Assembly: GCF_000178475.1 (NCBI RefSeq)
Contig: NZ_ADNY01000042.1
Location: forward strand, 1 to 44,590
Direction: 5' to 3'
DNA from: Lactobacillus amylolyticus DSM 11664
GTDB lineage: Bacteria; Bacillota; Bacilli; Lactobacillales; Lactobacillaceae
DNA length: 44,590 nucleotides
Positions 1 through 44,590 of the stretch are shown in pieces; within the stretch, counting starts at the first letter, position 1; the number at the start of each line of letters is the position of its first letter. Below the pieces are notes generated by a model that did not search any database, had not been told where the DNA came from, and worked only from the letters and a program-made list of their open reading frames with translations. The position numbers were made by a program, and so were the translations under genes.

Positions 1-8
1 CGTCTGCA

Positions 9-46
9 AAAAAGCTGATCAGGGCAATTCCTGACCAGCTTTTTTA
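9..46 (+). terminator. Rho-independent terminator
   Basis: An AAAGCTGATCAGG arm pairs imperfectly with CCTGACCAGCTTT and is followed by a T-run. It would end transcription of a gene lying left of the window; the flanking A-run also lets it work in the other direction. Confidence 0.85.
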
Positions 47-78
47 ATGCTACACTTACTAAAAAAGTTGGTTTTCAA

Positions 79-282
79 ATGTTTGAAGAAATAAAAAATA
101 AATCGGTTGCCTGGTTAGGAATCATCAGTTTCATGGTGAATTGCTTTCCGTACGCAATCTATATTCTGTTGATTAATCGCAACGGCTCGTTAATTAGCGA
201 TGTTCTGCCGATGGCTATTTTTTACACCTTTATAAGAACAGCGCTCTTCATTTTTCGTAATAGGGGAAGCCTGGCATTTTAA
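79..282 (+). CDS. hypothetical membrane peptide, probably an N-terminal or internal fragment
   Basis: The 67-residue reading frame has two hydrophobic stretches (about residues 9-31 and 41-58). No Shine-Dalgarno sequence precedes the ATG, and the same frame is open further upstream. Its 3' end runs into the truncated end of the permease relic on the other strand, so a deletion junction probably lies near 250-265. I do not recognise a family. It may be a relic rather than a gene. Confidence 0.3.
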   Translation: MFEEIKNKSVAWLGIISFMVNCFPYAIYILLINRNGSLISDVLPMAIFYTFIRTALFIFRNRGSLAF

Positions 283-1455
283 AGGCTCCCAATTTTTTCT
301 TGTTAGCTTGACGATATTTAATATGTGCCCACATGATAATCAGCCAAACAACTACGAAATTAATTGTTGAGACCGTCGAAACAATATCAAAAATTCTTGC
401 TGGCATTAAGTAGTTCAAAATAACTACAATGAATAAAATCAAAGATGAAATAGTTAGAGCGTTTTTTTGGAATAGCTTTGTTGCTTAGTTCGCCCAGTTT
501 TTTAGGAGCATTGCCGCCGCGGGCTAATGCATAAAGTGAACGACTGGTAGAGAAAATTGCACTATTGGTTGCCGACATTGCTGCAGTTAAAACCACGAAA
601 TTCAATATTTCGGCTGCTCCCATGACGCCAATAGCAGCAAAGACTTGAACGAAGGGACTAGAGGTTGCTTTAATTTGATTCCATGGATAAACCGCCGTGA
701 TTGCTAGCATTGAACCGATATAAAAGAGTCCAATTCTTACAGGCAAAGTATTAATAGCTTTAGGGATGTCTTTTTCTGGATTAGCTGTTTTGCTGGCCGT
801 TAGTCCTACAATTTCCACACCAACAAAGGCAAAGACAACCATTTGAAATGATGTAAGAAAACAGCTAATTCCTGTCGGGAAGAAACCACCATTGCTGACC
901 AAATTTACAAGCGAGGTCGTGCGCCCGGCAACTTTTGTATGAAAAAGCAATAGAACTGAACCTGTCAAAATTAGTGCAATGATTGCAATAACTTTGATCA
1001 TTGAAAACCAGCTCTCAAGTTCGCCAAACAGCCCTACATCGACCATATTTACAAACATTAAAATAATAACGATTAACAAGGGTCCTACCCATTGCGGAAG
1101 CCAGGGAAACCAATATTTTAAGTAGATACCCGTAGCGGTTAAATCGGCCATCGCTAAACTTAGCCAGCAAGCCCAATAGGTCCAGCCGGCGACGAATTCT
1201 GTTCGATCGCCTAAATATTCTTTTACGGCATCTAAAAAGGAATGTTTAGATGGATCAGCTAGGATCAACTCTCCTAAGGCACGCATTATAAAAAAGGTAA
1301 TGATTCCTACAATTAAGTAGGAAAGAATGATTGATGGGCCGCACTTTTGATGGCCGAACCTGAACCCAAGAATAATCCGTACCAATTGCACCGCCGATCG
1401 CAATCATCGTCACGTGGCGGCTTTTGAGTCCGCGATTCAACTTTTCATCTTCCAT
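248..1455 (-). pseudogene. APC-family amino-acid permease (CycA/AapA-like), frameshifted and 3'-truncated
   Basis: Read through its frameshifts this encodes an amino-acid/polyamine/organocation superfamily permease. It has the N-terminal HVTMIAIGGAIGTG consensus region, a LGELI-type motif after TM3, and about ten hydrophobic segments. The start codon has a good AGAGGAAG site. Two one-base deletions near 1376 and 1339 destroy the GTGLFLGSG loop and another shift lies in an A-run near 460. The product stops shortly after FKMPGFPY, about 60 residues short of the usual 450-470. Known relatives import D-Ala, D-Ser, Gly or similar amino acids by proton symport; this copy cannot be functional. Confidence 0.9.
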
Positions 1456-1764
1456 AAAAAAACTTCCTCTGAACCTTAGTAAAAATTGAGTTTTGCTTCA
1501 TAATAGTGGATTGTGTTTTATTATAAGCAAATTAAAAAGATATTGTAAATTTGAATAAAGACATAGTATTAGTTAGAAATACATATTAAAGAATACGCCA
1601 ACGAAAAAATCAGACGCTTTAATTATGAAGTGTTACTAATTATCAAATAACAATATTATGTTTGAGGATGAAAGATATGGAAGTTTTTGCGTAAACAACT
1701 TGGAATCATTAATGCTGAGTAAGTGAATTATAATTTTCGTAAAATAAGAAGAGGGATAGACAAG
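1456..1764. other. AT-rich gap with no supported gene
   Basis: This stretch holds the promoter region of the permease relic (minus) and the upstream region of the immunity-like relic (plus). I see only very short ORFs and no stable hairpin. Confidence 0.5.
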
Positions 1765-2057
1765 ATGTTTGGAAGAAAAAAAGTATTAATGAGGAAAAAC
1801 AATTTTTAGCAATGATTAATTATTTGCTTGATGATGATACAGTTGCTCCGAAGGAACTTCAGGCTTTAGAAAAAGCAAAAAAGCGAATTGAAAAGGATGA
1901 ATATTATCCACGAATTTTACAAGGCTTAATGAATGATCTTCGTCCCATGGCTTTGCACAGTGAACTTTCTAAGCATGTTGGTGAATAATATTTGCATGCA
2001 ATTAATGATGCTTATCAAGATGATGGCTGGAACGGAATTAGTTTTATGAGTTTTTAG
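1765..2057 (+). pseudogene. bacteriocin immunity-like protein (enterocin A immunity type), frameshifted with internal stop
   Basis: After ATG TTT GGA AGA a one-base shift in an A-run leads into a frame reading INEEKQFLAMINYLLDDD and then a helical, charged sequence. A TAA at 1986-1988 interrupts it, and the same frame continues for 22 residues to TAG at 2055-2057. Repaired length is about 95 residues. The all-helical character and the pattern of a Lys-rich helix followed by LxxLMxDLRPMAL resemble the EntA-immunity fold (four-helix bundle, inner face of the membrane). Family assignment is by eye and tentative. No bacteriocin gene is adjacent, so this would be an orphan immunity gene even when intact. 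Confidence 0.5.
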
Positions 2058-2124
2058 AGTATTAATTTATATGAGCAAAAAGACCTCTGTCTATGTATTA
2101 ATAGCTAGAGGTTAGGGTATAAAA

Positions 2125-2811
2125 ATGGCAATTAAAATCACTTTAAATCAGCTTTACGATATTATGTATGATAACATGGATCCCACTGGTTGGTGGCCAG
2201 GTCGCTCAGATTGGGAAGTAATTTGGTCAACGGTTCTAATTCAAAATACTAATTGGAAAAATGTTGCTAAGGCATTAAAGGATTTGTACAAAGTAAGTGG
2301 ATTTTTGCCGCAAAAAATCTTAGCCTTAACGGATGAAGAATTGACTAATGCAATTAAAAAAGCAGGCTTCTATACTCGAAAAGTTAAAACTATTCAGAAT
2401 TTAGCGAAATATTTTCAAGAGTATAGTTTTGATTTGGAATTGATGCAGGAAATGCCCAAAGAAAAATTGCGTAAAGAATTGTTAGCTATTAAAGGGATTG
2501 GCTCGGAAACGGCTGACGTGATTTTGATGTATGGTTTGCGTAAGGGCGAGTTTGTCGTTGACAATTATTCTTATCGTTTGTTTGAATGCTTGGGATGGAA
2601 GATGCCGAAGTATGAAAAGGCAAAGAAGATAATTGAAGGTGATTTGCAAGATTTTACTTTGCGTAATTACCAGAATTTCCATGCAATGATCGATACTTTT
2701 AACCAAGAATATAAGCTGCCGCAGGATTTTGGTAAATCATTTTTGGCAAATTATCAGTTAATTACGCCGGAAGAGAAAACTTCTGAAGAATTGCAAAAAA
2801 TAAATTTGTAG
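2125..2811 (+). CDS. HhH-GPD superfamily DNA glycosylase, endonuclease III-like without Fe-S cluster
   Basis: The 228-residue protein is a base-excision-repair glycosylase of the endonuclease III / MagIII superfamily. The N-terminal half is the helical domain. A helix-hairpin-helix lies at about 119-134 (IKGIGSETADVIL), followed by the catalytic aspartate D146 in VVDNYSYRLF. The lysine found in bifunctional EndoIII in the GRKTA part of the hairpin is Glu here (GSETA), and the C-terminal four-cysteine Fe-S loop is absent (only one Cys in the protein). By family knowledge that suggests a monofunctional glycosylase, possibly acting on alkylated bases. Substrate is inferred. It is monocistronic and ends before a bidirectional terminator shared with the mazEF pair. 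Confidence 0.85.
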   Translation: MAIKITLNQLYDIMYDNMDPTGWWPGRSDWEVIWSTVLIQNTNWKNVAKALKDLYKVSGFLPQKILALTDEELTNAIKKAGFYTRKVKTIQNLAKYFQEYSFDLELMQEMPKEKLRKELLAIKGIGSETADVILMYGLRKGEFVVDNYSYRLFECLGWKMPKYEKAKKIIEGDLQDFTLRNYQNFHAMIDTFNQEYKLPQDFGKSFLANYQLITPEEKTSEELQKINL

Positions 2812-2844
2812 AAAATGCGTTAAAATCTTGGTACTTTTTAAATC

Positions 2845-2890
2845 GAGTAACTGTGCTTGTTTATTGACATCAAGCTGCAGAAAAATATAA
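2845..2890. repeat. dispersed repeat, copy 1 (GAGTAACTGTGCT...CAGAAAAATATAA)
   Basis: This segment downstream of the glycosylase gene recurs in diverged form at 14971-15021, sharing GAGTAACTGTGCT, TTGTTTATT-ACATCAA and TGCAGAAAAA. In both places a mazE-related sequence follows on the minus strand, so the repeat appears to mark a duplicated segment. Confidence 0.6.
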
Positions 2891-2902
2891 ATTGATCGAA
2901 TG

Positions 2903-2942
2903 AAAAGCCCTTATCTACATAAAAGTAGGTAAGGACTTTTTT
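2903..2942. terminator. bidirectional terminator between glycosylase and mazEF
   Basis: CCTTATCTAC pairs with GTAGGTAAGG (one G-T pair), with AAAAG on the left and CTTTTTT on the right, so it can end both converging transcripts. Confidence 0.85.
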
Positions 2943-2943
2943 A

Positions 2944-3288
2944 TTAGAAAAATTGTTGTAATACAGACTTTATATTTTGCATCTCATCATCTGTCAATTT
3001 CCCTTTTAAGGAGCCACTAATTCGTTTATTTGGATCGATTGTACGAATATGTTGTAATAACGCTGTACCGTAAACTTTATCTTTATTAAGAAAAACAAAA
3101 AGTGGTGATTTCCTAAACTTTTCTTCTGTTTGATATTTTTTTGCTGAAGAAATAGGTACTACAATTACAGTATTAAAGACACGATTGAATTGATTATTAC
3201 TAACTATAATGCATGGTCGTGTTTTTCTTTCTTCATTACCTTTAGAAGACTCCAAATTAATGAAATAAATTTCGCCTTCCTTATACAT
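2944..3288 (-). CDS. mazF: MazF/PemK-family endoribonuclease toxin
   Basis: A 114-residue toxin of the CcdB/PemK/MazF fold, which cleaves mRNA at specific sequences when freed from its antitoxin. The sequence shows the MazF pattern: N-terminal GEIYFINLE, the RKTRPCIIVSNN strand containing the conserved Arg of the active site, VVPISS, and ALLQHIRTID near the C-terminus. Start chosen at the ATG at 3288, because it overlaps the antitoxin stop by one base (TGATG) and has a GAAAGGA ribosome site; a longer upstream reading would overlap mazE by 36 bases. It forms a typical translationally coupled mazEF pair, probably autoregulated by MazE-MazF. Confidence 0.9.
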   Translation of the reverse strand: MYKEGEIYFINLESSKGNEERKTRPCIIVSNNQFNRVFNTVIVVPISSAKKYQTEEKFRKSPLFVFLNKDKVYGTALLQHIRTIDPNKRISGSLKGKLTDDEMQNIKSVLQQFF

Positions 3289-3536
3289 CAATCGATCCTT
3301 TCTTCTCCTACATCTTGTCCCCAATCTATCTCTGGAGTATCAATATTGCCGTAGACTTTTTCTTGAGCGTCGACTATATCCCATAGATTATTTTTAGGTT
3401 TTTCTAAAGTAACGGATTCATTATCTTTAATATTAAAAACAATGGTTTTATCATTTTTGTTAAGTTTCAATGTGTCACGAACTGCTTTGGGAATTGTAAT
3501 TTGATTTTTGCTGGTAATTTTTGCTTGAACTTGCAT
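3288..3536 (-). CDS. mazE: AbrB/MazE-type antitoxin
   Basis: An 82-residue antitoxin. The N-terminus is an AbrB/SpoVT swapped-hairpin DNA-binding domain (QAKITSKNQITIPKAVRDTL). The acidic C-terminal tail (DTPEIDWGQDVGEE) fits the toxin-neutralising extension of MazE. Start is the ATG at 3536, preceded by AAGGAG at a suitable distance; the upstream GTG overlaps that site and is unlikely. It is first in the operon, before mazF. Confidence 0.88.
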   Translation of the reverse strand: MQVQAKITSKNQITIPKAVRDTLKLNKNDKTIVFNIKDNESVTLEKPKNNLWDIVDAQEKVYGNIDTPEIDWGQDVGEERID

Positions 3537-3614
3537 AAAAATCACTCCTTATAAATTCTAAATAAATAGTACCTTGCTTTGTAAGGAAATATCAATTATT
3601 TATTCTTCTATGAC

Positions 3615-3776
3615 TTATTCTTTATTTTTATTAAAAATCAATAGATAAAAGACAGCTGTCAATACTTCCGCAATTCCTTCCAAAGCAACAGCCATACTGC
3701 TGCCAAAATGTTGGACAATTAATCCGCCTAAAAAAGAACCAATTGGAATCATACAGTTAATAATAGGATATGGATC
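3615..3776 (-). pseudogene. MFS transporter, C-terminal remnant
   Basis: On the minus strand the frame ending at the TAA at 3615-3617 reads IPIGSFLGGLIVQHFG, then AVALEGIAEVLTAVFYLLIF and NKNKE-stop. This is typical of the last two helices of a major-facilitator efflux protein (GSFLGGLI-type glycine motif). Everything upstream is missing. The sequence passes near 3770 into an unrelated oxidoreductase relic on the other strand. Confidence 0.7.
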
Positions 3777-4467
3777 AGTAGGAAAAGTATCGAAAGTTGG
3801 ATTTTTACGTTCTAATAATCTGTTAGGTAAGAGAGTACTAGTTTTAAATCCTAAAGGAACATTTCAAGAAAAGATTTTATCGAATTTGCCGCCATTAGTT
3901 ATTCCTATTCCAAAAGGAGTTAAGGATGAAGAAGCAGTAGCATTAATAGGAGGGGGAGATGTTGCGTTAACATTCTTAAAACTATTAAGAAAGAGTTCAC
4001 CAAAGCAAATAATAATCTACGGTGCAAATTCTGTGACAGGGTTGATTCTCATGCAACTTTTAACAAATTTAACAAAATTATCGATTGTGCCGATGACTAC
4101 TAAAGCTTCACAAAAGTATCTTAATGATAAAATTTCTGAATATGGTATTAGAATTTCTAAACATATGGAAAAGATTCCTAGTACAGTAGTTGATATAGCT
4201 GGCAATGGTGTAACAAGAGAACTAATGGAACATGTTAGAAGTGGAGATAAAGTTTATAGTATTGCACAAAATAATTTAAGAGGCGTTCAATTTATTAGTA
4301 AACCGTCTTTTCCCAATGACTATCGAACTTTACTGCAATTGATTGCTAAAAAACAATTGTTTATTCCGATTGGTGAAGTCCTTTCTATTGATAATATAAA
4401 AAGTGCAATAGATTATTTAAGTAGTCATCATAGTCGAGGAAGAATTTTGTTATCTTTTGAAAAATAA
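3776..4467 (+). pseudogene. MDR-superfamily oxidoreductase (quinone-oxidoreductase-like), 5'-truncated
   Basis: The frame is open from the junction near 3770 and ends at 4467. It shows GKRVLVLNPKGTFQEKI, LPPLVIPIPKGVKDEEA (the linker before the cofactor domain), then the Rossmann segment QIIIYGANSVTGLILMQLL. The first 70-80 residues of the GroES-like catalytic domain are missing, so there is no natural start; only an internal TTG at 3886 could serve. Relatives reduce enones or quinones with NADPH. AT-rich codon use differs from neighbouring core genes and hints at transfer. Confidence 0.7.
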
Positions 4468-4548
4468 GGTGCGATATAGAAATAATCTGTTTCTTTATGG
4501 CATGGAAAATAAAAATTGCGAGTGAATGAAAAATACTGGTCAATTAAT

Positions 4549-4577
4549 TTGTTGATTAATTTATAACTTGCTATAAT
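4549..4577 (+). promoter_or_regulatory. promoter of the antisense RNA
   Basis: TTGTTG (4549-4554), 17-base spacer and a perfect TATAAT (4572-4577). Transcription would begin near 4584, just before the first hairpin of the RNA. Confidence 0.7.
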
Positions 4578-4583
4578 ATCACT

Positions 4584-4713
4584 AGATAAAAAAGAGGTCG
4601 ACAATACAAATGTCAACCTCTCAGTGTAGAGCCGCTTCGGCGGTGCTATCCAAAATTTAATTAATGTTTTTGAATAACTGCCAGCTTTGCAGAGCTAAAG
4701 CAGTTATTTTTTT
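4584..4713 (+). ncRNA. putative antitoxin RNA of a type I toxin-antitoxin system
   Basis: A strong promoter is followed by three hairpins and no ORF: GAGGTCGACA/TGTCAACCTC (4593-4620), AGAGCCGC/GCGGTGCT with a UUCG-like loop (4628-4647), and the terminator AATAACTGC/GCAGTTATT (4673-4708) with a T-run to 4713. The RNA converges on the holin-like toxin gene and overlaps its last codons and 3' untranslated region. This is the arrangement known for txpA/RatA and bsrG/SR4. On the minus strand the first hairpin is followed by TTTTTT and would terminate the toxin mRNA. Function as antitoxin is inferred from layout. Confidence 0.65.
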
Positions 4714-4744
4714 CGCCGATCTTTAAATTCGATCAGCTTCACTA
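4670..4744. repeat. holin-like toxin 3' module, copy 1
   Basis: The terminator hairpin plus toxin C-terminal codons (TTGAATAACTGC, GAGCTAAAGCAGTTATTTTTTTCGCC, then GAATTTGATCA-like) recur at 11216-11290 with about 80 percent identity by eye. Confidence 0.75.
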
Positions 4745-4775
4745 CCAATGCAATAATTATACTAAATACGAACAT
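4704..4775 (-). CDS. holin-like toxin peptide (Hol-Tox type), short form
   Basis: A 23-residue peptide with a hydrophobic core (FVFSIIIALVVKLI) and basic tail (KDRRKK), the shape of small type I membrane toxins annotated as putative holin-like toxin in lactobacilli. Such peptides usually have 30 or more residues. Here the ATG at 4775 follows an unrelated frame and I see no ribosome site, so the 5' end may have been replaced and the toxin may be inactive. The last codons overlap the antisense RNA terminator. A second diverged copy is at 11250-11306. Confidence 0.55.
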   Translation of the reverse strand: MFVFSIIIALVVKLIEFKDRRKK

Positions 4776-4971
4776 ATGGTTGCGATGAGATTATATTACC
4801 AAATTGATGATCTTCTTGATCGAACCATTCACGTGCAAAATCAATTAAAGGCCGTAAGTTGATTACTTTGATAATACCTTTACTCAATTTAAGTAATTTG
4901 AATTCGTTAGGATATTTAGCTTCAAACGTTGTGCCATTTTTATCAATTCCATAATTAAATTTATTAATCAT
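4762..4971 (-). CDS. hypothetical protein, possibly a fragment
   Basis: A 69-residue soluble-looking ORF with alternating charged and hydrophobic residues (KLLKLSKGIIKVINLRPLID, EWFDQEDHQF). The ATG lacks a clear ribosome site. The 3' end overlaps the start of the holin-like peptide in another frame. It looks like real protein sequence but I do not recognise it; it may be the piece that displaced the 5' end of the toxin gene. Confidence 0.35.
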   Translation of the reverse strand: MINKFNYGIDKNGTTFEAKYPNEFKLLKLSKGIIKVINLRPLIDFAREWFDQEDHQFGNIISSQPYVRI

Positions 4972-5026
4972 TTAGTACACTTAATACTAATTTATGGATA
5001 ATGAATCAGCTTTCCCTACTTTTTAA

Positions 5027-5055
5027 TTGATAATATGTCCTTGAGTGTGTATACT
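5027..5055 (+). promoter_or_regulatory. mazEF2 promoter with direct-repeat operator candidate
   Basis: TTGATA (5027-5032), 17 bases, TATACT (5050-5055). The octamer TGTGTATA occurs twice around the -10 and start region, 11-12 bases apart, on one face of the helix; this is a plausible site for autoregulation by MazE-MazF. Confidence 0.6.
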
Positions 5056-5080
5056 TTGTGTATATAAAGGAGCGATTAAT

Positions 5081-5323
5081 ATGACTGTTAAATTAAGAAA
5101 AGTTGGAAATTCAAGAACCTTAACTGTTCCTAAAGAAATAAAGGCTGTTAGTGACGAATATACAGTAAAAAATGATGGTACTACAATCATTTTTACTCCT
5201 GTTAAAAAAAGAAAAAATATTTTTGCTGATCCAGAATGGAAAAATTATGATTATCAAAATGATGTAAAGAATGATACGGATTTGCAATCAGTAAAACCTG
5301 TTGGCAGGGAGGTTATTGATTAA
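5081..5323 (+). CDS. mazE: MazE/PemI-type antitoxin
   Basis: An 80-residue antitoxin. The N-terminal VKLRKVGNSRTLTVPKEI is a MazE swapped-hairpin DNA-binding domain; the C-terminal half (FADPEWKNYDY and an acidic tail) is the likely toxin-binding arm. Start is the ATG at 5081 behind AAGGAG; 12 codons upstream in frame are open but lie in the promoter and leader. It overlaps mazF by one base (TAATG). It is not close to the first MazE in sequence, so the two pairs were probably acquired separately. Confidence 0.85.
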   Translation: MTVKLRKVGNSRTLTVPKEIKAVSDEYTVKNDGTTIIFTPVKKRKNIFADPEWKNYDYQNDVKNDTDLQSVKPVGREVID

Positions 5324-5700
5324 TGCAATTTCCTAAAAAAGGTGATGTAATTATTGCAGATGCAGAGCCACATTCAGGTCATGAAATGGGTGGTCATGAT
5401 CCACGAAAAGGTAATATTCGTAGACATTATGTCGTTATGAGTACAAATGAATATAATGAGGCTACTCATATGTTTATCGGTATGCCAATTACAACTTCGA
5501 ATAAATATGAAAATAATCCTAGATACTTACCTATTTTAATTAATGGTAACGGCAATACAGGCGTCAAAGGATATATTGTTTTATGGCAATTGCAAAATTT
5601 CGATTTTGAATCTAGAAATGGAAAAATTATTAATCGTGTTGACCGTAAATTATTAGATAGTTTACAACGTTATGTAGACGACATGGTGGGAAAGGAATAA
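5323..5700 (+). CDS. mazF: MazF/PemK-family toxin
   Basis: A 125-residue PemK-like endoribonuclease: N-terminal KKGDVIIADAEP, a DPRKGNIRRHYVVMS strand with the conserved Arg/Lys cluster, MPITTS (counterpart of VPIS/T), then GYIVLWQLQNFDF and a C-terminal helix LLDSLQRYVDDM. It belongs to the long-loop subgroup with a Gly/His-rich insertion (HSGHEMGGHD) between the first strands, unlike the MazF at 2944. Cleaves RNA when its antitoxin is lost (family knowledge). Coupled to mazE by a TAATG overlap. Confidence 0.88.
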   Translation: MQFPKKGDVIIADAEPHSGHEMGGHDPRKGNIRRHYVVMSTNEYNEATHMFIGMPITTSNKYENNPRYLPILINGNGNTGVKGYIVLWQLQNFDFESRNGKIINRVDRKLLDSLQRYVDDMVGKE

Positions 5701-5905
5701 AAAAGAGAGATATCCTCCTGTCAAATTTTGAAGTATCCAGATTTAATCAGAAATTAAAAAATCACCTAAAGTTCATATTTTGAGTAGTCAATGAACTGAT
5801 AGGCTTAAACAACTAACCAAAAATAAGAAAAAACTATTGTATTTTTCTGGAATTAAGGATATCATTCTACTTATAAATTGTAAGACATAAAAGGAGATGA
5901 AAAAC

Positions 5906-6016
5906 ATGTTGGCACTTAAATTTACAAATGAATCTAGAGAATGTTGTTGCTGTAACAGCATCTTATTTGACGTGCCTAACATGCAACGCATCTCTATCTA
6001 TAATTATTTTAGTTAA
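5906..6016 (+). CDS. 36-residue cysteine-rich ORF, candidate leader peptide
   Basis: The ATG at 5906 has a strong AAGGAGATG ribosome site 8 bases upstream. The peptide begins MLALKFTNESRE, has four consecutive Cys codons (TGT TGT TGC TGT, residues 13-16), and ends SIYNYFS. A strong terminator at 6047-6086 lies between it and the oppA start, so the order is ribosome site, short ORF with a run of one amino acid, terminator, transport gene. That resembles an attenuation leader responding to cysteine (compare Cys-rich uORFs known in mycobacteria). Alternatively it is a secreted or modified peptide, though no modification genes are near. I know of no named family. Confidence 0.5.
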   Translation: MLALKFTNESRECCCCNSILFDVPNMQRISIYNYFS

Positions 6017-6046
6017 TTTATTTTTTATTGATTGAAATTCTTATTC

Positions 6047-6086
6047 AAACGAGCTGTAGTCATTTTAGGCTGCAGCTCGTTTTTTG
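6047..6086 (+). terminator. terminator between Cys-rich ORF and oppA
   Basis: ACGAGCTGTAG pairs with CTGCAGCTCGT across a short loop and is followed by six T. It lies in the leader of oppA, so it may act as an attenuator rather than a simple gene end. Confidence 0.85.
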
Positions 6087-6117
6087 TGTCTAAAAAAATA
6101 TAAAAGGAGAGAATGAC

Positions 6118-7762
6118 ATGAATAAATTTAAGATTTTTGCGACAAGTTTAGTTACTATTTCTGCAGCGATAGTACTTGTGGCTTGTGGCAATACTTCTAA
6201 TTCACAAAGTTCAAGAAATAGTAAAACTTTAAATTTGAGTACAACTGCCCCTTTGGACACGATTGACATTAGTAAATCCACCGGTTATGGCCAAACAGGT
6301 AATGTGTTCGAAAGTTTCTATCGCCTAGGTAGCAATGGTAAACCAACAGCGGGTTTAGCAAAGTCCGGGTTTGTTTCTAAAAACGGAAAAACTTGGACTT
6401 TCAAATTAAGAAATGCGAAATGGTCAAATGGAGATCCAATTACTGCTCAAGATTTTGTTTATTCCTGGCATCGTAGTTTGAATCCAAAAACTGCTTCACC
6501 ATATTCCTACTTATTCAGCGGTGTGAAAAATGCCAACCAAATTATTGCAGGCAAAAAGAATTCCAATAGTTTAGGAATTTCAGCACCAAATAAGAGGACG
6601 GTAGTTGTGAAATTAACACGTCCAATTGCTTACTTTAAGGTTTTAATGGCTTATCCACTATTTGGGCCACAGGATGCAAAAGTTGTCAAAAAATATGGTA
6701 GTAAGTATGCTACTAAATCACAATACCAAGTTTATTCAGGTCCATTTGAAATTACAGGATGGAATGGCACTAATGATTCCTGGTCATTTGTTAAAAATAA
6801 AAATTATTGGGATAAAAAAGCAGTTAAGCTGAACAAGATAAACTATGAGGTGGTTAAATCAAACAACACGGGCTATCAATTATATCAACAAGGTAAATTA
6901 GATTTAACGCCACTTTCCAGTGAACAGGTTAAAAACTTGAAAAGCAACAAAGATTTTAAGTCATATCCATATTCTTATGTTCGCTTCTTAATGTATAACT
7001 TTAAGGATAAAAACAAAGTAAATCGGAAGGCTTTGAATAACCGCAATATTCGTCTTGCTTTATCATTGGCAATTGATCGAAATGTAATTACAAAAAAAGG
7101 TTTTAGGTGACGGTTCTACAATCCCAACCGGTTTCGTTGCCAGTCAATTGGCTTCAGATCCAAAGTCCGGTACGGATTTTGCTAAACAGCAAAGTGTTAA
7201 AAATACTACTAATTATAATGCTGCTTTGGCTAAGAAATATTGGCAAAAGGGCTTAAAGCAAATTGGTGAAAAGAATTTAACTTTTAATCTTTTAGCTTCA
7301 AATGACAGCACCGATAGTGACCAGTTAACGCAATACTTACAATCACAATGGACAAAAGTATTAAAAGGCATCAAAGTTGATGTAACAAATATTCCTGCAA
7401 AATCATTTGATAGTCGTGCTCAAAGTGGCGATTTTGACATTGATTTGTCTGGTTGGGGTGGCGACTTTAATGATCCAATGACCTTTATGCAAATCCCAAT
7501 GACAGGCACTTCATATAATTATGGCAAGTGGTCAAATAGTAAATATGATCAGTTAGTAAATCGGGGAGCCAACCAGGACGCAAATAATGTCAATGCCCGT
7601 TGGCAGGATTTGGTTAAAGCAGCTCGAATTGTAAATAGTGAACAAGCGATCACTCCAATTTATCAACAAACAACGGCTTATTTGCAAGATTCAAGGGTTC
7701 ATGGCATTATTCATAACACTGCCGGTACGCAATGGAATTACAAATATGCTTACGTAAAATAG
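6118..7762 (+). pseudogene. oppA: oligopeptide ABC transporter substrate-binding lipoprotein (OppA), frameshifted
   Basis: Repaired, this is a family 5 solute-binding protein of about 548 residues, the normal OppA length. It has a lipoprotein signal with lipobox LVAC (Cys23), N-terminal KTLNLSTTAPLDTID, the family motif LRNAKWSNGDPITAQDFVYSWHR, and a C-terminal half with FDIDLSGWGGDFNDP. One extra A in an A7 run near 7090 ends the first frame at 7110; the second frame resumes at once and continues to 7762. A single-base change in a homopolymer may be a sequencing error, reversible slippage or true inactivation. No oppBCDF genes follow, so the protein would work with a permease encoded elsewhere. 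Ribosome site AAAGGAGAG. Confidence 0.92.
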
Positions 7763-7774
7763 CAAAAAAAGTTT

Positions 7775-7816
7775 AAAAATTACGTTAAGAGCTTTTCCTC
7801 TTAACGTAATTTTTGT
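7775..7816 (+). terminator. terminator after oppA
   Basis: Long perfect stem AAATTACGTTAAGAG / CTCTTAACGTAATTT with a short TTTTC loop and trailing T-run. Confidence 0.92.
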
Positions 7817-7960
7817 ATGTATCTAGAGATCAGTTGTTTTCTCCAGACTATTTATTGCCAATTAAAATATTAGTTGCAAATTAAACATAGGGGGTAAAAT
7901 TAAAAGCAAATAAGAAGATGAAAACAAATTTTAAATAAAGGGATAGAAGGAGGAGTAAAA

Positions 7961-9556
7961 ATGAACCTAAAAGAGCTTTTGAAAATAAACATTCCGCGAT
8001 CAGGTTTAATTATTTTCTTATATTTAATTTATGCTATTGCTGGTTCGATGGGTGAATATCTATTTAAATATGCTCTAAATGCAATTACAGTTGGCCACTT
8101 GAATACTTATCTCTTTTGGCAAATTGTTGAAGCAGTGATGGAAGTATTAGCAGCACTTTTATTGCCAGTTGCAACGGTTGTTTTTACTAGACAGACGCAG
8201 AATTATCTACATAAAATTCGGCAAGACATCGTGCAACACTACTATGTTCAGGGCGATGAAAAAGTAGCTAACATGCAAAATGAATTAACAGCCAATTTGA
8301 AGTTACTCACGGACAAATATGCCAATTCTTGGATCACTATTTTAAGTGGTTTGTTTGAAATTATCATTGCCATTGGTCTGCTCGTCAGCATGAATTGGTT
8401 ATTAATTGTTGTAACTGCGGTTTTAGCGGTTTTGACTTTGTACTTGCCTAAGCTGCTAGAAAAGAAAACTTCCGCTGCAATGGACCAAGTCAATCAAAAA
8501 CATCAAAAGTTATTGGCTGCGATTGAACATTGGCTTGTCGGACTGCAGGAATTGCGACGCTATAGTGCTTATGGTCGTCTTTCACGGCAACTAAAAAAAG
8601 CGAGTGGCGACTATGCGGAAGCCGGAATTAAAAGCGAAGGTATCACCAGTTGGTCATATTTAATTAACGGTGTCGGTAACACTTTGGCACAATTTGGTTT
8701 AGGAATTACAGGTGGCTTGCTCTTCATTTTCGGCAAAATTTCCTTTGGTGACTTTGTCGTTGCCAGCGGTTTTGCATTTACTATTTTTTCCGGGATCTGG
8801 GATATTACTGACTCACTGACAAAAGTGAAATCAACCAAGACCTTGCGTGCACAAACTGCCGAATTAAGAAAAAAGCTTGCCGATCATGCTGCTGAAAAAG
8901 TCCCAGTCTTTAGTCTTTCAGTTAAAAATCTAAAAGTTAAATATGATCAGGGCGAAGAAATTGCTTATCCGGATTTTGAAATTAAAAAAGGACAGAAGGT
9001 CTTGCTCAGCGGTGATTCAGGTACGGGTAAATCAACCTTGTTTAAAGTACTTTTAGGCGAATTAAAACCTGAAACAGGGACGATCACCTATTATGATCAA
9101 TCTGGCAATATTATTCCAAATGAAAAAGCAAAACTTAATTTCATGCCGCAAGATCCGATCGTCTTTCCTGTTTCGATCAAAGACAACATTACCATGTTTA
9201 AGGAAGAACTCGCAGACAAGTTGGGTCGGATAACACAGGCAGTGCAATTGCAGCCTGATTTGGCTAAGATGCCTGCAGGTCTTGATACGCAAGTTGATTT
9301 GAAGACAGAAAATCTGTCAGGTGGACAAAGACAAAAAGTTGTCTTGGCAAGAACGGAAATTCATGAGCAGCTCTTTGTTTTAATGGACGAGGTTACGAGT
9401 GCGATTGATCAAGAAGTAACGGAGAAAATTATTGATAACTTGCTTCAAACAAATCAAACCATTTTAATGATTGCACACAACTTTACACCGGAGTTAAAGG
9501 AAAAACTTGATCAAGAAATCAAATTAACTGCTAAGAGAAAGGAGAATAAAGAATGA
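7961..9556 (+). CDS. ABC exporter half-transporter (TM domain fused to ATPase), subunit 1
   Basis: A 531-residue fused transporter. The N-terminal half has six membrane helices of the ABC exporter type. The C-terminal ATPase has Walker A GDSGTGKST (about 351), signature LSGGQRQK (about 452), Walker B LFVLMDE (about 472) and the switch His in IAHNF (about 506). It overlaps the next gene by ATGA, so the two products are probably made together as a heterodimer. It has a strong GAAGGAGGAG ribosome site. Relatives export peptides, lipids or drugs; the cargo is not evident here. The linker before the ATPase domain is short, as in bacterial MsbA/BmrCD-like exporters. Confidence 0.9.
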   Translation: MNLKELLKINIPRSGLIIFLYLIYAIAGSMGEYLFKYALNAITVGHLNTYLFWQIVEAVMEVLAALLLPVATVVFTRQTQNYLHKIRQDIVQHYYVQGDEKVANMQNELTANLKLLTDKYANSWITILSGLFEIIIAIGLLVSMNWLLIVVTAVLAVLTLYLPKLLEKKTSAAMDQVNQKHQKLLAAIEHWLVGLQELRRYSAYGRLSRQLKKASGDYAEAGIKSEGITSWSYLINGVGNTLAQFGLGITGGLLFIFGKISFGDFVVASGFAFTIFSGIWDITDSLTKVKSTKTLRAQTAELRKKLADHAAEKVPVFSLSVKNLKVKYDQGEEIAYPDFEIKKGQKVLLSGDSGTGKSTLFKVLLGELKPETGTITYYDQSGNIIPNEKAKLNFMPQDPIVFPVSIKDNITMFKEELADKLGRITQAVQLQPDLAKMPAGLDTQVDLKTENLSGGQRQKVVLARTEIHEQLFVLMDEVTSAIDQEVTEKIIDNLLQTNQTILMIAHNFTPELKEKLDQEIKLTAKRKENKE

Positions 9557-11136
9557 GTTTAAAAGAATTATATCGAATTAACCCTAAGAGATTTATTCTT
9601 CTTGTCATTTTGCAGATCTTTACGCCAGCTGTTTCAATCGTCAATATTTATGTTGCCCAACAAGAAGCAAATATTGTTTTAACTAAAAATCTGCGCAATT
9701 ACTGGTTAATCAGCTTTCTTGCATTAACGCTTATGTTCATCTCATATGGAGTTTTTGCTTGGTTCAATTATTTATCAAATAAACAAATGCAAGAAATCAG
9801 CAATCAAGTTAGAGCTGAAATTGTCGATCATTATTATCATGATGGTAAAGAACATCAAGTTGCTGCAATGCAAAACCGTTTAACCAACGATTTGGAAATC
9901 GTAATGGGCAACTATTATGAGCCATTTTTAATGGGCATTTACGGGGCCACGCTCGTTGTTGGCGTTATCGTTTATCTGATTATTTTGAATTGGCTGCTGC
10001 TAATTACAATCTTGTTAATGGTGGCTGTTTCTCTGCTTTTGCCAAAATTAACTGAAAAGCCGCTGCAAAAGGCAACCAAGATGATCTCTGATAGCAACCA
10101 AGTGTACCTTGATTCTTTAAATGAGTGGCTTTCTGGCCTAGCTCAGATTAGACAGTTCTTTGCTGGTGCTAAATTGTTTAGTGTTTCATCAGCAGCTTCC
10201 AAAAAGCTTGAAGATGCAACGGTGAAACAAACGGCATATCAAAAGTTATTAGAGGCTCTCAATGGGATTGTATCTGCAATTTTTGGTTTGATTCTGTTTG
10301 TTCTAGCTGGATTTTTGATCAAAGACGGTCAACTGACAATCGGAACTCTAGTTATTGTTGGTAACTTTAGGTTTTATCTCAATTCTGGTATTAATAGGAT
10401 TACGTCAGCTCGCGGTTCAATGAAGGGAACGACTAAGCTGCTTGATGAGATCGATGAATCGGCAGCTAAAGTGCAACCACATGCGCAAACTGATTTGGAA
10501 ATTCCAAGCATCATCAAGACTAAGGATTTGTGTCTGCAATTTCCGAATGGTGAAAAATTGACTTATCCTGATTTAACTATTAATCAAGGTGAAAAGATTC
10601 TGTTGACAGGTGATTCGGGTTCGGGCAAGTCGACTCTGTTTAAACTAATTTTGGGCGGACTCAAACCAAGCAAGGGTAAAGTGATTTTCGAAGATCATGA
10701 TGGCAAAGAAATTGAACCTGATCTAAGCAAGATCGGTTATATTCCGCAGGATCCGATTGTTTTCCCGGCTTCAATTGAAGACAATATCACAATGTTTAAT
10801 GAAAAATTGGACGGAAAAGTTGAAGCTGCTGTCAAAGAGGTTAACTTTGATGAGGATATCGACAAGTTTAATAAAGGTTTGCAGCAAAAATTAAATTTGG
10901 ATAAGTTAAATATTTCTGGTGGTCAGCGGCAAAAGATCGTGCTTGCTAGAGCCAAGGTTCACAATAGCGACATTATTCTGATTGATGAAGGAACAAGTGC
11001 GATCGATCAAACCGCAACCATGAATATTTTGAAGAATTTAGTGAAGAGTAAAGCAACGATTGTCTTTATTGCTCATAACTTCAATGAAGGGATGCGGCAG
11101 TTGTTTGATCGCGAGATCCATTTGGTAAAAGAATAG
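9553..11136 (+). CDS. ABC exporter half-transporter, subunit 2
   Basis: 527 residues, the same architecture as the preceding gene and clearly paralogous (both begin with MxLKEL and share DPIVFPxSIxDNITMF). Walker A GDSGSGKST (about 353), signature ISGGQRQK (about 454), Walker B with IDEGTSAID, switch His in IAHNF. Both nucleotide sites keep the catalytic Glu, so the heterodimer is not obviously degenerate. It starts inside the stop of subunit 1 (ATGA). Cargo unknown. The hairpin of the second holin-toxin module, 80 bases downstream, may serve as its terminator. Confidence 0.9.
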   Translation: MSLKELYRINPKRFILLVILQIFTPAVSIVNIYVAQQEANIVLTKNLRNYWLISFLALTLMFISYGVFAWFNYLSNKQMQEISNQVRAEIVDHYYHDGKEHQVAAMQNRLTNDLEIVMGNYYEPFLMGIYGATLVVGVIVYLIILNWLLLITILLMVAVSLLLPKLTEKPLQKATKMISDSNQVYLDSLNEWLSGLAQIRQFFAGAKLFSVSSAASKKLEDATVKQTAYQKLLEALNGIVSAIFGLILFVLAGFLIKDGQLTIGTLVIVGNFRFYLNSGINRITSARGSMKGTTKLLDEIDESAAKVQPHAQTDLEIPSIIKTKDLCLQFPNGEKLTYPDLTINQGEKILLTGDSGSGKSTLFKLILGGLKPSKGKVIFEDHDGKEIEPDLSKIGYIPQDPIVFPASIEDNITMFNEKLDGKVEAAVKEVNFDEDIDKFNKGLQQKLNLDKLNISGGQRQKIVLARAKVHNSDIILIDEGTSAIDQTATMNILKNLVKSKATIVFIAHNFNEGMRQLFDREIHLVKE

Positions 11137-11215
11137 AAGTCAGTATCATGTTTTTTTGCTAAAAAAGACTCACATTTTTAGTGTTACGAAAGAATCTAAA
11201 TAATTAAATTATTTG

Positions 11216-11290
11216 TTGAATAACTGCTAGCTTTGCCGAGCTAAAGCAGTTATTTTTTTCGCCAATTTTTGAATTTGATCAACTTGACGA
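11216..11290. repeat. holin-like toxin 3' module, copy 2 (hairpin acts as terminator)
   Basis: Diverged copy of 4670-4744. AATAACTGC / GCAGTTATT with seven T on the plus strand can terminate the ABC operon. The antisense promoter and the first two hairpins of copy 1 are absent, so this module appears decayed. Confidence 0.75.
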
Positions 11291-11306
11291 CAAATGTACC
11301 AAGCAT
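11250..11306 (-). pseudogene. holin-like toxin peptide, decayed second copy
   Basis: Minus-strand frame ending RKK-TAA. From the only ATG it gives an 18-residue peptide (MLGTFVVKLIKFKNWRKK), but the frame is open upstream as FVSDALLL, which matches the N-terminal part of holin-like toxins, and no start codon precedes that part. A residue of the usual MLxFGTF motif is missing. No cognate RNA promoter is visible. Probably non-functional. Confidence 0.5.
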
Positions 11307-11350
11307 TAACAGTAAAGCATCTGAGACAAATATGAAATTTCTCTTTTTAT

Positions 11351-12202
11351 TTACCTTAATTCTTTTGCCCTTTTAAATACATCGATAAAGGTATTGGCAG
11401 CGTCATTCATTCCTAAATCAACTGTTTTTTGGATGAATTCTAAAATATCATCTTCTTCGCCATTTTCCATGTATCGTACAACCTCTTGTAAAAAGTTCAA
11501 AGTCATTTTAAAGAAGCTAAATACTTGTGACAGTTTTATTCGCTCAAGAGCGTTTAAAAGTTTTTTTGCTCGTTTCAAATCTTTTCGAAAGATAAGCGAA
11601 ATACTTGCATCAGCTAAAACTCCCATCATAGTTATTAGATTATAAAAAGTAGGGTCCTTTGGAATTAAATCTTGATTATTGATAATTTGCATTGCAATAG
11701 CAAAAACACGATCAGATTTGATCATAAAAACGCAGTTGCCAAAGAATGAAAGGTTGAAGGAACTCCAAACTTTAATTTGCGATAAGTGAGTATAAAGCCG
11801 CATTTGATCAGAAAAAGGCAATAAGTTTTTGTTCTTAATTAGTAAGTACTGATTGCATAGAACAATTGCTAAAAATAGGTCAAAAAATTTTCTGTTTTGA
11901 TGGTAAAGATCAAGATAATAGGCGATCAGTTTTTCCATTTTAACGGTGTCTCCGGCTTCGATTACCTGTCGTATTTCTGCTGGTAAGGTTTCATCATTAT
12001 CGGTTTCAGAATTGCCAATGAATTCAGTAGGGGTAAAATGGATACGATTAATTAACTTCATCACATTATCGAAGGTGATTTGAATTTTGCCGTTTTCCCA
12101 ACGGGATAAATTTGAAGTTGAACAAATACCTTTTGCAGCAGCAGTTAACGTAATATTTTGTTCTTTTCTTAATCGTTTGAATTTTGGACCTAATGATTTC
12201 AT
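11351..12202 (-). CDS. Rgg/MutR-family transcriptional regulator
   Basis: 283 residues. N-terminal XRE-type helix-turn-helix (KFKRLRKEQNITLTAAAKGI, then STSNLSRWENGKI) at about 5-60; the rest is the helical Rgg/MutR C-terminal repeat domain that binds short peptides in characterised members. Start is the ATG at 12202 behind GGAGGT; the frame runs 4 codons further to a TTG that overlaps the ribosome site. It is divergent from the third ABC gene, which it probably controls. No short hydrophobic pheromone gene is visible beside it. A related but decayed regulator is at 43885-44590. Confidence 0.88.
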   Translation of the reverse strand: MKSLGPKFKRLRKEQNITLTAAAKGICSTSNLSRWENGKIQITFDNVMKLINRIHFTPTEFIGNSETDNDETLPAEIRQVIEAGDTVKMEKLIAYYLDLYHQNRKFFDLFLAIVLCNQYLLIKNKNLLPFSDQMRLYTHLSQIKVWSSFNLSFFGNCVFMIKSDRVFAIAMQIINNQDLIPKDPTFYNLITMMGVLADASISLIFRKDLKRAKKLLNALERIKLSQVFSFFKMTLNFLQEVVRYMENGEEDDILEFIQKTVDLGMNDAANTFIDVFKRAKELR

Positions 12203-12222
12203 TTGTACCTCCAAAAATTAAT

Positions 12223-12236
12223 TTGCATATATGCAA
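12223..12236. promoter_or_regulatory. perfect palindrome in the Rgg-ABC divergent promoter region
   Basis: TTGCATATATGCAA is a perfect 14-base palindrome 20 bases from the regulator's start codon and about 65 from the ABC start codon. Its position fits an operator for autoregulation and control of the divergent exporter. Confidence 0.5.
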
Positions 12237-12262
12237 TATATCACTTTTGGCTGAAAAGATCA

Positions 12263-12271
12263 TGGCATAAT
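12263..12271 (+). promoter_or_regulatory. extended -10 promoter of the third ABC gene
   Basis: TGGCATAAT, i.e. TG-N-CATAAT, lies 31 bases before the start codon. The -35 is poor (TTGGCT at 12247 is only 13 bases away), as expected for an activator-dependent promoter. Confidence 0.4.
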
Positions 12272-12302
12272 CATTCCAACATCTAAAAAGGGGCGAAAAA
12301 TT

Positions 12303-13874
12303 ATGCTTTATAAATACTCAAATCATTTCAAATTTATCTTAATGATTCTTATGGGATTTATTTCAAGTTTCTCTGCAATATTACTTGCATATGTGGTACA
12401 AACCTTAACTAATATTGCCACCCAAAGAAACTTTTCTCACTTGCAAGAATTTTTAATCATTGTCATTAGCGGTTTTATTATTACTTTTCTTGCCGGTCTA
12501 ATTTTCAATCGGTTAAAAACAAGTACTATCAAAGAGACCAACACTTACTTAAGAATGAATATCTTTAAAGGGATGCTAGCAGAGGACAATGAACAAAATA
12601 GTGGTAGTTTAGGTTTTTTAACGAATGATTTTAAACTGCTTGAAACTAATCGCTTCGATGCTCAAATTGAAATTATTATGCAGCTTTTTGGGATGGTTCT
12701 GGCTTTAGGATATGCCTTAGCCGTCAACTGGGTTATCACCATTATGTTTTTAGTTTCTTCCTGTGTGCCAATGATTGCTTCAAGCTTTACTCAAAAAGCA
12801 ATTCAAAAAGCTTCAGAGAAATGGACGGAAGCAAATGGTAAATACATTAACCAAACTAAAAATTTTTTGGCAGGAAGTGAAACACTGAAATTGTATGGCG
12901 GCCAGGCAAGTGCTGCAGCCAAGAATGCGCAAACAATCACTTCTCTTGAAGCAGCTTTAAGAAAAATGAATTTGCTCAATTTGGATACTAATTCCTGGAT
13001 TCAGTTATTAGGTAATGTTGTTACTTTCTTGGTACCATTTTTAGTTGGCATATATATGGCTGTTAAAGGAATGACTACTTTGGGTGCATTGTTTGCCATC
13101 GTTCAATTGGCCAATTCCTTTGTAAATCCAATTTTAATTATTTTGGAGGATCGTAACAAACTGGCAACGACTAAAAAAATCGTTAAAAAGACGAAGAAAT
13201 ACTTATCATTGTCTGAAAAGCAAGATCAAGAAAATAGTATTTTTACTAATAAGTTGAGTGTGAAAGACCTTGATTTGTTCAGAAAAAAGCAAAAATTAGC
13301 ACACGGTATCAGTTTTGAAATTCAAAAAGGTACTAAAACAGCGATTATTGGGCCTTCTGGCGTTGGTAAGTCAACTTTATTGCAGTTCTTAATGTATGGC
13401 AAATACGGCCATGCCAAAGAAATTATGCTTGATGGAGTCAGTCAAAAAGCAGGCAGTTTTGATAAGATCTTTGCTTACGCTAGCCAAGCTCCAGTGATTT
13501 TTGCTGATAGTTTATGGTTCAACTTAACCTTGGGAGCAAAAATTTTAGAAGAAGAGGTTAGAAAAGTCTGCGCAAGCCTCGATTTGAGCGAATTAGTTGA
13601 AGAAAAAGGCTTCGCTTATTCATTAGGTGATAACGCAGATCAATTATCTGGCGGTCAGCTTGCCAGAATTGAATTAGCAAGAGCAATTTTGGCTAAACGG
13701 TCGATTCTGTTGCTGGATGAAATCAATGCTTCATTGGATAAGAAAACTTCAGATGATATTCATCGTTACTTACTGAATTCAGATCTCACTTTTGTTGAAG
13801 TGATTCACCATTATGAACCTGAAGAATTAGAAAAATACGATCAAGTCATTGATTTAAAGGAGTTTGTGGATTAG
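12303..13874 (+). CDS. ABC exporter, fused TM and ATPase domains, Rgg-linked
   Basis: 523 residues with six predicted membrane helices, then Walker A GPSGVGKST (about 350), signature LSGGQLARIELARA (about 448), Walker B ILLLDEINASLD (about 467) and a switch His in VIHHYE. It is a diverged relative of the two exporters upstream and probably homodimeric. The ribosome site is AAGGGGCG. Divergence from an Rgg regulator suggests it exports a peptide or toxic compound under peptide or stress control; cargo is inferred only. Confidence 0.88.
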   Translation: MLYKYSNHFKFILMILMGFISSFSAILLAYVVQTLTNIATQRNFSHLQEFLIIVISGFIITFLAGLIFNRLKTSTIKETNTYLRMNIFKGMLAEDNEQNSGSLGFLTNDFKLLETNRFDAQIEIIMQLFGMVLALGYALAVNWVITIMFLVSSCVPMIASSFTQKAIQKASEKWTEANGKYINQTKNFLAGSETLKLYGGQASAAAKNAQTITSLEAALRKMNLLNLDTNSWIQLLGNVVTFLVPFLVGIYMAVKGMTTLGALFAIVQLANSFVNPILIILEDRNKLATTKKIVKKTKKYLSLSEKQDQENSIFTNKLSVKDLDLFRKKQKLAHGISFEIQKGTKTAIIGPSGVGKSTLLQFLMYGKYGHAKEIMLDGVSQKAGSFDKIFAYASQAPVIFADSLWFNLTLGAKILEEEVRKVCASLDLSELVEEKGFAYSLGDNADQLSGGQLARIELARAILAKRSILLLDEINASLDKKTSDDIHRYLLNSDLTFVEVIHHYEPEELEKYDQVIDLKEFVD

Positions 13875-13885
13875 TAATACCTAAT

Positions 13886-13928
13886 ATAAAAGTCTTACTG
13901 CAATTTTCAGTAGTAAGACTTTTATATT
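13886..13928 (+). terminator. terminator after third ABC gene
   Basis: ATAAAAGTCTTACTG pairs with CAGTAGTAAGACTTTTAT around an AATTTT loop; strong, and usable from both sides. Confidence 0.9.
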
Positions 13929-13947
13929 TGTTTATGTAAAATATTTA

Positions 13948-14052
13948 TTACGCTAATCTAGCTCTCAAACTGAAGTTGCCACTGAATTCATCGGTATGAT
14001 CGCCTTCGTTGTAACCATACATTGAATCGTCGCCGATTCCTTTGATATACTG
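13948..14052 (-). pseudogene. 3' remnant of an unrecognised gene
   Basis: A minus-strand frame ending at the TAA at 13948-13950 reads GIGDDSMYGYNEGDHTDEFS then GNFSLRARLA-stop. It is protein-like and hydrophilic, but there is no start and no upstream continuation. I cannot name the family. It lies directly against the ABC terminator. Confidence 0.3.
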
Positions 14053-14096
14053 ATAAAAAGCTTAAAATATTAGAGCATCTTATGGGAAAGGGAGAC

Positions 14097-14348
14097 ATGA
14101 TGAAAGCAAAAATCAAGATTATAGGATTATGTATGTTGGTATCACTTTTTGTTGCTTTACTCTGGCCGCTTTTTGATGTGCTTTTGTCAATTATTCAACA
14201 ATTTATACAATTGCATTATATTAATTATATTGTCTGGCCGCCGACATTGAAAGATTATCTTATTGGCTATGTGACTGCTTTTGTCATTTTAAGCATACTT
14301 TTCTCTCACTATATGCTTAGGGATGACGAGAAAACGAGAGATAAATGA
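14097..14348 (+). CDS. hypothetical two-helix membrane protein
   Basis: An 83-residue protein starting MMKAKIKIIG with two long hydrophobic segments (about residues 6-34 and 52-71) and a charged tail (RDDEKTRDK). Start placed at the ATG at 14097 behind GGGAGAC; an in-frame ATG at 14082 has no ribosome site. I do not recognise a family. A second small membrane ORF follows. Confidence 0.55.
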   Translation: MMKAKIKIIGLCMLVSLFVALLWPLFDVLLSIIQQFIQLHYINYIVWPPTLKDYLIGYVTAFVILSILFSHYMLRDDEKTRDK

Positions 14349-14373
14349 TTTGATAAAATTTTTGGTAGGTTCA

Positions 14374-14493
14374 ATGTTTAATGCAATTTTGTGGTTGGTT
14401 ATTGGTGTGATAACTTTCAATTTGACCGACAAGTATGTAAAGAAAAATGGAACGTTGGCTCAATATGAAAAAATTAATTATTATCAGAGGTAA
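14374..14493 (+). CDS. hypothetical 39-residue single-helix membrane peptide
   Basis: MFNAILWLVIGVITFNLTD then a basic tail. One membrane segment, no strong ribosome site; the frame is open upstream to a TTG near 14351 that could add about 8 residues. It overlaps the start of the kinase relic in another frame. It may form a unit with the small membrane gene just upstream. Not recognised. Confidence 0.35.
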   Translation: MFNAILWLVIGVITFNLTDKYVKKNGTLAQYEKINYYQR

Positions 14494-14836
14494 TTCTGGA
14501 AGTGGAAAGAGTACGCTAGCTCGTGAAATTCACAAAAAAATTAGCCAGAAATAATTTGTTAATTTCACAAGATACGATACGTCGAGATATGCTTAGAGCT
14601 AAAGATGGAAAAGATACTGGTGCTTTACCACTTTTAGAAAATTTGTTGGAATATGGCCATAATAATTGTGAAATTACGATTTTAGAAGGGATCCTTAACG
14701 CTAATGGTATACGCCATTATTCAAAAAAGCTCAGCATTTGTATGGCGAAAATATTGACGCGTATTATTTTGATATTCCTTTTGCAGAAACTGTAAAACGC
14801 CATAAGACACGGCCACAAAGTGGTTCATTTAGTTAA
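14465..14836 (+). pseudogene. small P-loop kinase (zeta-toxin/AAA-kinase-like), multiply disrupted
   Basis: Begins MKKLIIIRGNSGSGKSTLAR, a perfect Walker A (GNSGSGKST). One extra A near 14530 shifts the frame; the next piece reads ARNNLLISQDTIRRDMLRAK, then LLENLLEYGHNNCEITILEGIL. Another shift near 14705 leads to LYGENIDAYYFDIPFAETVK then RHKTRPQSGSF before a TAA at 14834-14836. Further homology (MKSW) lies beyond it in another frame. This is the pattern of uncharacterised ATP-dependent kinases annotated as AAA family ATPase or zeta toxin. At least three lesions, so inactive. Confidence 0.8.
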
Positions 14837-14970
14837 GAAAAAAATGAAATCTTGGTGCATTTTCTTTTTTTAAAATTAATGACTTTGAGTTTTTAAAAAA
14901 GTGGGAATTTTTAAAAGTTGGAGGAAAAATGAATTCTGAATTTTCAAAAAATAGAAGTTTTTAAAAACTT

Positions 14971-15021
14971 GAGTAACTGTGCTAGTATTGTTTATTAACA
15001 TCAAAATGCAGAAAAAATATA
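14971..15021. repeat. dispersed repeat, copy 2
   Basis: Diverged copy of 2845-2890, with a small insertion after GAGTAACTGTGCT. A mazE-like remnant follows on the minus strand, as at copy 1. Confidence 0.6.
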
Positions 15022-15040
15022 AGAAGTAAGCAACTTTTTT

Positions 15041-15090
15041 ATATATTATCGATCTTTTCCTCACCTATGTCTTTTCCAAATCAATTCCTG
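15041..15090 (-). pseudogene. remnant of a mazE 3' end
   Basis: This stretch aligns by eye with the mazE-mazF junction at 3282-3333: GGAATTGATTTGGAAAAGAC, then GGAAAAGATCGAT, against GAGATAGATTGGGGACAAGA, then AGAAAGGATCGAT. It contains a stop (TAG) and no toxin gene follows. It seems to be what is left of a duplicated mazEF after the toxin was deleted. Confidence 0.45.
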
Positions 15091-15181
15091 TTTAATATTG
15101 CAGTCATTATAACAGGTACTGTATAATATGAAAATAAAATTAAAGAATCTAAAAATTTAGCTAGGGGTAAATGGTGACTCT

Positions 15182-15424
15182 ATGAAGGAAAAGGCAAAAT
15201 GGCTAACAAGCTTAATTGCCATCAATTTGATTGGATTATTACTCATCACGTTGTACTCAGCATATTATAGTTTCGGGACAATGATCTTTGGTGTTCATAA
15301 GGCCGACGCAATAATAGATTTTTGGCACAGTGAGATGTTATTAGGCATTCCTTTCTTAATTGGCTTTAACTTATTAGCTATCATAAATGCCATATATCGA
15401 AAGATTAAAAATGGTAAGAAATGA
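15182..15424 (+). CDS. hypothetical two-helix membrane protein
   Basis: 80 residues: a basic N-terminus MKEKAKW, hydrophobic segments at about 8-30 and 50-70, and a basic tail (YRKIKNGKK). A weak GGTGACT ribosome site precedes the ATG. No recognised family. A short ORF follows. Confidence 0.5.
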   Translation: MKEKAKWLTSLIAINLIGLLLITLYSAYYSFGTMIFGVHKADAIIDFWHSEMLLGIPFLIGFNLLAIINAIYRKIKNGKK

Positions 15425-15440
15425 TAAAAGAGGCACCACA

Positions 15441-15545
15441 ATGGATGAAGAGCCTTTTATTTACACCCGACTTCTTGGCCAACATTGTAATTATGATAAA
15501 CGTAGCTGGGGAGAAGAGTCTTACAGTGCAGGCTTAAAAATTTGA
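15441..15545 (+). CDS. 34-residue ORF of unknown origin, probably a fragment
   Basis: MDEEPFIYTRLLGQHCNYDK continues to a TGA at 15543. An AGAGG precedes the ATG. It runs into the start of the DUF6176-like relic and may be a remnant of another gene fused there. Function unknown. Confidence 0.3.
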   Translation: MDEEPFIYTRLLGQHCNYDKRSWGEESYSAGLKI

Positions 15546-15869
15546 GCTAACATTTTAATTAGAAAAGGCTCAGGAATGGATGGACTTTCTCAATAGTCAT
15601 CATGAAGATACTATAGGTACGATGGCTGCAGAGAATATGTTTGTTGAAACTGTTTTTGCTGAAAAGGCCCAAGACGGGTATATGTATTTCTATTGGTATT
15701 CCATTCAAGGCGAAGATGGTCAGCCTGTAGAAGAATCAGAAAATTATATTGATAAAAGCATAATGAATACTGGGATGAATGTATCGATGAAACATATAGA
15801 CCAGTTGATATGAAATTAAAAGAGAGTTTAATTGCTCCGAACATCAATAATATCATTAACAAAAAATAG
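15534..15869 (+). pseudogene. DUF6176-like protein, broken
   Basis: Segments in different frames read KIELTF, then EKAQEWMDFLNSHHEDTIGT, MAAENMFVETVFAEK, YMYFYWYSIQGEDGQPVEES, then after a shift near 15760 NEYWDECIDETYRPVDMKL and a terminal IINKK-stop. The order and the WSIQGE and YWDECID motifs match my memory of the uncharacterised DUF6176 family, about 100 residues. A stop and a small deletion lie near 15555. Function of the family is unknown to me. Confidence 0.6.
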
Positions 15870-15914
15870 CCGTCCGAAGACGACCATTGCTGTTTTAGAA
15901 AAATTTGGAGATAA

Positions 15915-16637
15915 ATGATGTCATTTTCCATTAAGAAAACTGATTCGAAAACTTATGAGATTTTATATAATCAAGAACAAATAGGAACGATTTCTACATA
16001 TCAAAATGAATTCCATAATACTTGTGTTTATTTGAAAATTAAACTTATTTCTTATCCTGATTTTTCACCTTTTGAGAAAATTAAAGAAATTGAAGGTAAG
16101 CCTTTGCAGGTAATGATTGAATCTTCAGAAACAGAATTGATCAAATATTTAACTAGCAATGGTTTTGAGTGTAAACGTCATTGCTATTGTCCAGAATTTA
16201 CTAAAACTGATTTAAAGGATAAATTGCAATCAGATCATCCAATTCATTATTTTTCAAGTGAAGATTCGATTTATCAAAAATGCTGTCAGCTTTTGTATCA
16301 GCACTATATTGAAATTTCAAGGCCAGTTTCACCTTACACAGCCGATTACGAAACTTTTCTTGAGAACGTTCCAACGGACAGTGGTTTTTACAGTTTAGAT
16401 ATAAACGATCGAGTTGATAATGTGATTTTTACTGAAAAGAATGAAATTGCGTATGTCGCTTCAAGTGATAAAGAAACTTGTTCTGTATTCTATCAGTCAG
16501 TCTTGAAATGTATCTTTTCAAAATATGATCAAACTTTCTTTGAAGCAGATGAGGAGACAGATTGGTGTGCAATGACGCTACTTCATTTGTTTAATTATGA
16601 TTATCAAAAAAGCTTTAATACTTATATTTATAAATGA
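15915..16637 (+). CDS. hypothetical protein, possibly GNAT-acetyltransferase-like
   Basis: 240 residues behind a GGAG site (two adjacent ATGs at 15915 and 15918). The N-terminal strands (YEILYNQEQIGTISTY) and the repeated pattern of a strand followed by a helix with FxxxG-like ends suggest a two-domain N-acetyltransferase fold. The canonical acetyl-CoA pyrophosphate loop (Q/RxxGxG/A) is not clear. Eight Cys residues are notable for a lactobacillus cytosolic protein. Call is tentative. Intact, and followed by a bidirectional terminator. Confidence 0.55.
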   Translation: MMSFSIKKTDSKTYEILYNQEQIGTISTYQNEFHNTCVYLKIKLISYPDFSPFEKIKEIEGKPLQVMIESSETELIKYLTSNGFECKRHCYCPEFTKTDLKDKLQSDHPIHYFSSEDSIYQKCCQLLYQHYIEISRPVSPYTADYETFLENVPTDSGFYSLDINDRVDNVIFTEKNEIAYVASSDKETCSVFYQSVLKCIFSKYDQTFFEADEETDWCAMTLLHLFNYDYQKSFNTYIYK

Positions 16638-16642
16638 TAAAT

Positions 16643-16676
16643 AAAAAGGCATTCTGCTCTTGCAGAATGCTTTTGC
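16643..16676. terminator. bidirectional terminator
   Basis: AAAGGCATTCTGC pairs with GCAGAATGCTTTT around TCTT; serves the plus gene ending at 16637 and the minus relic ending at 16686. Confidence 0.92.
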
Positions 16677-16685
16677 TTTTCAAAA

Positions 16686-17278
16686 TTATTTTACAAATTT
16701 CATCGCAATCATCATAATACCAAGCAAAATGAAGATTACTGCGACGATCTTGTTTAATTTTTCTTTGCTGACATCATTAGTAAATTTTGCCCCAATCACG
16801 CCAGTACCAACCAAGCCACTGATAATTCCGATCAAGAACCCGATCAAAAGCAATAATGTACCCTGAGCAATTTTACTCTTAAAATGAATGCCTTTGCTTG
16901 AATCAAAACTCTTGTTGCCTCGACGCAAAGTGGCAATTCCTGAAATGATCAAAATAATGGCAAACAGAATGTTTAGTTTTTCATCCGAAATAATACCGGC
17001 CCACTGGCTACCTATCTGAGCTCAAATAATTGAACCAATGGTAATCCAAAGACTCGCTTGCAAGCGAACGTTGCTTGTCTAAAGTAGGAAATTGCTACTA
17101 CTAAACTTGTGATAACGTCGACTAATAAACTAGTTCCGATTGCAAAATGTGAATTAACTGCGAAAAAGAGCGTTAAAGCTGGGACAACGATGCTGACGCC
17201 GCTTGCCCCGATTAAACTGGTTACCGTTCCTGTAACTAATCCAACAGCGATTGCTCCAATAATGATCAAAATAGACAT
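16686..17278 (-). pseudogene. TauE/SafE-family membrane permease, broken
   Basis: N-terminal frame: IGAIAVGLVTGTVTSLIGAS then a VPALTLFF helix, typical of the TauE/SafE (sulfite/organosulfonate exporter) fold with its GxxxGxxxxxxGxGG pattern. A one-base shift near 17069 and an in-frame TGA near 17020 interrupt it. The distal part has IAQGTLLLLIGFLIGIISGL then VGTGVIGAKFTND, where about 50 residues of the second repeat are missing after LVGTG. Repaired length is about 198 against 250-270 for the family. Family members move anions across the membrane. Confidence 0.85.
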
Positions 17279-17337
17279 AAAAACTTCCCTTAATAGTATA
17301 AGCTTACCATAAAAGCCTATTTAAGGGAGGGGATTTT

Positions 17338-18705
17338 CTACTCTTCAATTGTTGCGTAAAAAAACTTCCGCTTAGTGAAGTGAATGCAGAGTGCAATGAT
17401 AAAACCACCAATTGCAAAGCAAAGCCAGCCGAAGCCTAAATTAAAGAATGGGAAGGATTTCTGAGCAAAAGAAATCATCCCTTGTACCAGCTGAGTATTG
17501 CGTAAAACATCTGGCAGGGCATTGATCATGTCGAAAGTTGCGGGAATAAAAGTCAACGCTGTTGTAATTCGGTAGACTACCGGATCATTTTTAAAAAGCG
17601 GAGATAAAATTCCCATAATAATCAATGAAATAGCCAAAGGATAAAGCAGCATCAGGACAGGTTTTGACCAATTGATTATGTTGTTTAATCCTAGATTGGC
17701 AAAACCAAAAGATATTAAACAATTGACTGCTAAGAAAGTCTTGTATGAGATTTTTGGAAAATGCTTATGAAAATCCTGAGCAAAGGCCACAATCAATCCC
17801 ATCGCTGTGGTTAAACAAGTGATTGTCGTTAAAGTAGCCAGCAAGGCATTACCAGCAGGTCCTAAATAATAATGAACAATCTGTGCTAGCGTGGTGCCGC
17901 CATTGTCTGCCAGTTTAAAATGATGCAGGCTACTTGCTCCTAACCAAATTAAGCAGATATAAATCATTGCAATTCCCAACACACCGATTGCACCACTTTT
18001 GGCTGCAGCAATAGAAACGTCCTTTTCACGTTTGATTCCAAGGCTGCGGACAGAGGTGATAATCGTGATGCCCAAAGTAATGGCACCTAGTCCATCCATC
18101 GTGTTGTAGCCTTGCAAGAAGCCATTTGCAAAAGAATTTCCTTGATATGCGGTGGTTGCTGCAGCAGATTGTGCAGAACCTAACGGTTTCATAAAAGCAA
18201 GCAGGAAAATGCCAAAGAGAAGAAGAAGAAAGATGGGATTTAAGAACTTGCCAATGAGGTTTGTGATTTTTCCTTCTTTTATTGATAAGAAAAAGACGAT
18301 AGCAAAGAAGATAGCGGAATAAATCAGTAGTCCGATACCGTGCATGCTTTTAGGCAAATTAGGAGCAATGCCAATGGAAAAAGGCACGGTTGCCGTTCTA
18401 GGTGTAGCGAAAAATGGCCCTAGCGTGGCGTGCACTAATATCAGAAAGAGCAGGGCATAGCCGGCACCAATTGGCTTAGCCAGCTCATAAACGCCACTGG
18501 TTTTAGTAATACTGATTGCCAAAAAGGCCATTAATGGCAAAAGCGCACTTGAAACTAAGAAGCCACTACTCGCAGAAAGCCAGTTGCTTCCAGCTAATTG
18601 CCCTAAGTGAATGGGGAAGATTAAGTTCCCTGCACCAAAAATGACGCCAAAAATCATGGATGCGATCAGTAAAGTTTTTTGCAAAGATAATTTAGAATTT
18701 AACAT
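17338..18705 (-). CDS. brnQ: branched-chain amino-acid:cation symporter BrnQ
   Basis: 455 residues, about 12 hydrophobic segments, normal length for the LIVCS family that imports Leu, Ile and Val with Na+ or H+. The N-terminal IASMIFGVIFGAGNLIFPI is the family hallmark, and GFLQGYNTMDGLGAITLGI in the middle is equally typical. Ribosome site GAAGGGTGA. An own promoter and a terminator in its leader suggest regulation by transcription attenuation. It stands alone between relics and is intact. Confidence 0.95.
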   Translation of the reverse strand: MLNSKLSLQKTLLIASMIFGVIFGAGNLIFPIHLGQLAGSNWLSASSGFLVSSALLPLMAFLAISITKTSGVYELAKPIGAGYALLFLILVHATLGPFFATPRTATVPFSIGIAPNLPKSMHGIGLLIYSAIFFAIVFFLSIKEGKITNLIGKFLNPIFLLLLFGIFLLAFMKPLGSAQSAAATTAYQGNSFANGFLQGYNTMDGLGAITLGITIITSVRSLGIKREKDVSIAAAKSGAIGVLGIAMIYICLIWLGASSLHHFKLADNGGTTLAQIVHYYLGPAGNALLATLTTITCLTTAMGLIVAFAQDFHKHFPKISYKTFLAVNCLISFGFANLGLNNIINWSKPVLMLLYPLAISLIIMGILSPLFKNDPVVYRITTALTFIPATFDMINALPDVLRNTQLVQGMISFAQKSFPFFNLGFGWLCFAIGGFIIALCIHFTKRKFFYATIEE

Positions 18706-18725
18706 AAATTCACCCTTCTGTTAGA

Positions 18726-18773
18726 GTTCACTATAAAAAAAGTGCCCTAAGCAGATTGCTTAAAGGGCGCCAT
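18726..18773 (-). promoter_or_regulatory. attenuator-like terminator in the brnQ leader
   Basis: On the minus strand GCGCCC-TTTAAGCA-ATC-TGCTTA-GGGC is followed by seven T, 20-30 bases before the brnQ ribosome site. The segment GTACGCGAATGGCGCCC just before it resembles the end of a T-box (GGTACCGCG followed by the terminator stem), but the long specifier stem is not evident. Either a decayed T-box or another attenuator. Confidence 0.55.
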
Positions 18774-18829
18774 TCGCGTACATGAAAGAAATCAGATACG
18801 TTGCTATAGTGTTTATTTCTTTTTTTAGA

Positions 18830-18858
18830 AGATTACAGGAAATAATTAAAACTGTCAA
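18830..18858 (-). promoter_or_regulatory. brnQ promoter
   Basis: On the minus strand TTGACA (plus 18853-18858), 17 bases, TAATCT. This places a leader of about 115 bases before the brnQ start, including the terminator. Confidence 0.6.
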
Positions 18859-18870
18859 CTTATATTTTAA

Positions 18871-19203
18871 TTATTCGTCAATTTCTTCAATTGAAATAAC
18901 AACTGGGTACCAACCGTTGTCATCTTTTTCTCCGACTTTAGGTGTACCGATGATTCTAACATTGGTGTGACTTGGCTTATCAGCTACTACAACGGCAACT
19001 TTTGAACCATTCTTAATGTTTTCAAAAGCGTGTTGTTGAGTCTTCTCTAAATATTCAAGGTGAGTTTCATCCTTCACCTTCATTGATTGCTTAGGACCTA
19101 CTTGAGGAATACCGTCCTTGCTGACAGTAGCTAAGTAAGCTAAGTGAGTTGCAAAAAATTCTTGTTGTTCCTTGCTTAATTTGGTTGAATCTAATTTTTT
19201 CAT
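18871..19203 (-). CDS. pyridoxamine 5'-phosphate oxidase-like flavin-binding protein
   Basis: 110 residues of the FMN-binding split-barrel fold: FFATHLAYLATVSKDGIPQV is the first strand pair and turn, KVAVVVADK a central strand, and VRIIGTPKVGEKDD the following one. Members bind FMN, F420 or heme and act as small reductases; the role here is unknown. Start is the ATG at 19203 behind GAGAGGAGAAC; an upstream in-frame ATG at 19290 lacks a site and would add an unlikely sequence. Monocistronic. Confidence 0.8.
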   Translation of the reverse strand: MKKLDSTKLSKEQQEFFATHLAYLATVSKDGIPQVGPKQSMKVKDETHLEYLEKTQQHAFENIKNGSKVAVVVADKPSHTNVRIIGTPKVGEKDDNGWYPVVISIEEIDE

Positions 19204-19340
19204 AGATGTTCTCCTCTCTTGTTTTTTGATAATTACTTTATGATTATATTCTAACTTATAATAAGTGAAATTGCACTGATTTTGTTTCAAGTTAAAATTA
19301 ATTTAAAAAATATGTTGGCAAAATATTAAACATAGATTAA

Positions 19341-19957
19341 ACTGATGAAGACGTTATGCAGTTTGGTAAAGAAACTTTGTTTGATACTGATAGTCATTAC
19401 AAGATCAATAACAAGGGTGCCGCTACTTTTAAATTAAATAAAAAGGCTAAAACCATTACGATCACTTTGAAAAAGATGGTTCTTTAACAACATTAGAAGT
19501 TATACGTAAATATATTTTTGGTCGTGATGGTCAAATCTATCACTACTCTCGTTCAAAACGGGGCAACCATACAGCTTCGGCTAGAAGAATTGCTAAACTT
19601 ATAGCGAAAGTTGTTGGACGAAAAGCAGGAGATACTGATCGTAAACGAGCAGGTATCGCCGCCTACTATGTTGCTTGTTTTGCAGGTCTTGATCGCTATT
19701 CGATGAAACATCCATACTACAACAAAGCTTATGGTGTCTTTATTAATGGTTATTGTTCATGTGCTGGTACTACTGATGCAACTCAAATGGTTCTTCATTA
19801 CATGGGCATGAATGGCAAACATGTACACCGTAATCAGTTTCGTCATCAATGGGTATCCATTACTTTGGATGGCAAGAAAGGCTGGGCTGATGGTCAAGTA
19901 GGTGCTGCGGGTTATGGTGCTTGGGGAGATCATTCATATAATCCAAGCTGGAATTAA
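19341..19957 (+). pseudogene. secreted transglutaminase-like (cysteine-protease fold) protein, 5'-truncated and frameshifted
   Basis: The main frame (from about 19440) has the transglutaminase-like triad in order: Cys in GYCSCAGTTDATQMVLHYMG, His in RHQWVSITLDGKKGWADG and Asp in that same WADG. Before it comes a frame with DTDSHYKINNKGAATFKLNK shifted near 19470. There is no signal peptide or start, so the N-terminus is lost. Lactobacillus relatives are secreted surface proteins, sometimes joined to SLAP domains. The long open frame with intact catalytic residues suggests recent decay. Confidence 0.75.
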
Positions 19958-19974
19958 TAAATTTTATCTGATGG

Positions 19975-20007
19975 AGACAGGAGATCATGTGATCGCCTGT
20001 TTTTGTT
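19975..20007 (+). terminator. terminator
   Basis: ACAGGAGATC pairs with GATCGCCTGT and is followed by TTTTTG. Confidence 0.8.
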
Positions 20008-20136
20008 TTATTCAAAAATAATGAACAGATTTCAGCTATGAGTATATTTTTATTAAAACCCTTCTCTTTTAGAATCATAAGCAACAAATGAGGGTACAAT
20101 ATGGGTAGGAAGAGCACTATCAAGCAGGTGAGGAAA

Positions 20137-21678
20137 ATGAAAAAAAGCTTATTTGGCATCATTTATATGTCTTCATACAAAATCCAGTTAAATATTGTTG
20201 ATTTAAAAGATTTTTCAGTTGTCGAAAAACTAGATTCACCGTCGTTTATTCAAGCCAGCAGCAAAGCTCAGGTTTTCGAACAAGATATGACCAAAATCTG
20301 TACTGCCCTTGATGGTTTCAAACAAAAATTGGCCGAATATAAAATCGATGATTTCAAATTTTATGGCAACAAACAACTAATCAATGATTCTTCAGCCAGC
20401 TTTATTGCTGATCAGATCAAAGCCCGGACCGGTTTCGAAATCGAATGGCTGAGCAGTAGTCAAATTGTCTATGACAAGGTCTTAAGCGGTATTAAAAGCT
20501 TGCAGGATATGCAAGACATGCAGCTCAAACAAACGCCAACCTATTTACTCAGTTTGGGAAGCGCAATGATCAGTCTTTCCTTATTTGAAAACAATAAGTT
20601 TATTTCTACTTGGAGCTTGCCGTTGGGTCCAAGAGAAATTCATCAAATCAATGAAATTACGAATGAAACGCCGAATAATCCCATCGATGTGATGAGCGAT
20701 TACTTAGGTGCCAAAATTGATCACCTTGCTCGTCAAATCAAGGCTAATTCCAATGCCGCTTTGGTTATTCAGCATGCTGACGCCTTAAACAATAACTATT
20801 TGCATGAAAACGATTCTGCAATGAGAATCAGCCGGGATGATTTCAACAGTTTTTATGAAAAAACAATTACGATGCCGCAGGATATTTTGATTCAAAGTTA
20901 TCATCTTGAGCCTGCAGTTGCGGAACATACGCTGCCTAACTTGGTTTCTGTTAAAAAATTCGTAAAACTACTAAATCCTACAGAACTTTATATTACGGAT
21001 ATGTCTGTGATTACAGGATTGTTGATGAAGGAAAAATACCAAAAGCAGTATCTCAAGGATGAAAACGGCAATGATATTATCATGACTTACGCACAGCACA
21101 TGGCTGAACGCTATTTAGTCGATCAAAAGCATTCTGAAGCCGTTAAAAAATTTGCACTGCATCTTTATGATCGGCTGCGTCATGTTCATTTGTTGCCGGG
21201 AAAAGACCGTAAATTGTTGGCAATTGCAGCTCAAATCGATGATATTGGCAGTTTTGTCAACCAGGTAAGACGATATGAGCAGTCCGCGGAGATCATTGAG
21301 GCTAATAATATTATTGGTCTTTCCGACCAGGACAATGAAATAGTCAGTGAGATTTGTTGCTACCAAACAGTCAAAGAGGATCAAGCTTCACCATTTATCG
21401 GAGGCCATCACTACCGTCATCTTGATCCGCAGATTCAGCTGGAGGTAGCCAAATTATCGGCAATCTTGCGCCTTGCTACGGCACTAGATGCTTCACATAA
21501 GCAAAAAATCAAGAAAATCGTGATTTCTCTTAAAAAGGATAAGCAGCTGATAGTTCGGGCTAAAACCAATGCTGACATAACTCTTGAGTGCTGGTCTTTT
21601 AACAAACGAGCTCAATTATTTCAGGACGTGTTTGGCATTAAGGTTAGTTTAAAGCAAGAAGGTATGAATAGACGATGA
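20137..21678 (+). CDS. ppx: exopolyphosphatase-like protein, long form (Ppx/GppA plus C-terminal HD-like domain)
   Basis: 513 residues. The N-terminal half is an actin-like ASKHA ATPase fold as in Ppx/GppA, starting MKKSLFGIIYMSSYKIQLNI, though the usual DIGSNS phosphate loop is degenerate (YMSSYKIQ) and the second glycine motif reads LLSLGSAMISLSLF instead of DxGGGS. The C-terminal half (about 330-430) is helical with HD-like spacing (AIAAQIDDIGSFVNQVRR). So it may bind polyphosphate or regulate rather than hydrolyse it. Start chosen at 20137 behind AGGTGAGG. It overlaps ppk by ATGA. Comparable ppx-ppk-ppx clusters exist in other lactobacilli. Confidence 0.8.
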   Translation: MKKSLFGIIYMSSYKIQLNIVDLKDFSVVEKLDSPSFIQASSKAQVFEQDMTKICTALDGFKQKLAEYKIDDFKFYGNKQLINDSSASFIADQIKARTGFEIEWLSSSQIVYDKVLSGIKSLQDMQDMQLKQTPTYLLSLGSAMISLSLFENNKFISTWSLPLGPREIHQINEITNETPNNPIDVMSDYLGAKIDHLARQIKANSNAALVIQHADALNNNYLHENDSAMRISRDDFNSFYEKTITMPQDILIQSYHLEPAVAEHTLPNLVSVKKFVKLLNPTELYITDMSVITGLLMKEKYQKQYLKDENGNDIIMTYAQHMAERYLVDQKHSEAVKKFALHLYDRLRHVHLLPGKDRKLLAIAAQIDDIGSFVNQVRRYEQSAEIIEANNIIGLSDQDNEIVSEICCYQTVKEDQASPFIGGHHYRHLDPQIQLEVAKLSAILRLATALDASHKQKIKKIVISLKKDKQLIVRAKTNADITLECWSFNKRAQLFQDVFGIKVSLKQEGMNRR

Positions 21679-23864
21679 GCAAAGAATTTTTAGCTAATGA
21701 AGAAGAAAAAACAAAACCATATCGTAAGGCTGAATATTTTACCAATCGTGAATTAAGCTGGATGGACTTTAATGATCGAGTCCTTGAAGAAGCCCGGTCA
21801 AAAGATAATCCCTTGCTTGAACGAATTAATTTTTTAGTTATCACTCAAAGCAACGTAGATGAATTTTTCATGGTGCGGGTTGCTTCCTTACACAAATTAA
21901 TTGCTGCTGGTATTAAAACGACTGATGCTTCAGGGATGACGCCTTTAAAGCAGCTCAAAGCAATTAACAAAAAGGAACAGCTCACCGTTAAAAAACGCTA
22001 TTCGACATACTTGCGCTCGCTTTTGCCACTTCTAGAAAAAAACAATATCTATATTAAAGACGTTGCTGATTTGAATGAGCAGCAGTATGAATTTATTCGG
22101 TGCTATTTTGATGATGAATTGTATCCTGTATTGACTCCCATGGCAGATGACGCTAACCGGCCATTTCCATTTATTGCCAACGATTCATTGAACATCGCGG
22201 TACATCTTAAGGATGAAGAAAAAAACGAACATGATTATGCTACGGTAAGGGTGCCAAATATTTTTAAACGTTTGGTAAAACTGCCAGATTCGGATAATAG
22301 CTTTATTTTGCTGGAAAATATTATTAAGGAATTTATTGGCAAGCTTTTTGACGGCTATGAGGTTAAGGAGTCAGCTTGCTTTAGAGCCACAAGAGATATG
22401 GATTTGGATGTTGCCGAACGAGATACCTCCGATTTTTTGTTCAGCGTACAGAAGCAACTGAAAGATCGTGAACATGGCAAGGTTGTTCGCTTGGAAATCG
22501 AAAAGGGCATGAGTGAAAAACTGCGTCGCCGCTTGTTTAAGAAATTAGATGTTGACAAAGAAGAAGTTTATGAGATTTCAGGTCCAATTGATTTGACCTT
22601 TTTGAAAAAGCTGTATGGTGCTGTCAAGGACCATGATGAATTACGCTATAAGCCATTTAAAGCCTATGTTGACCCAGCCTTGGATTTAAGCAGCGATATT
22701 TTTGCCAACATTCGCAAGCAGGATTATTTGGTGCAGCATCCATATGATTCTTTTGATGCGGTTCTAAACTTTATCAAAAAAGCAGCACATGATGACAAAG
22801 TTTTAGCGATTAAAATGACCTTGTATCGGGTGTCTGGCAATTCGCCAATTATTAAATATTTAGGCGAGGCTGCACAAGCTGGTAAACAGGTCACGGTTTT
22901 GGTTGAAGTTAAAGCGCGTTTTGATGAGCAGAACAATGTGCACTGGGCAATAACCTTGGAGCAGATGGGCTGCCACGTTATTTATGGTCTAAAAGGCTTA
23001 AAGACTCATACCAAAATCACTTTGGTTATTCGCAGGGATGAGGATGGCATTCGGCGTTACTTGCACTTGGGAACTGGTAATTATAATGATGTTATGGCGC
23101 ATTTTTACACTGATATGGGTCTGTTTACCTGTCAGCGTGAATTAGGCATCGATGCCACCAATTTGTTCAATATGCTTTCTGGGTATTCACGTCCGCCTTA
23201 CTTTAGACAGTTGCGGATTTCACCGGAACACATTCGCGAGTTTATTAACCAAAAGATCGATCGTGAGATAGAAATTGCAAAGGCAGGTCGACATGCAGAG
23301 ATTCATATGAAAATGAATTCACTGTCTGATCCTTAAATAATTGCCAAATTGTATGAAGCTTCCCATGCTGGCGTGATTATTCATTTGATTGTTAGAGGCA
23401 TTTGCTGTTTAAGAACTGATCTTCCAGGAATCAGTGACAATATCGAAGTGCACTCAATCGTTGGCCGTTTTCTTGAACACAGTCGAATTTACTATTTCTA
23501 TAATGATGGTAATGACGAAATTTTCCTTTCAAGCGCGGATATGATGAAACGCAATTTGAATAGAAGAGTCGAGACTTTATTCCCAATTTTGCAGCCAGAT
23601 TTGAAAGCAAGAGCCATCGCAATTTATGACAAGATGTGGCAAGACAATGTCAAGGCCAGAGTCTTGCATGATCAGAGCTATTCAATGATTGATCTTCGCG
23701 GAAAAGAAGCTGTCAACTCACAAGAGTACTTTATTAATGAAGCAGTGGAGAAAAATCGAGTTTTAAAAGAAAAGCGCAAGGAAATGGCAAGAAAGCCAGA
23801 AATCTTCAAGGTAATGCGCAAGGAATACAATGAATTAACCTTAGGCGATCAAAAAGATGAATAG
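21675..23864 (+). pseudogene. ppk: polyphosphate kinase PPK1, split by one in-frame stop
   Basis: PPK1 polymerises ATP gamma-phosphate into polyphosphate at the membrane. The frame is open for 729 codons except a TAA at 23334-23336 (codon 554), probably from an AAA or similar codon by one substitution: [19 protein letters not shown]. The N domain (YFTNRELSWMDFNDRVLEEA), head domain and C1 domain are present, including catalytic H445 in GLKTHTKITLVIRR. The C2 domain, with its conserved His in VGRFLEHSR and [13 protein letters not shown], lies beyond the stop. No ribosome site restarts translation, so only a protein without C2 would form unless the stop is read through. Confidence 0.93.
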
Positions 23865-23896
23865 TAAAAACTTCAAAATTGTTTGCTAATCAGCCA

Positions 23897-23913
23897 TTTT
23901 GTGGCAAGATAAA
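23897..23913 (+). promoter_or_regulatory. shared upstream motif, copy 1 (ppx)
   Basis: TTTTGTGGCAAGATAAA is identical to 25420-25436 before the MFS gene. A -35-like TTGCTA lies 17 bases before AAGATA, so it may be the -10 part of a promoter or a regulator site. Confidence 0.45.
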
Positions 23914-23943
23914 CAAAAAGGATGAAACAAAGGGGATGAAGAG

Positions 23944-24876
23944 ATGATTAATTTAGTTGTCATTGACCTGGGTTCAAATTCTGTTCGGATGCAAATTTCA
24001 GAAATTGATGATTACGGCAGTTACACCGTCAAAGGTTATTATCGAGAATACGTCCGTCTTTCGGAAAATATGGGTAAGGAAAAGACGCTTAAACCAGACC
24101 CGATGAAACGGACTGTTAAGGCTTTGAATAGTTTTAAAGAAAAATATGAAAATTTGGATCATCTTGTAGTTAAGGCCGTGGCAACCGCCGCAGTAAGGCA
24201 GGCCAAGAATCAAAAAGAGTTTTTGGACATGGTCGAAAAAGAAGTTGGCATTAAACTTAATGTCATTTCTGGAGAGACTGAAGCCTATCTTGATTATCTC
24301 GGAGTGGTCAATACTTTGCCGGTTAGAAACTGCATCATGATGGACACTGGTGGTGCATCAACAGAATTGGTTTGGGTGCAAAACGGTCAGTGTTGTGAAC
24401 GAGTCAGTATCCCTATTGGCGCGGTTCTGCTATCGCAAACATACAATTTAACAGACAAGATTTCTGCAACCGACCTTTACCAGGCAATGAATGCTGCGGG
24501 AAAAATGATGTCGACAGTTCGCTGGCTTTGCAATGTTCATAATTTGCCGCTTATTGCTTTAGGCGGCAGCAATCGAACGATCGCTAAAATTCATCGTCGC
24601 GAATTGAGCAATGAAATTGATGAAGTTCCTGATATTCATGGGATGCATTTGCCACCGCAGTATATTTTCGATTTATTTGATCGCTTGGTTGCGATGAGTC
24701 GGGAAGAAAGAATGCAAATTCCTGGTTTGGCCAAGAATCGGGCAGATGTAATTGTTGGAGGGCTGATTCCGATAAGTTTGGCTTTGCGCAATTTGCAAGT
24801 TAGTGAAGTTGTCTTTTCAAATCATGGTTTGCGTGATGGACTTCTTTATGAATATTTGCAGGATAAGAAGAAATAA
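23944..24876 (+). CDS. ppx: exopolyphosphatase, short form (Ppx/GppA family)
   Basis: 310 residues, the usual short Ppx length. Phosphate loop 1 VIDLGSNSVRMQI (residues 5-17), phosphate loop 2 MMDTGGASTELVWV (about 137-150) and ALGGSNRTIAK later; all the ASKHA motifs that are weak in the long paralogue are intact here. It hydrolyses terminal phosphate from polyphosphate, or pppGpp in GppA-type members. Ribosome site AAAGGGGATGAAGAG. It has its own upstream motif 30 bases before the start, so it may be expressed apart from ppk. Confidence 0.92.
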   Translation: MINLVVIDLGSNSVRMQISEIDDYGSYTVKGYYREYVRLSENMGKEKTLKPDPMKRTVKALNSFKEKYENLDHLVVKAVATAAVRQAKNQKEFLDMVEKEVGIKLNVISGETEAYLDYLGVVNTLPVRNCIMMDTGGASTELVWVQNGQCCERVSIPIGAVLLSQTYNLTDKISATDLYQAMNAAGKMMSTVRWLCNVHNLPLIALGGSNRTIAKIHRRELSNEIDEVPDIHGMHLPPQYIFDLFDRLVAMSREERMQIPGLAKNRADVIVGGLIPISLALRNLQVSEVVFSNHGLRDGLLYEYLQDKKK

Positions 24877-24886
24877 TATGTAAGAA

Positions 24887-24920
24887 AAATGGCTGAGTTT
24901 TGGACTCAGTCATTTTTTAA
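24887..24920 (+). terminator. terminator after ppx
   Basis: AAAAATGGCTGAGT pairs with ACTCAGTCATTTTTT around TTTGG. Confidence 0.88.
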
Positions 24921-25258
24921 TTGTCTTGTTGTCGTTTTAAAAGCATAAGCAGTTCCACTGGTGACTTTATTTGAATCTCACCAAGAATATGCCTAACTTG
25001 ATGAGGCGAGATGCTGGCGTCAGATTTAAGCCAAGTAATAATTGTTTTAACAACGATATCAGCATAAATATTGATAATAAAAGTAGCAGGAATTTCAGCT
25101 TTCTTTTCAATGTCTAAATAACCATTTTTAAAAAGAAAATTCAGTCGCCTTTTAGTTTCAAGAGTGGAAATTTCACGTATTTTTGTTAAATTTCATGTTC
25201 CCATTTGGCGATAAAAGTACTGTAATTATTTCTTTTATTGAAACGCAATAATCAACAA
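24917..25258 (-). pseudogene. TetR/AcrR-family regulator, C-terminal relic
   Basis: Minus strand: IKEIITVLLSPNGN, then after a shift near 25190 KIREISTLETKRRLNFLFKN, AEIPATFIINIYADIVVKTI, ITWLKSDASISPHQVRHIL and a terminal LLKRQQDN-stop. This is the C-terminal domain typical of TetR regulators of the dihydroxyacetone-kinase-regulator type. The DNA-binding N-terminus is gone. It was probably the divergent repressor of the neighbouring MFS exporter. Confidence 0.7.
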
Positions 25259-25377
25259 CCGAAAGAAATAACATTCTTAAACTTTAGATCCTTTAATAAG
25301 GAATATGGTTTATCCTATATTTTCTAATAATGACTTTACACTCTATATCGTATTATCGTTTTTGAATAAGGTTAATA

Positions 25378-25414
25378 AGCACTAAGATATTCTCTACTAT
25401 CTTAGTGCTTTTCT
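25378..25414. terminator. strong hairpin upstream of the MFS gene
   Basis: AAGCACTAAGATA pairs with TATCTTAGTGCTTTT around TTCTCTAC. It would terminate transcription entering from the left; the gene it originally closed is missing. Confidence 0.85.
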
Positions 25415-25419
25415 TTCTA

Positions 25420-25436
25420 TTTTGTGGCAAGATAAA
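25420..25436 (+). promoter_or_regulatory. shared upstream motif, copy 2 (MFS)
   Basis: Identical 17 bases to those before ppx (23897-23913), here 38 bases before the MFS start codon. Confidence 0.45.
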
Positions 25437-25474
25437 TATAAAGAATGATGAAAATAGTAATATGAGAAGAAATA

Positions 25475-26836
25475 ATGTCACGCAAAAATAGTTTTGTCTT
25501 AACTATCATGATTATTGGTACTTTCTTTGGTGTCATGTGTTCAACAATGACCAACCTAGCTCTGCCGGTTTTCATGAAAGATTTTGGAATTACCTCGAGT
25601 CAGGCGCAGTGGGTAAGCAATGGATATTTGCTAGTGAATGCCATTATGATTCCTGTCAGTGCCTATTTGATTAAAAAATATTCCTACAAGTGGCTGTTTA
25701 TCAGTTTCACTTGCCTTTTTGGCATTGGGACAATTTTTGGTGCTTTTGCCAATAGCTTTGCCTTTTTAGTAGTTGGTCGCATGATCCAAGCGATGGGAAC
25801 AGGAATCATGATGCCGTTAGTAAATGTGATGGCAATGCTTTATGCTAAAAAAGGCGAGCAAGGCAAAATAATGGGTCTGGTCGGTCTTGCCTTTAATTTT
25901 TCACCGATCATCGGTCCTTCCGTGGCTGGCTTAATATTAGACAATTTGAGCTGGCACTATCTGTTTATTTTGATTTTGCCATTCACTTTGTTAACCCTGA
26001 TCTTATCTGTTTTTCTTATGCCTAATGTTGCCAAAAAGGAACGGCTGCAATTTAATTATTTGGGCTTGATTACTTGTTCACTAGGCTTGTGGTTTTTGCT
26101 GGACAGTTTTTCAAATTTTGGAACAAGCAAACTGCTTAGCTTTAGCGTTTTAGGATCATTTATTATTGGACTCGTTTTTTTGATAATCTTTATCAAAAGT
26201 CAATGGTCGAGCCAGCATCCTTTCGTCAATCTTAAAGTGTTTAAAAACAAGCAGTTTAAGATTGCAACGATTGTCAACTGTTTGCTTGTTTCGACAATGT
26301 ATGGCAATACGATTTTGATACCGCTGCTGGTTCAAGATGTTATGCATCAGAGTGCATTTGTTACAGGTTTAGTCATTTTGCCTGGTGCCATTTCAACTGG
26401 AATACTGTCTCCAATTTCTGGAAAATTGTTTGATAAGTATCCCGTGCGCTATATGGTAACCTATGGTTTAATCGTTGATTTATTTGGCACGGCGATGCAG
26501 GCTTTCGTAGGAGTTCATACGAATGTAGTCTTTGCGGCTTTTTGGCAATGGATGCGGCAGTTCGGCATTGTTATGCTGCTGATTCCTCTGCAAACGCAAG
26601 CCTTAGCTGTTACGAAGAGAAATTTGCTGCCGGATGCAGTAGCCATGTACAACACGACGAGAATGGTAGCTGCCAGTTTTGGGATGGCCTTTGTTGTAGC
26701 AATGGTCAATTTGGCAGATCAATACTTCCATGTTGGAATTTCCGCCCAAGGCATTCAAGTAGGATTTATGTCTTGTTTTGCTATTTTAATTGTTGCTTTG
26801 ATTTTTGCTCAGTTTTTGCGGACTAAAAAGATATAA
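25475..26836 (+). CDS. MFS multidrug exporter, DHA2/EmrB-like
   Basis: 453 residues with 12-14 hydrophobic segments. N-terminal TMTNLALPVFMKDFGITSSQ, then QWVSNGYLLVNAIMIPVSAY is the DHA2 pattern; GRMIQAMGTGIMMPLVNVMA is the TM4 motif and NFSPIIGPSVAGLIL is motif C of proton antiporters. It exports drugs or other hydrophobic compounds from the membrane (family knowledge; substrate unknown). Weak GAGAAGAAATA ribosome site. It is followed closely by an oxidoreductase relic that was perhaps in the same operon. The divergent TetR relic suggests it has lost its repressor. Confidence 0.9.
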   Translation: MSRKNSFVLTIMIIGTFFGVMCSTMTNLALPVFMKDFGITSSQAQWVSNGYLLVNAIMIPVSAYLIKKYSYKWLFISFTCLFGIGTIFGAFANSFAFLVVGRMIQAMGTGIMMPLVNVMAMLYAKKGEQGKIMGLVGLAFNFSPIIGPSVAGLILDNLSWHYLFILILPFTLLTLILSVFLMPNVAKKERLQFNYLGLITCSLGLWFLLDSFSNFGTSKLLSFSVLGSFIIGLVFLIIFIKSQWSSQHPFVNLKVFKNKQFKIATIVNCLLVSTMYGNTILIPLLVQDVMHQSAFVTGLVILPGAISTGILSPISGKLFDKYPVRYMVTYGLIVDLFGTAMQAFVGVHTNVVFAAFWQWMRQFGIVMLLIPLQTQALAVTKRNLLPDAVAMYNTTRMVAASFGMAFVVAMVNLADQYFHVGISAQGIQVGFMSCFAILIVALIFAQFLRTKKI

Positions 26837-26851
26837 GAAAAGAGGAATTTC

Positions 26852-27190
26852 ATGAGTTAGAAAAATGATGCTGTAACCGGTGCGTCTTTAACCGAAAAAC
26901 AAAATGAAGGGGTGAAAAGCCCATTGCCAGGTCCTAAAGGCATGATTTCCGTCACTGATGGTAAAGCTGACGATGCAAACGTGCATAATCGTGCATATCT
27001 GGACAGCATTTTAGTAGAAATGCGTTTGATCGATTCAATTCAACCAGACTTAACAACGGAATTTTTTGGAAAAGAATTCGCTTCACCAATTACTCTGGCG
27101 GCTGTCTCTCATCTGAACAAAGTTTTGCCTAATAAAAAAACGCAAGCCAATGCAAGAAAAAGCAAAAGCAGCTAAAGATCTGCATGTTTT
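26852..27190 (+). pseudogene. FMN-dependent alpha-hydroxy-acid oxidase (lactate-oxidase-like), N-terminal relic
   Basis: ATG at 26852 has an AGAGGAAT site, but codon 3 is TAG. The frame then reads DDANVHNRAYLDSILVEMRL, EFFGKEFASPITLAAVSHLN, and after a shift near 27140 MQEKAKAAKDLHVLA. This is the N-terminal quarter of the FMN-dependent dehydrogenase family. At the shared tripeptide VLA it passes into a MetA tail, so the rest was deleted. Confidence 0.8.
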
Positions 27191-27439
27191 GGCTAAGAAC
27201 AGTCAAATTAGCCCATTTTGTTATATTCTTCTGCATTTAAAAGTACTTATATTATGGGACATCCAGAATATGATCGTTTAACTCTTGAAAAAGAATATCA
27301 TCGTGATTTAGCAAAAGGATTGAAAATTAAAGCGCCTGAAAACTATTTCTTGGATAGTAGCCACAAAAAAATTAATTATAATTGGCGATCATCCAGCGAA
27401 TTGATCTATCAAGACTGGTTAAATAAACTGCGCGCCTAA
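27185..27439 (+). pseudogene. metA: homoserine O-acyltransferase MetA, C-terminal relic
   Basis: VLAKNSQ, then after a shift LLYSSAFKSTYIMGHPEYDR, LTLEKEYHRDLAKGLKI, PENYF and WRSSSELIYQDWLNKLRA-stop. GHPEYD holds the His and Glu of the MetA active site; the WRS...DWLN end is diagnostic. Only the last third remains, fused behind the alpha-hydroxy-acid oxidase head. MetA acylates homoserine in methionine synthesis, so this relic may mark a lost methionine pathway gene. Confidence 0.85.
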
Positions 27440-28428
27440 ATATACTGTTTTTGTCTACGGTACTCAGCTGGCAGACAGTGATAGTGTTTTTGGAATTGAT
27501 GATAAAAAGAAGTTTTATTCTTTTCTCCGACCATCTCGCAAATTTGACTGATAAGGTAGCTTGTCGTGCTTAATAAACTAGCTGCAGCTGCTAACTTGCT
27601 TTGAACTTTTAATTGAGCGAAATTGCTGCCGGTTTTTTCCTTAATTAAATTGCTGAGGTAACTGCTACTACAATTATATTTTTGTGCCAATTTCGTTAAA
27701 GTGATTGTTTGATAATTCTTTGAAATATCATGCAAAATATTGATTAGCTGTTTTTCGCTTTGATAATGCTGGCGATCAATCTGCGATACGTCAGGTATAG
27801 GGTAGTAGCGAATTATTTTAGCTAGCAGAATATCGAAATAATTTTTGATAATGGCAGTGCTGTAAGTTCGATGCAAATAATATTCATTGATCAAATCATC
27901 CATTGTTTGCGTAATATCGGCATTATTCGGAAAGATAATAAATGATTGCTGATTATGTTTTTTGAGCGATATATTTAGCAAAAATTCATATACCAGACTG
28001 TCTTTTTTGCGCATATTCAGCTGATTTAGAAAATTGAAACTGATATTTTGATTATTAAAGACTAAATTGATCAAAAGATCGCTCTTATTTAAGCGCCCAA
28101 TCTGATGCTGACAATATTTATCCATCAGCAAAAGATCGCCTTGAAGCAAATTGATTTTGATTCCATTGATAATTTGCTGGCGCTTGCCTCGAAGCATGTA
28201 GTTGATTTCCACAAAATTATGCTGATGAAGCGGATAGGGAGCAAAACGATTGTGCTTGCTGATATAAACTGGACGATGACCGAGCAGCTTATGTTTAATA
28301 ACCAGAACTTGTTGATTCTTGTTTAAATACTTATTGGCTAAATCAGGATAAAAATGTTTATTTTGATACTGTTTATTTTCAATTGGTGAAAAAGATAACA
28401 ATTGTTGCATTACGCTTTTATCAATCAT
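27436..28428 (-). CDS. AraC-family transcriptional regulator
   Basis: 330 residues. The N-terminal sensor is cupin-like (PLHQHNFVEINYMLRGKRQQ, then GDLLLMDKYCQHQI at about 70-115). The C-terminal pair of helix-turn-helices is at about 235-325 (LTKLAQKYNCSSSYLSNLIK and FYHQFQKHYHCLPAEYRR). It is divergent from the alcohol dehydrogenase gene 200 bases away and may activate it in response to a small ligand. Intact; the ligand is unknown. Its stop overlaps the end of the MetA relic on the other strand. Confidence 0.88.
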   Translation of the reverse strand: MIDKSVMQQLLSFSPIENKQYQNKHFYPDLANKYLNKNQQVLVIKHKLLGHRPVYISKHNRFAPYPLHQHNFVEINYMLRGKRQQIINGIKINLLQGDLLLMDKYCQHQIGRLNKSDLLINLVFNNQNISFNFLNQLNMRKKDSLVYEFLLNISLKKHNQQSFIIFPNNADITQTMDDLINEYYLHRTYSTAIIKNYFDILLAKIIRYYPIPDVSQIDRQHYQSEKQLINILHDISKNYQTITLTKLAQKYNCSSSYLSNLIKEKTGSNFAQLKVQSKLAAAASLLSTTSYLISQICEMVGEKNKTSFYHQFQKHYHCLPAEYRRQKQYI

Positions 28429-28459
28429 CTTTAAACTTTTTTCTATTTAATCAACTATT

Positions 28460-28477
28460 TTGTGAAATACTTTACTA
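28460..28477. promoter_or_regulatory. Rex-like half site (weak)
   Basis: TTGTGAAATACTTTACTA matches the left half of the Rex consensus TTGTGAANNNNTTCACAA; the right half is poor. Rex control would make sense for an NAD-linked dehydrogenase but this is a weak match. Confidence 0.25.
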
Positions 28478-28516
28478 TCACTAATTTTAGCACCAAAATT
28501 ATAAGGAATCTTAAAA

Positions 28517-28536
28517 AATGATACTAAAGTATCATT
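28517..28536. promoter_or_regulatory. inverted repeat in the AraC-adh intergenic region
   Basis: AATGATAC-TAAA-GTATCATT, perfect 8-base arms, directly before the adh -35 box. A good operator candidate for the AraC-type regulator or another factor. Confidence 0.45.
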
Positions 28537-28539
28537 CAA

Positions 28540-28568
28540 TTGATATTGTAAGCGTTTCTTTTTATGCA
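28540..28568 (+). promoter_or_regulatory. adh promoter with cre box in the spacer
   Basis: TTGATA (28540-28545), 17 bases, TATGCA (28563-28568). A cre-like TGTAAGCGTTTCTT (28547-28560) fills the spacer, so CcpA binding should repress adh when preferred sugars are present. Confidence 0.55.
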
Positions 28569-28628
28569 TAGAATTAAAAGTGAAATGAGTGAAAAACAAG
28601 TTTTTGATTATTAAAAAGAGGCAAAATT

Positions 28629-29750
28629 ATGAAGATAAAAGCAGCTGTTGTTGAAAAAATGGGCGATCCATTTGTTATTAAGGATGATATCGATTTACAC
28701 GAAGTAGGTCCAACTGATGTCCAAGTTCATATGGTAGCAAGTGGTATTTGTCACTCAGATGAAGCTATTCGTAAAGGCGATGCTTCACTTGGCTATCCAG
28801 TTATTTTAGGCCACGAAGGTGCAGGTATTATTGAAAAAGTAGGTTCTGAAGTTCAAAACTTAAAGCCTGGCGACCACGTAGTTATGGCCTTCTATGCAGA
28901 TGGTTTATGTGATAAATGTTTGCAAGGTATTCCAACTCAATGTCGTAATTATGCTAAATACAACCTTTCTGGTACTCGTTTTGATGGTGACGACCATTTC
29001 CAAGAAAATGGCAAGCATATTTCAGACATGTTTAACCAATCATCATTCACGACAACTATCGTTACTAATGAACGTAACTGTGTCAAGGTAGATAAAGATG
29101 TCGATTTGCGTAAAGCTGGTCCTTTAGGCTGTGGCTATATCACAGGTTCAGGTACTGTCTTTAACACTTTGAAGCCACGTCCAGGTCAAACCATTGCTGT
29201 CTTTGGTACTGGTGCAGTTGGCTTGGCAGCAATGATGGCCGGTAAGATCTCCGGTTGTACGAAAGTTATTGCTGTTGATATTGTTCCATCACGTTTGAAA
29301 CTTGCCAAAGAATTAGGTGCCACAGACGCAATTAATTCTAAGGAAGAAGACCCAGTTAAGAAGATTCAAGAATTGACCGATGGCTACGGCGTTGACTACA
29401 CTGTTGATACGACTGGTTTGCCAGCAGTTATGAAGCAAGCCATTGACGCTTTAGCACAAGGTGGTACAGAAGCTGCTATTGCCGTAACACCACATAACCT
29501 TGAATTCTCAACCTGGAATGACCTTTGCACTAGTGATCGCAAGATTATCGGTGTTAATATGGTTGATGCTATTCCACAAATTGATGTCCCACGTTTGCTT
29601 AAATTTAACAAGTTGGGCATGTTCGATTATCAAAAGACTGAAAAGTTCTATGATTTCGAAGACATTAATGAAGCTAACCATGCTTCAGTAATTGGTGAAA
29701 CTATTAAGCCAGTTTTGATCATTGATAAGGACTACAAGCCAGGAGAATAA
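28629..29750 (+). CDS. zinc-dependent alcohol dehydrogenase (MDR family, aryl/benzyl-alcohol type)
   Basis: 373 residues. Catalytic zinc ligand region GICHSDEAIRKG (C41) and GHEGAGIIEKVG (H62, E63). Structural zinc ligands C94, C97 and C105 are present, but the first expected Cys (position 91) is Asp. Rossmann motif VFGTGAVGLAAM at about 195, so NAD(H)-dependent. It oxidises alcohols or reduces aldehydes; the length and the GCGYITGSG motif before the Rossmann fold fit the aryl-alcohol dehydrogenase branch. Weak ribosome site (AAAGAGGCAAA). Codon use is strongly biased to preferred codons, suggesting high expression. Divergent AraC regulator and a cre box indicate carbon-source control. Confidence 0.92.
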   Translation: MKIKAAVVEKMGDPFVIKDDIDLHEVGPTDVQVHMVASGICHSDEAIRKGDASLGYPVILGHEGAGIIEKVGSEVQNLKPGDHVVMAFYADGLCDKCLQGIPTQCRNYAKYNLSGTRFDGDDHFQENGKHISDMFNQSSFTTTIVTNERNCVKVDKDVDLRKAGPLGCGYITGSGTVFNTLKPRPGQTIAVFGTGAVGLAAMMAGKISGCTKVIAVDIVPSRLKLAKELGATDAINSKEEDPVKKIQELTDGYGVDYTVDTTGLPAVMKQAIDALAQGGTEAAIAVTPHNLEFSTWNDLCTSDRKIIGVNMVDAIPQIDVPRLLKFNKLGMFDYQKTEKFYDFEDINEANHASVIGETIKPVLIIDKDYKPGE

Positions 29751-29768
29751 TCGTTATTTGAATGAATG

Positions 29769-29805
29769 AAAAAGTCGCAGTTCATTGAACTGCGACTTTT
29801 TTGTT
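29769..29805. terminator. bidirectional terminator between adh and the glucosidase
   Basis: AAAAAGTCGCAGTTCA pairs with TGAACTGCGACTTTTTT around a short loop. Confidence 0.93.
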
Positions 29806-31425
29806 TTATTGAACTTTTACGGCAAATGCTTCGTATGGTTTAAGTGTTAAATCTTGGAGCTGTTGGTGTTTATCATAATTTTCAATGATGTTTTCTTTGA
29901 CTTGGTCTTTTGCTGAGAAACTTTCTTCATTGCCGGAAAGGTTAGCAACCACCAACCATTTTTGACCATTCAGTTTACGATAGTATGCTAAAACAGAGTC
30001 ACTGGTTTTTGGCATTAATTCAAAATCGCCATTTACAACAAGATCATTTTCGTGCCGTAATTTTATTAGTTTTTGGTAAGTGTAGAAAATTGAACCTGGA
30101 TCTGCTAAAGCTGCTTCAACATTGATTTTCTTATAGTTGGGATTAAGTGCAAGCCAAGGTTTACCTTTAGTAAAACCAGCATTTGGCTGGTCATTCCATT
30201 GCATTGGACGACGGGCATTATCACGTCCCTTAACATTAATTGCGTGAATCAAATCGGTTTTCTTGTATCCTTGAGCTAATCGCTCATTGTACATATTAAT
30301 GCTTTCAATGTCTTCAATTTCGCTAATATCTTTAACAGGACAGTTGGTCATACCGATTTCTTCACCATTGTAGATATACGGCGTGCCATGCATCAGATGA
30401 AGAACAATGGCAAACATTTTGGCAGACTGTACGCGGTATTCTTGGTCATTTCCCCAGCGAGAAATTACCCGTGGGATATCATGATTTTCCCAGAATAAAC
30501 TGTTCCATGCATGGTTGAAATCAACTTGCGTTTGCCATTTTACTAAAACATCTTTTAATTGCTTCAGATCGAGTTTTTTCAAATCCCATTTTTCTTTATT
30601 TTCTTGCTGATCCAATGATTGGTTTTCAAATTGGAAGACCATTGACAGTTCATGACGAGCAGGATCAGAGTATTCTTCTGCAATCTTTGGCGTAGCATTC
30701 CATGTTTCGCCAACTGTCATTAAGTTTTTGCCGCCAAATGTCTTCTTATTCATTTCTTGCAAATATGGATGAAGCATTGGACCATTTTCGCGAATTTTCT
30801 TGTCAGGCTCTTTACCGATTAATTCGATCACATCCATCCGAAAACCGCCAATACCTTTATCGATCCAGAAATTCATCATGTCGTAAATTTTGTCTCTTAA
30901 TTCTGGATTTTGCCAATTCAGATCAGGCTGCTGATCCGCAAAGAAGTGCAGGTAATATTGACCGGTTGCTTCGTCAAATTTCCAAGCAGAACCAGAAAAG
31001 GCTGATTTTAAATCATTTGGCTCGTGTCCATCTACGGGATCGCGCCAGATATAGTAATCACGATATGGATTATTTTTGCTCTTGCGTGCTTCAATGAACC
31101 ATTTATGTTGATCTGAAGTATGGTTAACTACTAAATCCATAACGATCTTAATGTGATGTTCTTTAGCCTTTGCCAGCAATTCATCCATATCAGCCATTGT
31201 GCCATATTGTGGATCAATGGCTTCGTAATCAGAGATATCATAACCGTTGTCTACTTGCGGTGATTGATAAACAGGGGAAAGCCAAATGGCATCGATTCCT
31301 AATTTCTCCAGATAATCTAAACGTGAAGTAATTCCCTTTAAATCACCAATTCCATCACCATTGCTGTCTTGAAAAGACTTAGGGTAGACTTGATAAACAA
31401 CTGCTTTTTTCCACCATGGTGTCAT
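29806..31425 (-). CDS. dexB: GH13 alpha-glucosidase, probably glucan 1,6-alpha-glucosidase
   Basis: 539 residues, the usual length of GH13 subfamily 31. (beta/alpha)8 barrel motifs in order: DLVVNHTSDQHKWF (region I), GGFRMDVIELIGK (nucleophile Asp), MTVGETWNATPK (acid/base Glu), WENHDIPRVISR (transition-state Asp), and QPDLNWQNPELRD. GETWNATP followed by LSMVFQFENQSLD resembles DexB-type exo-1,6-glucosidases that release glucose from isomalto-oligosaccharides. No signal peptide, so it acts in the cytosol on imported sugars. Ribosome site TTGGAGGAATT. The promoter overlaps a near-perfect cre, so CcpA repression is expected. No transporter gene is adjacent. Confidence 0.92.
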   Translation of the reverse strand: MTPWWKKAVVYQVYPKSFQDSNGDGIGDLKGITSRLDYLEKLGIDAIWLSPVYQSPQVDNGYDISDYEAIDPQYGTMADMDELLAKAKEHHIKIVMDLVVNHTSDQHKWFIEARKSKNNPYRDYYIWRDPVDGHEPNDLKSAFSGSAWKFDEATGQYYLHFFADQQPDLNWQNPELRDKIYDMMNFWIDKGIGGFRMDVIELIGKEPDKKIRENGPMLHPYLQEMNKKTFGGKNLMTVGETWNATPKIAEEYSDPARHELSMVFQFENQSLDQQENKEKWDLKKLDLKQLKDVLVKWQTQVDFNHAWNSLFWENHDIPRVISRWGNDQEYRVQSAKMFAIVLHLMHGTPYIYNGEEIGMTNCPVKDISEIEDIESINMYNERLAQGYKKTDLIHAINVKGRDNARRPMQWNDQPNAGFTKGKPWLALNPNYKKINVEAALADPGSIFYTYQKLIKLRHENDLVVNGDFELMPKTSDSVLAYYRKLNGQKWLVVANLSGNEESFSAKDQVKENIIENYDKHQQLQDLTLKPYEAFAVKVQ

Positions 31426-31459
31426 TTTAATTCCTCCAAAAATAATTTTTGATAAGTTT

Positions 31460-31488
31460 ATTATCCTTATAATGTAAGCGGTTTACAA
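31460..31488 (-). promoter_or_regulatory. glucosidase promoter overlapped by a perfect cre
   Basis: On the minus strand TTGTAA (plus 31483-31488), 17 bases, GATAAT (plus 31460-31465). The palindrome TGTAAGCGGTTTACA (31473-31487) covers the -35 box; it matches the CcpA cre consensus fully. Confidence 0.8.
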
Positions 31489-31514
31489 GGTGGAAAATGA
31501 TTGTTAGCGATATC

Positions 31515-31552
31515 AAAAAAGGATTCAAAGCGGTTGATACTCTGAATCCTTA
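31515..31552 (-). terminator. terminator upstream of the glucosidase gene
   Basis: AAGGATTCA and TGAATCCTT form a stem; on the minus strand a T6 follows. It would end transcription coming from the xerS side. Confidence 0.65.
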
Positions 31553-31762
31553 TGCAGTGGCAAAACTATTTTTGAGAAGAATTTAACCAATCGATTGCAG
31601 ATAATCATTTGAACTATTAATTATTTTCGAATTGCAGTTCCCACTAGCTAAACTAGCAGATAAAAGAAATCCATAAATAAATAATAATTGAATATTTTTT
31701 ATTAAGGTCGCACCTGATCCTACGGATATACCGTACAATCTCAGAAAGCCTATTAATAAAAA

Positions 31763-31900
31763 ATGACTGAATATTACCATCGATTAATTAATGAGAATTG
31801 TAACCAAGCAGATTTCTGGCGGATTTACCGTCTAGAAGAGGAGCAATTGACAATTTATTTCAAAACCTATTGTAACATACAAAAGATATTATTTGCATAG
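31763..31900 (+). CDS. 45-residue hypothetical ORF, uncertain
   Basis: MTEYYHRLINENCNQADFWR then a charged helix (LEEEQLTIYFKTYC). Protein-like composition but no ribosome site; could be a relic of a larger gene. Not recognised. Confidence 0.25.
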   Translation: MTEYYHRLINENCNQADFWRIYRLEEEQLTIYFKTYCNIQKILFA

Positions 31901-31921
31901 TTAAAAGAAAGTTTATTATCC

Positions 31922-33016
31922 TTAATCCGTTTTGTTTAATTCTTTTCTTTGCTTATCGACTTGTGATTGCTGAATGTATTGGTCGGTTGCAGAAATTCCT
32001 GTATGTCCAAGCTGTGAAGCGACAACCATGACATCTTTGCTTTCATCATATAGTTCAGTTCCAAGAGAGTGCCGCAGTTTGTGAGGAGTTGTTCTGTTGC
32101 CATCAGGAAAAGCTTCAGAATATTTGCCAACGAAACGTTCAACGGTGTTGGTTGCAATTCTTTTAGCATGACCAGCATATTTGGTAAGGAATAATGCCTG
32201 TTCATTTTTAGCAGGTTGATATCTTTTTTCTCGAATATCCAGATAGGATTTGATGTATGGCATTGCCCAATCAGCAATTAGCGGTGCATCTTTTTTATTA
32301 CCTTTTCGAATAACAAGAATACTGCGATCTCGTAAATTCAGGTCTTTCAAATTTAAACGGGCCAATTCTGAAACACGAATTCCTGAACCAAGCAACATGG
32401 CAATAACGGCCAAATCTCTTTCTTTGTTAAATAGGAAAGAAGAGCGTGCTCTGCTGCTCAAGGTGTGTTCATATTGATTGGAAATGAAGTCAAGCCATTC
32501 ATGCTTTTTTTCACCCGTATAAAGCATCGGTGAAAATTTTGCATTCCGGTAAGAGATAGATTCTTTAGATCCTTTTACCAAAGGAACTTTAAGCATAACG
32601 TTTCTGTAAAAATAGGGCTCACCATTATTTAAATCAGCTGTAACAGTGAGGTAATGGAAGAGGGAACGAAGAGCATTAATTGTTCGATTGATCGTCTTTT
32701 TACTATCACGAGTAGATTGCTTATTTTGTCTGAAACTGAGCTCCTTTAAAAACATTTGAATTTGAGAGGCTTGCAAGTGCTCGAGTGTAGAAAGTTCAAT
32801 ATCCTTGTTGCTTTTTGCATTGCTGATTGTACCTTGATCAGGATGTTCAAAGTCTGCTGGCGTTTCCCTTAACCAGTCAAAAAACCTTCTGAATTCAGTC
32901 AAATATTGATAGACAGTAGTAACAGCTAGGTTAGGCTGCTGGGTATAGTAAAAAACATAAGTAGGTAAGTCCTGTAGTTCCTTGTCTATCAAACGAGCGT
33001 ATTGTTTTGAATCCAT
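31922..33016 (-). CDS. xerS: tyrosine recombinase XerS
   Basis: 364 residues. XerS alone resolves chromosome dimers at dif-SL in streptococci, lactococci and many lactobacilli, in place of XerC/XerD. The N-terminal SAM-like domain ends with NGEPYFYRNVMLKVP, a signature of XerS. Catalytic residues in order: Arg in LGSGIRVSELARL, Lys in VIRKGNKKDAP, HxxR in TTPHKLRHSLGTELYD, His in SQLGHTGI, and the Tyr nucleophile in ATDQYIQ. It has its own good promoter and is likely housekeeping. XerS genes usually sit near the terminus, so this window may lie near the replication terminus (inference). Confidence 0.93.
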   Translation of the reverse strand: MDSKQYARLIDKELQDLPTYVFYYTQQPNLAVTTVYQYLTEFRRFFDWLRETPADFEHPDQGTISNAKSNKDIELSTLEHLQASQIQMFLKELSFRQNKQSTRDSKKTINRTINALRSLFHYLTVTADLNNGEPYFYRNVMLKVPLVKGSKESISYRNAKFSPMLYTGEKKHEWLDFISNQYEHTLSSRARSSFLFNKERDLAVIAMLLGSGIRVSELARLNLKDLNLRDRSILVIRKGNKKDAPLIADWAMPYIKSYLDIREKRYQPAKNEQALFLTKYAGHAKRIATNTVERFVGKYSEAFPDGNRTTPHKLRHSLGTELYDESKDVMVVASQLGHTGISATDQYIQQSQVDKQRKELNKTD

Positions 33017-33044
33017 TTCTTTTCATCTCCGAATTTGTATGATA

Positions 33045-33081
33045 CATATGATATTATAACGAACATATGGTCGATTGTAAA
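33045..33081 (-). promoter_or_regulatory. xerS promoter flanked by CATATG repeats
   Basis: On the minus strand TTTACA (plus 33076-33081), 17 bases, TATAAT (plus 33053-33058). CATATG occurs at 33045-33050 and 33064-33069, around the -10 box. The XerS target dif-SL lies just upstream of xerS in other genera, so this spaced repeat deserves comparison with dif-SL. Confidence 0.6.
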
Positions 33082-33122
33082 GTAATGATCGCACATAAAA
33101 AGTTGTTACTAAATCAAAATAA

Positions 33123-33155
33123 CTTTAGCTTTCTTTTAAAAAAAGAAAGCTAAAG
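33123..33155. repeat. 15-base inverted repeat
   Basis: CTTTAGCTTTCTTTT-AAA-AAAAGAAAGCTAAAG, perfect arms. It lies between divergent xerS and the secreted-protein relic; either a terminator relic or a structured leader. Confidence 0.6.
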
Positions 33156-33171
33156 AAAAAAAAAGCACATA

Positions 33172-33186
33172 AGAAAGCGGTTTACA
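33172..33186. promoter_or_regulatory. cre-like box
   Basis: AGAAAGCGGTTTACA differs from the cre at 31473 at two positions. It lies 53 bases before the secreted-protein relic. Confidence 0.5.
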
Positions 33187-33238
33187 TTTAGGACGATATA
33201 ATGATGATGAACTTATTTTTATATAGAGGTAAAAAGCA

Positions 33239-33534
33239 ATGAATTTGAAAAAATTACAGTTTATTCTGTTGCTTTAGCTTTAGCTGTTATACCAGTAATT
33301 GCTAATGTGAATGGCTTTCAATCTGCCGCCGAAACAAAGGTTAAGTTGATCAAGACAGTTTATGACAACAGCTTAAGTGATCTACAATTATACTTTAAGA
33401 TCTCTGGTAAGGATCAATATATTTACTGGGGCGATGCCGGTGAGTATCCAGGAGTGGATCGTGTTGCAAATTACAACCCTAACTATATTTGGGGCGGCGA
33501 ATATGGCTTTAACTTTAAGCAATTCATGGAGTAA
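33239..33534 (+). pseudogene. small secreted protein, frameshifted in the signal peptide
   Basis: ATG at 33239 behind AGAGGT. Adding one A to the A-run near 33250 gives a classical signal peptide (ITVYSVALALAVIPVIANVNG) and a mature part of about 70 residues rich in Tyr, Asp and Gly (SGKDQYIYWGDAGEYPG). Without it translation stops after 11 codons. Family not recognised. A run of A at the lesion makes slippage or sequencing error possible. Confidence 0.55.
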
Positions 33535-33543
33535 TAAAGATAA

Positions 33544-34270
33544 ATGAAACTAAAGATTGCCTTGCTGCAGCTACTGCCAATATCAACTTTAAAAAAGCAG
33601 CTTCAAAAAGGAATAAAAGCATGTCAAAAAGCACATGAAGAAGGTGCTAATGTTGTACTTTTTCCTGAAATGTGGAGTATTGGCTACAATATCTTTCAGG
33701 ATATGAGCAAAAGTTGCAAGAAGAAGCTAAGTACATACCTGTGATTTTGGTGATGAGTGCAAACTAGATCCTGGCAAGAAATTTAGCACTTGTGAAATTA
33801 GTAGCAAAGTAGGAAAGGTGAAGATAGGCTGCATGATTTGCTATAATCGTGAATTTCCAGAAAGTGATAGGATTTTGATGCTTCAAGGTGCTGAAATTAT
33901 TTTGGTACCAAATGCCTGTCCAATGGAAATTAATCGCTTGTCTCAGTTTAGAGCGCGTGCCTATGAGAATATGTGTGCAATTGCAACAGCAAATTATGCT
34001 GGTGGAAATTTAGATTGCAATGGTCATTCGACTATTTTTGATGGTATTGCATATGCTGAAGAATCAGACAAGGCTGTTTCAAGAGATATGAAGATATTGG
34101 AAGCAAATTCTAAAGAAGGCATTTTTATCGGTGAAATTGACCTAGATCGCTTAAGAGACTATCGTGAATCTGAAGTTCAAGGCAACGCATATCGTCGCCC
34201 TGAAAAATATGGCTTATTAGTCAGTAACGAGATTCATCCGCCTTTTATTAGATCTGATCGTCGTCCATAA
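33544..34270 (+). pseudogene. carbon-nitrogen hydrolase (nitrilase family), internally deleted
   Basis: N-terminal part LKIALLQL...NVVLFPEMWSIGYN has the catalytic Glu. The C-terminal part has GCMICYNREFPES with the catalytic Cys, then FRARAYENMCAIATANY. Between them, the lysine segment (usually YxKxHxxDF) is broken: a stop (TAA) falls at the Lys codon before VHTCDFGDE, and about 60 residues are missing. Repaired family length would be about 290. Such enzymes hydrolyse amides such as omega-amides of dicarboxylic acids. Confidence 0.88.
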
Positions 34271-34308
34271 TTGTTAATCTGTTTAATTAAAAATAAATAT
34301 TCTATTTT

Positions 34309-34343
34309 TACTCTGATAACTGTGATGGTTATCAGAGTTTTTT
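34309..34343 (+). terminator. terminator after the nitrilase relic
   Basis: ACTCTGATAAC pairs with GTTATCAGAGT around TGTGATG, followed by TTTTT. Confidence 0.9.
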
Positions 34344-34345
34344 AT

Positions 34346-35109
34346 TTGAAAAGGCAGGTATTTACCTCATATCTTTTTATGTTTAAAATTTCTGTTTTAA
34401 TCAAACATGTCATACATGTATTGTAGAGGCAAGCTGCATGTTGAGATGATTATTGCAGCCATTTGTTTAGTTGTTTGATAAGAATATAAATTATAAGTTT
34501 TGTTTTTATCTATATTGAATCAAAAATAATCTATTCAATTCCTTGCTGATGGTATTATCGATTTTCTGAGTGATTTTCTGAGTTTGGTGAATTCATTTAT
34601 TTAAATGTATATGTGAACAACATAAATGCAGAATTGAGTGATTTATGCCAAAAAATATATTCTCATTTAGACTTAAATATGCTAATTAAAAATTTAAATC
34701 AGCGAAAATCTTAAATAAAAACCAAGAAAATACTTTTCTTCCGAAGTCTATTTGTATAATACAAATAAATATGATTAAAGTAATCACTTAAAGCAAAAAT
34801 GTTTTTATAACGACATTTGTTAGAGATTATAAAAATACTAGTCTAAATCATATATACATACTTGCTAAATGCTGTTCATTATAAAAATTTTGAAATAACA
34901 TGCCATTTTATTTCTTTTCTCTAATAAATAAATTAGCAATTACCTGTCTGCTTTGCTGCACTTATGACTATATTCGTATATCCTAAATTGAATAACCTTT
35001 GTTATTAAGGCATTTCTGCCCTATATTTGAATGAAAAATACTATTACATTCGTTATTTTAATATAATATATTATATATTTAGCTTTTTTTCAAAATTGAA
35101 AATACTTGG
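34346..35109. other. 760-base AT-rich gap, possible gene relics
   Basis: No intact gene. A plus-strand frame at about 34573-34713 reads FSEFGEFIYLNVYVNNINAE then LSDLCQKIYSHLDLN and stops; it is protein-like but has no start and no recognisable family. The rest is very AT-rich, with the direct repeat GATTTTCTGAGT near 34560-34580. I see no RNA gene. Confidence 0.4.
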
Positions 35110-35814
35110 ACAGCCTTGACTACCAACTATTGTTCATTGTTTTGCTCAAGAATTCTAACGGCATGTACGGCTGGAGCAATTATTTCACTCGTCCTAGTAC
35201 TCGCAAATTACATCGCACCAATGGATAAACGAGCTGGCTTGCTCTCCTGGGTCTTTGCTGGATTTCAGCATCGCATCAGTTGTTGGCCTGCCTATTGGTA
35301 CTATGCTGGCTCAGATCTCTAATTGGCATGTAAGTTTTGGCGTTATTTCAATTTTGACAATTATTTCTTTAGTTTCATTACTATTGATTGTTCCCATAAA
35401 TACGCCACAAACCCGCAGCAACCTGCAAAACTATTTGCCATCTTGGGAGACAAGAGAATAATTTTCGCGGTTTTATTTGTAGTCGTATCTTTGCTTTTGG
35501 GTTTCACGCTTCATTTCCCATGGATTGGTATTGTCGTCATTTCAATTCTCTGTGTCTTTTATTCAAGTTATGGCGCAACCACGCAAATTATGTTTTTGGA
35601 TATTGCGCAAGATAAGTATCCCACTTCCGTTGATTTAGCTTCCCCATTGAATTCTATTTTTGCAAATATCGGTATTTCACTGGGATCCGTTACTGATTCC
35701 GTAATTGCTGGTATTACTTCGATCAATAATTCAGGCTACTTCGCCGCAATTTATGGTCTGATTGCTTTTCTTGCTATCTGGGAAGCAAATCACCTTTATC
35801 AAAAAAGCAAATAA
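35110..35814 (+). pseudogene. MFS sugar/drug exporter (AraJ/Bcr-like), 5'-truncated with two frameshifts
   Basis: Pieces in three frames: ACTAGAIISLVLVLANYIAP followed by DKRAGLLSWVFAGF (the TM4-5 region), then SIASVVGLPIGTMLAQISNW (motif C), then FAVLFVVVSLLLGFTLHFPW and the terminal helices. About the first 90 residues and the start are missing. Family members export arabinose, drugs or similar compounds by proton antiport. Confidence 0.8.
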
Positions 35815-35845
35815 AAACCGGTTAGCTTAGCTAACCGGTTTTTAT
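35814..35845. terminator. bidirectional terminator, perfect palindrome
   Basis: AAAAACCGGTTAGCT / AGCTAACCGGTTTTT; serves the MFS relic and the convergent SLAP gene. Confidence 0.92.
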
Positions 35846-35846
35846 T

Positions 35847-37923
35847 CTATTCAAATACTTGACCCTTAACCACTTTAGCTACATCTGCTGCTCTAATTGC
35901 ACCTTCAGGATCATAGTCATCGTTAAACTCTTCACCACCAGTGAAGTAATATACACCATTGTATTTTACAACATATGGATCAACAAAGAAGTCATATTTA
36001 CCCTTCTTTAAGATCTGCTTGCTTGGAGTTAATTCTTTGTATTCATCAGTGTTGTAAATTGTAGTATTCTTCTTGGCTTGAACTGAAATTTCAAAGTCAA
36101 TCAATTGAGTTGGGCCCATCAAATTATCAATCATGTTTTGATACTTCTTGTAAGTTGCGCTAGTGCTGAAATTATCAAGCTTAACTTCACTTGCCTTAAT
36201 GAAGTATGTACTCTTTTCTTGAATCATGAAGTAGTATTGGCCTTTAATTTTTACAACCAAAGTAGTGTAATAGCCAATATTGTTGCCCTTCTTGATTGTA
36301 CGACCAGTATTTTTCAAACTGATCTTGTTGACGTTGAAGTTAGAACCTGAGCCTACCTTTGTTGAGCTTTGATAAATATAGGTATTCTTTTTGGCTACTA
36401 AAGCACTCTTTCGCATATCATAATCAAGCATTTTGGCATACTTAGCTAAAGTTGAATCTTTTTCAATTGAAGCAGGAGTTGCAGAAGAATCATAACCCTT
36501 CTTATTCCTAATCTTAGGGGTATCGGCTTGAATGTAATCATTAAGATCAAGCTTCTTGTAACTTACTTGATCGTTTTTGCCATACTCCATTTGCCACAAT
36601 TCACGATCATGATTTGCCCACTGGATAGAGTTAGAACCTGTTGCAGAAATTGCCGCATTGCGAATTTTAACTTTATCATAATCGGTTAAGAAGTTTGGAT
36701 AAGCAACCTTGATTTTGGCACCATTCAAATTATTTTCCGCTTGTTTGATTAATGCTGTTTCTAGAATTGCTTGTACACCAGTTGCAGTCTTTGAATCGGC
36801 AAGAGTTTTGCCTTTACTGATGGCCTTATCATAGGTATCACGGTTAGTCTTGCTTGCATTGGTGTATTTCAAACTCTTTTTAACAGTGTCAGCTTTTGAT
36901 AATTCTTCATTTAAAGCACTTTGCTGACTTGTGCTTGCAGGTTCAGCATCCTGCTCAGCTTCAGAAGCAGTGTTGATAGGAGTTGGCGTTACTCCCTGAG
37001 AAATTATCGTTGCTGAAGCTTTAACAAAAACAGGCTCACTGGGTCTCTCAAATTTTTGTTGGTGCTTGCTATCATAAACAGCAATCGGAGTAGTGTTGAT
37101 TGAGTAGAATAATTCTGCTTTTTGTTCACTTGGTACCCAAAGATACATTGCAGCATCAACAGCGAAAGTTTCGTGCTTAGAAGTCGTGTAGCCAGGATAC
37201 ATATTCTTTCCATCAATGTTATAAATTGATGTAGCAGTACCTTTCACTTCAGCAGCGGTACCATATAAATCATCGAATTCGTTGCCATTTTGAACCGAAC
37301 TTAATAATGTAGTGTATTCGGCAGAAACATAAGTATTCTTCGTACCAGCAATCCGGTAATATTCTTGTGGTACGCCTGAATCAATCCATTCACCACCCGG
37401 AATAGCACCGAATCCATCTGCAGTAATGACTGTTCCCTTCTTCAGGGTTTCATTATTAAAAGTACCATCAGCGTTATTGGTATGAACGGTCTTATCGATT
37501 CTAACCTTTACATTTTGATCAGTAAGAATGGTTGAATTATCTACTAGATCAAGATTATTAATGTTGATGTAGCAACCACTGCCGATGTTATAATATTTCT
37601 TGCCTTTAATTGTATAAACTTTAAGGTAGATTTTGCTGCCCTTTTTATCATAAAAGTAATAGTGGGTCTTAGCATTGCTAGTGACAATAGCTGCCTTTAA
37701 GCTAGAATTTTTCTTAAAGTACGCATTTTGCTTCTTTTTACTTATACACTCTTTGTCCTTTTTTGTTATAAACATAAGAATTATGTTTGAAGCTAAGTTT
37801 CCGCTGACTATAAGTAGCAGCAGTAATAACTTGGTTATTGTTGATTGCAATAGTTGCCACGGGGGCAATTCCCATTAATGCAGCAACAGAAACAAGTGCA
37901 ATTTTCTTATTGAATTTCATCAT
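35847..37923 (-). pseudogene. large secreted SLAP-domain surface protein, frameshifted near the N-terminus
   Basis: The start at 37923 behind AGAGGTAAC gives a signal peptide (FNKKIALVSVAALMGIAPVA) and the first SLAP-like repeat HNSYVYNKKGQRVYK. A one-base shift near 37740 moves the rest (about 630 residues) to another frame: SLAP-like repeats near the N-terminus (KTHYYFYDKKGSKIYLKVY), a middle region rich in Ser/Thr/Ala/Lys (possible albumin-binding-like helices), and two C-terminal SLAP repeats. SLAP repeats bind (lipo)teichoic or neutral wall polymers and hold the protein in the S-layer. The shift may make the gene silent or phase-variable. Confidence 0.85.
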
Positions 37924-38067
37924 CGTTACCTCTATTATCTTATCTATCTTCTACTCCTGTATTATAAGATAGAAACTGTTTTTTTTCTATCAAGCGCTCC
38001 TTAGTTAATTATTTTGTATTATTTTTGCTATCAAATAGGTATAATGAAAATATTTAGGAGGGATAGA

Positions 38068-39295
38068 ATGAAAATATTAAGTTGGAGGCGGTCTAGATGG
38101 CAGTTGCTGTTAAATATTGAGATAATTTATGCCATTTTATTTCAGTTATATGAAGGTGCAACCTTTAGCAGGAATAATTTTTAGGTTGCCGGAGAATTGT
38201 TTTTGCTGTTAGTTTTAAATTATTTTCAAGGCAAAAACAAAGCTACGTATTATTTAACTATTTGGTTAAACTTGCTGATCCTGCCTGATCAGTTTTGCGA
38301 ATACTGGGCAATTACCGGTAACAATTTGCTGCATTTGATGCCCACAAGTATCGATTTTAATAATTCTGCTTTTATGGCTAGTTTAGTTGGTTCTACTATT
38401 GCCAGTAGCGATGGTCTCAGCTAGTCAAATAAAAAATTGGTTTTTAAGATTGATAGCTTTTGGTCTCTTTCTTGATGTGCAATATGGCAGCGATCAAGTC
38501 CTGCTTATCAGCAAAAGCTTGCCGGTAATGCATTCTATAAATAACCAAGGCGTTGTTTCTGCCTTTGCATTACTGATTCTGGTTTGCTTTTTGGTTCGCA
38601 GCTGGGGATTCCGGTTTAATCCAAATTTGAAATTTCAACCAAGTGCTAATTTTAGCTGGGTCGTTTATTCCGTGTTAATTCTACTTTTAGTAATAAATGT
38701 TGCGTGGAATACTTTTGGTGGCAATGGCAATAACATCTTCTCGATTTTATTTTCTTATATTGTTGACATTCACAGTAAATATATCAATGTACCCAGTTTT
38801 ACTTCTGCGTTGGAACCAGGAGTTCTTGAAGAAGCAGAACGCTATATCAACATTATGATTTTGCTAATCGCTTCCAGAAATTTGAAAAAATGGCGTATTC
38901 CTATCGCTGTCTATGGTTCAACTTTATTATTTGCTTTGCCCCATTTTTCTAACATTGGATGGAATGGGCAAACGGTTGCGGCCACAATCTCGCAAGTTTT
39001 GGCAGTTACTGATGCGATGATGTGGGTTGCTGCCTACTTTTACATTGGTAAATTGTGGTTTATTATGATTGTTCACTTCTTTAACGATTATTTGATAAAT
39101 ATTCAATGGGGTTGGAACTCACCATCAACTTGGACAGGTGATTTTAATGATTGGGCTACAACGATTATTCCATTGATTTTTGGATTGATCGTTACAATTT
39201 GGATGATGTATGGCAAGCGTCGTTTAGTAATGGAAGAAAATGTAGATCGTTTGCTTGGAACAGATCAAGAGCTCGATTTTTCACGCATGTATTAG
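38068..39295 (+). pseudogene. CPBP-family intramembrane metalloprotease, one stop and one frameshift
   Basis: ATG at 38068 behind TAGGAGGGA. Membrane helices begin at once. A TAG at about 38182 and a shift near 38386 interrupt the N-terminal third; the remaining 302-residue part has the CPBP (Abi/Rce1) motifs: LEEAERYINI (EExxR), LFALPHFSN (FxxxH) and HFFNDYL (HxxN-type). Family members cleave prenylated or bacteriocin-related substrates, and in lactobacilli are often linked to bacteriocin self-immunity, which fits the helveticin genes nearby (inference). Confidence 0.85.
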
Positions 39296-39324
39296 TTGCT
39301 TTACATAATTTAATATATTAAAAA

Positions 39325-40794
39325 GGCTCTTTGTCAAATCCTGTTGATGAAGAGTAAATGATTAGGATTAAGCAATTAATAAATTGCTTGATCCTTTTTC
39401 TTTTATCTTGTTTTCTTCCAGTCTTATTCTAGTTAAGAGATTGATGAAGTTAGAGTAGCCATAAGCAGTTCTTTCAATTTGTTTTATCTTACGGTTGAAG
39501 CCTTCAAGACAGCCATTGGAATAAGATAAACTTGCACCATTTAAAACAGCTTTTAGATTATGTCTGAAGGTCAAAAGGGTTTTATGCATTAAAGCTCCGA
39601 CCCTTTCTTTAGAATAAATAATTTCTTTCATTGATTTGGTATCGTGTTTATCAAGTGCTGTAAAGAAGTCCTGCAATAAGTTATAGGAATTGTCTAAAAC
39701 ATCGTTGCAACCGATACCTTCCATTACGATTTGTTCCTGAGTAAGTGAGTCTTTATAGTGCCAATTGTATCTCGGGTGGATCTTTTCTAAGTCATCAAAT
39801 TTCTTAAGATACAATTTCCAAGGTGATTTGAGCAGACTATATTCTCTTGTACCCTTATCAAATTTCTTCATAGTAGCGACCCTTAATGAATTTAAAGACC
39901 TGGTGAGCATCTGCACCATGTGGAAACGATCGATAATGATTTGAGCATTAGGAAAACAAGCTCTAACGATATCCTGATAATAGAAATTAAGGTCCATAGT
40001 TACAGTTTTGACGTTGGCTCGTGCCTTAAGCGTAAATCTGCCGAAGTATTTCAATAGATTCTTCTTAAATCTGTTTCTAAGAATTTGAATTACTTCATGT
40101 GTTTCTCCATTTAAACAGATAAAGTGCAGCTTTCTATCTACGCCCTTGAATTCGTCAAAAGCAAGATGCTCAGGCAAATAATCATACCCGTCAATAAAAC
40201 GATGAGAACAAGAAGCCAACACTCGTTGAACTGTGTTAACTGAAGTATTGTGCTCACGGGCAATACTAGTCATTGAACGATCTTCGGTTAAGGCACTGAG
40301 GATCTTTAGCTTTGAAGTATTAGAAATACTGCAGTATTTATTTACAAGGCTACTTTGGGCCATTGATCTTTTACTGCAATCACGGCATTTAACTCTCTGT
40401 TTGAACAATCTAATTACGACAGGCGTACTTGCATTGGCAGTAATGTAGCGAATATTTGTCTTAAGATGACCGTTGTGAATAATATCAACAGAGCCGCAGA
40501 AGGGGCAAGCTGGTTGAATGAGCTCAGCTTCATAAACTTTATATTTCGAACCAGCTTCAGGAATTTTATAAAAATAATCTTTAAAAATAATGTTGTTGTC
40601 TTCAATATCAAGAACAAATTTAATATAATCATTTAAAGAGGACATAGTTATACCTTTGTTTATACAAATAAAATGTTTGGTGGAACGAATTTTTTATTGT
40701 AAAGAGGACTATGTCCTCCTTTTTTAATGCAATAGAAAATCCTGTTAACAGCTTATCATAGAGATAAGATATCAACAGGAAAAATTATAGAGCC
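39325..40794. mobile_element. complete ISL3-family insertion sequence, 1470 bp
   Basis: Ends match as imperfect inverted repeats: GGCTCTTTGTCAAATCCTGT on the left and GGCTCTATAATTTTTCCTGT as the complement of the right end, both continuing TGAT. The element is flanked by an 8-base direct repeat, ATTAAAAA at 39317-39324 and 40795-40802, the target duplication length known for ISL3 elements. One intact transposase on the minus strand. The insertion lies between the CPBP relic and its apparent terminator. Confidence 0.93.
39368..40645 (-). CDS. ISL3-family transposase
   Basis: 425 residues, a full-length DDE-type transposase. N-terminal zinc finger CPFCGSVDIIHNGH with CRDC later, a helix-turn-helix (MTSIAREHNTSVNTVQRVL), then catalytic segments HLAFDEFKGVDRKL (first Asp), VKTVTMDLNFYY (second Asp), IIDRFHMVQM, and SNGCLEGFNRKIKQIERTAY (Glu). 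No internal stop, so the element is probably still mobile. A GAGGAC/GTCCTC hairpin upstream (about 40710-40730) may protect it from read-through transcription. Confidence 0.95.
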   Translation of the reverse strand: MSSLNDYIKFVLDIEDNNIIFKDYFYKIPEAGSKYKVYEAELIQPACPFCGSVDIIHNGHLKTNIRYITANASTPVVIRLFKQRVKCRDCSKRSMAQSSLVNKYCSISNTSKLKILSALTEDRSMTSIAREHNTSVNTVQRVLASCSHRFIDGYDYLPEHLAFDEFKGVDRKLHFICLNGETHEVIQILRNRFKKNLLKYFGRFTLKARANVKTVTMDLNFYYQDIVRACFPNAQIIIDRFHMVQMLTRSLNSLRVATMKKFDKGTREYSLLKSPWKLYLKKFDDLEKIHPRYNWHYKDSLTQEQIVMEGIGCNDVLDNSYNLLQDFFTALDKHDTKSMKEIIYSKERVGALMHKTLLTFRHNLKAVLNGASLSYSNGCLEGFNRKIKQIERTAYGYSNFINLLTRIRLEENKIKEKGSSNLLIA

Positions 40795-40806
40795 ATTAAA
40801 AAAAGA

Positions 40807-40842
40807 AAAAGCATCGTCAATTAGACGATGCTTTAATTTTGT
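40807..40842. terminator. terminator downstream of the IS
   Basis: AAAGCATCGTC pairs with GACGATGCTTT around AATTA. It probably ended the CPBP gene before the insertion sequence separated them. Confidence 0.8.
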
Positions 40843-40882
40843 ACTTTTTATAAATTCGCATTTTAAGGAGCTAAACGATTAC

Positions 40883-40912
40883 TTATTGGTCTTGAATGTT
40901 TTTAAAGGCCAT
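40883..40912 (-). other. start of a lost gene (9 codons)
   Basis: A very strong AGAGGAGG site and ATG lead into MAFKNIQDQ-stop, 18 bases after the integrase fragment. It looks like the head of a gene whose body was deleted. Confidence 0.3.
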
Positions 40913-40930
40913 ATAATCCTCCTCTCAGCA

Positions 40931-41303
40931 TTAGCCAAAATCGATCGTATCTAAGATATGTTCCCTAGCTTCCTTATCTAATCCAAGGTAAGCCAAAGTA
41001 ACTTTTTCTGATGAGTGATTCAATAGCTGCATAACTAATGCAATATTATGATTTGATTGTTCATAGACACGATAAGCTCCTGTTTTTCTCATCGTGTGTG
41101 TTCCAAGATAATCGATATTTATCACTTCACCTACTTTGTGCATAATCATGTAGTAGCGCCTTTCATCAATGTGTTTGCTTGGATTTTTTATTGATGGAAA
41201 TAACCATTCACTTGTGAAAATTGGTTGATCAGGATGCTTTTCTTGGTATTCCGTCATCCAGTCATAGTAATCTTCAAGATCATTTTCAGAAACGTTTTTT
41301 TCT
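40931..41303 (-). pseudogene. phage/ICE-type tyrosine integrase, C-terminal relic
   Basis: The frame reads KNVSENDLEDYYDWMTEYQE, then WLFPSIKNPSKHIDERRYYM, and GTHTMRKTGAYRVYEQS (HxxR), LLNHSSEKVTLAYLG with the last His and catalytic Tyr. The first catalytic Arg and the N-terminal domains are missing. It begins only a few bases after the stop codon of the neighbouring SLAP gene, so a deletion joined the two. Confidence 0.8.
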
Positions 41304-42666
41304 ACTTAAAATTAGTTACTCTAACATAACGTTTTTGTGTTTTCGTTGCACCTTCAATACGATAATATCGTTTACCATTCTTGAATTTATAGGAATTGCC
41401 ATACGTTGTAATTTTAGTACCCTTGCGTAAAACATTCTTATTCGCACGGCGATTACTTGTAGCGTAAATATAAGCATTCTTCTTTAAAGTACGCTTAGTC
41501 CCATCAACATTAGCAGCCTTAATGTAATCTGGTGCATTGATCACCTTGTAATATTTAACATTCTTAATTACATATATTTTCTTTTCAAAGGTCATCAATT
41601 TGAAAGCCGGAATTTTTCTTAGTTTACTACCACCAATACTGTCATAAATTAATGCTTCATGCATTACTCGTTTAGTGACTGCGTCGACATTTTTATGTAC
41701 TAAATCACTAGTTTTAATCCAAGTATTATTACTTGAACTGTTAGCATCTTCTTGGCTCTTAGTCGATATTCTAGTGTAACTTACTTTATTAATAATTTGA
41801 GTATCATTACCAACATATATGGCATCCCCACGGTTCAGTTGTTCATTCTTCCAAACTCTTCCATCAGAAATGCGATAACTATCAGTCCAAATATCTACGC
41901 CCAATCTTTGCATTCCTTGAGGCATTACATAAACTTCAAAACTAGACGTAGACTTCTGACCCTGACTATTAGTTGCAGTAACTTTAACTTGACCCAAACT
42001 TCCTGGTTGTGATGGATCAACAGTATCTGAGTCTACAGTCAACGTACCATTATTGCTAGCTGACAATTTAAATTGTACTTTATTGCTTCCAACAAAATTT
42101 AATGGATGAAATTTTGAACCTGAAGTAATCTGAAAGATTAAATTATTTACATTCAATTTTTGAGTCGCATTGTTTTGCTCAAATGAAACCTGAACTTCTG
42201 GCGCATTTTGTGTAACTGTATATGCGTTACCGAATGGTACTCTTACGTTTACTACCTGACCATTATTTCTAGCAGTCAGGGTAACATAAAATCCAGCAGA
42301 TGGTATCTGGGCAATATTGTTTGAATTATCAAGTAGCACATTTTGCGATTGTACCTGTCCTCGTAATTCAGATACATTAGTTGTAATTTGAACATTTGGC
42401 ATACTAAGAGAAACTAAACTTTTAGCCGTTGTCAAAACTTTCTCTAAGCTATCACCATTACTTACTGCAACACCTTTTTCCATAGGTAAAACGGCATTAT
42501 CAGCTAATTTTTGACCATTAAATAAAAAATATAGATTATCACTATTTAAAGAATTGGTCGTTGATACATTGCTTGCTGCTTTAACATTTATAGGAGTGCA
42601 AAGCAACATACTACCTGTTGATAATAGGCTAGCCGCAGTAAGCATGATTTTTAATACTTGTTTCAT
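41302..42666 (-). CDS. secreted SLAP-domain protein, partner of the helveticin-like bacteriocin
   Basis: 454 residues. Signal peptide with cleavage near residue 31 (MLTAASLLSTGSMLLCTPIN, then VKAASN). The middle (about 40-250) is Ser/Thr/Asn-rich with beta-sandwich-like repeats and no enzyme motif; the C-terminal 120 residues hold two SLAP repeats (KRVMHEALIYDSIGGSKLRK and LKKNAYIYATSNRRANKNVL). It starts 19 bases after the helveticin-like gene behind GGAGAAC, so both come from one mRNA. It should sit in the cell wall; it may hold or display the bacteriocin, or protect the producer (inference). Confidence 0.88.
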   Translation of the reverse strand: MKQVLKIMLTAASLLSTGSMLLCTPINVKAASNVSTTNSLNSDNLYFLFNGQKLADNAVLPMEKGVAVSNGDSLEKVLTTAKSLVSLSMPNVQITTNVSELRGQVQSQNVLLDNSNNIAQIPSAGFYVTLTARNNGQVVNVRVPFGNAYTVTQNAPEVQVSFEQNNATQKLNVNNLIFQITSGSKFHPLNFVGSNKVQFKLSASNNGTLTVDSDTVDPSQPGSLGQVKVTATNSQGQKSTSSFEVYVMPQGMQRLGVDIWTDSYRISDGRVWKNEQLNRGDAIYVGNDTQIINKVSYTRISTKSQEDANSSSNNTWIKTSDLVHKNVDAVTKRVMHEALIYDSIGGSKLRKIPAFKLMTFEKKIYVIKNVKYYKVINAPDYIKAANVDGTKRTLKKNAYIYATSNRRANKNVLRKGTKITTYGNSYKFKNGKRYYRIEGATKTQKRYVRVTNFK

Positions 42667-42685
42667 ATTTGTTCTCCATTTCTTT

Positions 42686-43747
42686 TTAAATACTAGAAGA
42701 CCATGTAACTCTATATATTCTATTCATTACTGTAAGATTTCCTTGACTAGGATCATGATATGCTACAGTCAAATAAACATCATTGTTATCTATTAATTGT
42801 ATACCTTCTAATTCTGTCCTATATGAGCCTGCATCCTCATCAAGAGTTCCCGGATTAGTTCTAAGATCTACTTCTTCCCATTCACTCGGATCTGTACTTC
42901 GCCAAGGGATTTTTACAATCTTTCTAGATTCACCACCATCTCCATCGTTTGGACTGTATTGGCTGGATATATAAATATATCCCTGATTAGTAACTTCATC
43001 ATAACTAAAATCAAAGCCCTGTAATGATCCTATTAACCCATTAGATCCAGATAAATTTGAAATTTTGAATGCGTCTTTACAATCACTTGCATAATTTCTT
43101 ATATCTACAGGAGATGTACCGTTACTATCTAATGCATTATTTATAGCGCTTAATGAATAAATAGAAAAATATGCATTATTAGCATTATCTCCAGTTATTA
43201 CCATAAAATAGTTATGATCTAAAGATACTGCTGCCTCTACCCTAAACATTTTATTGCCAGAATATCCTATTCCATAACTTGAGCCTGCATAATTTAAGTT
43301 CGATAATCTAGGTAATTCCGTATTACTTTTAATCTTTTTATTTTGTGGAATTGTAACTCGGGCTATTTGTTTTGTCCATTTAGCAGCACTTGGATTTAAA
43401 TCATTGGGTTTGGTGCCAACAAACCATTCATTTTTATTAGCATACGCATATTCCCAAGTTTGAGTATGACCACCTGCTGTGTAATATGTAGAATCATTTT
43501 TTTCTTTACGTATCAATCTTAATACAGGTGAATTTTTGTCAAAATTACTTCTGTAGCTCTTATCTCCACGAAACACATAAATATTATTACCTTCATTTAA
43601 TAATTGTAAAGCATATAAATACCTTGAACCCACATTTCCTTTTTGAACAACAACGTGGTACAAATCATCATCGCCGTTATTATAATTATTTAATATATGA
43701 AGTAATTCTGTACTGATGTTATATGCTTGTTTCATATTATTAAACAT
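42686..43747 (-). CDS. helveticin J-family class III bacteriocin
   Basis: 353 residues (helveticin J itself is about 333). N-terminal FNNMKQAYNISTELLHILNN then VVVQKGNVGSRYLYALQLLN is the helveticin J pattern; GGHTQTWEYA and YGIGYSGNKMFRVEAAVSLD are further recognisable segments, as is QGFDFSYDEVTNQGYIYISS. A predicted beta-propeller-like heat-labile bacteriocin acting on related lactobacilli. No signal peptide is seen, as in helveticin J; the export route is unclear. Start at 43747 behind AGAGGTAG. Followed in the same operon by a SLAP protein; a decayed Rgg regulator lies upstream. Confidence 0.9.
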   Translation of the reverse strand: MFNNMKQAYNISTELLHILNNYNNGDDDLYHVVVQKGNVGSRYLYALQLLNEGNNIYVFRGDKSYRSNFDKNSPVLRLIRKEKNDSTYYTAGGHTQTWEYAYANKNEWFVGTKPNDLNPSAAKWTKQIARVTIPQNKKIKSNTELPRLSNLNYAGSSYGIGYSGNKMFRVEAAVSLDHNYFMVITGDNANNAYFSIYSLSAINNALDSNGTSPVDIRNYASDCKDAFKISNLSGSNGLIGSLQGFDFSYDEVTNQGYIYISSQYSPNDGDGGESRKIVKIPWRSTDPSEWEEVDLRTNPGTLDEDAGSYRTELEGIQLIDNNDVYLTVAYHDPSQGNLTVMNRIYRVTWSSSI

Positions 43748-43811
43748 AATACTACCTCTATTTTTAATTACTACATTTCTACTTTCCAGTATGAACTTAT
43801 AGTTATTTACG

Positions 43812-43849
43812 TTATTTAAGAAATCCCTAATTAGGGATTTCTTAAATAA
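43812..43849. promoter_or_regulatory. 38-base perfect palindrome upstream of the helveticin operon
   Basis: TTATTTAAGAAATCCCTAA is followed at once by its exact complement, with no loop bases. It lies between the Rgg relic and the helveticin-like gene (both minus). It lacks a T-run in the minus direction, so it may be a regulator site or a weak terminator of the Rgg gene. Confidence 0.6.
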
Positions 43850-43884
43850 TAAAATTTACTAATGTGTCAGAATCTTATTAGTAA

Positions 43885-44590
43885 TCACATATTACTCAAA
43901 TTGTATATATCTTTAATTTGCTGAAAAGCAAACGTCCAACTTTCTTTTAGTTGCTTATTCTCTAAGGAATTTAAAAATTGCATGATCTGATATTCTTTAC
44001 CTGAATCTATATAATTCAATAAAGTCTTCAGAAATTTGATTCTTGTCGCGGTTAATAAATCATTGGTTGAGAAGTTCAACTGACATGTTGCATTCAATAC
44101 TTTTCTTGCTTCATCTGTTGCTTTTCTTTTGATTAAAACAAACACTGCATTAAGCAGAGTTATGCTGACACTCATTGTTACTAAATCTCTACCATACATT
44201 TTACTGGCTAATTCTCTCGCTAATCTATAGACAGTAGTGGTATCTAATAATAATTGCACATCACCAAATAAAATTATCTCTTTTTCAAACAAATAATTAA
44301 TATTTTTAAAGCATTGAGTCAATTCCGCCTTAAACTCTTTATCAGTTAAGTCCATGTAATAGTTAGCGGCATTGGCTACTCTAATTAAATACTCAGATCG
44401 TAAGTAATTATCATTTTCTTGATAATACGCGCTAAGTAATTCATTAGTATAGTCTTTTAATTCCTGTACTTTATTTTACTCCGGTTTTTTGCGCCAATTC
44501 CTTAAGAGATACATGCTTGTTTTTTTCTAATTTCTTTGAATTTTGGACCAATTAATTTATTAATCTTTGTATTTCTTTTTTTCAATGAAA
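43885..44590 (-). pseudogene. Rgg/MutR-type regulator, decayed, running off the window edge
   Basis: At the window edge INKLIGPKFKEIRKKQACIS is the start of the XRE helix-turn-helix; a shift gives LKELAQKTGVK-stop and most of the DNA-binding domain is then deleted. The distal frame reads QELKDYTNELLSAYYQENDN, EYLIRVANAANYYMDLTDKE and FKAELTQCFKNINYLFEKEI to the stop at 43885, the helical Rgg C-terminal domain. The intact paralogue is at 11351-12202. It probably once controlled the helveticin operon. Confidence 0.75.

Follow-up and report, generated by a model that had tools for sequence, protein, structure and literature searches.

The window, a stretch of 44,590 nucleotides from Lactobacillus amylolyticus DSM 11664 (contig NZ_ADNY01000042.1), encodes a family-5 peptide-binding lipoprotein, OppA, that is preceded by a short leader ORF. 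The first-pass annotation had described this ORF as 36 codons long, led by a Shine-Dalgarno (SD) sequence, carrying four Cys codons in a row and followed by a terminator ahead of oppA. This description is confirmed, and the elements lie as follows.

5837-5865, + strand: putative weak promoter (TTGTAT, 17 nt, TATCAT), read by eye
5890-5896, + strand: SD sequence AAAGGAG of the leader ORF, 9 nt 5' of the ATG at 5906
5893-5899 with 5989-5994, + strand: helix P1, GGAGATG with CATCTC, which includes part of the leader SD sequence
5905-5915, + strand: segment 1, CATGTTGGCAC, which surrounds the start codon and pairs with segment 2 in folds
5906-6016, + strand: leader ORF, MLALKFTNESRECCCCNSILFDVPNMQRISIYNYFS, 36 codons plus stop
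5942-5953, + strand: regulatory codons TGT TGT TGC TGT (four Cys), in the 5' arm of a small apical hairpin
5972-5994, + strand: segment 2, GTGCCTAACATG...CATCTC, 3' of the Cys codons
6047-6082, + strand: segments 3:4, intrinsic terminator of 15 pairs with a 6-nt loop, then TTTGTGT
6104-6109, + strand: SD sequence AAGGAG of oppA, read from the letters
6118-7762, + strand: oppA (SBP_bac_5), with its ATG at 6118

The putative promoter is located roughly where relatives carry TTGACA in an alignment; it is absent from the output of a scan of the + strand. An in-frame ATG at 5897 is unlikely to be the leader start, as it abuts the SD sequence. An Rfam scan of the window returned no family at the gathering score, including the T-box (RF00230). 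The leader is 99.6% identical across 258 nt to the L. amylolyticus plasmid NZ_CP031836, and the three matching plasmid records list no feature beneath the leader match in their incomplete gene table.

The oppA frame of the window is broken between 7090 and 7148, close to an A-run (7091-7097), and both pieces (6118-7110 and 7148-7762) match SBP_bac_5. NZ_CP031836, which is 98.6% identical to the window over 11 kb, carries a single 1644-nt gene at this place. The break may be a genuine mutation or an error of sequencing. Upstream of the leader is a PemK/MazF-like toxin gene (5045-5700) with a small ORF just 5' of it, a possible antitoxin that has no Pfam hit. Downstream of oppA (7961-12214) are two ABC exporter-type genes with a 4-base overlap and then a convergent Rgg-type regulator.

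The leader is tied to one group of OppA proteins. Relatives of OppA are encoded in 154 genome-contig stretches, the best 80 of which were kept as orthologues. To count as a leader, an ORF had to be SD-led, 12-75 codons long and within 450 nt of the gene, and to include at least three Cys in a stretch of eight residues. Such a Cys-cluster leader precedes 71 of the 80 best orthologues, 69 by the rule and two by reading (L029 and L034, whose start codon is unclear). L001, a near-copy of the window, is excluded from the leader counts. The leaders span seven genera, and the loci are related, so the counts overstate their independence. The remaining nine orthologues have a T-box (seven) or neither element (L027 and L081); the upstream sequence of L027 is only 284 nt long and contains a group II intron hit.

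Among the regions upstream of other long ORFs at the same loci, only 4 of 538 satisfy this rule, and two of these four are leaders of tandem OppA duplicates (77% and 71% identical). These duplicates of this OppA each have a Cys leader of their own (L032 2701-4482 and L042 3051-4745). Six genomes allow a comparison with paralogues: the leader precedes all six orthologues and none of 20 scored paralogues, out of 30 paralogue matches from which L104, L105, L108 and L111 were left out and six were without a locus. An order-wide sample contained this OppA in 6 of 198 genomes at E<=1e-160, and the five further loci that it supplied (two repeats, three new) all have a Cys leader. A blastn search of plasmids added one more distant leader, from L. 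intestinalis, directly 5' of an OppA that is 84% identical over the first 327 residues; it includes RECCC and a terminator-like hairpin. Searching 75 Lactobacillus genomes with the leader DNA gave a match in nine, several of them very short. One locus (L016) is filed under Faecalicatena absiana (Lachnospiraceae) and clusters with L. delbrueckii relatives, pointing to contamination or transfer. In Ligilactobacillus salivarius, a ROOL RNA (RF03087; L020 2294-2842) is encoded close to oppA.

The terminator is conserved together with the Cys run. An intrinsic terminator lies between leader and gene in 71 of 73 leaders (the window and 70 of the 72 others); L039 and L052 are without one by the rule used. 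In the window, the terminator stem has a free energy of -24.3 kcal/mol (z -7.6, none of 200 shuffles as good), and it begins 30 nt past the leader stop codon, before the oppA ATG. In 54 of the 71 leaders with a terminator, the onset is 22-50 nt past the stop codon. The fold of the whole leader (5860-6140) has a z of -6.3, again with none of 200 shuffles as good. In the Lactobacillus group, 7 of 10 terminator pairs have changed on both sides.

Segments 1 and 2 are predicted to form a second helix (1:2), and alignments support both this helix and the terminator. Across 12 leaders of the Lactobacillus group, the 1:2 helix alone has 84.3% of its cells paired, as against at most 54.5% in slid controls, a comparison in which drawing the structure from the window favors it. 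In the same leaders, 5 of 17 pairs show two-sided changes, each in one sequence, and 3 of 500 shuffles match or exceed the score for covariation. Taking the 1:2 helix and the terminator together, 87.8% of cells are paired and 12 of 27 pairs are changed on both sides (seven of them in the terminator), a score reached by none of 500 shuffles. In Levilactobacillus, 3 of 9 pairs of the 1:2 helix have two-sided changes and none of 500 shuffles reaches the score. Furthermore, the 1:2 duplex beats swapped partners in 46 of 71 leaders.

The search for alternative folds suggested by the first-pass annotation thus turned up the 1:2 helix and the terminator, but an antiterminator (2:3) appears by pairing energy in about half of the leaders and is not backed by covariation. 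In this pairing, the segment after the Cys codons would bind the 5' arm and loop of the terminator. Duplex tests on 71 leaders (L039 and L052, which are without a terminator, were excluded) found that 2:3 beats partners swapped between lineages in 35 (p<=0.05) and dinucleotide shuffles in 25 (p<=0.05). By the swapped-partner test, the pairing is strong in Levilactobacillus (15 of 18), Lentilactobacillus (6 of 7), L. equi and hayakitensis (2 of 2) and L. salivarius (1 of 1), and it is significant in 6 of 12 leaders of the Lactobacillus group. The same test found significance in none of ten Lactiplantibacillus, four Furfurilactobacillus, four L. acidipiscis group and two L. ruminis group leaders, and 3 of 4 Lapidilactobacillus leaders likewise fall short of it. 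The 2:3 duplex of the window (-16.0 kcal/mol) gives p 0.21 in this test, and the antiterminator fold of the window (-15.6) is less stable than the terminator. Covariation of 2:3 on two alignments did not beat shuffles, and alifold returned no common antiterminator from the Lactobacillus-group alignment. Sequence mimicry between segments 1 and 3 was considered as a general feature and discarded, being significant in only 12 of 71 leaders. Several lineages are likely to have a 2:3 antiterminator; for the window it is unproven, and this helix is the weakest link of the attenuator reading.

The leader peptides have little in common beyond their cysteines. Cys makes up 14.6% of leader residues, with three to six Cys per leader in varying spacings (CCCC, CCC, CCPCC, CCEC, CCQC, CVCC, CCSMC and others), and the Cys codons are in the middle of the ORF in all leaders but L039. 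Alignment gaps reveal where the reading frame matters. Between the start and the Cys codons, all nine distinct gaps are multiples of three, and 3' of the Cys codons this holds for 2 of 19 gaps up to the latest stop codon and 1 of 7 up to the earliest. These counts come from 40 of the 73 leaders in three group alignments, with overlapping gaps of unequal length taken as distinct. In L003, L005, L006 and L009, a one-base shift alters the frame past the Cys codons but leaves the nucleotides TTTG..GT similar. What matters is therefore the frame as far as the Cys codons and the RNA beyond them, which fits the needs of an attenuator and not those of a free peptide. Translation of the leader ORF is a sequence-based prediction from the SD sequence and the frame-keeping gaps before the Cys codons.

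Two properties of the OppA proteins themselves were also compared. Sulfur sparing was tried and left unused: any Cys in the mature part occurs in 7 of 82 orthologues and 3 of 20 paralogues. Met is slightly lower in the orthologues than in the paralogues (p 0.02, in related sequences).

We conclude that the leader is very probably a trp-type, ribosome-mediated transcription attenuator that senses the charging of tRNA-Cys, and possibly of tRNA-Met, and controls one orthologous group of OppA. This supports the cysteine-responsive attenuation proposed in the first-pass annotation, now for a leader retained in most of the best orthologues and nearly always followed by a terminator. The alignments and folds of the DNA show the ORF, a frame that is constrained as far as the Cys codons, the terminator, the 1:2 helix and the link to this OppA. 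From these we infer that the ribosome stalls, that 2:3 acts as the switch, which way the response goes and what peptides are carried. When Cys-tRNA is plentiful, the ribosome would pass the Cys codons and reach the stop codon or leave. Segment 2 would then be covered by the ribosome or paired back with the start-codon region (1:2), and with segment 2 occupied the terminator (3:4) could form and oppA would not be transcribed. When Cys-tRNA is short, the ribosome would be stalled at the Cys codons and leave segment 2 free before the terminator is complete. Free segment 2 could pair with the 5' arm or the loop of the terminator (2:3), allowing RNA polymerase to read through and oppA to be made. 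Read-through would increase the uptake of peptides, presumably those containing Cys or Met.

A role of Met is suggested by the leaders and by the orthologues that carry a T-box in their place; the raised Met codons and the Met T-box in some orthologues were both absent from the first-pass annotation. Internal Met accounts for 6.2% of leader residues, as opposed to 1.17% of those of OppA; the two other frames give 1.0% and 4.0%. In 46 of 73 leaders, at least one Met falls in the six codons that precede the first CC.

A T-box riboswitch reads tRNA directly and has no leader peptide. In seven Liquorilactobacillus loci, a T-box (RF00230) with its specifier read as AUG is found before the orthologous oppA in the very place of the Cys leader; it is absent from the window. 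One of them (L030) scores above the Rfam cut-off, five (L024, L028, L033, L036 and L041) are below it with E<=1.3e-13, and that of L037 was read by eye. The T-box before the OppA of L. sucicola has GAA-G-AUG-G in register of the Rfam alignment, and the six other orthologous T-boxes have AUG at the equivalent place by eye; specifiers other than that of L030 were assigned by eye or by a simple pattern. Applied to the 30 T-box loci of the L. sucicola genome, this pattern located the specifier region in seven, six with AUG and one with AUC. One AUG T-box precedes a gene for a MetN-like ATPase with a NIL domain (TIGR02314 is the best match, below cut-off) and another precedes a gene for a methionine-synthase-type protein (NF005085, over cut-off). 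The specifier of the oppA T-box is thus most likely Met.

In a quick OppA tree, the seven T-box rows fall inside the Cys-leader rows and require two changes, so the leader looks older than the T-box here. L081, which has neither element, falls within one of the two T-box branches. The T-box orthologues support the idea that this OppA helps to supply sulfur amino acids. They point to Met as much as to Cys, and Met is the sole signal assigned in orthologues.

Four of the Liquorilactobacillus loci have a second conserved SD-led small ORF, like MTRIRFHKIIAWLVFWRGSSRGSKAI, between the T-box and oppA (L028 ~4850, L033 ~4850, L036 4853-4948 and L037 ~4797). Its relatives occur in 9 of 151 family genomes, three of which are oppA loci again; besides the four loci above, it is recorded at L162, L163, L164, L165, L166 and L167. 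Apart from the one at L165, these precede an O-acetylhomoserine sulfhydrylase (over cut-off), two symporters of the sodium:dicarboxylate family and a GST_C_2 protein. Another relative, just past a T-box, precedes a permease whose best resemblance, below cut-off, is to cystine ABC permeases. The second small ORF has no Cys run and is possibly a sulfur-linked arrest peptide.

These observations bear on what exactly is sensed. The leader could be a sulfur-amino-acid attenuator in which the ribosome is slowed at Met or Cys codons, a sub-case of the main attenuator reading whose odds overlap with it. We regard such a combined sensor as a possibility, held tentatively. It would account for the raised internal Met, for the Met ahead of CC in the majority of leaders (e.g., MMMCCPCC in Lactiplantibacillus) and for orthologues with T-boxes read as Met. 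It also agrees with L. brevis, where MetQ-, MetN- and MetP-like genes are encoded two genes downstream of the Cys-leader oppA (L050 7260-10395). By eye, this Met-gene cluster is located behind a T-box-like leader (GAAGATGG, AATGGTACCACG), which however has no Rfam hit at the gathering score. Also against it, the window leader has its single internal Met after the Cys run, Met is missing from the six codons before CC in 27 of 73 leaders, and the AUG codons could serve RNA pairing instead. We speculate, with less than even confidence, that an attenuator ancestral to a large part of the Lactobacillaceae reads Cys and Met jointly, as a sensor of sulfur amino acids for one dedicated peptide-binding protein, and that a Met T-box replaced it in Liquorilactobacillus in two changes, one branch also having the second leader peptide that precedes other sulfur genes.

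Alternatively, the nascent peptide could arrest the ribosome through its Cys cluster, by binding a metal or haem or by reaction with thiol oxidants, in which case the signal would be redox or metal rather than tRNA charging. Spacings such as CCPCC or CCxxC exist, but spacing and flanking residues vary between genera, the number of Cys stays at three to six, and the sequence after the Cys codons may change frame. We consider this mode of sensing improbable.

Translational control, in which RNA structure hides the oppA SD sequence and the terminator only ends a short RNA, has a similarly small chance of describing the leaders in general. Intrinsic termination between the Cys codons and oppA is predicted in all leaders but two. 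The two exceptions are the leaders that would suit it: L052, and L039 from Ligilactobacillus saerimneri, which ends in CCCC-stop and contains a TTCTCCC stretch that by eye could pair with the oppA SD sequence. L039 is possibly a translational variant.

The other explanation offered by the first-pass annotation, a small peptide, secreted or modified, that is independent of an oppA merely lying beyond its terminator, could draw on the strong SD sequence and the terminator soon after the ORF; it is very unlikely, given that the leader is bound to one orthologous oppA and absent before the scored paralogues, its length and C-terminus vary and its frame, kept up to the Cys codons, is mostly lost past them.

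Cysteine and methionine supply is important for growth and flavor in food lactobacilli. A trp-type attenuator before oppA would provide a testable signal, and thereby a likely cargo, for one of the many OppA paralogues for which sequence by itself gives no assignment. The Liquorilactobacillus loci add a natural experiment in which a leader peptide is swapped for a T-box on the same gene and the sensed amino acid apparently shifts from Cys, or Cys and Met, to Met.

Proteobacterial attenuators of the trp/his/leu type combine an SD-led short ORF, a run of codons for one amino acid, a 1:2 helix and a terminator. The oppA leaders resemble them in all of these and in the stop codon near segment 2. 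They differ in that the amino acid is Cys (perhaps Met), the gene serves peptide uptake, the hosts are Firmicutes and 2:3 is only partly supported.

Switches between T-box and leader peptide are known, as are His leader peptides in bacilli, according to the accessible text of Naville and Gautheret (2010, PMC2965389). These are likewise Firmicutes leader peptides where relatives have a T-box, but they read His and belong to hisS and hisZ. In Actinobacteria, the available portions of two papers describe Cys-codon clusters ahead of sulfur genes and propose attenuation (PMC1262725, PMC4633059), and Cys-codon attenuation is reported as shown in M. smegmatis (Canestrari 2020, as cited in part of PMC13236596). 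As portrayed there, the actinobacterial leaders have no conserved terminator, have their Cys codons near the stop codon, are leaderless and are called translation attenuation. Unlike the mycobacterial Cys uORF so described, the leaders here have an SD sequence and an intrinsic terminator, and the Cys codons of the window are mid-ORF.

Another comparison is the uORFC-8-2 motif before cysS in Rhodobacterales, for which the accessible part of PMC8632094 gives tandem Cys codons, stems and a U run read as a terminator, and predicts ribosome-mediated attenuation. The oppA leaders share with it a uORF with tandem Cys codons and a terminator; the motif differs in occurring in Alphaproteobacteria, before a tRNA synthetase gene and with two Cys codons. 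No report of a Cys leader in lactobacilli was found among the literature matches listed, which cover few subscription journals and make this absence weak evidence. The main text of a regulon paper on lactic acid bacteria (PMC3616900) contains neither 'T-box' nor 'attenuat'.

Cys-codon attenuation has been reported in Actinobacteria and is predicted in Rhodobacterales; the oppA leaders would extend it to lactobacilli, with intrinsic terminators. The kind of attenuator is known, the variant with a Cys leader in lactobacilli appears to be new and is spread over many Lactobacillaceae, and the mechanism is likely, with a predicted switch helix and a predicted response to cysteine.
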